64,000 bases of DNA from Desulfobacterales bacterium (GTDB lineage Bacteria; Desulfobacterota; Desulfobacteria; Desulfobacterales; JAEINQ01): NCBI GenBank assembly GCA_016342285.1, contig JAEINQ010000003.1, positions 62,001 through 126,000 of the forward strand, given 5' to 3'. Both the position numbers and the translations under genes were made by a program. The notes beneath the pieces are model-generated. The model was not told the origin of the DNA and searched no databases. It saw nothing but the letters and a program-made list of their open reading frames with translations. This document shows, piece by piece, positions 1 to 64,000 of the stretch (positions are counted from its first letter, which is position 1; the number at the start of each line of letters is the position of its first letter).

Positions 1-1
1 C

Positions 2-406
2 GAAACCCATCTCCTGGGATATTTGATGCAAAATGAACACACCATTCACCATGTAATGGTTGGCGTGAGCGGTGTCTGGTTAGGAAAAACGTTCTGCCCG
101 ACCGGTAACACACCATTTGAACCCTGGCCACGATGGAAAAAACTGCTTTTCCTGATAAAATTGGCGTTTATGTACTCACCCGCGTCTATGGTCAAAGCAT
201 TTCGAACCAGACCTATTTTCCGCACCCTAATGGTTCGCTTTATCCATTGGCCAACCGTCGAGAATGTCGACCTCGGCCAGATTGACAGGGACGTGGCCCA
301 TCTCTACGGCAAAGATAAAATTCTCAATTTTTGCCATACCATTATCCTGATCGGGAGGGACGCACAGCAGGACGGCAATGAGGACATCCATCCGCCAAAA
401 ACATAA
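2..406 (+). CDS. C-terminal part of an uncharacterised protein, truncated at window edge
   Basis: Frame open to the 5' edge of the window (ETHLLGYLMQNEHTIHHV...); family not recognised. Confidence 0.5.
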   Translation, partial: ETHLLGYLMQNEHTIHHVMVGVSGVWLGKTFCPTGNTPFEPWPRWKKLLFLIKLAFMYSPASMVKAFRTRPIFRTLMVRFIHWPTVENVDLGQIDRDVAHLYGKDKILNFCHTIILIGRDAQQDGNEDIHPPKT

Positions 407-540
407 GAACCTTATATTCGTTGGTGCCCATCCACGAATCGGTTTTTAAGTGGATACCAACGAGTTGGCTCTGACCCGGCCCAAAAGATGTGGATTTCTG
501 CTGCGAATTGATTGACTCCCCATGCGGCCAACCCGGATCC

Positions 541-1446
541 TTATCGATGCCAGGCTTCCAGTCGGGACACCTCGCCCCGTAGCCGGGTCAGCGTTCCCGG
601 ATCATTGAAGAGCTTCCGGCACAGCTGGCATTTGCTGTAAGTGATAATCTCGCGGGATTGCATGCCGGCAAAGGAGGCGATAGGGGTGATCCCCATGATC
701 CGGATGAGGTTGTACAGCCGGTCGGTTTCACTTTTGGCAAACAGCGCTTCCGGCGGTTGGTCTTTCAAGCTGCCCAGGTAAAAAAAGTCTGTTTCCGAAA
801 AGTGACTCCCCGCGTCGCAACAGGCGACCATGTCAAGATCCGGCGTCAGATAGGGGTTCATGTCGCAGCAATTGGCCTGATAGTCGGTCAATATCCGCCG
901 GCGTTTGAAAGAGGCTGCACGACCGGCATAGATGACCGGTTCGGGGAAGAAGGTGATGTCATGGTCACGTAAGAATTGTTCGTAGGGATCATCTTCCTCG
1001 GAAAAATCGGTCACAAATGAAACGAAATAATCAAGTCCGAACTTCTGGCAGCTTTGCGCGGCATTGAGTACATTCTTCCCGTTGACATGTTTCTGGTGCC
1101 ACCGAGAATAACTCAATCTCAACTGGCAAAGCCCGTTTTGTTTCAGTTGGGAAACCAGAGGATCAGAAATTTCCGGACTCTTTGCCCAAAAACTGTTGGT
1201 AACGATTCTCGTATAGATTCCGAGTTGACGGCACAGCTTCACCAACGCCGCAATTTCCTTGATGTACAAAAACGGCTCACCCGCGGAAAAGCTGATTCCG
1301 CCGACCCCGGCCCGGGCCATCTGCCCGATGATCCCCGTTGCCTCCTCAAGGTCCATCTTCCTGCCAGCAGGAAGATCTCCCGCGGCCACACAATGCTCGC
1401 AGCGGATGTTGCATCGGGTTGAGTATCCAAAAGCCAATTTTCGCAT
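541..1446 (-). CDS. Radical SAM protein
   Basis: CNIRCEHC (CxxxCxxC) motif near N-terminus at MRKLAFGYSTRCNIRCEHC; GGISFSAGEP motif; start trimmed to internal Met. Confidence 0.85.
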   Translation of the reverse strand: MRKLAFGYSTRCNIRCEHCVAAGDLPAGRKMDLEEATGIIGQMARAGVGGISFSAGEPFLYIKEIAALVKLCRQLGIYTRIVTNSFWAKSPEISDPLVSQLKQNGLCQLRLSYSRWHQKHVNGKNVLNAAQSCQKFGLDYFVSFVTDFSEEDDPYEQFLRDHDITFFPEPVIYAGRAASFKRRRILTDYQANCCDMNPYLTPDLDMVACCDAGSHFSETDFFYLGSLKDQPPEALFAKSETDRLYNLIRIMGITPIASFAGMQSREIITYSKCQLCRKLFNDPGTLTRLRGEVSRLEAWHR

Positions 1447-1664
1447 ATTTAACAATAATTCTTCAAAAGACCGAGAAGGCCGGGCTGTGACGCAAAAGCG
1501 CCGGATGCATTTGAAGTCCCGCCTTTTGGCGGAGCCGAACCCAGTCCCGAACACCGCCGCGGACGGCCATCTACGGGCATACCGTTGTAATCGCTAAAAA
1601 AAGCACACACTGGCTGGCGCCAAATCCGCCTTGCAAGCTCCAGGTAGAATGTTGAAACAAAGGT

Positions 1665-2303
1665 CTATGTGAGAACCCGGAAAACGAAAACATTGTGCTT
1701 GATCTCAGGGTCCTCGTAAGGCAGGGCAGCATAGGCGGGCGTTTTTTCGACCCGCTCCCAGTGCCCCTCAGCCGCCAGGGCGTCGAACTTGGCCTTAAAG
1801 CCGTCGTCAAGATAAACGACGTCGCGCAGGCTAAAGACAATGAATCCGCCAGGTGCCACGACCCGAACCAGTTCGTCGAAACCAGCGGCCGGTGCATGCC
1901 CGGCTGTGAACACGCCCACGGACAGACAGGCCGCGAAATGATTGTCCGGGAAGTCCAGATGCTCGCCCAGCAACATCTGCCGCAGTTCCCCATAGGCCCC
2001 TGTCTTTTGGGCCTTGGCCAGCATGCCGGCCGACAGATCGATTCCCATCAGATTCCCATAACCCATGATCATAAGCAACTCGCCGATCTGGCCGGTGCCG
2101 GCCCCGGCGTCGAGCACCCGAGCCTCCCGGCTTGGCACATAGCGTCCGAACAAGCCGACAGCCACGGCCGGGCTCTTCCAACCAAAACCGGTGACGTGGG
2201 CGTCATAATCATCAGCCCACTCATCATAGGCGACCTCAAGTTCTTCGTTGGAAGTGGCGGCATACACTTTCTTTAAGATACGGCTGCTGGCTGGATCTAA
2301 CAT
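1665..2303 (-). CDS. Class I SAM-dependent methyltransferase
   Basis: VLDAGAGTGQIGELL SAM-binding motif; MLDPASSRILKKVYAA start preferred (GGAGAC upstream). Confidence 0.85.
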   Translation of the reverse strand: MLDPASSRILKKVYAATSNEELEVAYDEWADDYDAHVTGFGWKSPAVAVGLFGRYVPSREARVLDAGAGTGQIGELLMIMGYGNLMGIDLSAGMLAKAQKTGAYGELRQMLLGEHLDFPDNHFAACLSVGVFTAGHAPAAGFDELVRVVAPGGFIVFSLRDVVYLDDGFKAKFDALAAEGHWERVEKTPAYAALPYEDPEIKHNVFVFRVLT

Positions 2304-2602
2304 ACAGTCTCCTTTCGACGAGTTCACTTTTGCCCCGTTGTGATAATTTCCCGGCACGGACCCTGACCGTCCGGCGAGGGGACCCTAATGCTTTCGTAAG
2401 ATGCGCCGATTGTCAAGGCATCCGGGAAACCAAAGGGCCGAGGCCCTGGAGCTTGCGCAGGTGGTTCAACGATCAATCTTCCAGAAGATAAAAGCGGTTC
2501 AACGGGAGTCAACGACAGAAGAGGGAAACTCGTAAAAAATTGAAAATTGGTGATCAAGCCAAGACAACCCTAAGCAACAGCAGCGATATTTCTACCAGCC
2601 GG

Positions 2603-4276
2603 CTAAACCACCTTTCGAACCCGGACCTGCCGGCCGTCGAGCCTGGCGTTTTTCATGGAATCGTTAACAATCGCCGCGGCACTGTTGTTGACTTCAAAAA
2701 AAGAAGAATCCTGATTCAGGTTGATGGCGCCGATCATGTTCGACCGGATGCCGGATTTTTCACAGATAAAGCGGACAATGGTTCCTTCGTTGATCTTATC
2801 CAGACGACCGAAGTTGATCAGAAAACGCTGGGTCTTGATGGCCTTGAACTTGCCGTTGGGTTTGCCGCTGGTTTTTCCGACGGGACTTCCTTTGGCTCTT
2901 CCGACGGGGCTGTTTTTTGCTCGAACCGATACGGCCGGTTTCTTGTCGCCGATCTCAATATTGATGTCGCCGGTCTTTTGGTAATATTCCAGGAAACGAT
3001 TAAACTCCGCCGATATGAACCGATTGATCAACTCTTCTTTGTCAAATTTTTCCAGTGCATCATAGACCGCGGGAAGATACGCTTCGATCTCCTTGCGGTT
3101 CACATCGGTGTTTGCAATTTTTTCCACGAGGCCGAGAAGCTGCTTTTGGCAGATATCCTTGCCATCGGGAATTTTTCCGAAATTGAATCGGATGTTGTTC
3201 ATCTGTTCCACCCTGCGGACTTTATACATCTCTTTTTTGTTGACAAGGACCACGGATGTGCCGGATTTCCCGGCCCGGGCGGTCCGGCCGCTGCGATGGG
3301 TGTATGTCTCTGTTTCGTCCGGCAGGTTGTAGTTGATCACGTGGGTGATGTCATCCACGTCGAGCCCCCGCGCGGCGACATCGGTGGCCACAAGGATTTG
3401 AACGGAACCGCTTCTAAATTTTCGCATGACATAATCCCGCTGGTCCTGGGAGAGATCCCCATGGAGGGCTTCGGCCTGGTAGCCGTCGCCAACAAGCGAT
3501 TCAGCCACGGTGCGGGTTTCGTTTCGTGTCCGGCAAAAAACGAGCCCAAACATGTCCGGGGTAAAGTCTATGATCCTTCTAAGCGCCGGGTACCGATGCT
3601 TTTCCAAAATCACATAACCGGTGTGCGTGATGTTTTTAGGGCTCTGGTTCTTGCCCCCCACGGTGACCTCCAGGGGTTTGGTCAGGTATTTCCGGGCAAT
3701 GGCCGCAACGCCCGACGGCATGGTGGCGGAAAAGAGCCAGATTCGCTTCTCTTTGGGCATATGACCCAGAATGGCGTCGATATCCTCTTGAAACCCCATG
3801 TTCAGCATCTCATCGGCCTCGTCCAGTACCACATGGGAAATGCAGGAGGGCTTGACCACCCGCCGGTTAATCAGATCGAGCAGGCGGCCCGGGGTGGCAA
3901 CGACAATCTGCGCACCGGCCTTGATGCGGTTGATCTGATGGACGATGCTGGCGCCGCCGTAAACGGCCACCACAGCCATTTTTTGAATGTTCTTTGAAAA
4001 TTTGACCATATCGGCCGTAATCTGCATGCACAATTCCCGGGTGGGACAGATGATGATTCCCTGGGGCTGGCGGATGGCCGGAGCCATCAACTGGATCAGC
4101 GGAAGGCCGAATGCACAAGTCTTGCCGGTCCCGGTCTGGGCCAGTCCCACAAAATCCCTGTCATTGGCGAGCAGAGCCGGAATGGCTTTTTTCTGGATCG
4201 GCATCGGCGCGGCAAACCCTAGTTCCGTCACCGCTGTTACCAATTCTTCCTTGAGACCTAATAACTTGAAACTCAT
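2603..4276 (-). CDS. DEAD-box ATP-dependent RNA helicase (DeaD/CsdA-like)
   Basis: AQTGTGKT, PTREL, DEAD, SAT, and HRSGRTARAG motifs; C-terminal DbpA-like RNA-binding region. Confidence 0.95.
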   Translation of the reverse strand: MSFKLLGLKEELVTAVTELGFAAPMPIQKKAIPALLANDRDFVGLAQTGTGKTCAFGLPLIQLMAPAIRQPQGIIICPTRELCMQITADMVKFSKNIQKMAVVAVYGGASIVHQINRIKAGAQIVVATPGRLLDLINRRVVKPSCISHVVLDEADEMLNMGFQEDIDAILGHMPKEKRIWLFSATMPSGVAAIARKYLTKPLEVTVGGKNQSPKNITHTGYVILEKHRYPALRRIIDFTPDMFGLVFCRTRNETRTVAESLVGDGYQAEALHGDLSQDQRDYVMRKFRSGSVQILVATDVAARGLDVDDITHVINYNLPDETETYTHRSGRTARAGKSGTSVVLVNKKEMYKVRRVEQMNNIRFNFGKIPDGKDICQKQLLGLVEKIANTDVNRKEIEAYLPAVYDALEKFDKEELINRFISAEFNRFLEYYQKTGDINIEIGDKKPAVSVRAKNSPVGRAKGSPVGKTSGKPNGKFKAIKTQRFLINFGRLDKINEGTIVRFICEKSGIRSNMIGAINLNQDSSFFEVNNSAAAIVNDSMKNARLDGRQVRVRKVV

Positions 4277-4471
4277 ATACTTTTTCCTCGAAAAAAGAAC
4301 CGGAAGCATATCCATTGAGAGCTTCCGGTGCTTATGGTTTGGCCTTAAAACCGTTTGCCTGACAGGGGGATCTACAAAACCTGAAACAGCGGCACTGTCG
4401 TGCCCTTTGGTGCTCCCACTGGCGGAATCACCAAAGCCACCTCAGTTTACGGGTGGTTCGCGTTATGGGCC

Positions 4472-4506
4472 AAATAAAAAACCGCCCGGGCATATCCGGA
4501 CGGCGG
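4472..4506 (-). terminator. Rho-independent terminator-like hairpin in the leader of the DEAD-box helicase gene (candidate attenuator)
   Basis: Minus strand CCGCCGTCCGGATATGCCCGGGCGGTTTTTTATTT. Confidence 0.65.
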
Positions 4507-4600
4507 CGAAGGGCTTAAAAAAAGCCAATATAAACTAGTTTCCATTACGTGTACACAGATTTTACCCGTTTGGCAATCTTTTAGTTGGTTTCCGCCCGTG

Positions 4601-5019
4601 GTAAAGAATCCTGGCCCAGAGGACCAGGCTTTGGCTTGCCCCTATAAGGGGCTGCGATACTGCGCTTCCGGTTCGAAATGCCTAAATTTGACAGTCCCGT
4701 AAAAAGCCGAAAACCAACTTTTTCCGTCATTCCCGCGCAGGCGGGAATCCAGTCATTTCAAATGGTTCTGGATGCCTGCCTTCGCAGGCATGACGAGATT
4801 TGGGACTTTTTACGCTTTCATCAAATTTAAGGAATTCTGCCATATCTTAGCTTAAAAAGCCGGAGCGAAGCGACGCCTCAACTCTTGTCAGCCTTTTCTT
4901 TTGGCGAATTAGGCATTTCAAACTTTAGTGCATTTTAGGCATTAGCCAACAATTGAAATGGCATAGCCAATGGACTCTGGTCATGCCCTGAAGGCATGGA
5001 ATTCTATGACGAATTAAAC
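4601..5019 (+). repeat. Family-1 BIME-like intergenic repeat, copy A (interrupted by an inserted element)
   Basis: GTAAAGAATCCTGGCCCAGAGGACCAGG left hairpin; GCATAGCCAATGGACTCTGGTCATGCCCTGAAGGCATGG right hairpin; internal TGCCTAAA / TTTAGGCA stem. Confidence 0.8.
4690..4822 (+). mobile_element. MITE-like element inserted in repeat copy A, flanked by AAATTT direct repeats
   Basis: GACAGTCCCGTAAAAAG...CTTTTTACGCTTTCATC ends; AAATTT at 4684-4689 and 4823-4828; core of GTCATTCCCGCG/GGCGGGAATCCAG-type palindromes. Confidence 0.7.
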
Positions 5020-5177
5020 AAACCTTTCGTGGATGGATACCCGTCAGGGGATGGGTGAACGCCGGTTTCCCGGGTTTGACCCATTCACCTGTTGCACCAT
5101 CGCGCGCCGCCCCCGAATCCATGCACCCGGACGGAAAACGGCATTGAATTTGCCGGTTTCGGTGGTATAAAACATTC

Positions 5178-6980
5178 ATGAACGAACACACGGTCCTCTC
5201 ACTGTCGACGATTCTTATCACCGGCATGGCCTGCCAATGGATTGCCTGGCGGGCCAAGCTGCCGGCCATCATTTTCCTGCTGCTCAGCGGCATTGTTGCC
5301 GGCCCGGTAATGGGTTGGCTGAACCCGGACCGGCTGCTGGGCGACCTCCTTTTCCCCTTTGTATCCCTGGCCGTTGCCGTTATTTTGTTCGAAGGCAGCC
5401 TGACCTTGAAATTCCAGGAAATCCCAGGGCTGGAACGGGTGATCCGCAACATGATCACCTTCGGGATGCTCGTCACCTGGATGATCGCGGCCCTTGCGAC
5501 GCGGTGGCTGCTCCATTTCTCATGGGAAGTCGCCTTTTTGTTCGGCGCCCTAATGGTGGTGACCGGGCCGACCGTGATCGTTCCCATGCTTCGAACGGTC
5601 AGGCCCAATGAAAACGTGGCCAATATCCTCAAATGGGAAGGCATCCTCATCGATCCCATCGGGGCCACCATGGCGGTGCTGGTTTATGAAATCATCATTT
5701 CCGGAGGGACGACAAGCGGGTTCGGTGCCGGGATGCTGGTCTTTGGAAAAAGCCTGGTCGTCGGTCTCGTTCTTGGCGGTGCCGGCGGACAGTCTTTCGG
5801 CGTTGTTCTAAGGCGTTACTGGATTCCGCAATACCTTCAAAGCTTTGCCGCATTGTCCCTGGCCTGCGGCGTATTTGCCACATCCAACGCGTTGGTACCC
5901 GAATCAGGGCTGCTCGCCGTAACGGTGATGGGCGTCTGGCTGGCCAACATGCGGGGGGTTGAACTGGATGAAATCCTCGACTTCAAGGAAAATTTGAGCG
6001 TCCTTTTCATCTCCATGCTGTTTATCCTCCTGGCGGCCCGCCTGGATCTTGACACCCTGCTGGGGCTCGGATGGCCGGCGCTGGCGGTCTTTGCCTTCAT
6101 TCAATTTCTGGCCCGACCGCTCAATGCCCAGATTTCCGCCCTGGGCTCCAAACTCTCCATGGCCGAACGTCACCTGCTGGCATGGATCGCGCCACGGGGC
6201 ATCATCGCCGCGGCCATATCCGCCCTCTTCGCCATCAAGCTGGAAGCCATCGGCTATGCTGAAGCATCCAGAATGGTTCCGTTGACGTTTATGGTGATTA
6301 TCGGAACGGTTCTGCTGCAGAGCGCCACGGCCGGACCCATTGCCAAGTGGCTCAAGGTCGCCGAGCCCGAACCCAAAGGCTTCCTCATCATCGGTGCCAA
6401 TGCCGTCTCACGAGCCATCGGAGGCGGGTTGGTGGCCAACGGGTTCAGGGTGCTCCTCGCCGACCAGGACTGGAATCATATCAAGGCCGCCAAAATGGAA
6501 GGGCTGCCCACCTATTATGGCAATCCGGTCTCCGAACATGCCGAACGCAACCTTCGTCTGGTCGGCATCGGACGGGTTCTGGCGTTGACACCCAACGTCG
6601 AACTCAATGTCCTGGCCGCCCAGCATTTCCGGTTGGAATTCGGCGCCAACAATCTATACACGATCCGGAACCGGCGGCTGGAAAATGGCGGTGATGATCG
6701 CAGATCCGCTTTTAAACACGGCGGACAGCCCCTATTCCGGGAGCCGATCATCTACAATGACCTGGCCGAAAGACTGGCTGGCGGCGCGGAGGTCAAAACC
6801 ACCCTGCTGACCGAAAAGTTTCCCTTTGACAGCTTCCTGGGCCAAAAAGAAGAAAACCGCCTGGCGCTGTTTGCCATCGATCCCAACGAACGCATCCACG
6901 CCTTTACCGCGGAAACCGATTTCTCACCGGAAGCCGGATGGAAAATCATCGGTCTAAGTAAAACCGACGAACCCCATTGA
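5178..6980 (+). CDS. Cation:proton antiporter (CPA family) with TrkA-N-like cytosolic domain
   Basis: Multi-TM Na_H_Exchanger-like N-terminus followed by GFLIIGANAVSRAIGGGLVANGFRVLLADQD Rossmann domain. Confidence 0.9.
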   Translation: MNEHTVLSLSTILITGMACQWIAWRAKLPAIIFLLLSGIVAGPVMGWLNPDRLLGDLLFPFVSLAVAVILFEGSLTLKFQEIPGLERVIRNMITFGMLVTWMIAALATRWLLHFSWEVAFLFGALMVVTGPTVIVPMLRTVRPNENVANILKWEGILIDPIGATMAVLVYEIIISGGTTSGFGAGMLVFGKSLVVGLVLGGAGGQSFGVVLRRYWIPQYLQSFAALSLACGVFATSNALVPESGLLAVTVMGVWLANMRGVELDEILDFKENLSVLFISMLFILLAARLDLDTLLGLGWPALAVFAFIQFLARPLNAQISALGSKLSMAERHLLAWIAPRGIIAAAISALFAIKLEAIGYAEASRMVPLTFMVIIGTVLLQSATAGPIAKWLKVAEPEPKGFLIIGANAVSRAIGGGLVANGFRVLLADQDWNHIKAAKMEGLPTYYGNPVSEHAERNLRLVGIGRVLALTPNVELNVLAAQHFRLEFGANNLYTIRNRRLENGGDDRRSAFKHGGQPLFREPIIYNDLAERLAGGAEVKTTLLTEKFPFDSFLGQKEENRLALFAIDPNERIHAFTAETDFSPEAGWKIIGLSKTDEPH

Positions 6981-7006
6981 GTCTTTTTACCCAATAGAGG
7001 AGACCC

Positions 7007-7780
7007 ATGAAATCGACCACCCGGACTTTTGAAAATGCCGCGGGCATCACACTGGCGGCCCGGATCGACATGCCCCTGGACGGGGCGCCGGAGGCTTTTG
7101 CCCTATTCGCCCATTGCTTTACCTGCGGCAAGGATTTTAAGGCCGCGGCCAACATCAGCCGGGCATTGACCCGTGACCGGATTGCCGTATTGCGTTTTGA
7201 CTTTACGGGACTGGGGGAAAGCGGCGGCAACTTTGCCGACACCACCTTCAGTTCCAATGTTGGAGACCTTGTGGATGCCGCGGCTTTTCTGGCCCAGACC
7301 TACGAAGCCCCCCGGATTCTCATCGGCCACTCACTGGGCGGTGCCGCCGTCCTGCAGGCGGCAGCCGACATCCCTTCGGCCAGGGCGGTGGTAACCATCG
7401 GCGCACCCGCCGACCCCGGTCATGTGAAACAGCATCTGGCCGGGGCCACGGAGGAACTGCTCCGCCAGGGCGAGGCCGATGTCGAACTGGCAGGCCGACG
7501 GTTTCGCATCAAAAAAGCGTTTCTCGATGACCTGGACGCCACCCATATGGTCCAAACCATCGGCGGTCTCGGGCGGGCACTTCTGGTGATGCACGCGCCT
7601 CTGGATACGATCGTCGGCATTGAAAACGCCACCCGAATATTTTCATCCGCCAAACACCCCAAGAGTTTCGTTTCACTCGACCGGGCGGACCATCTACTCT
7701 CTGCCGCCGCCGACTCCCAATATGCCGGGGCACTGATCGCCGTATGGTCCCGAAAATATCTGCCGTCAAAGAAGGTCTGA
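7007..7780 (+). CDS. Alpha/beta hydrolase
   Basis: GHSLGG nucleophile elbow; HCFTCGKDFKAA motif typical of the hydrolases often linked to OsmC domains. Confidence 0.85.
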   Translation: MKSTTRTFENAAGITLAARIDMPLDGAPEAFALFAHCFTCGKDFKAAANISRALTRDRIAVLRFDFTGLGESGGNFADTTFSSNVGDLVDAAAFLAQTYEAPRILIGHSLGGAAVLQAAADIPSARAVVTIGAPADPGHVKQHLAGATEELLRQGEADVELAGRRFRIKKAFLDDLDATHMVQTIGGLGRALLVMHAPLDTIVGIENATRIFSSAKHPKSFVSLDRADHLLSAAADSQYAGALIAVWSRKYLPSKKV

Positions 7781-7812
7781 CCGGCTCGATAGGCCGACGG
7801 CAGGAAACCGGA

Positions 7813-8514
7813 TCAGGGGGCCATGGATCGTGGCGCCGTTCGGAGTTGACCGACTTCGGCGATGAGTTCATCGGTGGTCACCTGCCGGCAGTAGCCCTTC
7901 ATCGACCGAAGCGATGCGTCGTGCCGCTCCTGGCTGTGGGTGGCACAGGCATCGGTGACCAGTGTCACTAGAAACCCCCGGTCACAGGCATCTCTCACAG
8001 CGCTTTCAATGCACTGGTCGGTTAGCAGCCCGGCGGTTACCAGACAGTCGATTTCAAGATTTCGCAGCAGATAGTCGATATTGGTGGAGTTGAACACGCT
8101 GGAAGACCCTTTGGCAATGACGATCTCGTCTCCAATGGGTGAGATGTCATGGGGAATTTTTGCGCCAGGGGAACCCTTGGGTACAAGAAAGCCGCTGATC
8201 TTGTAGTCCAGGCCGCGTTCGCGGCCATTGCGGGTCAGGCTCTCGATCACCGTAAAGAGAACCTCGACCCCCGCCTGCCGGAACGACCGTTGAAGCCGCC
8301 CGATATTGGGCAACACGTGGTTTTCGACCCGGTCGAAGTAATACCGCATGTCGGCGGGGATATTTTCAGGGTCAATGTGCGCCCACCCGCCCTGACCGGG
8401 GAAAACAAAGTGTTGCTGGACGTCGATAATCAACATGGCCGTTCGGTCGAGATGTATCGGCCGATTCCGAGTCAACCCGCCCGATCCGTCCGCGGCTGCC
8501 GCAATCTTGGTCAT
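7813..8514 (-). CDS. Isochorismatase-family cysteine hydrolase
   Basis: LIIDVQQHF, TDQCIESAVRDACDRGF catalytic motifs. Confidence 0.88.
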   Translation of the reverse strand: MTKIAAAADGSGGLTRNRPIHLDRTAMLIIDVQQHFVFPGQGGWAHIDPENIPADMRYYFDRVENHVLPNIGRLQRSFRQAGVEVLFTVIESLTRNGRERGLDYKISGFLVPKGSPGAKIPHDISPIGDEIVIAKGSSSVFNSTNIDYLLRNLEIDCLVTAGLLTDQCIESAVRDACDRGFLVTLVTDACATHSQERHDASLRSMKGYCRQVTTDELIAEVGQLRTAPRSMAP

Positions 8515-8586
8515 GATTAATCAATGCTCTCAAGTATTGATGTTTGGCTCTTCGCTGTTTCATATGGGTAAAATTGTTCCCGCCAC

Positions 8587-8784
8587 GGCCAGGAGGATGC
8601 CGGCTCGCGGCTCGGAACTGTCTGAGCCGCTTAGGGCCCGTTACCCCGGACAGAAACCCGTCCGGCCCCAAATGCTTCTTAACAATTCACAATATCAGCC
8701 TTTTCTATTGAAAGAAGGCGCTGTCCGGGGTTACGGTCGCTTAGCGGCGAGTTTTTCGGGCCGCGATCCGGCACCCTCCTGGCC
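8587..8784. repeat. Long imperfect inverted repeat (~65-bp arms)
   Basis: 8587-8653 GGCCAGGAGGATGCCGG...ACCCCGGACAG pairs with 8721-8784 CTGTCCGGGGTTACGG...CCGGCACCCTCCTGGCC. Confidence 0.85.
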
Positions 8785-8853
8785 CCCACACAAAATAGCG
8801 AGGAACCTGATGTTTTTCTCGTTTTTCATCCGGATAAAAAACCGTTTCGCTGG

Positions 8854-10032
8854 TCAGTATCCCAGCACCCTGGCGCCATTTGAAAAGTATTCTTCGATGC
8901 TGTTTTCAGTCGCACCCATGGCCTGCAGGGAAAGCGCCGCCATACGGGCACAGCCGTCCAAAGCGGTCATTTGGTTCAAACCGGGTTCCGCCGCGATGGC
9001 CTGATACACCCGAATGGCCTTTTGAACGTATATATTGTCCGGGTCTTCGTTGGCCAGGGACGAGAGCATCTTCTCCGGATCCGCCAGACCAACGGGATAG
9101 TCGGAGGCATGGATCAGTTTGCGCCGGCAATGGTCGTCCTCCATCAATTCGGCGACCGTCCCGATAAAATTGTAATCCGTAGAAAAGGCGCCGGCAATGT
9201 CGGCGTAGACATTGGGGTATTTTTGCATGGCCGCTTTGACTTCCCTGTATTGATTGGGTTTTCCCCCATGGGCCTTCTGGTAGCTGGGATCGTAGCCCGA
9301 ATGTGCCAGGATCACCGTCACCCCGGTCTCGATTAACGGAACCAATTTGGCGACATCGCCGCCGTGTTCCATGAAATACTGGAATTCAATGTCTTTAACG
9401 ACCTCTTCCAGCCCGGTATGAACCATGACCGGGATATTACAGCCGGCCAGCCGATCATAAAAAGCCAGCAGCTTTTGTCGATAGGGCATCTCGTTGCCTT
9501 CAGAATCGATCCCATCGGCGTGAAACAGGCCCACGGACGGAAAAAGCTTGAAAATAATCTTCCCCCCATTGGGCAGTTTCTTCGATTCCGCCATGAGTTC
9601 TTCCAGCCTGGGTTCTGCGTCATCGGCAAGGGGGTTGATGGAAATCCCCGGGATGATCTTTGCATTGTCCCGCGCCAGGGCCATCACCGCCCGGTTGGAA
9701 ACGTAAAGGGGCGTGTTGGCATAATCCGGTTTTCCATCGGTAACGACCGGCGGAAACGCCAAAACCACCAGCTTTTCGATTCGCCGGGACGTTTTGAGTT
9801 GTTTGTTAATATCGGCTTTGTTGTTGACCAGATCCAGGCCCAACCGGCTGAGAAGCAGCCCCACCTTGAACTGGAGGGCCATTCCGGCTTCTTCCGCCAG
9901 AGAGTTGAAATACGCCCGGTCTTTCATCCAGTACAGGGGATGGTAGCCCGGCGGCAGGGAGAAGGGATCGCGAAAAGGGCAAGGGTTATGGCCGCCGAGA
10001 TGTGAATGAAAATCAATGGCAGGAAGGTGCAT
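8854..10032 (-). CDS. Amidohydrolase (Amidohydro_2-like TIM barrel)
   Basis: IDFHSHLGGH metal motif, MVHTGLEE, ASDYPVGL. Confidence 0.85.
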   Translation of the reverse strand: MHLPAIDFHSHLGGHNPCPFRDPFSLPPGYHPLYWMKDRAYFNSLAEEAGMALQFKVGLLLSRLGLDLVNNKADINKQLKTSRRIEKLVVLAFPPVVTDGKPDYANTPLYVSNRAVMALARDNAKIIPGISINPLADDAEPRLEELMAESKKLPNGGKIIFKLFPSVGLFHADGIDSEGNEMPYRQKLLAFYDRLAGCNIPVMVHTGLEEVVKDIEFQYFMEHGGDVAKLVPLIETGVTVILAHSGYDPSYQKAHGGKPNQYREVKAAMQKYPNVYADIAGAFSTDYNFIGTVAELMEDDHCRRKLIHASDYPVGLADPEKMLSSLANEDPDNIYVQKAIRVYQAIAAEPGLNQMTALDGCARMAALSLQAMGATENSIEEYFSNGARVLGY

Positions 10033-10069
10033 TTATCACTCCTCTCATCGGTATCCGGGGTTGGGGCGA

Positions 10070-11410
10070 TCAAAAGGCGTCGACATAGGTCTCGGTTTCC
10101 CAGGGGGATATTTGCCGGATGTATTCACTCCAGGCAAAACGCTTTAAAGCCAGGTATTCCTCTACGAATACGGGGCCCAGCAATTCCGGGAAGAAAGGGT
10201 CGGCGGCCAGGGCCTGAGCGGCTTCTCCCAGGGTTTGGGGGAGTCGTTCGATACCGGCGGCCCGCTTTTCTTCCGCCGGGAGATCATGGGGGTCGCCATT
10301 GACGCCCGGGCCCGGTTCTATCCGGTTTTCCATACCGTCGATGCCTGCCGCCAAAACGCTGAGCAGTGCCAGATAAGGGTTGCATGCACCGTCCACCGGT
10401 TTATATTCGATGTTAAACGACATCTCTTCCCGGCCCTTCATCCCGGACACGGCCCGCACGGCCACCTCCCGATTGTCGATTCCCCAGCATGTATAGGCCG
10501 ATGCCCAGGCGTGGGGGACCAGTCGCTTGTAGGAATTCACCGTGGAAGCGGTAAAGGCACAAAGACCCTTGAGGTGCCGGAGGATGCCGCCGACAAAATA
10601 CCGGCATGGCTCGGATATGCCACCGGCTGCGGAAGCATCATGGAAAATGTTCTTCCCGTTTTTCCACAGGCTCAAATGCAGATGGGCACCGCTTCCGGCC
10701 TGATCCGGGAACGGCTTGGGCATAAACGATGCAATCAGGCCGTGCTTGTGTGCCACGCCCCGACAGGTTTCCCGGAAAAGCACCTGGTTGTCCGCAGCTT
10801 CCAGCCCCCCCCCGTAACGGGTGACAATTTCCACCTGTCCTTTTCCGTATTCGGGGTAATACTTCTCCACCCTGATCCCCTGTGCTTTCAGTGAGTGAAT
10901 CACGTCCAGCACGATTTCGTGGTGCCGGTTCATGGCCCCGGTCGCAAAACAGCGGCTTTGGTCAAAGGGGACCAGGTGACCGGATGAATCTTTGGTGAGC
11001 AGGTAGAACTCATTTTCGAAAGCGGCCTTGACCTCGAATTCTAGCCCGGCGAGGTAGTCCGCAAGAATCGACCGCGCACAGAGACCGGTGGGTCCGTGAC
11101 CGGCCTTGTCCACGAAGTTGCAGATCATCACGGCCGTATTGGAAGCATAGGGGACGATGCGAAAGGTGCCCGGATCCGGCAATCCCGCAATCTCGCCGAC
11201 ACAGCCAAAGCGTGTGTCGGGCGTCAGGTTGTCCAGGACACTGAAAAAGGGCATGGCAACGGAAAAGGCATGGCCGGCGTCCAGATCACTTTCCAATTCG
11301 TCGGCGGTGGTGGCATATCCGCGGATCACCCCGTCGTTGTCGGTGTAGAGAAAGCGGATCAGGGCGATGTCATTTTGCCTGACCGCTGACAGAATTTCCT
11401 CTTTTGTCAT
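10070..11410 (-). CDS. Glutamine synthetase family protein (FluG/gamma-glutamylamide synthetase-like)
   Basis: ENEFYLL, MPKPFPDQAGSGAHLHLSLW, YKRLVPHAWASAYTCWGIDNREVAVR motifs; start at MTKEEIL. Confidence 0.88.
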   Translation of the reverse strand: MTKEEILSAVRQNDIALIRFLYTDNDGVIRGYATTADELESDLDAGHAFSVAMPFFSVLDNLTPDTRFGCVGEIAGLPDPGTFRIVPYASNTAVMICNFVDKAGHGPTGLCARSILADYLAGLEFEVKAAFENEFYLLTKDSSGHLVPFDQSRCFATGAMNRHHEIVLDVIHSLKAQGIRVEKYYPEYGKGQVEIVTRYGGGLEAADNQVLFRETCRGVAHKHGLIASFMPKPFPDQAGSGAHLHLSLWKNGKNIFHDASAAGGISEPCRYFVGGILRHLKGLCAFTASTVNSYKRLVPHAWASAYTCWGIDNREVAVRAVSGMKGREEMSFNIEYKPVDGACNPYLALLSVLAAGIDGMENRIEPGPGVNGDPHDLPAEEKRAAGIERLPQTLGEAAQALAADPFFPELLGPVFVEEYLALKRFAWSEYIRQISPWETETYVDAF

Positions 11411-11411
11411 T

Positions 11412-12245
11412 TTAAATCCCTCGCTTGCCGGTTGTCCCGCCGACGTTTTCCGCATTTGCCCAGGCATCCTTTTGAATGGCCCCATAAAGCGTCTTGTCGT
11501 CTTCGTTGAGTTCTTCTCCCAGGTCGAGAATCTTGTAGATGAGATAATGAAAGAAGTCATGGCGGATGGTTTCACGCAAAGCCATGACGAACCAGTGATT
11601 CCGGGCCCAGTTGATCGGCGACTGGTCCTCCCGGCCCGCTTCGAACATGCCGACCAGGATCTCGGTCTTATCGCGTACCACGTCGATCACCCGTCCGGCG
11701 TGGGCCGTCTGCACCTGTTGCGTGCCCGGATGAACCACCTGATACTTAAATGGGGTCAGGGGAGGGCCCATGGACACGTATTTCACGTCCACGCCCCTTT
11801 TCTCGGCATTGACCAAATGATCATCCAGGTGCCGGGCTTCCGGCGGGTAGAGCAGCACATAGAGTTCGTCTTTTGCCGCGTCGATCATCTCTTTTGCCTT
11901 GGCGATGACGTCGTCGTATCCTTTAAGGGTCCAGATGGTTTCGGTGGACGGTCGTTTCGTGGCGGCGTTGATCTGTTTTTCCAGGGCGGCCAGATCGGCA
12001 TCGACCCGGCGGCGCATGCGCCCCATAAATTCGTCCGTTGGCAGGGGGGTGTACAGGCCCCCCTGAAGTTCAGCGACCATGCCGTTTCTTTTAAGGGCCT
12101 CCAGTATGTTGTAAATGTTTGCCCGAGGAACGCCGGAATGACGGCTCAGCTGTGACCCGTTGGCCGGAGCGTGTTGCAGCAGCGCCATGTATGTCTTGAG
12201 TTCGGACTGGGAAAGCCCCAGTGTGCTCAGGGGGGTCTGGGCCAT
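11412..12245 (-). CDS. TrmB-family transcriptional regulator
   Basis: LGLSQSELKTYMALLQHAPANGSQLSRHSGVPRANIYNILEALKRNGMV winged HTH and TrmB-type C-terminal domain. Confidence 0.88.
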   Translation of the reverse strand: MAQTPLSTLGLSQSELKTYMALLQHAPANGSQLSRHSGVPRANIYNILEALKRNGMVAELQGGLYTPLPTDEFMGRMRRRVDADLAALEKQINAATKRPSTETIWTLKGYDDVIAKAKEMIDAAKDELYVLLYPPEARHLDDHLVNAEKRGVDVKYVSMGPPLTPFKYQVVHPGTQQVQTAHAGRVIDVVRDKTEILVGMFEAGREDQSPINWARNHWFVMALRETIRHDFFHYLIYKILDLGEELNEDDKTLYGAIQKDAWANAENVGGTTGKRGI

Positions 12246-12341
12246 GTTAACCTCGATGATGATTTGGAGAGGATTTCTGTTGCTATATACATTACAACAT
12301 CAACGTCGTCAACAACGATGACCGCGCAAAAAATCCCAAAT

Positions 12342-12520
12342 CCCTATCTTAGCTTAAAAAAACGGAGCGAAGCGACTCCGCAACTCTTGTCCGCCTTTTC
12401 TTTTGGCGGATTAGGCATTTCACACTTTAGTGCATTTTAGGCACTGGCCGACGAATGAAACGGCATAGCCAATGGACTCTGACCACGCCCAAAGGACGTG
12501 GATTTCTACTTCGAATTGAA
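12342..12520 (+). repeat. Family-1 repeat, copy B (right two-thirds)
   Basis: TATCTTAGCTTAAAA...GGAGCGAAGCGACTCC...TTTAGTGCATTTTAGGCAC...GGCATAGCCAATGGACTCTGACCACGCCCAAAGGACGTGG. Confidence 0.75.
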
Positions 12521-12525
12521 ATACC

Positions 12526-12609
12526 GGATTCCCACCCTCTTCCTGCGAAGGGGCAGGCACACGGGAATGACGAAAAAGGACGGTTTTCGACTTTTTGAGG
12601 AATTGTCGA
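12526..12609 (-). mobile_element. Degraded copy of the GTAAAAAG-ended MITE-like element
   Basis: GGGAATGACGAAAAAGGACGGTTTTCGACTTTTTGAGGAATTGTC resembles the reverse complement of 4690-4740. Confidence 0.5.
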
Positions 12610-12741
12610 TATTTGCCTTGCCAAAAATCGACTAAGACGGCATTTTCAGGAAATGAAAAAGCCCCCAACCATGAAACCCGTCCCCGCCAGCTATTATGGA
12701 AAGGACGCACAAGGCGAACTGACCGAAAGGAAGGAAAGAAT

Positions 12742-13275
12742 ATGTTCATCGATTTGCTCAGAAAACGCAGAAGTGTCCGAAAGTTTCAGGATCGGCCGGT
12801 GGAAAAGGAAAAGGTCGATCTGCTCTGTGAGGCGGTGCTGCGCGCACCGTCATCGCGGGGGTTTAACCCATGGGAGTTCGTTTTCGTAACCGATCCCGAG
12901 ACCGTTGCCCGGCTCTCTGTGGCCAAACCCCACGGGGCCTCGTTTCTCGAAAAGGCCCCCCTGGCGGTGGTGGTCATTGCCGACCCGGATAAATCAGACG
13001 TGTGGGTCGAGGACGCATCCATCGCCACGCTCATCGTTCACCTGGCCGCCACGGACCTCGGTTTGGGTAGTTGCTGGATCCAGATCCGCAAGCGACCCCA
13101 CGACAAGGAGCAGACCGCCGATCAGTATGTGGCAAGACTTCTTGGGATACCGGCGACATGCGCGGTCGAGGCGATCGTGGCCATCGGCTACCCGGCCGAG
13201 GAAAAACATCCCCTCCCGGCCGACTCCCTCGAATACCACAAGGTGAGCTTTAACCGGTATGGACAGAGAAAATAG
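12742..13275 (+). CDS. Nitroreductase family protein
   Basis: MFIDLLRKRRSVRKFQDRPVEKEKVDLLCEAVLRAPSSRGFNPWEFVFV. Confidence 0.9.
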   Translation: MFIDLLRKRRSVRKFQDRPVEKEKVDLLCEAVLRAPSSRGFNPWEFVFVTDPETVARLSVAKPHGASFLEKAPLAVVVIADPDKSDVWVEDASIATLIVHLAATDLGLGSCWIQIRKRPHDKEQTADQYVARLLGIPATCAVEAIVAIGYPAEEKHPLPADSLEYHKVSFNRYGQRK

Positions 13276-13611
13276 CATCCCATCCGGAATGGGCAATGTT
13301 CCGGCAGGCTAGGCCCGGCAACCGGCCCCTTCGCGGACCGGCTGCCGTCGGCAAGGATGCCTGAAAAACGCCCTCTCTCCGAAAGGCATGGGGCATTCGT
13401 TCCCATCGCCGGCGATTTGTGGTATCCTTTGATCTGTCCGGATAAGCCGCAGGCCATCTTCCCTTGAGCGGCAGGCCACAGCCATCCGGCAGCCCATGAC
13501 CCAAATGCACCCGTCAAGGGTTCCATATGACGCCTGCTTCCATTGCTGAACAAACCTTCTCCATGCCCAGATCCTTTGCCGGGGGACCATAAATCCGAAG
13601 GAGGAGCGGTG

Positions 13612-14110
13612 ATGAACCAGAAAATGCGGGTCATGACGGAAAGACCCCGTAACGCCGAGACACCCGTCGAAGCCCTACGATCATGGATTACGGCAATGCC
13701 ATGTGGGGCGGGGTCCGGCTCCGGGATGTGCTGGAGATGGCCGGACCAACCCCAAATGCCCGCCACGTGGCATTTGAAGGCTTTGACAAACCGCTCGGTT
13801 CTTCGGGCATCAGCTTCATCCGCAGCATCCCCATTGAAAAAGCGATGGACTCAACCCTGCTGGCCTATGAAATGAACGGGGAAGCGCTCCCGCTCAAGCA
13901 TGGGTTTCCGCTCCGGTCGCTGGCTCTGGGCTGGACCGGCGCCAACTGCGTCAAGTGGCTCAACCGAATCAGCGTGTTACGCGAGCCTCATCAGGGATTT
14001 TTCATGGACAAGGTCTACCGGGTCTTCGACAAAGGTCAGGATCCCGGGACCGGGGCCGGGGTCACTGGATTGAACCTGAAATCGTTCATCACCCAGCCCC
14101 TGATTGGAGA
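13612..14110 (+). pseudogene. Sulfite oxidase-family molybdopterin oxidoreductase remnant (internal deletion, frameshift, C-terminal loss)
   Basis: Frame 1: MNQKMRVMTERPRNAETPVEALRSWIT; frame 3 from 13683: YGNAMWGGVRLRDVLEMAG...PLKHGFPLRSLALGWTGANCVKWLNRISVL...SFITQPLIGE. Confidence 0.75.
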
Positions 14111-14233
14111 AACGTTTTCGACCGGCAAAAAACGATTTTGCCCCGATATTCCGTGCCGGCGCCAATGGCGCGTTTTCTTCGTCCCGGATCGAAAAACCCG
14201 TTTCAATGTCAAGTGTCTGCTGGAGAACTTATT

Positions 14234-16564
14234 ATGGGGTTGGAATCGCTGAAATATATTTCCCGCATGCCGCATTTTTCACTTCTCCCGAAAAACGAAC
14301 TCGATCGCATCGCCGAATCGGCAAAAGTCGTCAAACATCCGGCCGGCACATTGTACGCCAGGCAGGGAAAATCGAAAATCAACAGCATCTATATCCTTTC
14401 CAAGGGGTCCCTGACCATTTTCTCCGAAAAAGAAGGGAAAAAGTCGGTTTCAGGCTATATCAAACCCGGAGAAGTCTTTGGCGGCATCAGCATCCTTCTC
14501 AATGGCGGCATTTCCCTGCGCAGTGTCGAAGTGGACACCGACTGTTCCGGCTACACCATCAGCCGGGTAATTTTCCTGGACCTGTGCCACCGCTATAGCG
14601 ATTTTTTTGAATATTTTCTGGAAAATTTCAGTAAGAATATTATCGATCCGTCCCTGAATTCATTGATCGAAACCAGTCAGGCCCGCCACTTTCTTTCCCA
14701 TGTCGAACCGTTTTCGTTCCTGCCGGAAGATGCGCTCAATCAGGTCGCCTCAAAACTGACCGCAGTGCAGTATCCCAAGCGGACGGTTCTCTTCGTACAG
14801 GGGGCCACACGGATCGGCTACCTGTACATTCTTCAAAAGGGTTCGGCCGAGCGTTTCTTCGAGCAGGACGGGAAACGGACCATGCACGAACTGCTGGGTG
14901 AAGGTGATATTTACGGTGGCATCTCCATGCTTGTCAACGACGGAATATCGGTCCGATCGGTAAAGCTTCTCGAACCCACATGCTTTTATCTGCTGCCAAA
15001 AAAATGCTTCCTGGACATCTGCGGGCAGTATGAATCGGTCACCGAATTTTTCACCGACACCTTCGGAAAACGGATGCTGGAAAAGTCTTACGCTTCTGTC
15101 ATCTCCAAAACAATGGTTCCGCGAATCGAAGGGCTTCAGTTCTTCAACCAGCATGTGGCCAGTATCTACAACACCCAGCCGGTGTTCGGCACCACGTCCA
15201 TGAGCATTCGGGAAGCGGCCGAAACCATGGCCGGCAAGAACATCAGCTCTCTCTTTCTCCGGTCGGAAGAGGACCCATGCGCCGGTGTCGTGACCGAACG
15301 CGACCTGGCCCACCAGGTCATTGCCAAAGACTTCGATATCAACCGGCCGGTCTCTGACATTATGAAATCACCGGTACGTACCATTTCTGAATTTTCATTG
15401 ATTTTCGAGGCCCTGATGGTCATGCTGGAAAACAACATCCGCCATCTGGCCGTGACCGATGTGGACGATCATGTGGTCGGCATCCTGACCAACCGGGATC
15501 TGCTTTCCTCCCAGGGGCAGTCGCCGCTGTTTCTGATCCGCAGGATCTCCGAGGCCGCAACCATCAAGGAAGTGATCGAAAGCCACAACCAGTTGCCCCA
15601 GTTGATTCTCAATTTGATATCCGGCGGCGCCAAGGCGAACAACGTGACCCAGTTCATCACCACGGTCTCTGATGGCATTCTCGAAAAAATCATGGGGTTC
15701 GCCATCGATCGCCTGGGCCCGCCGCCCGTCAGATTCGTATTTATGATCCTCGGCAGCGAAGGCCGCAGCGAACAGACGCTGAAAACCGACCAGGACAATG
15801 CCATCATTTTCGAGGATGTCCCGGAAAAAGACGAAGCCCGCGTCCGGCAATATTTTCTTAAATTTGGAGAGCTCGCCTGCGACCTCCTCAACCAGGCCGG
15901 TTACGATTTATGCACCGGCGGCGTCATGGCCAAAAACCCCCAATGGTGCCAGCCCCTATCCACCTGGAAATCTTATTTTTCCAACTGGATTCGCGCCGCC
16001 GAAGCCGAGGATCTGCTGCAGGCCAGCATTTTCTTTGATTTTCGCTGCGGCTATGGTGAATTGGAACTCATTGATGCCCTGCGCCAGCACCTGTTCGACG
16101 CCTTGAAAGGGTGGGCTGGCTTTTTCCGCCATTTGACCGAAAATGCGCTGTTCTTCAAGCCGCCCATCGGTTTCTTCAGAAATTTCGTAGTGGAATCCAA
16201 GGGGGAACACCGGGATGAGTTCGATATCAAGTCAGCCATGACCCCCATTGTCGATTTTGCCCGCATCTATGCCCTGCGCAACAAGGCAGAAGAAACCAAC
16301 ACCCTGGAACGCCTCGCCTACCTGCGCCGCAAGGAAGTACTGACCCAGAAAGAATACGAAGAGCTGGAAAAAGCATACGGTTTTTTGCTGCAACTTCGCT
16401 TCGTTCGCCAGATCACGGCAATCGTCGATGAAAAGTCCAAACCCGACAACTACATCAATCCCAAAGACCTGACCCGGATCGAGCAGAAAATGCTCAAGGA
16501 AATATTTCTCCGGGTGGCCACCTTCCAGAGAAAACTGGAGGTGGAGTTTATTGGGGTGATATAG
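14234..16564 (+). CDS. Two cyclic-nucleotide-binding-like domains + CBS pair + DUF294 nucleotidyltransferase-like protein
   Basis: Two cNMP-type repeats (VFGGISILLNGGISLRS, IYGGISMLVNDGISVRS), CBS motifs (GVVTERDLAHQV, GILTNRDLL), MILGSEGRSEQTLKTDQDNAIIF. Confidence 0.9.
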   Translation: MGLESLKYISRMPHFSLLPKNELDRIAESAKVVKHPAGTLYARQGKSKINSIYILSKGSLTIFSEKEGKKSVSGYIKPGEVFGGISILLNGGISLRSVEVDTDCSGYTISRVIFLDLCHRYSDFFEYFLENFSKNIIDPSLNSLIETSQARHFLSHVEPFSFLPEDALNQVASKLTAVQYPKRTVLFVQGATRIGYLYILQKGSAERFFEQDGKRTMHELLGEGDIYGGISMLVNDGISVRSVKLLEPTCFYLLPKKCFLDICGQYESVTEFFTDTFGKRMLEKSYASVISKTMVPRIEGLQFFNQHVASIYNTQPVFGTTSMSIREAAETMAGKNISSLFLRSEEDPCAGVVTERDLAHQVIAKDFDINRPVSDIMKSPVRTISEFSLIFEALMVMLENNIRHLAVTDVDDHVVGILTNRDLLSSQGQSPLFLIRRISEAATIKEVIESHNQLPQLILNLISGGAKANNVTQFITTVSDGILEKIMGFAIDRLGPPPVRFVFMILGSEGRSEQTLKTDQDNAIIFEDVPEKDEARVRQYFLKFGELACDLLNQAGYDLCTGGVMAKNPQWCQPLSTWKSYFSNWIRAAEAEDLLQASIFFDFRCGYGELELIDALRQHLFDALKGWAGFFRHLTENALFFKPPIGFFRNFVVESKGEHRDEFDIKSAMTPIVDFARIYALRNKAEETNTLERLAYLRRKEVLTQKEYEELEKAYGFLLQLRFVRQITAIVDEKSKPDNYINPKDLTRIEQKMLKEIFLRVATFQRKLEVEFIGVI

Positions 16565-16570
16565 TCGGCA

Positions 16571-16832
16571 GTAAAGAATCCACGCCAGAGGACGTGGCCT
16601 TGGATTGCCCCTAAAAGGGGCTACTGCCGGGTGTTTGAAGTTCGAAGTGCCTAAAATGCCTAAAATTAAGGAATTCTGCCATATCTTAGCTGAAAAAAGC
16701 CGGAGCGAAGCGACTCCTCAACTTTAGGCATTTTAAACTTTAGCGCATTTTGGCACTTACCAGCCATCTTAGCGGCATAGCCAAACGGACTCTGATCACA
16801 CCACAGAACGTGGATTGCTATTTCAAATTGAA
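16571..16832 (+). repeat. Family-1 repeat, copy C (near full length)
   Basis: GTAAAGAATCCACGCCAGAGGACGTGG left hairpin, AAGTGCCTAAAATGCCTAAAATTAAGGAATTC, GGCATAGCCAAACGGACTCTGATCACACC right end. Confidence 0.8.
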
Positions 16833-16851
16833 AATCGAAAAGGAGAGCGTC

Positions 16852-18219
16852 ATGGAAAGCTACGACGTGGTGGTGGTCGGCGCGGGAACCGGCGGTCAGA
16901 CAGCCGCCCATCATCTCCGGCAGGCCGGTCTGAAAGTGGCCCTGGCGGAAAAGAGCGATTTGCCCGGCGGGGTCTGCGCCCTGGCCGGCTGCCAGGCAAA
17001 AAAATGGTTTTACGAGGCCGCGGAGATCGTAGCCCGGTCCCGGCACCTGGAAGGGAAAGGGATGACTGCTGCTGCCGGCGACTGGGGCGCTGTCCGGGCC
17101 GAAAAAAACCGGTTTACCGAAGCTGTGCCCGACAGCACCGTGGAGGGGCTCTACGGGGCCGGCATCGACTACCTGGAAGGGGCGGCCCGGTTTACCGATC
17201 CCCACACCCTGACGGTGGACGGCGCGCCGGTCCAAACCCGGTTTGTCGTCCTGGCCACCGGTGCCTGCCCCATGCCCCTTCCCATCCCGGGCGCCAGCCA
17301 CCTGGTCCTCAGCGACGCCTTCCTCCAGCTTCCGGCCCTGCCCCGACGGATCGTTTTCGTGGGCGGCGGGTTCATCTCTTTTGAGTTCGCCCATTTCGCC
17401 GCCCGGCTCGGTGCGGAAAAAGGGGCCATCCACATCCTCGAAGCCGCCGACCGAACCCTCGGCCCCTTTGACGCGGAAATGGTCGATCTGCTGGTGGACG
17501 CATCGGCCCGGGAAGGGATCGCGGTTCACACGGGAGACGGGGTTGTGGACATCCGCCCCGACAGGGAAGGTTTTATCGTGACCACCGCCTCCGGCCGTCG
17601 CCTGGAGGCTGACCTGGTGGTCCACGGCGCCGGCCGGGTCGCCGACGTCGAGGGGCTCGACCCGGCCGCCGCCGGTATCGCCATCTCCAACCGCGGCATC
17701 GTGGTGGACGAACAAATGCGCACCAGCAACCCAAACGTCTTTGCCGTGGGCGACTGCGCCGCCACCGTCCAACTGGCCCGGGTGGCGGATTTTGAGGCGG
17801 CCGTGGCGGCCCGGTGCATCCTGGCTGAAATGGATCGGGGCGATGAGGACCGCATGGACTACCGATTTGTGCCGTCGCTCCTGTTCACCTACCCCCAGTA
17901 CGCCATGGTGGGCGCCACCGAAGAGGCCTTGAAGCACTCCGGCACCGACTACCTGAAAAGTTTCGGCAAAAACCTGCGATGGCCCACCTACCGCCGGGTA
18001 GGGCTGGAAACAGCGGCTTACAAAATTCTTGCCGACCCAAAGGGAACCCTTCTCGGCGCCCATTTTATTTCCGATAACGCCTCGGGGCTGGTCAACGCCA
18101 TCCGCCTGGCCATGGTCGCCGGCCTCACGGCCGAAGACCTTCACCGCCACAGCATCATGGGCCCCTACCCGTCCCGGGAGAGCGACCTGCTCTACATGCT
18201 GGCGCCCCTGGTTCGGTAA
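16852..18219 (+). CDS. FAD/NAD-dependent disulfide oxidoreductase (dihydrolipoamide dehydrogenase/mercuric reductase-like)
   Basis: VVVVGAGTGGQTAA, GGVCALAGCQAKKW redox CxxxxC, VFAVGDCA, dimerisation domain. Confidence 0.9.
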   Translation: MESYDVVVVGAGTGGQTAAHHLRQAGLKVALAEKSDLPGGVCALAGCQAKKWFYEAAEIVARSRHLEGKGMTAAAGDWGAVRAEKNRFTEAVPDSTVEGLYGAGIDYLEGAARFTDPHTLTVDGAPVQTRFVVLATGACPMPLPIPGASHLVLSDAFLQLPALPRRIVFVGGGFISFEFAHFAARLGAEKGAIHILEAADRTLGPFDAEMVDLLVDASAREGIAVHTGDGVVDIRPDREGFIVTTASGRRLEADLVVHGAGRVADVEGLDPAAAGIAISNRGIVVDEQMRTSNPNVFAVGDCAATVQLARVADFEAAVAARCILAEMDRGDEDRMDYRFVPSLLFTYPQYAMVGATEEALKHSGTDYLKSFGKNLRWPTYRRVGLETAAYKILADPKGTLLGAHFISDNASGLVNAIRLAMVAGLTAEDLHRHSIMGPYPSRESDLLYMLAPLVR

Positions 18220-18242
18220 GGACGGGAGAGATGCCCAATATA

Positions 18243-18352
18243 GATGCCTTCATTCACCACGAAGCACACAAAGCTGAAATCATTATATATTATTATATCC
18301 CTTCGTGCTCTTCGTGTCCTTCGTGGTAAAAAAATGGAGTTTCTACGGGACC
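18243..18352. repeat. CACGAAG-arm hairpin within a degraded GTAAAAAG-type element
   Basis: ACCACGAAGCACACAAAGCTGAAATCATTATATATTAT...CTTCGTGCTCTTCGTGTCCTTCGTGGT, followed by GGAGTTTCTACGGGACCTCT. Confidence 0.65.
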
Positions 18353-18431
18353 TCTTTGTTTTCTCGCCCAGACGGCAGGCCCTTTCCGAGGCCACCGCCA
18401 GGTTTGGTGGCTTGACCCAAGGTAACGGACA

Positions 18432-20369
18432 ATGACCCAATCTCCATCCCCAGACCCGATTTTCGACACCCTCCGCCAATGCTTCGGCTTTGATCGGTTT
18501 TTACAGGGCCAGGAGGCGGTGATCCACAAAATCGCAGCAGGCGGCTCGGCCGTGGCCATCTTCCCCACCGGTGCGGGCAAGTCCCTTTGCTATCAACTGC
18601 CCGCCCTGCTCCTGCCCGGGCTGACCCTGGTGGTCTCCCCCCTGCTCTCTTTGATGAAGGACCAGCTCGACTTTCTGGTCTCCCGGAACATCGCCGCGGC
18701 CAAACTCGATTCGGCCATGTCCCGGCAAGACTACCAGGCGGCCCTTGGGGCGGCCCGGAACGGACGGATAAAGATCCTCATGGTCTCGGTGGAGCGGTTC
18801 AAGAACGAGCGGTTTCGCCTGCAACTCCGGCAGATGGCCATCTCCCTGCTCGTGGTGGACGAGGCCCACTGTATCAGCGAATGGGGGCATAACTTCCGGC
18901 CCGATTACCTTAAGATTCCGGACTATCGCCGGGAATTCCACATCGACCAAGTGCTGCTGCTAACGGCCACCGCCACCCCGAAAGTGGCCGAAGACATGTG
19001 TGAAAAGTTCGCCATCGGTCGGCAAAACGTCATCACCACCGGGTTCTTCAGAAAAAACCTTCGGCTCCAGGTGGCGCCGGCCCGGGACCGGGACGAAGCA
19101 TTGGCCAAGGCGCTGGCCAGCCCCCCTCCGGGCCCGGCCATCGTCTACGTGATTCAGCAAAAGACGGCCGAGACCGTGGCCGCAATGCTCTGCTCCCGCG
19201 GCTTCAACGCCGCCGCATATCACGCAGGGATGAAAAACGAAGACCGTGCGGCGGTCCAGGACCGCTTCATGGGCGGCCGAATCGACGTGGTCACCGCCAC
19301 CATCGCCTTTGGAATGGGAATCGACAAGGCCGATATCCGCAAGGTGATCCACTACGACCTGCCCAAATCCATCGAGAGTTACAGCCAGGAGATCGGACGC
19401 GCCGGGCGCGACGGCCTTTTGTCGGTATGTACGGTGCTCGGGGACCGAAGCGGCGTACCGGTGTTGGAAAATTTTGCCTACGGTGACACCCCCGAGCGGT
19501 CCGGATTGCGGCAGGTCCTGGAAACCATACAACAGACGCCAGACGGGAATCTGGAAGTCCGACTGCAGGCTCTGAGCGCAGAAACCGACATCCGACCCCT
19601 TCCCCTGAAAACGACCCTGGTCTACCTGGAACTGCGGGGAATAATTTGTCCCCGCTACGTCTATTTCGAAGACTACCCGTTTCGACAGATCCGACCGGCT
19701 CAGGAGATCATTTCCGCCTTTGACGGCGAACGAAGGGCCTTTGTGGAGACCCTCTTCGCCCACTGCCGCACGGCGCGGGTCTGGACGACACCGGATATGA
19801 CCGGCGCGGCAAAGGCGGCAGGGGCTGACCGCCAGCGGGTGGTGGCGGCCCTGGACTATTTCGATGAAAAGGGGTGGATCGAACTGTCGCCCCGGTCAAG
19901 CGTGGAAATTTTTTCCGTAATCGACCAAACATTCGACCTTGAGAAAACAACGGATTGGCTGGACGATCTCTTTGCCGCCCGGGAGGCCTTCGAGGTGGAA
20001 CGGATCGGGCAGATGATGGCCCTGTTCGAGTCCGGCACCTGCCTGGCTGCCGGCCTTTCCGGTTACTTCGGAGAACGATTGGAAGCGCCTTGCGGACAAT
20101 GCACGCCGTGTCAGACCGGCACGGCGGTGCTTTTTCCCGCCCCTGGCCTTGCCGCCCTTTCCGGGTTTGACTTCAACGCCCTGACCGGGCCGCTGATGGA
20201 AAAAATCCCGTCACCGGTCTCCGCCGCCCTGATGACCCGGTTTCTTTGCGGCATCCGTTCGCCGCGCCTGACCCGGGCACGGGCCGGCGCCCTGTCCTGT
20301 TTCGGCGCATTGGCCGGCCACCCCTTTCGGGACGTGCGCCAATGGGTCGAAAGGCATATGCCCCGGTGA
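18432..20369 (+). CDS. recQ: RecQ-family ATP-dependent DNA helicase
   Basis: FPTGAGKSLCYQLPALLL, DEAHCISEWGHNFRPDY, QEIGRAGRDG; C-terminal CGQCTPC. Confidence 0.88.
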   Translation: MTQSPSPDPIFDTLRQCFGFDRFLQGQEAVIHKIAAGGSAVAIFPTGAGKSLCYQLPALLLPGLTLVVSPLLSLMKDQLDFLVSRNIAAAKLDSAMSRQDYQAALGAARNGRIKILMVSVERFKNERFRLQLRQMAISLLVVDEAHCISEWGHNFRPDYLKIPDYRREFHIDQVLLLTATATPKVAEDMCEKFAIGRQNVITTGFFRKNLRLQVAPARDRDEALAKALASPPPGPAIVYVIQQKTAETVAAMLCSRGFNAAAYHAGMKNEDRAAVQDRFMGGRIDVVTATIAFGMGIDKADIRKVIHYDLPKSIESYSQEIGRAGRDGLLSVCTVLGDRSGVPVLENFAYGDTPERSGLRQVLETIQQTPDGNLEVRLQALSAETDIRPLPLKTTLVYLELRGIICPRYVYFEDYPFRQIRPAQEIISAFDGERRAFVETLFAHCRTARVWTTPDMTGAAKAAGADRQRVVAALDYFDEKGWIELSPRSSVEIFSVIDQTFDLEKTTDWLDDLFAAREAFEVERIGQMMALFESGTCLAAGLSGYFGERLEAPCGQCTPCQTGTAVLFPAPGLAALSGFDFNALTGPLMEKIPSPVSAALMTRFLCGIRSPRLTRARAGALSCFGALAGHPFRDVRQWVERHMPR

Positions 20370-20439
20370 CGGCCTGCTGCCGGCAAAGCATCACCCCAAG
20401 AGCAGGTAGCGTCAGGTTGCCCCAAAAAAGGGGGGGCTA

Positions 20440-20679
20440 AATGCTCAATATCCAATTCTCAATGTTCAATGTTCAAGGCGGCATTCCGCCTTTTTATCTT
20501 TTTATACACAGCGTTTTAAGTCTTTGCGATATCAACGCTTAATCGCTTGATTCTCAATCGGATTTGTAGCCTATCAGCTCGACGCTGTGTATGTATGGGC
20601 AAGGATTAATGCCGTTCTGTATAAAAGTGACGGAGCGTAGCGATTCCTCACTTGAGCATTGAACATTGAGAATTGGGTT
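20440..20679. repeat. Nested inverted-repeat element with 7-bp-periodic (CAATnnn) arms
   Basis: TGCTCAATATCCAATTCTCAATGTTCAATGTTCAA / TTGAGCATTGAACATTGAGAATTGGG; inner ATACACAGCGT (20504-20514) / ACGCTGTGTAT (20582-20592). Confidence 0.75.
20475..20503 (+). terminator. Rho-independent terminator-like hairpin downstream of recQ
   Basis: AAGGCGGCATTCCGCCTTTTTATCTTTTT. Confidence 0.7.
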
Positions 20680-21697
20680 ATGCCACGGACAGCCCCTCAT
20701 CGATGCGCGCCAGAAGCGCCATTTTTTCTTCCGGGAATTGATACCCTTCGTAGCTCATGGAGAAGATGTGGGCGCCCCGGCGATCCTTCCAGAAATTGCC
20801 GGCATGGTCAAAACAGACCCGGGAGGTCACGTCCAGGGCCTCGACCATGCGCCGGATTTCCAGCAACTGCTCTTTTGCCGACGGCATCTCAAATTTCCCC
20901 TGGTCCAGGGCTTTTCGCAGGGGCGTTCCCCGGATGGGGCGAAAGGGACGCGAACGGATATAGTGGGGATTGATCTCGTTTAAGACCCGAGCGGTGTTTT
21001 CAGCATGGCCGTCGGTCATGGCACGCCCCCCCAGCCCGGGCATCCAGTACTCTGAAATCTGAAACCCGGCGGCCATGGCCTTTTTCCCCGCCTTGATCTG
21101 CCCGTCGGCACTCACCCCTTTGTGAATGGATCGGAGCAGGTCGTCATCGCCGGTCTCCAGCCCCAGGTGAAGCCGATCAAGACCGGCAGCGCAGATGGCA
21201 GCCAGCTCCGATGCCGGTTTCCGTTCCACCGTTCGTGCCCGGGCATAGGAGGTGACCCGTTCGATAGAGGCAAAGGTGGTTCGCAGGCAGGTCAGGGCTT
21301 CGATCAGGTCGCCGGTCTTCATGATAAGGCTGTTGGCATCCTGGAGAAAAGCGGTCCGTCCCCCGGAGAGAAGCCAGTGGTAAAGCATGGCAAAACCCGG
21401 GTGGTGATTGAGTTCGGGCACCTGGCCCATGAGTGCCATGGCCCCGTCGTGACAAATGTGTCCGCCGTGGCCGAGTTTGCGCGAGCTATCTCTAAGGTCG
21501 TTGGCCACGGCAGCCATGGCGTCAATGTCCCGGCAAATGTCCTCAACGGAACGGACCTCGAATCGCTCCTGTTTATACATGGCGCAAAACCCGCACCGGT
21601 TCCAGGGACAGTTGCGGGTAAATCGCACCAGGAGTGAATCACTCCCCCCTTCGCTGGGTGGACGGTAGACCCCGGTTTCAAATGCGTAACGTTTCAT
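20678..21697 (-). CDS. Radical SAM protein (Elp3/HemN-like fold)
   Basis: FTRNCPWNRCGFCAMYK CxxxxxxCxxC-type cluster; LHLGLETGDDDLL. Confidence 0.85.
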   Translation of the reverse strand: MKRYAFETGVYRPPSEGGSDSLLVRFTRNCPWNRCGFCAMYKQERFEVRSVEDICRDIDAMAAVANDLRDSSRKLGHGGHICHDGAMALMGQVPELNHHPGFAMLYHWLLSGGRTAFLQDANSLIMKTGDLIEALTCLRTTFASIERVTSYARARTVERKPASELAAICAAGLDRLHLGLETGDDDLLRSIHKGVSADGQIKAGKKAMAAGFQISEYWMPGLGGRAMTDGHAENTARVLNEINPHYIRSRPFRPIRGTPLRKALDQGKFEMPSAKEQLLEIRRMVEALDVTSRVCFDHAGNFWKDRRGAHIFSMSYEGYQFPEEKMALLARIDEGLSVA

Positions 21698-22014
21698 GAT
21701 CTTCAAACCGCCTTTCCATGCACTCCTATCACAAATGCCAGAATCACCGGTGTTTTCCGGCAACTATTTAATTCCCGGTCCTCGGCGGGTTTTACGGGGC
21801 CTTAATGCTGAGTTTTGGCCGGCACCTGGATTCAATTCCCTCCCGGCACCGTGGTACTGGAAACTTAGGCTTTCCAGATAACCATGTAAAAAAATATAGC
21901 ACGGGTGAATAAAATTGACCACGATTGACAAAAACCCGGCGTCCCGGTAGAAACGGCGACGATCCCGTCACGGGCCAACGCCTTGGGTCAATGAATCAAA
22001 CAGGATTTCACACC

Positions 22015-24534
22015 ATGACACACGCCGCCGACATCGCCATCCGCTGGTACAAGAAACTCATCCTGGACCGCCCCGTCCTCGTGATTCTCTGTCTGGCCGC
22101 CCTCATCGCCTTTCTGGGATACCAGGCCAGGGGGTTTAAGATCGACGCCTCGGCCGAAACCCTGCTGCTGGAACATGACGCAGACCTTCGCTATTCCAGG
22201 GAGGTCAACCAACGTTACGGATCCGGCGACTTTCTGATGATCGCCTACACCCCAAAGGACGGCGACCTGCTCTCGGCGGCCACCCGGGAGCACCTGGGCC
22301 GCCTGAGAAATGAACTGGCCGAACTCACCGACGTCCTGTCGGTGATGACCATCCTGGATGTCCCCCTGCTGGAAAGCCCGCCCCTGACCTATGATGAGAT
22401 GAGTGAGGGGCTGCGAACCCTGGAGTCGCCGGAGACCGATCCTGCCCTGGCCCGGATTGAACTTCGCGACAGCCCGTTTTACCGGGATCTTGTGGTCAGC
22501 CGGGACATGAAAACCACCGCCATCATCGTCAACCTGAAAGATGACGGGGTTTACCGCGAGTTGATCCAAAAGCGCAGCGATCTGCTGGACAAACGCGGCC
22601 AAGGGCGTCTATCCGAGACAGAAAGCAGACTCATCGACGAGACGAGCCGGCAAATCCGCCAACGCCTGGACATGCTCAATGTGGCCCAGCACAAAAACAT
22701 CGCCGCCGTGCGGGCCATCATGGACCGCTACCGGGACCGGGCCGATCTGTTTCTGGGCGGCGTGAGCATGATCGCCGACGACATGATCTCCTTTATCCGT
22801 TCGGACCTCAAAGAGTTCGGCATCGGCGTCTTTTTGCTGCTGGTGGGCATGCTGGGCATCATCTTCCGCCGGCTGCGCTGGATTGTCCTGCCCATGCTCT
22901 GCTGCTTTCTGTCGGTGGTGGCCATGATGGGGGTGCTGGCCATGTTCGACTGGGAGGTGACCGTGATCTCGTCAAACTTCATCTCCCTTCAGCTCATCAT
23001 CACCCTGGCCATCGCGGTACACCTGATCGTTCGCTACCGCGAATTTCTCCGCACCAGCCCGGAAAGCGACCAGCGCAGCCTGGTCGAAAAAACGATCCGG
23101 ACCAAATTCATCCCCTGTCTTTATGCGGCGGCCACCACCATCGCCGGGTTCAGCTCCCTGCTGCTCTGCGACATCAAGCCGGTGATCCACTTCGGCTGGA
23201 TGATGAGCGCCGGCATCGTCTTGTCCCTGGCGCTGACCTTCGTCCTCTTTCCGGCCGCCCTGAGGCTGATGCCCAAGGAGTCTCCGGCCACGGCCCGGAC
23301 GCGGCTGCATTTTCCCCTGACGGACATTCTGGCCCGCTTCACCGTCTCTCACGGCCGGCTGATCCTGGTTCTGACCGTTTTGATATCGGTCCTGGGAACC
23401 ATGGGAATCTCACGTCTGGTGGTGGAAAACAGTTTCATCGACTATTTTAAGGCATCCACGGAGATCTACCAGGGCATGCGCACCATCGACCGCAACCTCG
23501 GCGGGACCACACCACTGGATGTCATCGTCACCTTTCCCGAAATCAAAGGCGGCAAGGCCGACAGCACATGGAAAGACGACGAAGAGTTCGCGGACCTGGA
23601 ACTCGAAGACCTGGAAGGGGAAGACAGCGAGGCCTACTGGTTCACCGACGACCGCATGAAGGTCATTGAAAAGGTCCACACCTATCTGGAAAACCTTCCC
23701 GAAACCGGCAAAGTGCTCTCCTTTGGCACCATCATCGAGATCGGCCGGGGCCTCAACGACGGAAAAGCCCTGGACAGCCTTGAAATGGGCGTCCTCTACA
23801 CCAAACTCCCCGACGAATACAAGAAGCTCATCATCACGCCCTATCTCTCCTTTGATCACAACGAGGCCCGGTTCTGGGTCCGGGTCAAGGACTCGTTGAA
23901 ATCGCTCAAGCGCGATGCTTTTCTCAAGCAGGTCCGTAGGGACCTGGCGACAACGCTCGGGCTCGGGCCGGACCGGGTTCACCTGGCCGGCACCATGGTG
24001 CTCTACAACAACATGCTCCAGAGCCTGTTCGCCTCCCAGATCAAGACCATCGGCGTGGTGGCCCTGGCCCTGCTGGTCATGTTCATGATTCTGTTCCGGT
24101 CCCTGAAACTGGCCCTGATCGCCCTGTTCCCCAATCTCTTCGCCTCCGGAGCGGTTTTGGGCATCATGGGATGGATGAATATTCCCCTGGACATGATGAC
24201 CATCACCATCGCTGCCATCAGCGTCGGCATCGCCGTGGACGACACCATTCACTATATCTACCGTTTTCGGGAAGAAATTCGAGTCGACGGTGACTACGTG
24301 GCGGCCCTTCACCGGTGCCACGGCAGCATCGGCCAGGCCATGTACTATACGTCGGTGACCATCATCATCGGGTTTTCCATCCTGGGGCTGAGCAATTTCT
24401 GGCCCACCATCTACTTCGGCCTCTTCACCGGGCTGGCCATGGTCATCGCCCTGGTGGCGGCACTGACCCTGCTCCCCGAGCTTATCGTAATCTTCAGGCC
24501 TTTCGGCAATCCGACACCTGCCGGAGAGGGGTGA
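22015..24534 (+). CDS. RND/MMPL-superfamily transporter
   Basis: Two SSD/MMPL-like TM blocks with large extracytoplasmic loops; AISVGIAVDDTIHYIYRFREE. Confidence 0.92.
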   Translation: MTHAADIAIRWYKKLILDRPVLVILCLAALIAFLGYQARGFKIDASAETLLLEHDADLRYSREVNQRYGSGDFLMIAYTPKDGDLLSAATREHLGRLRNELAELTDVLSVMTILDVPLLESPPLTYDEMSEGLRTLESPETDPALARIELRDSPFYRDLVVSRDMKTTAIIVNLKDDGVYRELIQKRSDLLDKRGQGRLSETESRLIDETSRQIRQRLDMLNVAQHKNIAAVRAIMDRYRDRADLFLGGVSMIADDMISFIRSDLKEFGIGVFLLLVGMLGIIFRRLRWIVLPMLCCFLSVVAMMGVLAMFDWEVTVISSNFISLQLIITLAIAVHLIVRYREFLRTSPESDQRSLVEKTIRTKFIPCLYAAATTIAGFSSLLLCDIKPVIHFGWMMSAGIVLSLALTFVLFPAALRLMPKESPATARTRLHFPLTDILARFTVSHGRLILVLTVLISVLGTMGISRLVVENSFIDYFKASTEIYQGMRTIDRNLGGTTPLDVIVTFPEIKGGKADSTWKDDEEFADLELEDLEGEDSEAYWFTDDRMKVIEKVHTYLENLPETGKVLSFGTIIEIGRGLNDGKALDSLEMGVLYTKLPDEYKKLIITPYLSFDHNEARFWVRVKDSLKSLKRDAFLKQVRRDLATTLGLGPDRVHLAGTMVLYNNMLQSLFASQIKTIGVVALALLVMFMILFRSLKLALIALFPNLFASGAVLGIMGWMNIPLDMMTITIAAISVGIAVDDTIHYIYRFREEIRVDGDYVAALHRCHGSIGQAMYYTSVTIIIGFSILGLSNFWPTIYFGLFTGLAMVIALVAALTLLPELIVIFRPFGNPTPAGEG

Positions 24535-24680
24535 TGAGCCACCCGCAAGGCGGGTCTTGGACATACCGCTGCGGATCCGATCGATCTGGTTCTTGCCAAA
24601 GGTTTCCAGCAGCTGCTTGAGTGCCACGTAGCTGGAAAAGGCGGGCTAAAGCGTTTTTTTCGGATCGACCGATAGTCGTG

Positions 24681-25700
24681 TCAGGCAGAAGGGTCGGTGG
24701 CCCTGAGGCCCACCTCCACCACGATGGGGTTGGGCCCCTGATAGAAGACGAATCGCTCCTGGCGGGACAAAAAGAGGCTTTCCATTTGAAAATCGACGCC
24801 TGAGGTAAAAGAGGGAGGCGACAGCCGGCAGGTGAGGCCGGCGTCGCAGAGGTCGGACTTGAGGGCGCCGCTGATCATGTTGCAGACTTCGCCAATGACA
24901 TCCCGAACTCCCTCGGGGTCGTCGATCTCGTCTTGTTCCAGATCCAGCATGGCCCCGGCCATGCGACGGGAAAAAGGTTCGGTTACCTCGACATTGACCC
25001 GTCCGCCCACACACCCCGTAAGGCTGATTGATCCGACGATACGCCCCTGGCCACCCCCGGGTTCAGGCAGGCCCGAACCCGGCTGAACATCCATGTCCAG
25101 CATGGTGTCGAACACATCCCTGACCGCAGCGCAGACCGACCCCCCAACATCAAAATTCATCACTTGTCCGCCCGAGGCGTCGGCAACGGCTTCACCATTG
25201 CCTTCCTCGATCCCTTCCCCGTCGGACAGCTTCAGTCCAACGTCCACCAGCATGAGATGGTCGCCGTGGTAAAAGGTGTAGTACTCGCGGCGGGTCATGG
25301 GGCTTGAATCAAGACGGTAGTCCTTGCCGCGGGTCAACCCCGGCGTGGAGAGTTCACAGTCCAGTCCGGCATCGCAGAGGGCCGACTTGATGCCGCCGGA
25401 AATCATGTTACACACCTCACCCACCACATCCTTGACCGCCTCGTCATCTCCGGTTTCTTCGGGTTCCAGACCCAGCATGGCAGCGGTCATGGCCTGGGCA
25501 AAATCGCTCCCGACCTGAACGTTGACGATCCCCATGACCCGCCCCATCAGGTTAATGGAGCCGAGAATTCGGTTGCCATACAGGTAGGACTGGGACATGG
25601 ATTCGATGAAATCCATGTCCATGGTCAGCATGGTATCAAACACCTTCGACACGGTCTCCACAACGATGGACTGAACATCAACGGTTTCCAAGGCCTCCAT
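24681..25700 (-). CDS. Tandem CheX-like chemotaxis phosphatase-domain protein
   Basis: Two CheX-like halves each with VGEVCNMISG (E-x2-N) and IGEVCNMISG motifs. Confidence 0.8.
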   Translation of the reverse strand: MEALETVDVQSIVVETVSKVFDTMLTMDMDFIESMSQSYLYGNRILGSINLMGRVMGIVNVQVGSDFAQAMTAAMLGLEPEETGDDEAVKDVVGEVCNMISGGIKSALCDAGLDCELSTPGLTRGKDYRLDSSPMTRREYYTFYHGDHLMLVDVGLKLSDGEGIEEGNGEAVADASGGQVMNFDVGGSVCAAVRDVFDTMLDMDVQPGSGLPEPGGGQGRIVGSISLTGCVGGRVNVEVTEPFSRRMAGAMLDLEQDEIDDPEGVRDVIGEVCNMISGALKSDLCDAGLTCRLSPPSFTSGVDFQMESLFLSRQERFVFYQGPNPIVVEVGLRATDPSA

Positions 25701-25923
25701 GGCGCCTCCAGGATCGAGTCATTGACGATTGTTGCGGGCCGTTGGTCTGCCGACAGGCCCGCACGAGAAAAAGGATATGGGAATGGCGGCACCCCGCGCC
25801 GATATCCAACCGTTAACCTTTATCGGCAGATCCGGGAAAAGCTTAACCTGAGGCGAGAATGCCTTAAGAACAAACAAAAAAGGGGGGACCCGATGAACAC
25901 TCATGGGTCAGGGACGCCCAGGG

Positions 25924-26574
25924 CTACCAGGAGTATGGCAGTTTCTTGTGAATGGTGATGATCTTACTGGATACGCTGAGGTATTCTCCCCGAATAAGCT
26001 CCTTGAGAATCCGGCTCACCATTTCCCGGGAGGACCCCACCATATTGGCGATCTCCTGATGGGTCAGTGCTTCTTCCACCACCAGGTCATCGCCTTCTGG
26101 CCGGGCATAATGGGTCAGGAAACGGGCCACCCGCCCGTAGACATCCATAAAGGCCAGGCTCTCGATTTTCTTGTTGGATTCTCGGAGCCGCTCCACCAGT
26201 CCCTTGAGCAGGTTGAAAACGATATCGGGATTGGAGGAAAAGATCGCACGCAGATCCGTTCGGCTGAAAATCATCAAATGGGAAGGTTCCCGGGTCACAA
26301 TGGTGGCCGAACGGGGCTTACCGTCGATCAGGGCCATCTCGCCGAAATAGTCCCCCTGACCGAAAATGGAAAGAATGATCTCCTTGCCGTTTTCATCGGT
26401 GATCACTGTCTTGACCTTGCCGTCCACGATCACGTAGAGCGAATCGGTCACATCCCCCTCGCTGAGAATCACCGTGTTTTTGGCGTAGGTCTTGCGCCGG
26501 GCGACCGCCATGAGGTGTTCCAGTTCGGCGTCGTCCAGGCAGGAAAATATCGGAATCGGCTTTAACAGTTCCAT
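25924..26574 (-). CDS. Crp/Fnr-family transcriptional regulator
   Basis: cNMP-binding fold (FGEMALIDGKPRSATIV) and HTH (LTHQEIANMVGSSREMVSRILKEL). Confidence 0.92.
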   Translation of the reverse strand: MELLKPIPIFSCLDDAELEHLMAVARRKTYAKNTVILSEGDVTDSLYVIVDGKVKTVITDENGKEIILSIFGQGDYFGEMALIDGKPRSATIVTREPSHLMIFSRTDLRAIFSSNPDIVFNLLKGLVERLRESNKKIESLAFMDVYGRVARFLTHYARPEGDDLVVEEALTHQEIANMVGSSREMVSRILKELIRGEYLSVSSKIITIHKKLPYSW

Positions 26575-26669
26575 TGTCCATGTCCTCCCAAGATAGTGGC
26601 GGGCCTTACCGGCTCCATCGTCAGACCGGGAAAAGAGCCCGGGGATGGTCAAAGGGTGACGCTCCCGGA

Positions 26670-26924
26670 CTAACGGTTCTCTTCGATCAACGATTGGGCC
26701 AAAGCCAGGTCATAGGCCCGCTTGGGGTCCAGCCCTTTGCCGCTGTAGACGGCCTGGGCTGCTTCGATGGCATCGAAGGGGACCCATCCATGCTGCTCCC
26801 ACAACGACGGGTCGTCGGCACTCCACATGCGAAAACTGACGCCGCCACCGGTGAGACAGACATACATGCGCACCCGCTTGTTCTGGGGAAACGGATAATA
26901 GTATAGACCACGGTTATCTTTCAT
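26670..26924 (-). CDS. Small hypothetical protein
   Basis: ORF MKDNRGLYYYPFPQNKRVRMYVCLTGGGVSFRMW... between Crp/Fnr regulator and phosphoesterase gene. Confidence 0.6.
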   Translation of the reverse strand: MKDNRGLYYYPFPQNKRVRMYVCLTGGGVSFRMWSADDPSLWEQHGWVPFDAIEAAQAVYSGKGLDPKRAYDLALAQSLIEENR

Positions 26925-27091
26925 GGATCGCACTTTTCTATGTTTTGAACGGGTTTGACAGGGCGCTGCAGCCCTTTCAGATGGTCGTTTCGACGAAAAG
27001 GGCAGCATTCATGGACTTCCAGCATGGAATCAGCAGGTTCTTTTCAATCAAAGAATACATTATAGACCGGATCGTTTCGGGATTCAACTCC

Positions 27092-27736
27092 CTATATGGC
27101 CAGACAGGTCAGCAACCCCATGGGCGGCGACCAGACCATGCACAACCCCCGGGTCAAAGCACCGCAGGTGACGGCGACAACCCCAAGCGCCTTGGCATCA
27201 AGACAATCCCCCGGGGCAAATCCCACCCATCGCAGGCGATCGCCGTCCCGGCAGACCGCCTCCGGGCGATGGCTGTGGCCCCGGAAAAGAATCCGCCCGG
27301 GAAAAGCCAAGGTCGCGCGACGAACCGCCGACTCGTCCAGCGGGGCCATCATGCACGACAGGCCCATCTCCCGGTCAAAAGGCAGGGCATGGGCCAGCAC
27401 ACCTCCCGGTACCATGCGGCGCAGGGGAAGCGCGGCCAGGTACCGGCGTACACGGGTCGGAATCGACGGGGTGGCCGTATCGGACGAAACAGCCAGCAGG
27501 CTGTGGTCGTTGTTCCCCCTTACCGCCATGACCTGGGCATCCATTAGCAGGTCAACACAGGCCGCGGCGCTGTGAGGGCGGGCCGAATCGCAGATGTCGC
27601 CGAGGTGGAAAATCATCTCGCAACCGCTGCGGTCAAATCGGTCCAGGGCCGCGACGATGGTTTCCGGCCGACCGTGACTGTCGGCCATAAGGCCCACGGT
27701 CTGCGGCAGGGCAGGGCCGCTCTCGCAACCGTTCAC
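27092..27736 (-). CDS. Metallophosphoesterase (YfcE-like)
   Basis: LMADSHGRPE, HLGDICDSA, RGNND, FRGHSHRPE motifs. Confidence 0.88.
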   Translation of the reverse strand: MNGCESGPALPQTVGLMADSHGRPETIVAALDRFDRSGCEMIFHLGDICDSARPHSAAACVDLLMDAQVMAVRGNNDHSLLAVSSDTATPSIPTRVRRYLAALPLRRMVPGGVLAHALPFDREMGLSCMMAPLDESAVRRATLAFPGRILFRGHSHRPEAVCRDGDRLRWVGFAPGDCLDAKALGVVAVTCGALTRGLCMVWSPPMGLLTCLAI

Positions 27737-29859
27737 ATCACCAACAGGGCGTCGGCCACCCGGGGGTAACCGTCGCAGAGAATGATGGGGTTGAGATCGA
27801 TCTCGCGAATCTGGGGAAAATGGCAGGCCAGATTCCCCAGCCGAACCAACAGGTCGGCCAGGATTTCCATATCGGCGGCCGGGCGTCCGCGAAAGTCATT
27901 CAGCAGCCTGTGGGATCGAATAGACCGAATCATGGCGCTGGCCTCGATGGGGCCGAAAGGCGCCAGCCGGACGGATACATCGCGGAACGCCTCGGTGAAA
28001 ATGCCACCGAGCCCGAACAGAATACAGGGTCCAAACCCATCGGGCCGGGTCATACCGGCCATCAGTTCCCGATCGCCGCGGAGCATCTCACAGACCAGCA
28101 CCGGACAGCCGGGAATGACCCGGTCAATGGCCCGACAAGCGTCTCGAACCTGGTCCCCATCGGCCAGGTTCAAATGAACCAGACCGTGCTCGCTCTTGTG
28201 GGCAATCCGGGGTGCACACCCCTTGACAGCCACGGGATACCCGAGGTCGGCGGCAGCAGCCACCGCCGCGTCCATGCCATGGACCCGGCGCTCGTTGCAG
28301 GTGGATATGCCATAGGCTTGAATCAGCGCCTTGGCCGTAAATTCATCAGCACCGTCGGCACCGATGCCGGCCATGATCTCTCGGGCCGCTTCGGGTACGG
28401 GCATCTCGGAGACGGCGCCGTCGACGGCCCGTGTTCGAATGCAGTGGTTCCGGTAAAGGTCGGCCATAGCGGCAGCCGCCTTCTCAGGAGAATCGAAGCA
28501 GGGAATGCCCGCCTCCTGGAAAGTGCACAGAGCCTGGTCCTCGCGGCCAAAAAAGGATGAGACCAGCACCGGTTTCCCGGACTGTCGGGCCATCTCGATC
28601 AACGGCAACAAGTTAACCGTGAGCATGGCGCGAAAATCTTCCAGGGTCACGTCGAGCAGGGAGCGAAACAGCGGGTAGGCCATCTCGGCCCAGCCGGTGT
28701 CGATGATGCCGTGAATCAGAAGACCGTCGATCCCGTCAGCTTCCAGCAAGATGCGGGGAAAGTCCTCCACCAGGTGGGTCATGTCTGTATGAAAAGTCAG
28801 ATCCACGGGGTTTTTGGAACTGGCGTACCCGGGCAGCAGGGCTTCGAGCCGTCTGCGAACCGGCCCTGGCAATTCAGGAACCGTCATGCCCCGAGCGTCC
28901 AGGGTGGAGGCCATGGCAGTTCCCGGCCCGCCGGAATTGGTCAGAACAGCGATGCGTCGCCCCCGCGCAGGGGGCTGGACGGCCAGGGTGTGTCCGGTGC
29001 GAAACACTTCCTCAATGGTATTGACCCGAATCACGCCAGCCTGGGCAAACAGTCCGTCATATATGTAGTCAGGCCCGGCCATGGCACCCGTGTGGCTGGC
29101 ACCGCTTCGGGCGCCGGACTCGGTGCCGCCCACATACTGGGCCACGATAGGCTTGTGCCGGCTGACCCGGCGGGCCACCTCAAGAAAGCGATCAGCGCGT
29201 CGAATGCACTCAATATACAGACCAATGGCCCGGGTTTGTGAATCCTGCCCGAGGTATTCGAGGCAGTCCACCAAATCGATGTCCGCCTCGTTGCCGATGC
29301 TGATGGATTTGCTGATGCGGATACCGCGCTGGTGCATCCAGGCCGGAACCTGTGCCGTATAAGTGCCGCTTTGGGTGGCGATTCCCAGGTGGCCCGGTGG
29401 ATCCAGCATGCAACCCGCCGACAGATTCATGGGATGGTGGGAATTGATCACCCCCATGCAGTTGGGACCGAGAAAACGCATGCCGTATTTTTCGGCCACC
29501 GCCAACAGCTCAGATTCCAGAACCGCACCGTCAACCCCGGTCTCTTTGAATCCGGCACTGACAATGACGGCATGGCGGGTCCCCAGCCGTCCGAAAGCAT
29601 CCATCATTTCCGCAACGCCTGCCGGCGGGATGACCATCATGACCAGATCCGGCGCAAAGGGCAAATCCGATACGCCGGGGTAGGCCTTGCGGCCGCATAC
29701 GGTCTTTTCCCGGGGATGGACCGGCAGGACCTGTCCGGCGAATCCGCTGTGCAACAGGTTGAGCATTTGCACGGATCCCATCTTGACGGGATTGTTGTTG
29801 GCCCCGAGAACCGCAATGGACTCAGGTGCCAGAATAAGATCAAGGGGGGTTGTTGTCAT
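27733..29859 (-). CDS. ADP-forming acyl-CoA synthetase family protein (CoA-binding + ATP-grasp)
   Basis: SIAVLGANNNPVKMGS, GPNCMGVINSHHPMN, ATP-grasp C-terminal YPVAVKGCAPRIAHKSEHG. Confidence 0.92.
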   Translation of the reverse strand: MTTTPLDLILAPESIAVLGANNNPVKMGSVQMLNLLHSGFAGQVLPVHPREKTVCGRKAYPGVSDLPFAPDLVMMVIPPAGVAEMMDAFGRLGTRHAVIVSAGFKETGVDGAVLESELLAVAEKYGMRFLGPNCMGVINSHHPMNLSAGCMLDPPGHLGIATQSGTYTAQVPAWMHQRGIRISKSISIGNEADIDLVDCLEYLGQDSQTRAIGLYIECIRRADRFLEVARRVSRHKPIVAQYVGGTESGARSGASHTGAMAGPDYIYDGLFAQAGVIRVNTIEEVFRTGHTLAVQPPARGRRIAVLTNSGGPGTAMASTLDARGMTVPELPGPVRRRLEALLPGYASSKNPVDLTFHTDMTHLVEDFPRILLEADGIDGLLIHGIIDTGWAEMAYPLFRSLLDVTLEDFRAMLTVNLLPLIEMARQSGKPVLVSSFFGREDQALCTFQEAGIPCFDSPEKAAAAMADLYRNHCIRTRAVDGAVSEMPVPEAAREIMAGIGADGADEFTAKALIQAYGISTCNERRVHGMDAAVAAAADLGYPVAVKGCAPRIAHKSEHGLVHLNLADGDQVRDACRAIDRVIPGCPVLVCEMLRGDRELMAGMTRPDGFGPCILFGLGGIFTEAFRDVSVRLAPFGPIEASAMIRSIRSHRLLNDFRGRPAADMEILADLLVRLGNLACHFPQIREIDLNPIILCDGYPRVADALLVM

Positions 29860-29891
29860 GGTACCATCCTTTGATGAACGCATAAAAAAAA

Positions 29892-30166
29892 TAGTAAAAA
29901 ATCCTGGCCAAGAGGGCCAGGCTTTGGTTTGCCCCTTGAAGGGGCTGTCCTGTATGTTTTAAGTTTGAAGTGCCTAAAATGCCTAAAGTGCCTAAAATTA
30001 AGGAATTCTGCCATATCTTAGCTTAAAAAGGGCCAGAGCGAAGCGACTCCACAATTTTAGGCATTTCAAACTTTAGCGCATTTTAGGCATTTGCCGGCGA
30101 TTCTATCGGCATAGCCAATCGACTCTGACCATACCCTGAGGGCATGGATTTCTATGACGAATTAAA
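29892..30166 (+). repeat. Family-1 repeat, copy D (near full length)
   Basis: AGTAAAAAATCCTGGCCAAGAGGGCCAGG; GTGCCTAAAATGCCTAAAGTGCCTAAAATTAAGGAATTC; GGCATAGCCAATCGACTCTGACCATACCCTGAGGGCATGGATTTCTATGACGAATTAAA. Confidence 0.85.
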
Positions 30167-30740
30167 CCAGGTACAAAGCACACAAAGAAAAAAGTTCTTT
30201 TCAAGATGTTCGCTTTGGGCCCTTTGTGTCGGAAAATTTTGGCTTGTACGTGGCCGTCATCATTTTAGTGCATACGAAAACGCTTACCACATTTCGTGGC
30301 CCATGCAAAGCCATGGCCGATACAGGAAATCGTTGCCGAGCCTCCCGTCAGGGGGGGGGGTAGTGGTCCAGGACAGCGGAAAAGGAAAAAACGCCGGCGA
30401 ATTGATGATAAAAACCTTGACTTTCACATCACCGGCGTTAGTATATACGCCTTGCCGAAATTTTGGGCTAAAGGACCGACCCGAATCTGCCGATAGAATG
30501 ATTGTCAGGTCTCACCATCTGCCCCCTTAATGCCTGTAATCAACACCGTACCAGGCTGTGATAGGCAAGTCGCGAATACCGCGTACGGGCAGATGTGCAT
30601 GTAAACAATCCGGTAACATCCCCATGTGAGCCGATCCCCGCCCCGGGGTCGGTGAAATGCACGTTCGATAAATTGAAAACCCAAATAAACAGCGCGGCTC
30701 TGCGCCGCAGGCAACATAAAGAACCCAAACGGAGAAACCC

Positions 30741-31433
30741 ATGTCAGACTTTTTGCACAACCTTAGAAACGGCACCCTCAGCAACCGCAACGACAAACCC
30801 CGAAAGACCTACGACAACAACCAGTATCGCCCCACAGACCGCAATGCCGGCAGAGACAAACGCAACGGGCCCCAACGAAAGCCCTATCCGCCGGACCAAA
30901 TGACCCTCGTCAAGAAAATTCTGGAAGAGATTCAAGAGAGTCAAAAAGAACTGGTCAAGGCATCCAGGGAACGGGCTGTGGCCGAAAAAAGGATGGCGAC
31001 GGCCCTGGAAACAATCGCCGCACACTTGTTTCAGGCTCCTGCCGCGGCAATGCCGGACACAACGCCGGTTATGGGAACGGAAACGTCGACTGCCCCGATC
31101 AAAGCGGCACCGGTGCTGAATACCGAAGCGACGGAGACCCCGGCCAAAACGGCAGCGGTTCAGGATACCGAAAAAGCGCCAACGCCGGCTGAAGCGGCAC
31201 CGGCGCTGGATCCCGAAACAGCGGCAACCCGGGCCGAAAGCGATCCGGAACCGGCCGTTGAAGCTTCTCCAGACCGTCTTGAAGTCGCATTGACCCTCAT
31301 CCGCGGGATGCGAGACCAGGGCATCACCTATGAAAAAATCGCCCGTCAGTTGGAAACTCAGGGTGTCCCAACGGTATCGGGACGCGGCAAATGGCGGGGA
31401 CAGGCGGTCAGCAAGCTTCTGGCCGAGGCCTGA
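30741..31433 (+). CDS. Hypothetical protein: basic N-terminus, Ala/Pro/Glu-rich degenerate repeats, C-terminal recombinase-like helical motif
   Basis: MSDFLHNLRNGT...; ~15-aa degenerate repeats (ETPAKTAAVQDTE / PTPAEAAPALDPE); GITYEKIARQLETQGVPTVSGRGKWRGQAVSKLL. Confidence 0.75.
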   Translation: MSDFLHNLRNGTLSNRNDKPRKTYDNNQYRPTDRNAGRDKRNGPQRKPYPPDQMTLVKKILEEIQESQKELVKASRERAVAEKRMATALETIAAHLFQAPAAAMPDTTPVMGTETSTAPIKAAPVLNTEATETPAKTAAVQDTEKAPTPAEAAPALDPETAATRAESDPEPAVEASPDRLEVALTLIRGMRDQGITYEKIARQLETQGVPTVSGRGKWRGQAVSKLLAEA

Positions 31434-31593
31434 TCGGCTGCGGCCATGAGTGATGCGTCACCCGCAGAGCGGGTGGTTTCAGCCAAGCCGCGCCCAAAAG
31501 GGGCTCAATATCCAATTCACATGACACTTTTCTCGCCGAAACGGTAAAACCTTTCCATATCCACCACTGGAATCAGGTCGTCTAATTTCAGTG

Positions 31594-32301
31594 TTATCTC
31601 CCCATGGGCAATACCTGCTGGACCAAAAACCAGACCATGGGGAGAAAGATCGCCGGAAGCATGTTCCCTACCCGTATTTTCTTTACTTCAAACAGATTAA
31701 ATCCGATGACCATGATCAGCAGCCCGCCAACGGATGACATCTGCGCCACCACCGATGGAACCAGCAACGGCTGAAGCAACCCCGCAGCAGCGGTGATGGC
31801 ACCTTGATAAACCAGCACGGAAACCGCTGAAAACATCACCCCCACACCAAACGTGGCGGCAAAGATCACCGCGGTGATGCCGTCCAGAACCGATTTGGCA
31901 AAAAGGGTCTGATGGTTGCCGGTCAGGCCGCTTTCCAGGGACCCGACAATGGCCATGGCGCCGACACAGTAAATCAGGCTGGCTGTAACGAATCCATTGG
32001 CAATTCCGCCGCCGCCATGGGCAAATCGACCTTCGATCCAACGCCCCAGCGCCTCCAGTCGCGCTTCAATGCGAAGCCGTTCCCCCACCACACTGCCCAC
32101 GGCCATGCTGAAGATGACCACCAGCAGGGCATCGGTTTTCAGTGCGCTCTTCAATCCCACGAGAATCACGGCCATGGCAATAGCATGAATGGTGGTGGCA
32201 GCGTATTTATCAGGAATGCCGCCACGAAATCCAAGCCCCACCAGACTTCCGACGATAATGGCAATGGTGTTGACAATGGTACCAAGCAAAGGCGCCTCCA
32301 A
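31594..32301 (-). CDS. DUF554 family membrane protein
   Basis: MEAPLLGTIVNTIAIIVGSLVGLGFRGGIP... multi-TM, MAVGSVVGE. Confidence 0.85.
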   Translation of the reverse strand: MEAPLLGTIVNTIAIIVGSLVGLGFRGGIPDKYAATTIHAIAMAVILVGLKSALKTDALLVVIFSMAVGSVVGERLRIEARLEALGRWIEGRFAHGGGGIANGFVTASLIYCVGAMAIVGSLESGLTGNHQTLFAKSVLDGITAVIFAATFGVGVMFSAVSVLVYQGAITAAAGLLQPLLVPSVVAQMSSVGGLLIMVIGFNLFEVKKIRVGNMLPAIFLPMVWFLVQQVLPMGR

Positions 32302-32400
32302 ACTTTAGTTCACTTTAGTCACTTGCAATAAAGCAGTCTCGGCATAGCCAATTGGCTCTGACCACGCCCACAGGACGAGGCTTCCTACTGCGTATTGAAA
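32299..32400 (+). repeat. Family-1 repeat, copy G (right half)
   Basis: AAACTTTAGTTCACTTTAG...GGCATAGCCAATTGGCTCTGACCACGCCCACAGGACGAGG. Confidence 0.65.
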
Positions 32401-32595
32401 AACAGCCCCGCACCATAGTGAAAATTGAGGCGAACATCAACGGCAAATGAACGATCTCCCCGCCAGCATTTTTATCTCCCGTGGGGGGGCGCCGCACAAT
32501 GGCGATTGACAAGACCGACACGGCTGTGTGAATTTGACGGATATCGGTAGGTAGAAAACCGCAAGCTTGCCACCGCCTGTCAAAAAGGAGAAACA

Positions 32596-33198
32596 ATGGT
32601 TCACATCGCGGCTATTTATGGAAGCCCCCGTCGCCAGGGCAACACCGCCAAACTCATGCAAGAGGCTGTGGCTGGGGCCCGGTCGGTGGGTGCCCGGGTA
32701 GACGAGATCGTCCTGAGGGACCTGAAGATGTCGCCATGCATGGAAATCTACGGCTGCAAGGAATCTGGAAAATGCGTGATTCAAGACGAATACCAGCAGG
32801 TTCAACAGACCCTGATGGAGGTTGACGCCCTGATATTGGCATCCCCGATCTTCTTTTACACGGTCAGCGCCCATACCAAGATTCTCATGGACCGCTGCCA
32901 GTCCCTCTGGGTGAAAAAGTACTGGGTTGATGATCCAAAGCCCCCTGGCCAAAAAGACCAACGCCGAAAGGGACTTTTCATTTCAGTGGGCGCGACTCAG
33001 GGCCGCAAACTCTTCGACGGAGTCATGCTGACGGTGCGCTATTTTTTTGATGTGCTGGATGCCGAATTGTGGCGCGCCCTGCTCTATCGGGGTCTCGACG
33101 GTCCAGACGACGTCCTCTCCCATCCCGACCACCTGGCCGAAGCCCGAACCGCCGGGGAAGCTCTGGCCCTGGCCGCCATGGCCACTGCCCGGACCTGA
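32596..33198 (+). CDS. Flavodoxin/NADPH-dependent FMN reductase-family protein
   Basis: IAAIYGSPRRQGNTAKLMQEAV; ASPIFFYTVSAHTKILMDRCQ. Confidence 0.9.
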   Translation: MVHIAAIYGSPRRQGNTAKLMQEAVAGARSVGARVDEIVLRDLKMSPCMEIYGCKESGKCVIQDEYQQVQQTLMEVDALILASPIFFYTVSAHTKILMDRCQSLWVKKYWVDDPKPPGQKDQRRKGLFISVGATQGRKLFDGVMLTVRYFFDVLDAELWRALLYRGLDGPDDVLSHPDHLAEARTAGEALALAAMATART

Positions 33199-33216
33199 AC
33201 CGGGAATGTTGGACAT

Positions 33217-33300
33217 GTAAAGAATCCTGGCACAGATGGCAGTCCTTGATTCGCCCCTTGAAGGGGCTGCGATACTGCGCTTCCAGTTCGAAATGCCTAA
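33217..33300 (+). repeat. Family-1 repeat, copy H (left half)
   Basis: GTAAAGAATCCTGGCACAGATGGCAG...GCCCCTTGAAGGGGCTGCGATACTGCGCTTCCAGTTCGAAATGCCTAA. Confidence 0.65.
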
Positions 33301-33531
33301 CCGGAAACGATATCTGCGTCCCCGTTCGAACCCATGCCGGCCCCAACACCGTCCCGACCGGAAAAACCCTTCCCCTAAACATCGCCTGACCGTCTTTGGG
33401 CAGGCCCGGCAACCGGCAAACACCTGTTGGTTGACCTTTTGGGACAGGATCTGGTATGGACGAAACCTTTACACGGCAGACGAGTGGACCGCCGAGACCA
33501 CGACGAAACGGACCGAAGGGAGAACGTCCCA

Positions 33532-35112
33532 TTGCTGATCACCGAAATCCTGGCGCGCAATGCACGCATGTATGCTGAGGAAACCGCCCTGATCGAACGG
33601 GTGCCTGACCGAAACCTTAGAAAAACCATCACCTGGCTGGCATTTGACCAACAGGCCGACCGCGTGGCCAGGGCGCTGGCGGCCCGGGGCATCGTCAAGG
33701 GAGACCGGGTGGTCCACCTGATGACCAACTGTATCGAGTGGCTGCCCATCTATTTCGGGATCCTGCGCACCGGGGCCTGGGCCGTACCACTCAATTTCCG
33801 ATTTACCGCCGAGACCATCCAAAGCTGCGTGGCCACCGCCGAAGCCAAGGCAATCTTTTTCGGTGAAGAATTCATTGGACGACTGACCGAGGTCAAACCG
33901 GCACTGGATAAAACCGTGTCTACCTATATTTTCATCGGAGACGAGACCGTGCGGCCCCATTGGTCGGAATCTTTTGAAGCGGTTTTGGATAACCCCTTGC
34001 CACTCGCACCCCGGATCGATCTCCAACTCACTGACGCGGCGGCCCTTTACTTCACCTCGGGGACCACCGGCATGCCCAAGGCAACCCTGCTCACCCACCG
34101 GAATCTGGAATTTGCCTGCTATGTGGAAAACCGCCATCATCTGCAGTCCCATCAAGACAATTTCCTATGCCTGCCACCCCTTTACCACACTGGTGCAAAG
34201 ATGCACTGGTTCGGAAATTTCCTGGTGGGCGCCCCGGCCGTCATCCTCAAAGGGATCGAACCGCGACAGATTATTGAGGCCATTTCCGAAGAAGGGGTGA
34301 CGGTGGTCTGGCTGCTGGTCCCCTGGGCACTGGACATTCTCTTTGCCATCCAGAGCGGTGAACTCAAGCTCGACGATTATCGGCTGGATCAGTGGCGCCT
34401 GATGCACATCGGCGCCCAGCCGGTACCGCCCAGCCTGATCAAGGAATGGAAAAAAGTCTTCCCCCACCACCAATACGACACCAATTACGGCCTGACGGAA
34501 ACCACCGGCCCCGGCTGTATTCATTTGGGCATGGAGAACATGCACAAAGTCGGAGCCATCGGCCGGCCTGGATTCGATTGGGAATATCGCATTGTGGCCG
34601 AACGGGACGAGGCGGTTGCCGCGGGAACACCCGGCGAACTCATGGTTCGCGGCCCCGGGGTGATGACGGCCTATTACGGCAACCCAAAAGCCACTGAGGA
34701 CGTACTGACCGACGGCTGGCTGAAAACCGGAGACATCGTCCGGGAGGACAACGACGGATTCATCTGGCTGGTCGACCGGAAAAAAGACATCATCATCACC
34801 GGGGGCGAAAACATTTATCCCGTTGAGATCGAAGATTTTCTCCAATCCCACCCCCGTGTCATGGATGTGGCGGTCATCGGGCTGCCCAGCCTCCGGCTAG
34901 GGGAAATCGCGGCAGCCGTTATCCAGCCCAAACCAGGACAGGACCTGGCATCGGTGGAAATCGAAACGTTCTGTCAGGCCCTGCCCCGTTACAAACGGCC
35001 CCGCCGCATCATCTTCGGTGAGGTTCCCCGCAATCCCACGGGAAAAATCGAAAAGCCAAAACTTCGCAAGCAGTACACGGGCAAAGCGGAGAGCTTCAAG
35101 ATCGACGGGTAA
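33532..35112 (+). CDS. AMP-dependent acyl-CoA synthetase/ligase
   Basis: AALYFTSGTTGMPKATLLTH, YGLTETTGP, DRKKDIIITGGENIYPVEIED, PRNPTGKIEKPKLR; TTG start with AGGGAGA upstream preferred over ATG 33427. Confidence 0.9.
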   Translation: MLITEILARNARMYAEETALIERVPDRNLRKTITWLAFDQQADRVARALAARGIVKGDRVVHLMTNCIEWLPIYFGILRTGAWAVPLNFRFTAETIQSCVATAEAKAIFFGEEFIGRLTEVKPALDKTVSTYIFIGDETVRPHWSESFEAVLDNPLPLAPRIDLQLTDAAALYFTSGTTGMPKATLLTHRNLEFACYVENRHHLQSHQDNFLCLPPLYHTGAKMHWFGNFLVGAPAVILKGIEPRQIIEAISEEGVTVVWLLVPWALDILFAIQSGELKLDDYRLDQWRLMHIGAQPVPPSLIKEWKKVFPHHQYDTNYGLTETTGPGCIHLGMENMHKVGAIGRPGFDWEYRIVAERDEAVAAGTPGELMVRGPGVMTAYYGNPKATEDVLTDGWLKTGDIVREDNDGFIWLVDRKKDIIITGGENIYPVEIEDFLQSHPRVMDVAVIGLPSLRLGEIAAAVIQPKPGQDLASVEIETFCQALPRYKRPRRIIFGEVPRNPTGKIEKPKLRKQYTGKAESFKIDG

Positions 35113-35116
35113 ACAG

Positions 35117-35311
35117 ACAGGGATACACAGGATAGACAGGATGCAGACCTCTGCGATTCATTGGGAGTGAATCACAAAACGCCGCACGCAATACGGCAGG
35201 CGATGACGTATTGCGCACAAAACACTTTTTTCCCCTAACAAGGCCGCCATCGGCGGCTCACACGTAGCCCCGATAGGTGCGACCCATCCTGTTCAGCCTG
35301 TCTATCCCTGT
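35117..35311. repeat. Long hairpin with 9-bp-periodic ACAGGATAn arms
   Basis: ACAGGGATACACAGGATAGACAGGATG (35117-35143) / CATCCTGTTCAGCCTGTCTATCCCTGT (35285-35311), with nested GCAATACG/CGTATTGC and GCCGCCATCGGCGGC hairpins. Confidence 0.8.
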
Positions 35312-35322
35312 AAAAAATAAAA

Positions 35323-35357
35323 AAATCCCGCGCACACCATGGGTGTCCGCGGGATTT
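35323..35357 (-). terminator. Rho-independent terminator downstream of dnaK
   Basis: AAATCCCGCG...CGCGGGATTT stem with T-run on minus strand. Confidence 0.85.
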
Positions 35358-35375
35358 GTTTTGCGATGATCTGAA

Positions 35376-37301
35376 CTATTTCTTATCGGTCTTGACCTCT
35401 TCGAAGTCGGCATCGACCACGTCGTCGTCCTGCCCCGCCGATCCCGCGGAATTCGGGTCCGCTGGGCCGCCGGCCGCCCCCCCATCGCTCCCCTGGGAGG
35501 CCTTCTGGTACATGGCTTCGGCCAGCTTGTGGGAAGACTGGGTCAGGGCTTCGGTCAAGCGCCGAATCTCCTCGATATCGTCACCCTCCATGGCCTTTTT
35601 CAGAGCGGCGGCAGCTTCCTCGACCTTGGCCCGGGTCTCGCTATCCACCTTTTCGCCCAGTTCTTTCATGGACTTTTCCGTGGAATAAATCAGCGTATCT
35701 GCCTGATTGCGGGCTTCCACCAACTCCTTTTTCTTCTTGTCCTCATCGGCGTGAAGTTCGGCCTCCTTGATCAGTTGATCGATTTCATCCTTTTTCAATC
35801 CCGACGATGCGGTGATCTGGATCGACTGTTCTTTACTGGTGGCCATGTCCTTGGCCGACACATTGACGATGCCGTTGGCATCGATATCAAAGGCCACCTC
35901 AATCTGAGGCACTCCCCGGGGCGCGGGCGGTATGCCGACCAGCTCGAAACGGCCCAGGGTCTTGTTGTTGGCAGCCATCTCCCGTTCACCCTGCAGCACA
36001 TGGATCGACACCGCCGGCTGGCTGTCAGCAGCCGTGGAAAAAATCTGGCTCTTTTTGGTCGGAATGGTGGTGTTTTTCTCGATGAGCCGGGTCATGACCC
36101 CGCCCAGGGTTTCTATGCCCAGCGACAGCGGCGTGACGTCGAGCAGCAGGACGTCCTTGACGTCGCCCTTAAGGACCCCGCCCTGAATGGCGGCACCAAT
36201 GGCCACCACTTCGTCCGGGTTGACCCCCCGGTGGGGCTCACGTCCGAAGATTTTCTTGACCCGTTCCTGAACGGCCGGCATTCGAATCATGCCGCCCACC
36301 AGGATCACTTCATCGATATCGCTGGCCGACATGCCGGCGTCTTTAATGGCCGTGCGGCAGGGGCCTTCCAGATTGTCCAGAAGGTCAGCCACCAGGGACT
36401 CAAGCTTGGCCCGGGTGATTTTGATGTTCAGGTGTTTGGGGCCACTGGCGTCGGCGGTGATAAAGGGCAGATTGACATCGGTCTCCATGGAGGAAGACAG
36501 CTCCATTTTGGCTTTCTCCGCCGCTTCCTTCAGCCGCTGCAGGGCCATTTTATCTCCGCGCAAGTCGATGCCCTGGTCCTTTTTAAACTCATCGGCCAGA
36601 TAGTCGATCAACCGAAGGTCGAAGTCCTCGCCGCCCAAGTGGGTATCCCCGTTGGTGGCTTTGACCTCGAAAACCCCCTCGCCGATTTCCAGAACGGAAA
36701 TGTCGAACGTACCGCCGCCCAGGTCAAATACCGCGATCTTCTGTTCGGCCTTTTTATCCAGGCCGTATGCCAGGGAGGCGGCCGTCGGTTCATTGATGAT
36801 CCGCTGGACGTTGAGCCCGGCGATCTTGCCGGCATCCTTGGTGGCCTGACGCTGGCTGTCATTGAAGTACGCCGGAACGGTGATCACCGCGTCGGTCACC
36901 GGTTCTCCCAGATACTCTTCGGCCGTCTTTTTGATATTGGCCAGAATAAAGGAACTGATTTCGGCCGGCGAATTGAGTTTGTCCCGAAGCCGGATCCGAA
37001 CGTCACCATTGGATGCCGCCTCAATGCGGTAAGGCAGAATCGGTATGTCGTTCTGAACCTCGGGTGAGCTAAACTTTCTACCGATAAGCCGTTTGACGGC
37101 AAACACCGTATTTTCGGGATTGGTGATGGACTGGCGTTTGGCGATCTGACCAACCAGCCTTTCGCCGCTTTCCGACACCGCCACAACGGACGGCGTGGTC
37201 CGACCGCCTTCAGGATTGGTGATGACCTTGGCTTCACCGCCTTCCATCACCGCCACGCAAGAATTGGTTGTGCCCAGATCGATTCCGATGATCTTACCCA
37301 T
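35376..37301 (-). CDS. dnaK: Molecular chaperone DnaK (Hsp70)
   Basis: [27 protein letters not shown]..., full-length Hsp70. Confidence 0.99.
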
Positions 37302-37363
37302 TTGTCTATCCTCCTTAAAATAGAATCTGGCCTGACAAAGAAATAATGATATTGAATATGGTT

Positions 37364-38047
37364 TCAGTTTTTACTGGCTGGTTCGACACCGTCTCCGTTG
37401 TTGCCCGGAGGAACTTTGGCCACCACCACCATGGCGGGCCTGAGCAGTCTGCCGTGGATGGTGTACCCTTTCTGGAATTCGCGAATGACGGTTTTGTCCG
37501 GGTGCTTCTCGCTCTCTTCCTGCATCACCGCCTGATGGACCGCAGGATCGAAAGCTTTTCCCATGGCGTCGATGGGTTTAACGGCGGCTTTATCGAAAAC
37601 CCGGAACAGTTCATCAAGGGTCATACGGACCCCGTCGATAATTCCAGCGGCCGTTTTATCTTCTTCGGCGGAAACAATGGCCCGCTCCAAGTTGTCGACC
37701 ACCGGCAGCATGTCCTTGACCAGCGATTCGACCGCGTATTTTCGGAAGTCTTCCATATTTCGTGCGGTTCGCTTCTTATAATTTTCAAAATCCGCAGAAA
37801 CCCGGAGAAACCGATCGCCATTCAGGGCGGCCTCGCTTTTCACTGCTTCCAGTTCGGCTTTCAGATCAGCGTCAGCGGATTCCAGGGGCGTGACATCTGA
37901 CGGCGCCGAATCCATCCCAGCTACCGGCTCAGAACCGGCCATCTTTTCATAAGCCCGAATCTTTTCGGCGTCGGCCTGTGACAGCTCTGTTTGCTTCGCC
38001 GTATCGTTATCGTCCGCGCCTGTCTTGATGCGTGTTTTCCCAGTCAT
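37364..38047 (-). CDS. grpE: Nucleotide exchange factor GrpE
   Basis: [26 protein letters not shown]...[11 protein letters not shown]. Confidence 0.95.
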
Positions 38048-38242
38048 CCGATCCCGTTGTCTCCTGATATCATTAATGTATTAAAACCAAGAAAATCTGA
38101 CTGAACATAAGACGGGATGCCCCGATGTCAAGATGTCTCAATCGACGCAAAGAGGCAAAAAAAAGGCGGATGAATAGCCGGAAAAAGGCAGGGACCATGG
38201 ACAGGCTCGCCGGGGGTGGCGACCGGTCCCAATCGGGAAGAT

Positions 38243-38496
38243 GGTTGTGCACCCCCCTGTCGAATATTCCTCGAAAGCCGGTAGCCGCAAAATGACCGGG
38301 ATCGATCCGCGACACAGACCGCGTTACTTATCGCTGCTTCCTTCCGGATCTGACGAGGTTCGTAACCGTCTGTTGCGCGGCGACCGGTCCATGCAACCAA
38401 CCGGCGGGTGAGGTCCACCCTTCAGGGGGGGATTCAGCCCCGCATGAAGCGGATTTCGGGTACAGGGCACCGCTAGCTCCCCGCTTAGCACAACCG
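38243..38496 (-). ncRNA. ffs: Signal recognition particle RNA (large bacterial type)
   Basis: Minus strand contains GTGCTAAGCGGGGAGCTAGCGGTGCCCTGTACCCGAAATCCGCTTCATGCGGGG and AACCTCGTCAGATCCGGAAGGAAGCAGCGATAAGTAA; terminal GGTTGTGC/GCACAACC pairing. Confidence 0.93.
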
Positions 38497-38502
38497 GCGC
38501 CC

Positions 38503-38530
38503 ATTATAGATACTTCAAACCGTTTTTCAA
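38503..38530 (-). promoter_or_regulatory. Sigma70-like promoter of the SRP RNA gene
   Basis: Minus strand TTGAAA - 16 bp - TATAAT immediately upstream of the SRP RNA. Confidence 0.8.
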
Positions 38531-38707
38531 GGAAAACCTGTGAAAGATCGAAACGGCAGGCCCGGCCGGGGACCCCAGCACGACGCCGGGAAACAAAAGG
38601 GATGGCCGGCCATGGCCATCAACCGAGTTGACTTATTGGCCCGGCTGTCATAAAGAATACCCATCGACAACGCCCCGTATACCCAACAATCGCCAAGGAA
38701 ATTTACC

Positions 38708-39100
38708 ATGTGGAAAAAGCGTCTTGCCTTGGGCCTGGTCTTTGCCCTGTTGTTCACCAACGGATGCGCCGTCATCATCGCCGGTGTGGGCGCTGGCGCC
38801 GGTGTTTATACCTATGTCAGGGGGGAACTCAAACGGACCTATCCGGTAACGGTCGCACCGGCCCTGAAAGCCAGCCTCGCCGCCTTGGACGACCTGAAGA
38901 TTCAAATCGACCGAAAGCAATCCGATGGCATTGTCGATACCATCGAAGCCAAGCGATCAGACGGCACGCCGGTGGTCATTCGCGTGGCCGCCGTGACACC
39001 GACGTTTACCGAAGTATCGGTGCGAACCGGTGTCTTGGGGGTCTGGGACAAAGAGGTTTCCGAACTGATCCATGCCACCATCGCCCAACGGCTCCAGTAA
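38708..39100 (+). CDS. DUF3568-family lipoprotein
   Basis: Signal peptide with LFTNGC lipobox; GAGVYTYVRGELKRTYPVTV. Confidence 0.8.
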   Translation: MWKKRLALGLVFALLFTNGCAVIIAGVGAGAGVYTYVRGELKRTYPVTVAPALKASLAALDDLKIQIDRKQSDGIVDTIEAKRSDGTPVVIRVAAVTPTFTEVSVRTGVLGVWDKEVSELIHATIAQRLQ

Positions 39101-40568
39101 TTTCGATATCCAAAGGAAGGTGCGTCGCAAGGTCTTGCGCACCCTTGCCGATGCCGACCTGATTCCTCCAAACTCGGCCGTCCTGGTCGGGGTCTCAGGC
39201 GGCGCCGATTCCGTGGCCCTGCTCCTGTTGCTTCATGATCTGGTGGCCGGCAGCGGAACGACCCTGGCCGTGGCCCATCTGGATCACGGACTGCGACCCG
39301 AAGCCGGCCTGCTTGAGGCCACCTTTGTCCTTGGGTTGGCCCGAAAAATGAACCTGCCCTGCCACATCCGCCGCGCCGACGTGGCCACCGCGGCCAAAGC
39401 GCACGGACAGGGCATCGAAGAGGCCGGACGCCAACACCGGTATCAATTCTTCAACGATCTGCGCCGGGTGGCTGGATACGACCGTGTCGCCCTGGGCCAC
39501 CACAGCGACGACAATGCCGAACAGGTCCTGCTCAACCTGTTGCGCGGCAGCGGCCCCCACGGACTTGCCGGCATCGCCCCCCGGCGAGACGACGGCATTG
39601 TCCGCCCCCTGATCCGGCTGCAACGAACTGACCTGGTGGCTTATCTGGATGCCAGGGGCGTTACCTATCTAAACGACCCGTCCAACAGCGACCTGCACCA
39701 CCGGCGAAACCGTATTCGCCACGAACTGCTTCCCCACCTGGCCGACACCTACAACCCCAAAGTGGTTCCGGCCTTAAACCGTTTGGCCGGTATTTTGCGC
39801 GAGGAGCAAGACTGGATGGAGGGGTTGGCCGGAGCCTTGCTCGAATCGTGCACGGTCAGTCGGGACCCGGAATCGATCTCCTTGAATACAACACAACTGG
39901 AACAGTACCATCCGGCAGCCCAACGCCGGGTCATTCGAAACGCCTTGGCCCGGGTCAAGGGGGATCTGCTGAGGTTCGGCCATACCCATGTTCTGGCGGT
40001 GATCAACCTGATGCAGACCCCTGCAGGGAGGGGGCGGCTCGACCTTCCCGGCCGGATTCGGGCCACATGCCGTGGCCGTGTGCTGAGACTAGAAAAACAC
40101 TCCCGGCCCCTGAGGGAAACGCCGGGGGCCCCGATCCTTTCTGCCGGGCCGTCGCCCTTCCATTTCAGCGTCCCGTCCCTTCCAACCCCGGGCGGCACAC
40201 CCGTAAGGGTGCCCCTGGCGCCCTTGGGCCACCAGATCGTGTTTTCGATCCTGACACCTGGCCCAAAGCCCCCATGGCATAACGCTGGACAGGCCGTTGT
40301 TTTTTTTGATATGGATGCCCTGAGTCTTCCCATAACGGTGCGCAACTGGCAGCCCGGGGACCGATTCACCCCCCTGGGCATGAAAGAGAGACTGGGGATC
40401 GACCGTTTTTTGGCCAACCGGAACGTTCCCAAGCCGGAACGGTTGTTTGTTCCCGTTCTGGAAGCTGGCGGCAAAATTATTTGGGTGGTCGGCCACCGCA
40501 TGGATGACACCGTGAAGGTTCGACCTTCGACCCGGTGGGTGCTAAAGGCCGAATTTGCCCTTGCCTGA
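39072..40568 (+). CDS. tilS: tRNA(Ile)-lysidine synthase
   Basis: VGVSGGADSVALLLLL PP-loop; GHHSDDNAEQVLLNLLRGSG. Confidence 0.95.
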   Translation: MPPSPNGSSNFDIQRKVRRKVLRTLADADLIPPNSAVLVGVSGGADSVALLLLLHDLVAGSGTTLAVAHLDHGLRPEAGLLEATFVLGLARKMNLPCHIRRADVATAAKAHGQGIEEAGRQHRYQFFNDLRRVAGYDRVALGHHSDDNAEQVLLNLLRGSGPHGLAGIAPRRDDGIVRPLIRLQRTDLVAYLDARGVTYLNDPSNSDLHHRRNRIRHELLPHLADTYNPKVVPALNRLAGILREEQDWMEGLAGALLESCTVSRDPESISLNTTQLEQYHPAAQRRVIRNALARVKGDLLRFGHTHVLAVINLMQTPAGRGRLDLPGRIRATCRGRVLRLEKHSRPLRETPGAPILSAGPSPFHFSVPSLPTPGGTPVRVPLAPLGHQIVFSILTPGPKPPWHNAGQAVVFFDMDALSLPITVRNWQPGDRFTPLGMKERLGIDRFLANRNVPKPERLFVPVLEAGGKIIWVVGHRMDDTVKVRPSTRWVLKAEFALA

Positions 40569-40653
40569 ACGCCAATCGTGGTTACCTTGATGCAACCCAA
40601 GGCCGGAATTGCCCCAATGGCAGGCCATCCTACCCAGCAGGAGGAGATCATCC

Positions 40654-42546
<1,893 letters not shown>

Positions 42547-42636
42547 TTTTCCGCCACTGTCCTACGGGCGAAAAGGCCGGCGTAGCCTGCCTATGCCGGC
42601 AACAATGCCCCAAACAGGATCGCCTTTGAAGCCATC

Positions 42637-43533
42637 ATGACCGACCGCTTGAGCCACACCCTCTGCTGGGGCGACCGCCGCCTGGAACTCGGGCGGCGGA
42701 CGTGTGTCATGGGCATCTTGAACACAACGCCCGACTCCTTTTCCGATGGCGGCCGTTTTGTCTCGATCGATGCGGCCCTGGCCCAGGCCGAAGCCATGGT
42801 GGCCGCCGGTGCCGACATTCTCGACATCGGCGGCGAGTCAACCCGCCCTTTTTCCGACCCGGTCTCCGAAGAGGAAGAAACGCGAAGGGTCCTTCCGGTG
42901 ATTGAGCGTCTGGCCGACCATATTCCCATCCCCATTTCCATCGACACCATGAAAGCTGCCGTGGCCCGCCGGGCACTGGATGCCGGTGCTGCCATGATCA
43001 ATGATGTCAGCGCCCTGCGCATGGATGCCGACATGGCCTCGGTGGCCGCCCGATACAAGGTGCCGATCATTGTCATGCACATGCTCGGTACCCCAAAAAC
43101 CATGCAAAAAAGGCCGGTCTACCAGGATCTTCTCGGTGAAATCGGCCGGTTCCTGGAGGCAGCCGCTGGCAGGGCAGAGGCCGCCGGGGTGGACCGGTCG
43201 CTGATCATTGCCGATCCAGGCATCGGATTCGGCAAGACCGCGGACCACAACCTCGCCCTGATCCAGCATCTGGCCTCACTGAAGCCCCTGGGCCTGCCGC
43301 TGCTCATCGGGCCTTCGAGAAAAGCCTTTATCCGATCCCTGCTCAGCCAAGGGACTGAAGACGAACCATCGCCGGATTCGCCCCAGGTCGAAACCGGCAC
43401 CCAGGCGGCGATAACGGCCGCTATCCTCAACGGCGCCCATGTGATTCGGGTGCACAATGTGGCCGATACCCGCGCCACAGCCCGAATCGCCGACGCGCTG
43501 CTGGCAGCCGGGAACCCGGCGTTGAAAGAGTGA
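42637..43533 (+). CDS. folP: Dihydropteroate synthase
   Basis: VMGILNTTPDSFSDGGRF, DIGGESTRP, DPGIGFGKT, GPSRKAFI. Confidence 0.96.
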   Translation: MTDRLSHTLCWGDRRLELGRRTCVMGILNTTPDSFSDGGRFVSIDAALAQAEAMVAAGADILDIGGESTRPFSDPVSEEEETRRVLPVIERLADHIPIPISIDTMKAAVARRALDAGAAMINDVSALRMDADMASVAARYKVPIIVMHMLGTPKTMQKRPVYQDLLGEIGRFLEAAAGRAEAAGVDRSLIIADPGIGFGKTADHNLALIQHLASLKPLGLPLLIGPSRKAFIRSLLSQGTEDEPSPDSPQVETGTQAAITAAILNGAHVIRVHNVADTRATARIADALLAAGNPALKE

Positions 43534-43552
43534 CACCATTGGATATTTACCC

Positions 43553-44518
43553 ATGAACCTCCCCCGTGCCGCACTGACCCGGTTTGGAAAGCCTGCCCTT
43601 TGGATGGCCGCTGTGGCCCTGTTGGGAGCCGCCGCCTTCTGGGTGGGGTATCAAAACCGAGCCATTACCGTCGAGCAATTTATTCCCCTGGTCGTCGGCC
43701 CACCCCCTTCGGGGCTTGTTGTCAGCAGTCCGATGCCCAACGGGGTGGAGATCCATCTACGGGGCCCCCGACACGCCGTAGAAACCCTGGTGAAGTCAAA
43801 TCCGGCCTGCCGCATCGACCTGGTCGATGCCGGGGAAGGGACCGTGCCGATTCTCCTGACCGGAAACCATATCACCTTGCCCCCGGGGATCACCCTTGCG
43901 GGCATCGAACCGGCGGTGATCACCCTGAAGCTCGACCGGTTGATCCACAAACAGGTACCGGTGACCGTCATTTTCTCGGGCAAGCCGGCAGCCGGATATT
44001 CAGTTGGTGAAGTGGGATCAACCCCGACCACCATCCTTCTTTCCGGACCGGCCCAACGGCTCGACTCTCTGGAGCAGATCCCCACGGCAGCCGTGGACAT
44101 CACCGGCGCCAAAGGGACCATTCAAAATCCCCTCACCCTGGACCTTCCCGAAGGAGTCACAGTGGCCGGGCCGGACAAGACCGTCACCGGCGGCATCCAC
44201 ATCGTTGAGACCATCGCCTCGCGAAAGTTCACCGGCATGGCGGTCTCCGGGAAAAACAGTCCCTACCAAACCCGGGTCAGTCCCGCGGCCATCGACATTG
44301 AGGTGGAAGGGCCGATCAATATTCTCGATGGCCTCAAACCGGACAAGGGGATCGATATTCACGTCGACCTGGCCGATCTCAAGCCGGGGGTTTACGTGCG
44401 ACGCGCGGTCATCGGATTGCCGGTCAAGACCACCCTGATCAGCGCAAGGCCGGAACTCTTTACCGTCACCCTCACCACCGGCAAAGAAAACACCGCGGGA
44501 AAAAAGGCCGACCAGTGA
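43553..44518 (+). CDS. YbbR-domain protein (CdaR-like)
   Basis: N-terminal TM plus repeated YbbR-like domains; position after folP. Confidence 0.85.
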   Translation: MNLPRAALTRFGKPALWMAAVALLGAAAFWVGYQNRAITVEQFIPLVVGPPPSGLVVSSPMPNGVEIHLRGPRHAVETLVKSNPACRIDLVDAGEGTVPILLTGNHITLPPGITLAGIEPAVITLKLDRLIHKQVPVTVIFSGKPAAGYSVGEVGSTPTTILLSGPAQRLDSLEQIPTAAVDITGAKGTIQNPLTLDLPEGVTVAGPDKTVTGGIHIVETIASRKFTGMAVSGKNSPYQTRVSPAAIDIEVEGPINILDGLKPDKGIDIHVDLADLKPGVYVRRAVIGLPVKTTLISARPELFTVTLTTGKENTAGKKADQ

Positions 44519-44595
44519 GCCTCCACCTGAAAAGCGAGTGGCCTCATTTCAGACTGATCGGCCGCCCCCCAAAAAAATAATCCCAAGGAGAGACC

Positions 44596-45384
44596 ATGCT
44601 TCTGGTAATCGACATCGGCAACACCAATTCGGTGCTCGGCCTCTACGACGGCGACCATCTGGTGCAGGACTGGCGCATACGGACGGAACAACAGACCACG
44701 GCAGACGAATTCAGCGTCCTGGCAGCCGGCCTGTTCGCTGCCGGCCGAATCGCCCTTTCCTCCGTCGATCAGACCATCATCTCCTGCGTGGTGCCGCCCA
44801 TGGTCTCCATCCTCGACGCCTTCTGCCAGAAATACCTGGGGCATGCCCCCCACTGGGTCGATGCCCGCTCAGCCGGCGCCATGCCGATCCTGACCAGCAA
44901 CCCCATGGAGGTCGGGGCGGACCGAATCGTCAATGCCGTAGGGGCCTACGAAAAATACCGCACCAGCCTCATCATCATCGATTTCGGCACAGCCACGACC
45001 TTCGATGCCATTTCCGAGCAGGGTGAATACCTCGGCGGGGCCATCAGCCCGGGAATCGTCATCGCCGCAGAAGCCCTGTTCATGAAGGCATCCAAGCTTC
45101 CCCGGGTGGAACTGTTCACCGCTCCGGACCGGGTGGTGGGCAAAGACACCATCGGCGCCATTCAATCGGGAATCATTTACGGTTATGCCGCGCTGGTGGA
45201 CGGCATGGTTGCGCGGATGGGCCGGGAGATGGGATCAAACCCCAGGGTCATCGCCACCGGCGGCCTGGCGCCGCTGATGAACCGCGTGGCCGAAAGCATC
45301 GAAGCGGTCGAGCCGTCCCTGACCCTGGAGGGGTTGCGGCTGATCTACGAAAAAGTGCGGCATGCCGGGGAAAAAGGGGCATAA
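44596..45384 (+). CDS. coaX: Type III pantothenate kinase
   Basis: MLLVIDIGNTNSVLGLYDG; IIDFGTATTFD; GAISPGI. Confidence 0.95.
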   Translation: MLLVIDIGNTNSVLGLYDGDHLVQDWRIRTEQQTTADEFSVLAAGLFAAGRIALSSVDQTIISCVVPPMVSILDAFCQKYLGHAPHWVDARSAGAMPILTSNPMEVGADRIVNAVGAYEKYRTSLIIIDFGTATTFDAISEQGEYLGGAISPGIVIAAEALFMKASKLPRVELFTAPDRVVGKDTIGAIQSGIIYGYAALVDGMVARMGREMGSNPRVIATGGLAPLMNRVAESIEAVEPSLTLEGLRLIYEKVRHAGEKGA

Positions 45385-45476
45385 TGCTCAATATTCGAAA
45401 TTGCACTGCATCTGCCGTTTGCTTCCTCAACTCATCAACTAAACCTTCCCGTCGGCCACACCATGAATCTGCAGCT

Positions 45477-46448
45477 TTATGCCGGCGCGGTTCCCTCTTC
45501 CCTTGCGGCCAGATACTGAACGAACCCGCGGATGGAATTTCTCAAAAAGAAACCCTCCCGCTGACGGACCGCCGGTGAAAGCCGTTGAAAAGACGTCAAC
45601 AGGGGATCCTGGGCAAGAAGCGCCTCTATGCACCCATCCTCGAAAGTTGGGTCGGATCTTTGAGACATACGGGCTGAGATGATGTCGGCCCAGCGCAGGA
45701 GCTGGGCGCGGTGGGTGCGCAATACGGGTTGTCCGTCCGGACACCAGCCGTGGTGGCCGAAACAGGTCAGGGCGTGGGCATGGGGCAGGAGGAGATCGAT
45801 ACTGGCCAGGCTGGTTTCCAAAAAAAACCGGGGCGGGGTGGCGGGGCGAAGGTAGACGGTGCCGTCGTCAACCCTTTGGTAGACACCGCTGGCCTCGCCG
45901 GCCATGAGAAAAGGGCCCACCCGGTAACTCACGTGGTGAACGGCATGGCCGGGGGTGGCGATGGCCGCCAGATCCGGTAGATTGATGGTATCGGCGTCAA
46001 CAAGTTGCGGCTCAGGCACCGGGCGCATGGGGCCGTAGGCCCGGGCCGTGTCGCCGAGGGCCTTGAGGCTGCCGGCCCAAAGCCGTGAGGGATCGGCCAG
46101 GTGGCTCAGGGCCGAATGGTGACAGACCACGGGCGCATGGGGAAACCGGACGGCAAAATCGCCAGCCCCACCGGCATGGTCCAGATGAATATGGGTCAGC
46201 AGCACGGCGTCGATCCGGTCGACCCCCAGCGCAGACAAGGCCTCAAACAACCGGGGCACCGAGGCGGCCGGCCCCACATCCACCAGAACCGTCGCCGGTG
46301 AGGTAATCAGCCAGGCACTGATGAATTCATCGAATCCGGGCAAGGGCTGGGGAAGGGGAATCTGCCACAATCCGGGGGCGGCGGCCACGGCCAGGGGCGG
46401 GGACTGACCGTCGGGGGCCGGAACGATTTGCTCGGATCCTTCCGTCAT
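45477..46448 (-). CDS. MBL-fold metallo-hydrolase
   Basis: LLTHIHLDHAGG; ATPGHAVHHVSY. Confidence 0.9.
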   Translation of the reverse strand: MTEGSEQIVPAPDGQSPPLAVAAAPGLWQIPLPQPLPGFDEFISAWLITSPATVLVDVGPAASVPRLFEALSALGVDRIDAVLLTHIHLDHAGGAGDFAVRFPHAPVVCHHSALSHLADPSRLWAGSLKALGDTARAYGPMRPVPEPQLVDADTINLPDLAAIATPGHAVHHVSYRVGPFLMAGEASGVYQRVDDGTVYLRPATPPRFFLETSLASIDLLLPHAHALTCFGHHGWCPDGQPVLRTHRAQLLRWADIISARMSQRSDPTFEDGCIEALLAQDPLLTSFQRLSPAVRQREGFFLRNSIRGFVQYLAAREEGTAPA

Positions 46449-46591
46449 TCCAGCCCCATCTCTTTTTCCAGGGTTTCGATCTGTTTTTGGACTTCTTTCC
46501 GCTCTTCCTTTGAAAGGGATGGGTCGCAAAGGCGTTTTTTCAGCCCCGCCAGGATCATCTCGCTACGGTAATCGGCGCAGGTATAGGTCAT
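46445..46591 (-). CDS. 48-aa conserved-looking small protein, translationally coupled (ATGA) to the MBL-fold gene
   Basis: Manual translation MTYTCADYRSEMILAGLKKRLCDPSLSKEERKEVQKQIETLEKEMGLE*; stop overlaps the downstream ATG. Confidence 0.7.
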   Translation of the reverse strand: MTYTCADYRSEMILAGLKKRLCDPSLSKEERKEVQKQIETLEKEMGLE

Positions 46592-46604
46592 TGGGTTAGC
46601 ATAC

Positions 46605-46680
46605 TTTCCAGAGGACGTGGCCTTGGGCTGCCCATCTGGAAGGGGCTGCTGTCAGGTGTTTGAAGTTCGAAGTGCCTAAG
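46605..46680 (+). repeat. Family-1 repeat, copy F (left half)
   Basis: CCAGAGGACGTGGCCTTGGGCTGCCCATCTGGAAGGGGCTGCTGTCAGGTGTTTGAAGTTCGAAGTGCCTAAG. Confidence 0.65.
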
Positions 46681-46734
46681 CATCGGCTGAACCTTTCCGG
46701 TTCCATCACGAAAAGCGGTGACCAAAGGCCAGGG

Positions 46735-47385
46735 TCAGGTCCGGCCGGTCTTGATCTGCGCATTCTTGTATATCTTGTAAAAAATCTCGTATTCCTTGAC
46801 CCCCTGTTTGAGCACCTTGTCCAGGCTCTCCATGTGCCCGGTGTTGATCACCGTGTTGACGCTTTTGTTGAAGGCGGTCATGTTGTCGCCGGTCCGGAAC
46901 CGCTCGGTGATCAGGGCGACGAACATGTTACGTCGGCTACTCATCTCCAGCCGCCCCAGAAAACGCAGCAGGTTGTTCTGGTCCGGGTCCGTGGTGTCAT
47001 ACATTTCGTTGATCACCACCATGTCGAACTCGTGAAATCGCATCTGTTTGAGGGCTTCCCGGGCATTTTTGGGTTCGGTGGTATGGTAATCCATGCCCTG
47101 AACGACCTCGCGGATCCGGTTGCGAAAGGCCGGGTCCGGCTCGCAGATCAGTGCGGTCTTGGTCCCTTCCTCGATGAAATCAAAAGGGCGCTCCGAGGCA
47201 TCATAGGCTTCGGAAGCCACCTCGCTGGCCAGGGTGTTTTCTTTTTTGGGCGCTGCTGCCGGCGCCGGGTCCACGGTGATTTTGGTCTTGCACTTGGGGC
47301 AGGCCACGGCAAAGGCCTTGCCCTGGGGAATCTTGTCGTCGGCGATCTTGAATTTGGCCTGGCACTTTTCGCATGAAATGTCCAT
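46735..47385 (-). CDS. Zinc-ribbon (MJ0042-type) protein with receiver-like C-terminal domain
   Basis: MDISCEKCQAKFKIADDKIPQGKAFAVACPKCKTKI. Confidence 0.8.
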   Translation of the reverse strand: MDISCEKCQAKFKIADDKIPQGKAFAVACPKCKTKITVDPAPAAAPKKENTLASEVASEAYDASERPFDFIEEGTKTALICEPDPAFRNRIREVVQGMDYHTTEPKNAREALKQMRFHEFDMVVINEMYDTTDPDQNNLLRFLGRLEMSSRRNMFVALITERFRTGDNMTAFNKSVNTVINTGHMESLDKVLKQGVKEYEIFYKIYKNAQIKTGRT

Positions 47386-47423
47386 GATCGTCTCTCCCGT
47401 GAGAGGTCCCTTGGCCGGGGCCC

Positions 47424-48593
47424 CTATCGTTTGGGCCTTCCGTATTCCTTGTCGATTTTGAGCTCTTCAATGTCGGTGGTGGATTCCCCCCGGGCGCTCT
47501 TGACATTGTCCAGGCCCCGTCCCACCACCCCTTTTCGGGAGGCATAGGCCATGGCGGTCTCTTCGGAGATCTTTCCCTCCTGGAAAATCTTGACAATATA
47601 GTCGTCGAAGGTGGTCCAGCCATAGGCGCCGCCGGCCTGAATGATCTCGTAAAACGTCTTGCCCTCGGACTCTCCCTGCTGGATGGAATCCTTGACCCGC
47701 AGATTGGTCCCCATGATCTCAAAGGCCGCCACCCGACCGCCGCCGATCTTGGGCAGCAGGCGCTGGCAGACGATCCAGCGCACGGTATCGGCCAGCCGCA
47801 GGCGGATCTGGTTCTGCTCTTCGATGGAGAACATACCCAGAATGCGGTTGACGGCCTGGCCGGCGTCCACCGTGTGCAGGGTGCTCATCACCAGGTGGCC
47901 GGTTTCGGCGGCGCTCAACCCGATCTCCACGGTCTCCCGATCCCGCATCTCGCCCACCAGAATCACCTTGGGGGCCTGGCGCAGGGCAGCCCGCAGGCCG
48001 CTGGCAAAGGTGTCGAAATCATTCCCCATCTCGCGCTGGTTGAAGGTCGCTTTCTTGTGGGGGTGCTGGTACTCCACCGGGTCCTCCAGGGTCACCACGT
48101 GAACCGACTTGTTCTCGTTGATCCGGTTTAAGACCGCCGCCAGGGAGGTCGACTTGCCGCTGCCGGTGGAGCCGGTGACAAAGATGATCCCGTTTTTTTC
48201 CTCGGCCATCTTCAGGAAGGGCGGGGGAAGGTTCAGGTCCGTGACCGTGGGGATCTTGCTTTCCAGTTTTCGAAGAACAATGGAGCAGTTACCCAGTTGG
48301 GAAAAGATGTTGACCCGGAAACGGGCCTTACCGGGCAGTTCATAGGAGGAGTCACAGGATCCTTCCGACAGGAAGGTCTCGGTCAGGCGCCGGTCGTTGT
48401 TGATCAGGTTCAGGGCAAAAATCTCGGTCTGGAAAGGGGTCAGCTCGTCAAAGGGCGGATCAATCTCCACCGCCGTAAGCTGTCCCGAGCTTTCCACCTG
48501 AAACGGCTTTCCCGTGGTGATGTTCAGGTCCGACACGTTGTCGAACGCGTCGAGCATGCGGGCCAGGATATGGTCGATTTCCTGTTTTTTCAT
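47424..48593 (-). CDS. PilT/PilU-type twitching motility ATPase
   Basis: GSTGSGKSTSLAAVLNRINE, VTLEDPVEY, EMRDRETVEIGLSAAETGHLVMSTLHT. Confidence 0.93.
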   Translation of the reverse strand: MKKQEIDHILARMLDAFDNVSDLNITTGKPFQVESSGQLTAVEIDPPFDELTPFQTEIFALNLINNDRRLTETFLSEGSCDSSYELPGKARFRVNIFSQLGNCSIVLRKLESKIPTVTDLNLPPPFLKMAEEKNGIIFVTGSTGSGKSTSLAAVLNRINENKSVHVVTLEDPVEYQHPHKKATFNQREMGNDFDTFASGLRAALRQAPKVILVGEMRDRETVEIGLSAAETGHLVMSTLHTVDAGQAVNRILGMFSIEEQNQIRLRLADTVRWIVCQRLLPKIGGGRVAAFEIMGTNLRVKDSIQQGESEGKTFYEIIQAGGAYGWTTFDDYIVKIFQEGKISEETAMAYASRKGVVGRGLDNVKSARGESTTDIEELKIDKEYGRPKR

Positions 48594-48657
48594 GGTCCTC
48601 CCCCATGGATCGGTTGCAGGTTATGTCTAAAAACAGGGGGTGCGCTCAGGCCCCGGG

Positions 48658-49740
48658 TCAGGCGTCGGTGAAATCGACGGGCGGCGACTTGAGCAGCGCC
48701 CGGAACCGGCCCTTGTCATTGGACTTGGTGTAGGCCTCTTCGGCACTGATCCAACCCTTGTTCAACAACTCCATAATGGCGTCGTCGAGCAGCACCATGC
48801 CGTATTTCTTTCCCGTCTGAATGCTGGAATTGATCTGGTGGGTCTTGGCTTCACGGATCAGGTTGCGCACGGCCGGGGTGGCGATGAGAATCTCCTGGGC
48901 CGCGCATCGCCCCTTCTTGTCAATCCGCTTAAACAGGACCTGGGCCACGATCCCCCGAAGTCCGTCGGAAAGGGTGGAACGGATCTGGGCCTGTTCGCTG
49001 GAGGGGAAGACCTCGATAACCCGGTCCACGGTCTTGGCCGCGCTGGAGGTGTGCAGGGTGCCGAAGACCAGATGGCCGGTAGAGGCCGCCTCGATGGCCA
49101 GGCTGATGGTTTCCAGGTCCCGCATTTCGCCTACGAGGATGATGTCCGGGTCCTCACGAAGCGCCCCCTTCAACGCGGCGGAAAAGGTCTTGGTGTGAAG
49201 CCCCACCTCCCGGTGGTTGATGATGCACTGCTGGCTGCGGTGGACGAATTCGACCGGGTCTTCGACGGTGATGATATGGTCTTTGCGGGTCTTGTTGGCC
49301 GTGTCGATAATGGCGGCCAGGGTGGTCGACTTGCCGCTGCCGGTGGGCCCGGTGACCAGGACCAGTCCCCGGGGGAGGGAAGCGAATTTGGGAACCACCG
49401 GCGGCAGCCCCAGCTGCTCGGCGGTGAGAATTTCACTGGGAATTTCACGGAAAACGGCGGCGCAACCGTATTTCTGCATGAAAAAATTGGCACGGTACCG
49501 GGCCAGCCCGGGAATCTCGTAGCCAAAGTCCACGTCACCGGTCTCTTCAAACACCTTGACCTTGTCCTCGGGGGCAATCTCGTAAAGCATCCCCTTGAGT
49601 TCGTCGTTTTCCAGGACCTTGTACTTGATCCGCTCCACATCGCCCCGAAGCCTCAGGGCCGGCGGCTGACCGGAGACCATGTGAAGATCCGAGGCGCCCT
49701 GTTCGTTCATCAGCTTGAAAAAAGCGTCGATCTTTGCCAT
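48658..49740 (-). CDS. pilT: PilT-type twitching motility ATPase (second paralogue)
   Basis: SDLHMVSGQPPALRLRG, TGPTGSGKSTTLAAIID, GEMRDLETISLAIEAASTGHLVFGTLHTSSA. Confidence 0.93.
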   Translation of the reverse strand: MAKIDAFFKLMNEQGASDLHMVSGQPPALRLRGDVERIKYKVLENDELKGMLYEIAPEDKVKVFEETGDVDFGYEIPGLARYRANFFMQKYGCAAVFREIPSEILTAEQLGLPPVVPKFASLPRGLVLVTGPTGSGKSTTLAAIIDTANKTRKDHIITVEDPVEFVHRSQQCIINHREVGLHTKTFSAALKGALREDPDIILVGEMRDLETISLAIEAASTGHLVFGTLHTSSAAKTVDRVIEVFPSSEQAQIRSTLSDGLRGIVAQVLFKRIDKKGRCAAQEILIATPAVRNLIREAKTHQINSSIQTGKKYGMVLLDDAIMELLNKGWISAEEAYTKSNDKGRFRALLKSPPVDFTDA

Positions 49741-49894
49741 TGGATTGTCTCCCGTAAAATTGAGGAAGGTTAGGATCGGCGCCGTCATCCATCCCGTGGG
49801 CGGTGGCATGACGGGCCACCCCCCTTCAGATTCGTTGCGCCAAAGAAAAAGTCGGCCGGCGCGCCAGTGTGCTCATAACCGCCGGCCAGGGTAA

Positions 49895-50398
49895 CTATTT
49901 GGATTGTTGGAGCAGCTTCAGCTTGGCGTCCTGATCGTCTTTTGCCCGCATCTCCTCGCGACCGAGTTCCAACAGCCTGGCATGGCTGTCGATGATGGAC
50001 TGGAGCTGCACCTCGATCTGGCCCCGCTGCCGCTTGAGTTCGGCGATGTCCTCATGGAGTCGCACCAGTCGACCATGGGCATGCTGCACAAGTTTTTCGG
50101 CCCGGAGTTCGGCATCGGCCACCACGAGTTCGGCGGATTTCCGGGCATTATCCTTCATCTGATCGATGACCTTCTGGGAATTGAGCATGGCCCGCTTAAA
50201 ACTGTCCTCGCGCTCCCTGAACCCGCGGATTTCCCTCTGAAGGCGAAGGATGGTGTCGTTGAGGCGGGCACTTTCTTCCTGCATCGCCTCAAAGGCCTCG
50301 GCCATCTGCTCGAGAAACGCATCGACCTCCTGAATGTCAAACCCCCTGAAACGGACACGGAACTGTTGGTGCTGAATATCCAGGGGCGTGAGTTTCAT
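49895..50398 (-). CDS. DivIVA-domain protein
   Basis: MKLTPLDIQHQQFRVRFRGFDIQEVDAFLEQMAEAFE. Confidence 0.92.
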   Translation of the reverse strand: MKLTPLDIQHQQFRVRFRGFDIQEVDAFLEQMAEAFEAMQEESARLNDTILRLQREIRGFREREDSFKRAMLNSQKVIDQMKDNARKSAELVVADAELRAEKLVQHAHGRLVRLHEDIAELKRQRGQIEVQLQSIIDSHARLLELGREEMRAKDDQDAKLKLLQQSK

Positions 50399-50419
50399 GA
50401 TGTTCCCTTTCTCGCCGCA

Positions 50420-50722
50420 TCAGTGCATCAAGGCGGCGGACAACCCCAAAAGGCTTCCCACCAGGAATTTCTGAAGGAAGATAATCGCCAGAAACACAAT
50501 GATGGGTGAAATGTCCATCCCGCCGAAATTGACGGGGATTTTGGAACGAATACGATAGAGCACCGGTTCGGTGGCGTTGTAAATGAACCGAACGATGGGG
50601 TTATAGGGGTCGGGGTTGACCCATGAAAGAACGGCCCGAGCGACGACGAGCCACATAAAGATGGTCAGGACATAATCGAAGACCACCGCCACAGCACTGA
50701 GAAAATTACCGATGATGAACAT
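50420..50722 (-). CDS. YggT family membrane protein
   Basis: SWVNPDPYNPIVRFIYNATEPVLYRIR. Confidence 0.93.
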   Translation of the reverse strand: MFIIGNFLSAVAVVFDYVLTIFMWLVVARAVLSWVNPDPYNPIVRFIYNATEPVLYRIRSKIPVNFGGMDISPIIVFLAIIFLQKFLVGSLLGLSAALMH

Positions 50723-51109
50723 AGTCTTTAAATTACCTTACAATCTCGGTTTGCAGGGAAGCATTTGGCCCGTCCCCACGGAAAACGTGTATCTGGAAAA
50801 ATAAAGGTATTCCTTCGAATAAGTCAAGTGATTTCGGTGATCATCGTTGACAGGAGACAATGCAACCGGGTAATTAGTTTCCATCCATAAATGGCCTTTT
50901 TGCCCAATCTCGGCGTCAATCGGCGCCATTGCTTGTGCGGCGCAGCGCGCTACGCCTCCGCGCAATGACTTGATTTCCTTGACCTTGGACAAAAATTCAC
51001 ATTTATGCATTGGAAACGACGATGGGTGCCAATTGAAACCACAGCCGCTCACCGGGCCACGCCCGGGCGGACCGCTGGGGAAAAACATCCGCCTATGGAA
51101 GGAAATTAA

Positions 51110-51958
51110 GTGAACCGACTCGACCACCGTATCGGCGTTGTGGGCGCCGGCAACATGGGCGAAGCCATGATGGGCGCCATGATCCGCTCCCAGCTCGTCC
51201 GGCCCGAACAAGTTTGCATCAGCGATATCCGGCCCGAGCGCCTGTTGCAGCTGGAAAAAGCTTACGGCGTCAGCACCACCGACGACAACCGAAGCCTTTT
51301 TATGAATAACGACGTGGTCGTTGTCGCCGTCAAGCCGCAACAAATCGACGCCCTTCTGGACGAAATCACCGTCGGCGGCATTGCCGTGTGTACCCGAAAG
51401 CTGGTCATTTCCATCGCCGCCGGCATAACCCTGAAACGATTTGAGGACCGCCTTTACGCAACGCTGGACGAAGCCGCCCGTCAGCGCCTGCCCATCGTCC
51501 GGGTCATGCCCAACACACCGGCCCTGGTGCTGGCCGGCATGACCGGCATGAGCCCCAATGCCAACGCCGCCGAGGCGGACGTCGCTGTAACCCGCGCCAT
51601 TTTCGAAGCCATGGGCAGGGTGAACCAGTTCGATGAAAAAGACCTGGACGCGGTGACAGCCCTTTCCGGCAGTGGCCCCGCCTATGTCTTTTACCTGGCA
51701 GAAGCCATGATTGCCGGCGGCGTGGCAGCCGGGCTGGATCCGGATGCCGCGGCAACCCTGAGTCTGGCAACCCTGGAAGGTGCGGTCAAGCTCATGGCCG
51801 CCAGCCAGGAGCCGCCGGAGACCCTTCGCCAACGGGTCACCTCTCCGGGCGGCACCACGGAAGCGGCCGTGGGCATACTGGACCGGGCTCAGGTTCACCA
51901 ACACATCGTCGACGCCATCGTGGCCGCAGCCGAACGCGCCAGGGAACTGAGCCGATAA
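51110..51958 (+). CDS. proC: Pyrroline-5-carboxylate reductase
   Basis: GVVGAGNMGEAMMGAMI; RVMPNTPALV; LSGSGPAYVFYLAEAMI; GTG start. Confidence 0.95.
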   Translation: MNRLDHRIGVVGAGNMGEAMMGAMIRSQLVRPEQVCISDIRPERLLQLEKAYGVSTTDDNRSLFMNNDVVVVAVKPQQIDALLDEITVGGIAVCTRKLVISIAAGITLKRFEDRLYATLDEAARQRLPIVRVMPNTPALVLAGMTGMSPNANAAEADVAVTRAIFEAMGRVNQFDEKDLDAVTALSGSGPAYVFYLAEAMIAGGVAAGLDPDAAATLSLATLEGAVKLMAASQEPPETLRQRVTSPGGTTEAAVGILDRAQVHQHIVDAIVAAAERARELSR

Positions 51959-52082
51959 GCCGGGCCGCCCCGGGGAAATAACGAAAATCCGTAACCTTTG
52001 AGGCCCAAACGGCTCTGCATGGGTTCGGACCATGTTGTTCCCGTTTGGCGGTTCGTTCGTTTCCGCTCGCGAATCCGTTTTT

Positions 52083-52348
52083 GTAAAGAATCCTGGGCCA
52101 GAGGACGCTGATTTGGTTTGCCCTTTGGAGGGGCTGTCCTTTGATGCTTGAAATTTGAAGTGCCTAAAATGCCTAAAATTAAGGAATTCTGCCATATCTT
52201 AGTTTAAAAAGAACCGAAGCGAAGCGACTCCACAATTTTAGGCATTTCAAACTTTAGCTCATTTTAGGCATTTGCCGGCGATTATAGCGGCATAGCCAAT
52301 TGACTCTGACCATGCCCTGAGGGCATGGATTTCAATGACGAATTAAAA
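52083..52348 (+). repeat. Family-1 repeat, copy E (near full length)
   Basis: TGTAAAGAATCCTGGGCCAGAGGACGCTG; TGCCTAAAATGCCTAAAATTAAGGAATTCTGCCATATCTTAG; GGCATAGCCAATTGACTCTGACCATGCCCTGAGGGCATGG. Confidence 0.85.
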
Positions 52349-52372
52349 ACCGACACCGGAGCCATCAAGACC

Positions 52373-53083
52373 ATGCTAACGGAAAGCGTTTCCTACTCAG
52401 CGGCATTTGCAGCGGGACTAATCTCTTTTTTCTCGCCCTGCATTCTGCCGCTCATACCGGCCTATTTCACCTTTATCACCGGATTTTCCCTGGAAGAGCT
52501 AACCAAAAACGTCAGCGCCGACGTCCGAAAAAAAGTCATCCTTTCCACAGCCGCCTATGTCAGCGGATTTTCGCTGGTCTTTGTTCTGATGGGCGCCAGC
52601 GCCTCATACCTGGGGGCCATGATCTTTGATCACCGCAATGCCATCCGCATCATCGGCGGCCTGCTGATCATCGTTCTAGGGGTTCATATGACCGGTCTGG
52701 TCCGATTCAGGGCTCTGGATGTTGAAAAGCGGCTCCACCTCCGCAACAAGCCCCTCCATGTGTTTGGCACCTTTGTCGTGGGCATGGCCTTTGCCGCCGG
52801 CTGGAGCCCATGTATCGGGCCACTTCTGGGCTCCATTCTCATTATCGCCGGGAGCCAGGAAACCATCTGGCAGGGCATGGCGCTGCTCGGCACCTATTCG
52901 ACCGGACTGGCCTTGCCCTTTGTGCTGATGTCTGTTTTCATTCACTTCCTGGTCCGGTTCATTTCCAGGGCCACACGGATACTCAAATTCGTCAACCTCA
53001 CGTCCGGCATACTGCTCATTGTTGTCGGCGCGATTCTACTGGCGGACCGGCTCAGCTGGTTCACCGCTATAGGACAGCCATGA
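52373..53083 (+). CDS. ccdA: Cytochrome c biogenesis protein CcdA
   Basis: AAGLISFFSPCILPLIPAYFTFITG; GWSPCIGPLLGSIL. Confidence 0.93.
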   Translation: MLTESVSYSAAFAAGLISFFSPCILPLIPAYFTFITGFSLEELTKNVSADVRKKVILSTAAYVSGFSLVFVLMGASASYLGAMIFDHRNAIRIIGGLLIIVLGVHMTGLVRFRALDVEKRLHLRNKPLHVFGTFVVGMAFAAGWSPCIGPLLGSILIIAGSQETIWQGMALLGTYSTGLALPFVLMSVFIHFLVRFISRATRILKFVNLTSGILLIVVGAILLADRLSWFTAIGQP

Positions 53084-53508
53084 AAACGACTTCCTTTCCC
53101 CTGTTTTTCCGTTGCCTGATGCTGGCCGCCTTTTGCTGGATACTGACCCCAGGCACCCACCAGGCCTTGGCTCAGGAAACCATTCGATGGCAGCCCTACG
53201 ATACCGGGATCCCTTCGGCAAAGGCCGACAAGAAAAAGCTGATGCTCCATTTTTATGCAGACTGGTGCGGCTACTGCAAAAAGATGGAAGCGGAAACATT
53301 TCGCAACAAGGAAGTCATTCAGGCACTCAACGACCGGTTCGTGACAGTGCGGGTTGACACGGAGCGTCAAAAACGGATCGCCGCACAGTTTCAGGTCCGA
53401 GGCCTTCCGGACACGTGGTTCGTGGGCGAAGACGGCGTTCCCATCGGCAACCGGGCCGGGTTCATGTCGGCGGACCAACTGCTGAAAATCCTTCGCAGCC
53501 TGCCGTAA
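53080..53508 (+). CDS. Thioredoxin-fold periplasmic protein
   Basis: Signal peptide; FYADWCGYCKKMEAETF; ATG overlaps ccdA stop. Confidence 0.9.
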   Translation: MKTTSFPLFFRCLMLAAFCWILTPGTHQALAQETIRWQPYDTGIPSAKADKKKLMLHFYADWCGYCKKMEAETFRNKEVIQALNDRFVTVRVDTERQKRIAAQFQVRGLPDTWFVGEDGVPIGNRAGFMSADQLLKILRSLP

Positions 53509-53537
53509 TGGGCGTTATTGGGGTAACTGTTCACGGG

Positions 53538-53689
53538 GTTGAAACTCTCAGAGAGTTCCGAACCCTCGCACGGTAAGCGTTTAAAGGGTGCCGTAGATGC
53601 GAGGCGCCGGGCATGCCGACGTACTATTTCGTACTTCAAATGCCCGGGAACAAAGTCACGCCTCGGCGTGATGCCCTGTGAATGCTTAC
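53538..53689. repeat. Pair of stacked hairpins, the second nested at three levels
   Basis: GGTTGAAACTCTCAGAGAGTTCCGAACC; GTAAGCGTTTAAAGGG/CCCTGTGAATGCTTAC; GAGGCG/CGCCTC; CCGGGCAT/ATGCCCGG; GTAC/GTAC. Confidence 0.8.
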
Positions 53690-53947
53690 TTATTTGGAGT
53701 AGCGGTAAGCGTAGCGGCGAGCCAAACGAAAGGCGGCCGAAAGGATAACCAGGGCGCAAAGCGCCACAAGAAGCACCGGCAACCACACATGGCCATGCCA
53801 TTGGGGATGACCGCGGGCCAGGTCGATGCCCACCAGCCCGAAGGCCGCCGCCACCGCCAGCCCGATGATCATCACCCAACAGAGCGTTTCGGAGTCGTAC
53901 CAAGGCGTGATAGCTTTTCGAAAGACCGGCCCCTGATCCAGATGCAT
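53690..53947 (-). CDS. Small hypothetical membrane protein
   Basis: Two predicted TM stretches: WVMIIGLAVAAAFGLVGIDLA and VWLPVLLVALCALVILSAAF. Confidence 0.6.
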   Translation of the reverse strand: MHLDQGPVFRKAITPWYDSETLCWVMIIGLAVAAAFGLVGIDLARGHPQWHGHVWLPVLLVALCALVILSAAFRLARRYAYRYSK

Positions 53948-54008
53948 GGCAACCTTTCCGGCAACAACGCCAAACGTTTGTTTACTTTTGCCACGTCAAC
54001 AAAGGTGT

Positions 54009-54070
54009 CTCGGCATAACCCGTTGACGCTGCCTACGCCCCAGGACGTGGGGTGCTAAATCGAATTGAAG
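54009..54070 (+). repeat. Family-1 repeat, copy J (right end only)
   Basis: CTCGGCATAACCCGTTGACGCTGCCTACGCCCCAGGACGTGGGGTGCTAAATCGAATTGAA. Confidence 0.5.
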
Positions 54071-54144
54071 GGTACCGTTCCGGGGTAAACATGGGCGGCG
54101 CGACACCTACCCGTTTCTATGACCCAAAACCGGAATAAAATCAA

Positions 54145-55092
54145 ATGGAACATCGCCACCCATCCGTCATCAGCCCGACCGGCACTCCCCAGATCAAAGG
54201 GATGCTAGTGTTTGCCCTGACGGTTCTCATGCTGCTCGGATGTGCGCCGGCAGCCCGGCGCCTGACCGTCGAATCATTAAGTCAGGGTTTTTTGCCCGGC
54301 ACCATTGTGGACACACGCAGTCGGCAGCCCATCGACTTTGCCGCGTTCATCACAGCCCTGGAACAGGTGGCCATTGTCTACGTGGGCGAGAGCCACATGG
54401 ACCCGGCCCACCACGACGTTCAGCGCCGGGTCATTGAGGCCCTGGCCGATCGCCGGCCCGGACTGGCGGTGGGCCTGGAAATGTTTGATCGAACCTACCA
54501 GCCGATCCTCGACCAGTGGGGCCGGGGCCTTCTGGACGAAAACGCCCTGCTGGAAAAAAGCCACTGGTACGCCAACTGGCGATACCCTTACCCCCTCTAC
54601 CGCGAACTGATGGAGACCATTCGAACCCGGGGGCTGCGGCCCGTGGCCCTGAACCTTCCCTTTCACATTCCACCAAAAATCGCCGCGGGGGGGCTCGACA
54701 GCCTTTTTGGCGACGACCGCAAGCACCTGCCCCTGCGCCTCGACACCACAAACGCCCAGCACCGGGCGTTCGTGGCCCGAATCTTCCAGCAACACCGGTC
54801 GATAGGAAACATAAACTTTGAAAAGTTCTACCAGGCCCAGTGCGCATGGGAAGAGGCCATGGCCGAGGCAGTCGCGGAAGGCGCCGGAAACAGCCCCATG
54901 GTGGTCCTTGCCGGCAGCGGACACATCATCGAAAAATTCGGCATTCCGCTTCGCGCTTTTGCGCGCAACGGCGCCGCCTATCTCACCGTCCTGCCCGTAT
55001 CGGCCGGCGGCACGGCCCAACTGACCGAGGCCGACTTTCTATGGGTCACGCCCGCCAGGCCGAAGTTAATCCCCATGCACAAAGGCGGATAA
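54145..55092 (+). CDS. ChaN-family lipoprotein (haem/iron-regulated)
   Basis: VYVGESHMDPAHHDVQRRVIEAL; VGLEMFDRTYQPILDQW; lipobox MLLGC (internal start at 54202 also possible). Confidence 0.85.
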   Translation: MEHRHPSVISPTGTPQIKGMLVFALTVLMLLGCAPAARRLTVESLSQGFLPGTIVDTRSRQPIDFAAFITALEQVAIVYVGESHMDPAHHDVQRRVIEALADRRPGLAVGLEMFDRTYQPILDQWGRGLLDENALLEKSHWYANWRYPYPLYRELMETIRTRGLRPVALNLPFHIPPKIAAGGLDSLFGDDRKHLPLRLDTTNAQHRAFVARIFQQHRSIGNINFEKFYQAQCAWEEAMAEAVAEGAGNSPMVVLAGSGHIIEKFGIPLRAFARNGAAYLTVLPVSAGGTAQLTEADFLWVTPARPKLIPMHKGG

Positions 55093-55100
55093 GCGACAAC

Positions 55101-55147
55101 CCACTATATGTTGAAAATACCTGTTGACACACAACAAGATGTTGTAA
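55101..55147 (+). promoter_or_regulatory. Putative pair of NrdR boxes upstream of nrdD
   Basis: CCACTATATGTTGAAA (55101-55116) and CAACAAGATGTTGTAA (55132-55147), 31-bp phasing. Confidence 0.5.
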
Positions 55148-55248
55148 TAGGCTTCCTTTACCGCAGGCCACTCATCTGCACCTATCTAAACCATCAACCG
55201 ATTTAAATGTCCGATACATTTTCCACAAACGGGAATCATCTTCCGTGA

Positions 55249-57393
55249 ATGGAAACACAGACGGCTCTTTCATTAATTTACCGAACCTGTCGAGGTGAGC
55301 GTGTGATTGAAAAAATCAAGAAACGGGACGGTCGGGTCGTCGAATTCGACTCATCGAAAATCACCGCTGCCATCGCCAAGGCAGGCAAGGCCACCGGCGA
55401 TTTCCAGGAACGGGAAGCCAAGAAAATGACTCTTCGCGTGCTGACCCTGGCCCATGAAATGCGCCTGGATCCGGAACCCGAAGTCGAAGAGGTCCAGGAT
55501 ATCGTTGAGCGCGTATTGCTCGATTCGCCCTTTTCCGATACGGCCAAGGCCTATATCCTTTACCGTGCACAACATGCCCAGATCCGCCAGATGGCCACCA
55601 AGGCCAATGTGGACCTGGTGGACCACTACATCCAGAAACTGGACTGGAAAATAAAAGAAAACAGCAACATGTGTTACTCCCTGCAGGGGCTCAACAACTA
55701 CATCTCCTCGGACGTCACCTCCGAGTACTGGCTCAACTGCATCTATCCGCCCGAGATTCGGCAGGCACACAAGTCCGGCGCGCTGCACATTCACGACTTG
55801 AGCCTGCTATCGGTCTACTGCGTGGGCTGGGATCTTCAGGACCTGCTCAAAAACGGCTTCAAAGGGGTCGAAGGCAAGGTTGAAAGCGCGCCTCCCCGAC
55901 ACCTGCGTTCGGCTCTGGGGCAAATCGTCAACTTTTTCTACACCCTTCAGGGCGAAGCGGCCGGCGCCCAGGCCCTGTCCAATTTCGACACCCTGCTGGC
56001 CCCCTTTGTACGCTACGACGATCTCAGCTACAAAGAAGTCAAGCAAGCCCTTCAGGAGTTCGTCTTCAACATCAACATCCCCACCCGGGTGGGGTTCCAG
56101 ACCCCCTTTACCAACATCACCATGGATCTGATCGTTCCGAACCTGCTCAAGGATGTAGCGGTCATCGTGGGCGGCACGGAAAGAGAAGAGACCTACGCCG
56201 CCTTCCAGCCTGAAATGGACGTGATCAACCGGGCCTTTGCCGACGTCATGATGGAAGGCGACGCCAAGGGCCGCGTTTTCACCTTCCCGATTCCCACCTA
56301 CAACATCACCGAGGATTTCAACTGGGACAATCCCAACCTGGACATGATCTGGAGAATGACCGGCAAATACGGCATCCCGTATTTCTCCAATTTCATCAAC
56401 TCGGACATGTCACCCGACGATGCCCGCTCCATGTGCTGCCGACTGCGCCTGGACAACCGCGAACTGCTCAAGCGGGGCGGCGGCCTCTTCGGCGCCAACC
56501 CCCTGACCGGCTCCATCGGCGTGGTCACCATCAACCTTCCCAGAATCGGATACACGGCCCGCACCCGGGAGGAATTCTTCGCCAAACTCGACGGTCAGGT
56601 TCAGTTGGCTGTTGAAAGCCTGGCCATCAAGCGCAAAGTCTTGGAGAAATTCACCGACCGCAATCTCTACCCCTACTCCAAGTTCTACCTCCGGGAAATC
56701 AAGAACGGGTCCGGGCTCTACTGGAAAAACCACTTTTCCACCATCGGCATCATCGGCATGAACGAATCCTGCCTTAATTTCCTGGGAAAGGACATCGGCA
56801 GCGAGCCGGGCCGCAAATTCTCCCTTGAAGTCCTCGATTTTCTCCGGCAGCGGATGTCGGAAATCCAGGATCAGACCGGGGACATCTTCAACCTGGAAGC
56901 CACTCCGGGTGAAGGGACATCGTACCGGCTGTGCATGCTGGACAAGAAGCGGTATCCGGACATCGTCTGCGCCAACGAAGAGGATTTCCGAAAGGGAACG
57001 GCCCCCTACTACACCAACTCGACCCAGCTTCCGGTCAATTACACCGACGACCTGTTCGAAACGCTCTCCCTGCAGGACGAACTTCAGACCAAGTATACCG
57101 GCGGCACCGTCCTGCACATTTTCCTGGGTGAGCAGGTACGGGACACCGAAGCCCTGAAAAGCCTCGTTCGGAAAGTGGCCACCAACTACCGATTGCCGTA
57201 TTTCACCATCACGCCGACCTTCAGCGTCTGTCCGGCCCACGGCTATCTCACCGGAGAGCAAACCCATTGCGCCGTCTGCAGTCAGGAGACCGAGGTCTAT
57301 TCCAGGGTCGTGGGCTACCTGCGGCCCATTAAACAATGGAACAACGGCAAACAGGCCGAATACAGCCGCCGAAAAACCTTCGAGGTCGCCTGA
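55249..57393 (+). CDS. nrdD: Anaerobic ribonucleoside-triphosphate reductase
   Basis: ATP-cone KIKKRDGRVVEFDSSKITAAI; glycyl-radical C-terminus with VCPAHGYLTGEQTHCAVCSQETEVYSRVVGYLRP (GTG 55303 start also possible). Confidence 0.96.
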   Translation: METQTALSLIYRTCRGERVIEKIKKRDGRVVEFDSSKITAAIAKAGKATGDFQEREAKKMTLRVLTLAHEMRLDPEPEVEEVQDIVERVLLDSPFSDTAKAYILYRAQHAQIRQMATKANVDLVDHYIQKLDWKIKENSNMCYSLQGLNNYISSDVTSEYWLNCIYPPEIRQAHKSGALHIHDLSLLSVYCVGWDLQDLLKNGFKGVEGKVESAPPRHLRSALGQIVNFFYTLQGEAAGAQALSNFDTLLAPFVRYDDLSYKEVKQALQEFVFNINIPTRVGFQTPFTNITMDLIVPNLLKDVAVIVGGTEREETYAAFQPEMDVINRAFADVMMEGDAKGRVFTFPIPTYNITEDFNWDNPNLDMIWRMTGKYGIPYFSNFINSDMSPDDARSMCCRLRLDNRELLKRGGGLFGANPLTGSIGVVTINLPRIGYTARTREEFFAKLDGQVQLAVESLAIKRKVLEKFTDRNLYPYSKFYLREIKNGSGLYWKNHFSTIGIIGMNESCLNFLGKDIGSEPGRKFSLEVLDFLRQRMSEIQDQTGDIFNLEATPGEGTSYRLCMLDKKRYPDIVCANEEDFRKGTAPYYTNSTQLPVNYTDDLFETLSLQDELQTKYTGGTVLHIFLGEQVRDTEALKSLVRKVATNYRLPYFTITPTFSVCPAHGYLTGEQTHCAVCSQETEVYSRVVGYLRPIKQWNNGKQAEYSRRKTFEVA

Positions 57394-57411
57394 CCCCGCA
57401 TCACTGCCATA

Positions 57412-58140
57412 ATGGAAAACAAACCAGACAAGGGGGCCCCGGTGTTTTTCGGCGGCCTCCAAAAGAACTCATTAATCGATTACCCGGGAAAGATCAGCTG
57501 CGTGCTTTTTTTTTCCGGGTGCAACTTTTCCTGCCCTTACTGTCACAATCCCGACCTGGCCCTGGGCCGGGCACACACCCAACAGCAGGTCCCGGAAGAG
57601 GCCGCCTTTGATTTTCTGACCCGACGGCGGGGCCTTCTTCAAGGGGTCGTGCTCACCGGCGGCGAAGCGTGCCTCAATCCGCACCTGTCGCGGATCTGCC
57701 GCCGCATCAAGGCGCTGGGATACCCGGTCAAGCTCGACACCAACGGCAGCCGGCCAAAGGTCCTTACCGCCCTTCTGGCCGAACACCTGATCGACTACGT
57801 GGCCATGGACATCAAGACCACCCCCGGCGCCTATTTCCCGACCCTTCGCCCCATTGACCGTCCCCAGGATATCGAGGCCAGCATCGACATCCTGCTTGCC
57901 GCTGACATCGACACTGAATTTCGCACCACCTGTGCCGCCCCCCTGGTCAATGCCACGGTGATCGAGGCCATTGCCCGGCGCATCCAAGGCGCCCGGTGCT
58001 ACGCACTCCAGCCCTGCCTTACCCAAGATGCCCTGGACCCGGCCTTTTTTACAACCCATCCGGATCAGCCCACCCGCGAAGACCTTGCCGCCTTTCAGCG
58101 CATCGCCGCCCCTTTCGTGAAATCCTGCCTCGTCCGATAA
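57412..58140 (+). CDS. nrdG: Anaerobic ribonucleotide reductase activating protein (radical SAM)
   Basis: LFFSGCNFSCPYCHNPDLAL CxxxCxxC; GGEACLNPHL; adjacent to nrdD. Confidence 0.93.
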   Translation: MENKPDKGAPVFFGGLQKNSLIDYPGKISCVLFFSGCNFSCPYCHNPDLALGRAHTQQQVPEEAAFDFLTRRRGLLQGVVLTGGEACLNPHLSRICRRIKALGYPVKLDTNGSRPKVLTALLAEHLIDYVAMDIKTTPGAYFPTLRPIDRPQDIEASIDILLAADIDTEFRTTCAAPLVNATVIEAIARRIQGARCYALQPCLTQDALDPAFFTTHPDQPTREDLAAFQRIAAPFVKSCLVR

Positions 58141-58400
58141 GGAAAAGCCCGGCAGTCAACAAATCTGTTGCAATGACTTCATATTAACAACGGAATCAAT
58201 ACAAAATCCCCCTCTTCCGGCCCCTGTCGATCGCGATCTCGCCTTTTCCCGTCCGGTATCAAACTCGTCGCGTAAAGCAAACAGAATTCACATACTGTAC
58301 GTCATTCATATTTTCCTTGACACTTCCTTGCTGAATTCCGTACATTGACCTGGACTTGCGGCCTACCTGCCGAAACACAAAAACCGAAGGGAGGACGAAC

Positions 58401-60305
58401 ATGACCAACGCGTACGATAAGGCTTTTGCCCAATCCATCAACGATCCGGACGGGTTCTGGACCGGGCCGGCTGAGGACTGCCACTGGTACAAGAAATGGG
58501 ACAAGGTGCTCGACGACAGCAATAAGCCGTTTTACCGTTGGTTTACAGGCGGGGAAGTGAACACCTGCTATAACGCCCTGGACTATCATATCGAAAACGG
58601 CCGGGGCGGTCAGCACGCACTGATCTACGACTCCCCGGTAACCAACACCATCCGAAAATACACCTATGTCCAGCTCCGCGACGAAGTGGCGCGATTTGCC
58701 GGGGTGCTGTTCAACCAGGGGGTGGCCAAGGGGGACCGGGTCATCATCTACATGCCCATGATCGCCGAGGCGGCCATCGCCATGCTGGCCTGCGCTCGGA
58801 TCGGCGCGGTCCACTCGGTGGTCTTCGGCGGGTTTGCCGCCAAAGAGCTGGCCACACGAATCGACGATGCCAAGCCCAAGGTCATCGTGTCGGCCTCCTG
58901 CGGCATCGAGGTCAAACGGGTCATCGCCTACAAGCCCCTGCTGGACAAGGCCATTGATTTTGCCGAGTTCAAACCGGAAAAATGCGTGATCTTCCAGCGC
59001 CCCATGGAAGAGGCGTCCATGGTGGCGGGACGGGACGTGGACTGGATGGAGGCCATGGAATCGGCCCAGCCCCAGGACTGCGTACCGGTGGCAGCCACCG
59101 ACCCGCTCTATATTCTTTACACCTCGGGCACCACGGGCGAGCCCAAGGGGGTGGTCAGAGACAACGGCGGGCACATGGTGGCCCTCAAGTGGTCCATGAA
59201 GGCGGTTTACAACGTCGATGCCGGGGATGTCTACTGGGCCGCCTCGGACGTGGGCTGGGTGGTGGGCCACAGCTATATCGTCTACGCTCCCCTTCTGCAG
59301 GGTTGCACCACGATCCTGTTCGAAGGCAAACCGGTAGGGACCCCCGATGCCGGCGTCTTCTGGCGGGTGATCAGTGAACACAAGGTCAAATGCATGTTCA
59401 CCGCGCCCACAGCCTTTCGGGCCATCAAACGCGAGGACCCCAGGGCGGAGTTGATGAAGAACTACGACCTGTCCTGCTTTAAAACGCTTTTTCTGGCCGG
59501 AGAACGGCTGGATCCGGACACCCTGCACTGGGCGGAAAACTGTCTGAAAATACCTGTGATCGACCACTGGTGGCAGACCGAGACCGGCTGGGCCATCTGT
59601 GCCAACTGCATGGGGATCCACGACTTCCCGGTCAAAATGGGCTCGCCCACCAAACCGGCCCCGGGGTGGAACGTCCAGGTGGTGGATCCGGACTGCAATG
59701 TCGTCAAGACGGGCGAAATCGGTGCCCTGGTGGTCAAACTGCCCCTGCCCCCCGGGACCCTGCCGAGCCTGTGGCAGAACGACAAGCGCTACGTAGAATC
59801 CTATCTCGAGGAATTTCCCGGCTACTACAAAACCGCCGATGCCGGCTACATCGACGAGGAAGGCTATGTCTACGTCATGAGCCGCACCGACGACATCATC
59901 AACGTGGCCGGTCACCGGCTCTCTACCGGAGCCATGGAGGAGGTGCTGGCCGATCACCCGGAGGTGGCCGAATGCGCCGTGCTCGGCGTCGAGGATCAAC
60001 TCAAGGGGCAGGTGCCCGTGGGTTTTCTGGTCTTAAACGCCGGGGTCGATCGGCCCCATGAAGACATCGTCAAGGAGGTGATCGCCATGGTCCGCGACCG
60101 CATCGGACCGGTGGCCGCCTTTAAGACCGCCACGGTGGTCAAACGGCTGCCCAAGACCCGTTCGGGCAAGATCCTGCGGGGCACCATTCAAAAGATCGCC
60201 GACAACCAGCAATACAAAGTGCCGGCCACCATCGACGATCCGACCATCCTTGTGGAAATGGAAGAGGCCCTGATCGGCATCGGGTATGCCAAGGCCAGAA
60301 AATAA
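58401..60305 (+). CDS. Propionyl/acetyl-CoA synthetase-type AMP-forming ligase (PrpE-like)
   Basis: YILYTSGTTGEPKGVVRDNGGHMVALKWSM; DHWWQTETGW; SRTDDIINVAGHRLSTG. Confidence 0.93.
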   Translation: MTNAYDKAFAQSINDPDGFWTGPAEDCHWYKKWDKVLDDSNKPFYRWFTGGEVNTCYNALDYHIENGRGGQHALIYDSPVTNTIRKYTYVQLRDEVARFAGVLFNQGVAKGDRVIIYMPMIAEAAIAMLACARIGAVHSVVFGGFAAKELATRIDDAKPKVIVSASCGIEVKRVIAYKPLLDKAIDFAEFKPEKCVIFQRPMEEASMVAGRDVDWMEAMESAQPQDCVPVAATDPLYILYTSGTTGEPKGVVRDNGGHMVALKWSMKAVYNVDAGDVYWAASDVGWVVGHSYIVYAPLLQGCTTILFEGKPVGTPDAGVFWRVISEHKVKCMFTAPTAFRAIKREDPRAELMKNYDLSCFKTLFLAGERLDPDTLHWAENCLKIPVIDHWWQTETGWAICANCMGIHDFPVKMGSPTKPAPGWNVQVVDPDCNVVKTGEIGALVVKLPLPPGTLPSLWQNDKRYVESYLEEFPGYYKTADAGYIDEEGYVYVMSRTDDIINVAGHRLSTGAMEEVLADHPEVAECAVLGVEDQLKGQVPVGFLVLNAGVDRPHEDIVKEVIAMVRDRIGPVAAFKTATVVKRLPKTRSGKILRGTIQKIADNQQYKVPATIDDPTILVEMEEALIGIGYAKARK

Positions 60306-60308
60306 TGT

Positions 60309-60392
60309 AAGGCATTGGCCAACAAATGAAAAGGCACCGCCAACTGACTCTGACCATGCCCTGAGGAAATTGATTCCCAGGACGCATTGAAC
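60309..60392 (+). repeat. Family-1 repeat, copy I (right end, degenerate)
   Basis: GGCATTGGCCAACAAATGAAAAGGCACCGCCAACTGACTCTGACCATGCCCTGAGGAAATTGATTCCCAGGACGCATTGAA. Confidence 0.5.
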
Positions 60393-60420
60393 GGTTGGTA
60401 GACCGGTGCGCCGGAATTGA

Positions 60421-60467
60421 GGCCGGCCCGGCTGCGCTGTCAGCGCGGTCGGGCCGGTCTTTTTTTG
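60421..60467 (+). terminator. Rho-independent terminator downstream of the PrpE-like gene
   Basis: GGCCGGCCCGGCTGCGCTGTCAGCGCGGTCGGGCCGGTCTTTTTTT. Confidence 0.85.
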
Positions 60468-60582
60468 TGCCTATTGCGTTTTGCCGGTTGGCGGGGGTAT
60501 CCACACACAGGTGGGTGCAATCGAGGTGTCCATGGCAAGGGGCTGGGATACTGCCCCAGATAAGTGTGGAGTGACTAAAGTT

Positions 60583-60736
60583 GATGCACTCGTAAAAAGT
60601 CAGCAATATGCCCACTTTTTTGATTAACCACGAAGAGCACGAAGTACACGAAGCTGAAATCATTATATATTATTTAACAACCCTTCGTGATCTTCGTGTC
60701 CTTCGTGGTAAAAATTGGACTTTTTACGGGACTGTC
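60583..60736 (-). mobile_element. MITE-like element flanked by AAAGTT direct repeats, carrying a CACGAAG-arm hairpin
   Basis: GATGCACTCGTAAAAAGTC...GACTTTTTACGGGACTGTC ends; AAAGTT at 60577-60582 and 60737-60742. Confidence 0.75.
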
Positions 60737-60911
60737 AAAGTTGAGGAGTCGCTACGCCCCCCATTTTTTTATAATGGTTGGCAGAGCGCAGCGATTCCAC
60801 ACTTGAGCATTGGACATTGGAAATTCACGGAAGCCGTTCTCGCCGGCACGATAGAACCGCTTCCGGTCCACCACTTGAAGGGGTGGTTGAATGCCAGGAT
60901 TGAAGCAGGCC

Positions 60912-61262
60912 CTACCCGATGGTGTTTTTGACGATACCGATCAGCTTTTCCGGATCAAAGGGTTTCTTGACAAATGCCACGGCCCCGAGAATGGCGTGGT
61001 CGCCGTCGATGCCGCTGACCACAATGACCGGGATATCCCGCAGTGTCTTGTCCTGCCGGAGCTTGCGATAGAATCGCGGCCCCCATTCTCTGGGCATCTG
61101 CAGATCCAGGGTGATCAGATCCGGCTTTTCCTTGCGGACCACTTCAAGCCCCTCGGTGGTGCTGCTGGCGCTGCATGTCTCGTATCCATTGTCGCTGAAG
61201 ACCGCCTTTAAGTATTTGACGATCACCGGGTCGTCGTCGATGACAAGTATTTTCTTCGGCAT
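60912..61262 (-). CDS. Response regulator receiver-domain protein
   Basis: KKILVIDDDPVIVKYLKAVF; LITLDLQMP; FVKKPFD. Confidence 0.95.
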   Translation of the reverse strand: MPKKILVIDDDPVIVKYLKAVFSDNGYETCSASSTTEGLEVVRKEKPDLITLDLQMPREWGPRFYRKLRQDKTLRDIPVIVVSGIDGDHAILGAVAFVKKPFDPEKLIGIVKNTIG

Positions 61263-61305
61263 GGCTGTCCTCTCTCAAGGTCTACTGGGTTCTGGGTGCC
61301 GCCAT

Positions 61306-61692
61306 TTATTTTTTCCGGTGACACTCGCCGCACATCACCGGCCCCTTGCCCTGGGTTACATGGCACCCCTTGCAGTTGAGATGATAGGCCTTCATCAGCG
61401 CAGGCTTTCGCCCCTGAGCCTCCGACGCATGGCATTCCGAACACCGCTGGTCTTCGCTCGATTCGTCTTCGATCCGTTTGCCGCCCTCATCGTAGACATG
61501 ATGGCATTCGCTGCAATCCTCGATTCCGGCCGTCTCATTGTGGGTGTCATGAACAAAAACGGCCGGGGCTCGTCGAGGCGAATCAAAAACACCGTTGTCC
61601 ACCACCACCATCTCTTCCTGGGAATGGGCCGACGCCATCAGCCCCAGCAGCAGTACCAGCAACGGAAGCATTGTGCGCAATCGCAATCTCAT
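61306..61692 (-). CDS. Tetraheme cytochrome c3-family protein (TmcA-like)
   Basis: Signal peptide and four CxxCH motifs: CSECH, CSECH, CKGCH, CGECH; next to TmcB/C-like genes. Confidence 0.88.
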   Translation of the reverse strand: MRLRLRTMLPLLVLLLGLMASAHSQEEMVVVDNGVFDSPRRAPAVFVHDTHNETAGIEDCSECHHVYDEGGKRIEDESSEDQRCSECHASEAQGRKPALMKAYHLNCKGCHVTQGKGPVMCGECHRKK

Positions 61693-61708
61693 CCTCTCTC
61701 TCCTTTGC

Positions 61709-63040
61709 TCAGGCCGGTTTTTCCATCACCTCGTAGATAATGTCACCGAAAAATTTGATGTCCAGGCCGATACCGTAATGGTGGTTGATGTCTTCCAGGC
61801 CACTGTGGCAGTTGTGACAGGGTGCGATCAGCACCTTGGCGCCCCGGGCCTTGGCGTTGAACAGTTGTTCGGCCTTAACCCGGTTTCCGTCCATGCGGGT
61901 CATTTTGTACGGAGGTCCGGCGTTGATGACGCCGCCGCCGGCAGCGCAGCAGTAGTTATATTCCCGGTTGGGATGCATCTCCACCACCTTCTCGCAAATG
62001 GCATGGGCCACATAGCGGGACATTTCGGCCAGACCACCGCCCCGGACCACATTGCACGGGTCGTGCAGGGTGACCGTCGGTGCAAACTTCTTCTTGATCC
62101 GGATCTTTCCCGCTTTGAGCAGGTCGTGATAAAATTCGATGGCATGAACAATGGGGATGGGCGGCATGCGCCAGCCGAGCCAGCGGTTGCCCATGTCGTA
62201 TACCGACCGGAAGGCGTGACCGCATTCGCCCATGACGATTTTTTTCACCTTGAGCCGGGCGGCGGTCTCGAAATGAGCCCGTTTCAGACGCCCCATGATC
62301 TCGTTGTCACCGGAATACATGGCCATGTCGCTGTTGTCCCACCCGGCCGAGGCCGGCATGGTCCAGTTGACCCCGGCCACATCCATGATCACGGCAGCCT
62401 GGTAGATAAGCTGGGCCTGGAATTTGGGCTCGGGGCCGATGACCGAGTACATGATATCCGCCCCTTCTTTTTCCAGGGGGATCCGCAGGGTCGGAATCTC
62501 CGCCTGGGCCTCCTCTTCCTGCCACTGGAGCGTGTCGGGCCATTCATCCGGCTTGACCCACATCTGGTTGAAAGTCACCGAATGGCTGTGCGCCGTGTCC
62601 TGAAGATACAAAGGGGTGACGCCCAAAAGATGAATGATGCGCCGAACCAGAAGCATCATGTAGGCGATGTCGATACCAAAGGGGCAGTACATGGCGCATC
62701 GCTTGCATAGGTTGCATTCGGTATGGGCGATTCGGGCCGCTTTCTTGATGAACCCGGCGTCGACCTTCCCCCGTCTTTTAACCATCTCCCAGATGGTCTG
62801 CTTGACCTTGCCCACCGGCGCGTATTTCGGGTCGTTATCGTGGGACAGATAGTAGTGACAGGCCTCGGAGCAAAGTCCGCAATGGACGCAGGTCTCCACG
62901 TAGGCCTTCAATCGGGCACCGGCTTCGCCTTTGAGCACCCGGTTGACCACCTTCTCGATTTTTTCGTCGGTCAGCCTGGCGACCCCTTTTTCAATACCGT
63001 CATCGAGTACTTTCTCTTCTTGAACTTCGGGCTCACCCAT
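61709..63040 (-). CDS. TmcB-like (HmcF/DsrK-family) Fe-S protein with CCG domains
   Basis: CVHCGLCSEACHYY, CNLCKRCAMYCPFG, HDPCNVVRGGG, NYCCAAGGGV. Confidence 0.9.
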   Translation of the reverse strand: MGEPEVQEEKVLDDGIEKGVARLTDEKIEKVVNRVLKGEAGARLKAYVETCVHCGLCSEACHYYLSHDNDPKYAPVGKVKQTIWEMVKRRGKVDAGFIKKAARIAHTECNLCKRCAMYCPFGIDIAYMMLLVRRIIHLLGVTPLYLQDTAHSHSVTFNQMWVKPDEWPDTLQWQEEEAQAEIPTLRIPLEKEGADIMYSVIGPEPKFQAQLIYQAAVIMDVAGVNWTMPASAGWDNSDMAMYSGDNEIMGRLKRAHFETAARLKVKKIVMGECGHAFRSVYDMGNRWLGWRMPPIPIVHAIEFYHDLLKAGKIRIKKKFAPTVTLHDPCNVVRGGGLAEMSRYVAHAICEKVVEMHPNREYNYCCAAGGGVINAGPPYKMTRMDGNRVKAEQLFNAKARGAKVLIAPCHNCHSGLEDINHHYGIGLDIKFFGDIIYEVMEKPA

Positions 63041-63095
63041 TGCACGAACCTCCGTAGATCATCAACATGTTGGCCGGCACCGCCGGCATCACCGG

Positions 63096-63755
63096 CTACC
63101 AGTCCCGGGCCTTTCTCACCCCCCCGAATTCCGATCCCATGTAAGCCCGGGTGAACGGTGAGAAGAGCATGTGACTCAACCGGGTGAAGGGAATGGCGAC
63201 CAGCATGATTTCACCCGAAACGACGTGCAGCACCATCATCAGCGGATAATCAAACCACTGGTGGTAGGCAAACAGGCCTGTAACAAAGGGTGCTGCAACA
63301 ATGGCCAGGATCACGTAGTCGGAGGCCGAGGTGACATAGGCAACCTCCGGACGGACCTGCCTGCGGACCAGAAAGAAGATGCACGCGCCGATGACGACCA
63401 GGGTCATCAGATCGGCGAGTCCGTCCGGCAGCGACCACCAGCTGATGCCCCATCCCTCGTCCCAGAGGATAATGTGGGAAAGAAGAAGCACCGGGACGAG
63501 CAGCAGGCTGACATGAAAGGAAAATGTGACGATTGTCATAAATGGATGCCTTCGCATGTTCACCGCTGCAAAGGGGGTAACCCAGTGGGCAATGGAGCGC
63601 AGGCTGTACTTCCAACTCATAAAGGAATAAATGAACCGCTCTTTTTGGTTGACCAGCCGGATCATGCTGGCCAGCCGGTAAAGGCATCCGCCGATGAACA
63701 CGACAAAGGCGATCCATGCCAGCGGCCCGGCGACAAATTGGTAAACTGCGTGCAT
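63096..63755 (-). CDS. TmcC-like cytochrome b-type membrane subunit (nitrate reductase gamma-like)
   Basis: Multi-TM protein with nitrate reductase gamma-like topology, adjacent to tmcB-like gene. Confidence 0.85.
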   Translation of the reverse strand: MHAVYQFVAGPLAWIAFVVFIGGCLYRLASMIRLVNQKERFIYSFMSWKYSLRSIAHWVTPFAAVNMRRHPFMTIVTFSFHVSLLLVPVLLLSHIILWDEGWGISWWSLPDGLADLMTLVVIGACIFFLVRRQVRPEVAYVTSASDYVILAIVAAPFVTGLFAYHQWFDYPLMMVLHVVSGEIMLVAIPFTRLSHMLFSPFTRAYMGSEFGGVRKARDW

Positions 63756-63766
63756 CGTCTCCTCCT

Positions 63767-63991
63767 TTAGCCCATCAGATCGGCGACCGGCAGGACCCGT
63801 CGATAATAGCGTCCGTCCTCGACTGTTTTTAGAAGTATTTTATCCCCGGCCGGACTAAAGACCGGATCCCAAGCCGCCTGGCAACGCCGGTCCCACAGTC
63901 GGTCGTTAACGGCGATGGTGTAAGCGCCGCCCTTTTCCACCCGGGCGGCCACCAACTGCCCGTCCGGGCTGAAAACCGGGGCCCAGGCCAT
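63767..63991 (-). CDS. TmcD-like WD40/beta-propeller-type protein (partial, runs to window edge)
   Basis: WAPVFSPDGQLVAARVEKGGAYTIAVNDRLWDRRCQAAWDPVFSPAGDKILLK repeats. Confidence 0.7.
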   Translation of the reverse strand: MAWAPVFSPDGQLVAARVEKGGAYTIAVNDRLWDRRCQAAWDPVFSPAGDKILLKTVEDGRYYRRVLPVADLMG

Positions 63992-64000
63992 GTCGAACCG

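Follow-up and report, generated by a model that had tools for sequence, protein, structure and literature searches.

The 64,000-nucleotide stretch of a Desulfobacterales contig that we analysed (the window) contains, at 60577-60742, a short element between two copies of AAAGTT, and a second element around position 4690 has the same kinds of ends but a different core. This raises the question of what the mobile unit is, the ends or the hairpin between them, and of what guides its insertion, as both elements interrupt copies of the same dispersed repeat. The reading that we consider very probable, judging from sequence, is that of a shell of the MITE type, a non-autonomous transposon that a putative transposase moves in trans and in which the unit is bounded by its ends and the core is exchangeable.

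The insertion at 60577-60742 and its AAAGTT flanks could be read from the sequence exactly as the original prediction had described them (Table 1). The arms of the core hairpin are 83% complementary, and folding of the region gave z = -6.7. ORFs of 80 aa or more touch the element only as frames that run through its borders; on one side its neighbour is a 649-aa ORF on the plus strand that ends at 60305, and on the other side lies a minus-strand ORF (60912-61262, 116 aa) that is response-regulator-like as judged by eye. Directly beside the insertion, a different dispersed repeat (CACTTGAGCATTGGACATTGGAAATTCACGG...) occupies 60768-60900; part of this flank matches 20633-20674, and similar text stands beside or within elements at loci L031 and L063. 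The element at 4690-4822 has GACAGTCCCGTAAAAAG as its left and GATGAAAGCGTAAAAAG as its right end, so that the two elements lie in opposite orientation. The claim that they are one type of mobile element with a swapped core was borne out. Over the whole window, GTAAAAAG and CTTTTTAC face each other at a distance of up to 400 bp only in these two elements. Apart from the bacterial large signal recognition particle RNA at 38245-38493 on the minus strand (RF01854, 142 bits), an Rfam search of the window returned nothing.

Table 1. Positions of the two elements, their parts and related repeat copies in the window.
Feature	Position	Strand	Basis or detail
Whole element, CACGAAG core; starts GATGCACTCGTAAAAAGTC, ends GACTTTTTACGGGACTGTC	60583-60736, 154 bp		direct reading of sequence
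Target-site duplication AAAGTT, left	60577..60582	+	sequence; same letters as 60737-60742; target-site duplication statistics
Terminal repeat, left, GATGCACTCGTAAAAAGTC, GATG-type end	60583..60601	+	sequence; own-genome copies have same end
Core hairpin	60624..60712	.	arms 60624-60653 and 60683-60712; CACGAAG heptads, 9-bp period
Terminal repeat, right, GACAGTCCCGTAAAAAGTC, GACAG-type end	60718..60736	-	sequence
Target-site duplication AAAGTT, right	60737..60742	+	sequence
Sister element, CATTCCCGC/CATGCCTGC palindrome core	4690..4822, 133 bp	.	sequence and genome matches
Sister element including AAATTT target-site duplications	4684..4828	.	duplications 4684-4689 and 4823-4828
Third CACGAAG-core copy, decayed, without intact ends	18258..18351	+	89% match in genome search (G000:C159:80258-80351); sequence
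Family-1 copy, uninterrupted, paralogous empty site	29891..30170	+	sequence comparison
Further family-1 copies	12336-12525, 16561-16833, 52071-52350
Interrupted family-1 copy	4591-5030

Within the element's own genome (a 6.5-Mb assembly of 166 contigs), similarity searches placed the CACGAAG-core element at no fewer than 40 separate matching places, and the CATTCCCGC-core element, with the 4690 copy as query, likewise at at least 40. The borders of these copies are constant, in most cases with GATG-N4-CGTAAAAAGTC at one end and GACAGNCCCGTAAAAAGTC at the opposite end, and direct 6-bp repeats lie outside them (AAAGTT, AACTTT, AATTTT, AAAATT, AATATT, AATCTT, AAGGTT, AAGCTT, ATTCTT and others). 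Elements with a third type of core, CACAAAG, have GACAGACCCGTAAAAAGTC or GACAGGCCCGTAAAAAGTC as their ends, and the right end of the 60583 element, GACAGTCCCGTAAAAAGTC, is common to the 4690 element and to three core types of this genome. The terminal repeats of the family are imperfect and 19 bp long, with GAYGNNCTCGTAAAAAGTC as the commonest form; both carry GA-N6-CGTAAAAAGTC, inverted relative to each other. The family thus shows the sequence features by which MITEs are recognised, namely many dispersed copies, terminal inverted repeats, a target duplication of constant length (6 bp) and a short non-coding body of less than 500 bp without a transposase gene, most verified elements measuring 99-208 bp among end pairs lying 60-600 bp apart.

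The status of the flanking repeats was assessed on all distinct candidate end pairs spaced by 60-600 bp, for which the 6 bp just outside the ends were compared. Identical repeats were present at 20/41 pairs in the own genome and at 98/204 pairs in other genomes (118/245 in total, Desulfobacterota), as opposed to none when the same comparison was moved outward by 6, 12 or 20 bp. The 6-bp direct repeats are therefore real target-site duplications and, given the many matching places in the genome, the observation at 60577 is not due to chance. Combined with their reverse complements, the 98 sites of the other genomes yielded the target consensus YYAANNTTRR, with A at 97% and 88% of the first and second duplicated positions, respectively. 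While the predicted duplication proved real, its motif is AANNTT and thus broader than the AAAnTT that had been proposed. As the element starts with GA and ends with TC, each insertion converts both AANNTT copies into new YYAANNTTRR sites, and this target rule, combined with the recreated sites, accounts for chains of elements. Twelve back-to-back pairs are spaced by exactly 6 bp, whereas no other distance between -5 and 60 bp was seen more than twice. The element thus also inserts again at the site that it has duplicated.

Both window insertions had been assigned to one host repeat, and this assignment was correct. The repeat, family 1, is dispersed, about 280 bp long, built around a long TGCCTAAAATT/AATTTTAGGCA stem, and takes up 6.1 kb (about 1.3%) of a 464-kb sample of the genome. 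When joined, the flanks at 60577 align with the reverse complement of its right arm (84% over 38 bp, copy at 16.7 kb) and those at 4690 with its left arm, meaning that the insertions occupy mirror positions in opposite arms. It is tempting to conclude, as the original prediction did, that the machinery recognises the family-1 stem and always inserts at the same position within this stem. Indeed, 3 of the 27 verified copies other than the two in the window also lie in family-1 arms, and the arms hold 5/29 verified own-genome insertions versus 24/407 noncoding AANNTT sites (one-sided p = 0.035), a weak excess in a count that includes the two window copies from which the idea arose; for family 1 as a whole, the shares were 6/29 and 61/407 (one-sided p = 0.28). 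This excess in the arms disappeared once the expectation was weighted by target sequence. A model of the target that was trained on other genomes and run over all noncoding sample DNA (20 stretches of 20 kb as background) led us to expect 17% of the insertions in the arms, and 17% were observed (p = 0.57), both percentages being approximate, given a crude ORF mask for coding sequence and a set of own-genome insertions made up of those first returned by similarity or pattern searches. Because the arms are good YYAANNTTRR sites (CTAAAATTAA, TCAACTTTAG), the insertions in them are explained by the target sequence, and no more than a sequence preference is needed for family-1 hairpins to be hit repeatedly. 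Moreover, 24/29 verified copies lie outside the arms, what the insertions in other genomes have in common is YYAANNTTRR, and only 13 perfect YYAANNTTRR sites exist in the window, four of them duplications that flank the two elements, and four more empty family-1 arms. We therefore regard hairpin-targeted insertion as highly improbable.

We next consider the cores. The 117 cores of verified elements fell into 15 groups between which similarity was undetectable, so the same ends enclose 15 unrelated kinds of core; CACGAAG hairpins, in turn, also occur without shell ends in other genomes, and cores and ends are thus separable, as had been anticipated. Element lengths cluster at 101, 133 and 151 bp, the 133-bp class being found in two unrelated core groups. 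Not all of the cores form strong hairpins; z was below -3 in 7 of the 15 group representatives. We take many of the cores to resemble common bacterial palindromes (ATTCCC...GGGAAT, CATTGCGAG..., CACNAAG heptads), and the first two types presumably resemble Rickettsia palindromic elements and Neisseria dRS3 palindromes, which to our knowledge have been described without such a shell. Separately, we noted clustered CACGAAG-type heptads in genome G012 (31 matches), where locus L092 shows them without a shell.

This resemblance, and the free-standing CACGAAG hairpins, could indicate that the cores themselves are the mobile units, REP-like and moved by a hairpin-recognising enzyme, and that the shared ends are merely their common landing site. 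In genome G213, 177-bp copies differ from 151-bp copies by a 26-bp mini-hairpin insert, which would also fit this reading. However, the duplication and the target consensus sit outside the ends and not outside the core, total length falls into the recurrent classes given above, and neighbours in a chain are joined by their ends, 6 bp apart. Mobile cores are contradicted for the last insertion step but may explain where the cores came from; as an account of the elements, we give them very little chance. A REP/RAYT system (a mobile hairpin without target duplication) does not fit the element, whose 6-bp duplication lies outside the terminal repeats. At another locus (L215, in a different genome), a different mini-hairpin occupies the same position as the insert in G213.

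Shared ends around different cores are usually explained by separate MITE families that derive from one autonomous transposon, each having its own core and without any exchange, and the fixed orientation of each core relative to its ends would fit this account. Yet the own genome contains chimeras. An exchangeable end module, which measures ~88 bp or, with a CATTCCCGC palindrome included, about 200-225 bp, begins with a complete end and finishes with ...CTTCCTTAGAAGT in place of the ...CGTAAAAAGT of a normal end. The same ...AGT junction joins it directly to the inner part of CACGAAG elements (on either side), of a CATTCCCGC element, of CACAAAG elements and of one further type. At locus L021, a CATTCCCGC-type left half is fused to a CACGAAG right half, and a lineage-specific end, GACAGNCCC, is common to three core types. 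Separate families without exchange are therefore unlikely in our view, and the modular core exchange that had been suggested from the two window copies is supported. Since the junction shares only AGTC, exchange by short-homology recombination or template switching would be the simplest reading. Extended end modules with the CTTCCTTAGAAGT finish were seen at loci L012, L017, L028, L031, L070, L088, L090, L379 and L383-L386, and the last bases of the module (TTAGAAGTC) look like a worn-down GTAAAAAGTC.

Returning to the shell that is moved by its ends, the following course of events can be proposed. A DDE-type transposase supplied in trans, for which the 6-bp duplication and the architecture argue in the light of established IS biology, would recognise the ends only and insert them through a staggered 6-bp cut. 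The cores would be passengers, mostly common bacterial palindromes, or might aid the pairing of the ends. Recombination at the AGTC shared by the ends would create new end-core combinations, and the YYAANNTTRR sites recreated on either side would let later copies insert alongside, forming chains.

The transposase was sought in several ways. In the DNA examined, 642 ends were found with at most one mismatch, of which 545 pair into short elements and 97 are unpaired; the ORFs inside the latter read as ordinary genes, none being recognisable as a transposase by eye. Shell ends were absent from the DDE_Tnp_1 (PF01609) loci of six genomes and from ISNCY_1 (NF033593) loci, where the ends, if clear, were of other kinds (TAGTGTCTGAACGAAAAC, TAGTATCTGC...), and no such end pair surrounded the 30 IS1634 (NF033559) loci examined. 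Finished and element-dense genomes, searched for pairs of ends spaced as in an IS, yielded no autonomous transposon with these ends. One candidate pair, 1432 bp apart, turned out to be two short elements flanking a regulator-like gene (WYL type by eye). Metagenome assemblies often lose repeats longer than 1 kb, and such loss may hide the autonomous partner.

The shell is widespread. GAYGRNCTCGTAAAAAGTC, a form related to the left end at 60583, is present in 141/243 genomes of the order with up to 312 matches per genome (one match overall for the reversed-pattern control), and preceded by AANNTT it was found in 55/297 genomes sampled phylum-wide (control 0). Among the matches listed, the named genomes belong mostly to Desulfobacterota, plus a Smithella and Nitrospirota; one locus labelled Nitrospirae (L225) holds a full 132-bp element with AATCTT duplications. 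IMG/VR viral contigs gave no match to the element ends. Shell ends were also noted in metagenome bins labelled as other phyla, at L217 and L196 (Candidatus Neomarinimicrobiota) and L239 (Candidatus Cloacimonas), which may reflect real transfer or binning errors. The 151- and 177-bp elements of G213 (loci L389-L418), most of which pair one GACGGTC with one GATGAAC end, are nearly identical, pointing to recent movement and expansion.

We know of no agreed means by which common bacterial intergenic palindromes spread. Since many of them lie, throughout a phylum, between transposon ends of one kind that are flanked by a clear target duplication, a carrier has been identified for these palindrome copies. 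A broader and distinctly tentative proposal, which we hold to be possible but doubtful, is that the phylum-wide shell acts as a general carrier that takes up common bacterial palindromes of intergenic DNA as its cores and swaps them within limits of length (101/133/151 bp), served by a kind of transposase linked to no IS family so far. If true, this would explain the spread of at least some bacterial palindromes. In addition, with the target defined exactly as YYAANNTTRR and recreated at each insertion, transposition can be tested in a plasmid assay and insertions can be dated via empty sites.

In the literature examined, we did not find the shell ends printed in a mobile-element context, and searches with the palindrome strings yielded nothing on mobility. 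Bacterial MITEs are described as multi-copy, non-coding and mostly intergenic elements of <500 bp with terminal inverted repeats, a target duplication that is usually TA and often a stem-loop interior (PMC10969869, PMC2229807). The present element shares their sequence-level features but differs by its 6-bp AANNTT duplication and by a single kind of end pair that encloses at least 15 unrelated cores phylum-wide, for which an IS with matching ends was not found. Correia elements/NEMIS of Neisseria similarly have short inverted ends and short size classes set by an internal insert, although their ends carry a TA motif and they are related elements with one optional 50-bp insert rather than unrelated cores (PMC2229807). 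In terms of host, the nearest relative that has a name, likened here by description, is Chunjie of Geobacter uraniireducens (summarised in PMC10969869). This MITE from a related bacterium has direct repeats and conserved ends and varies in length (178-235 bp); it is larger and has been described from one genome. The Tn3-derived miniature elements called TIMEs (PMC4133298) come close in another respect, as they too have shared ends round different interiors and include mosaic elements; they differ in their 38-bp Tn3-type ends, 5-bp duplication and known parent family, and their mosaic interiors are genes, whereas those of the shell described here are hairpins.
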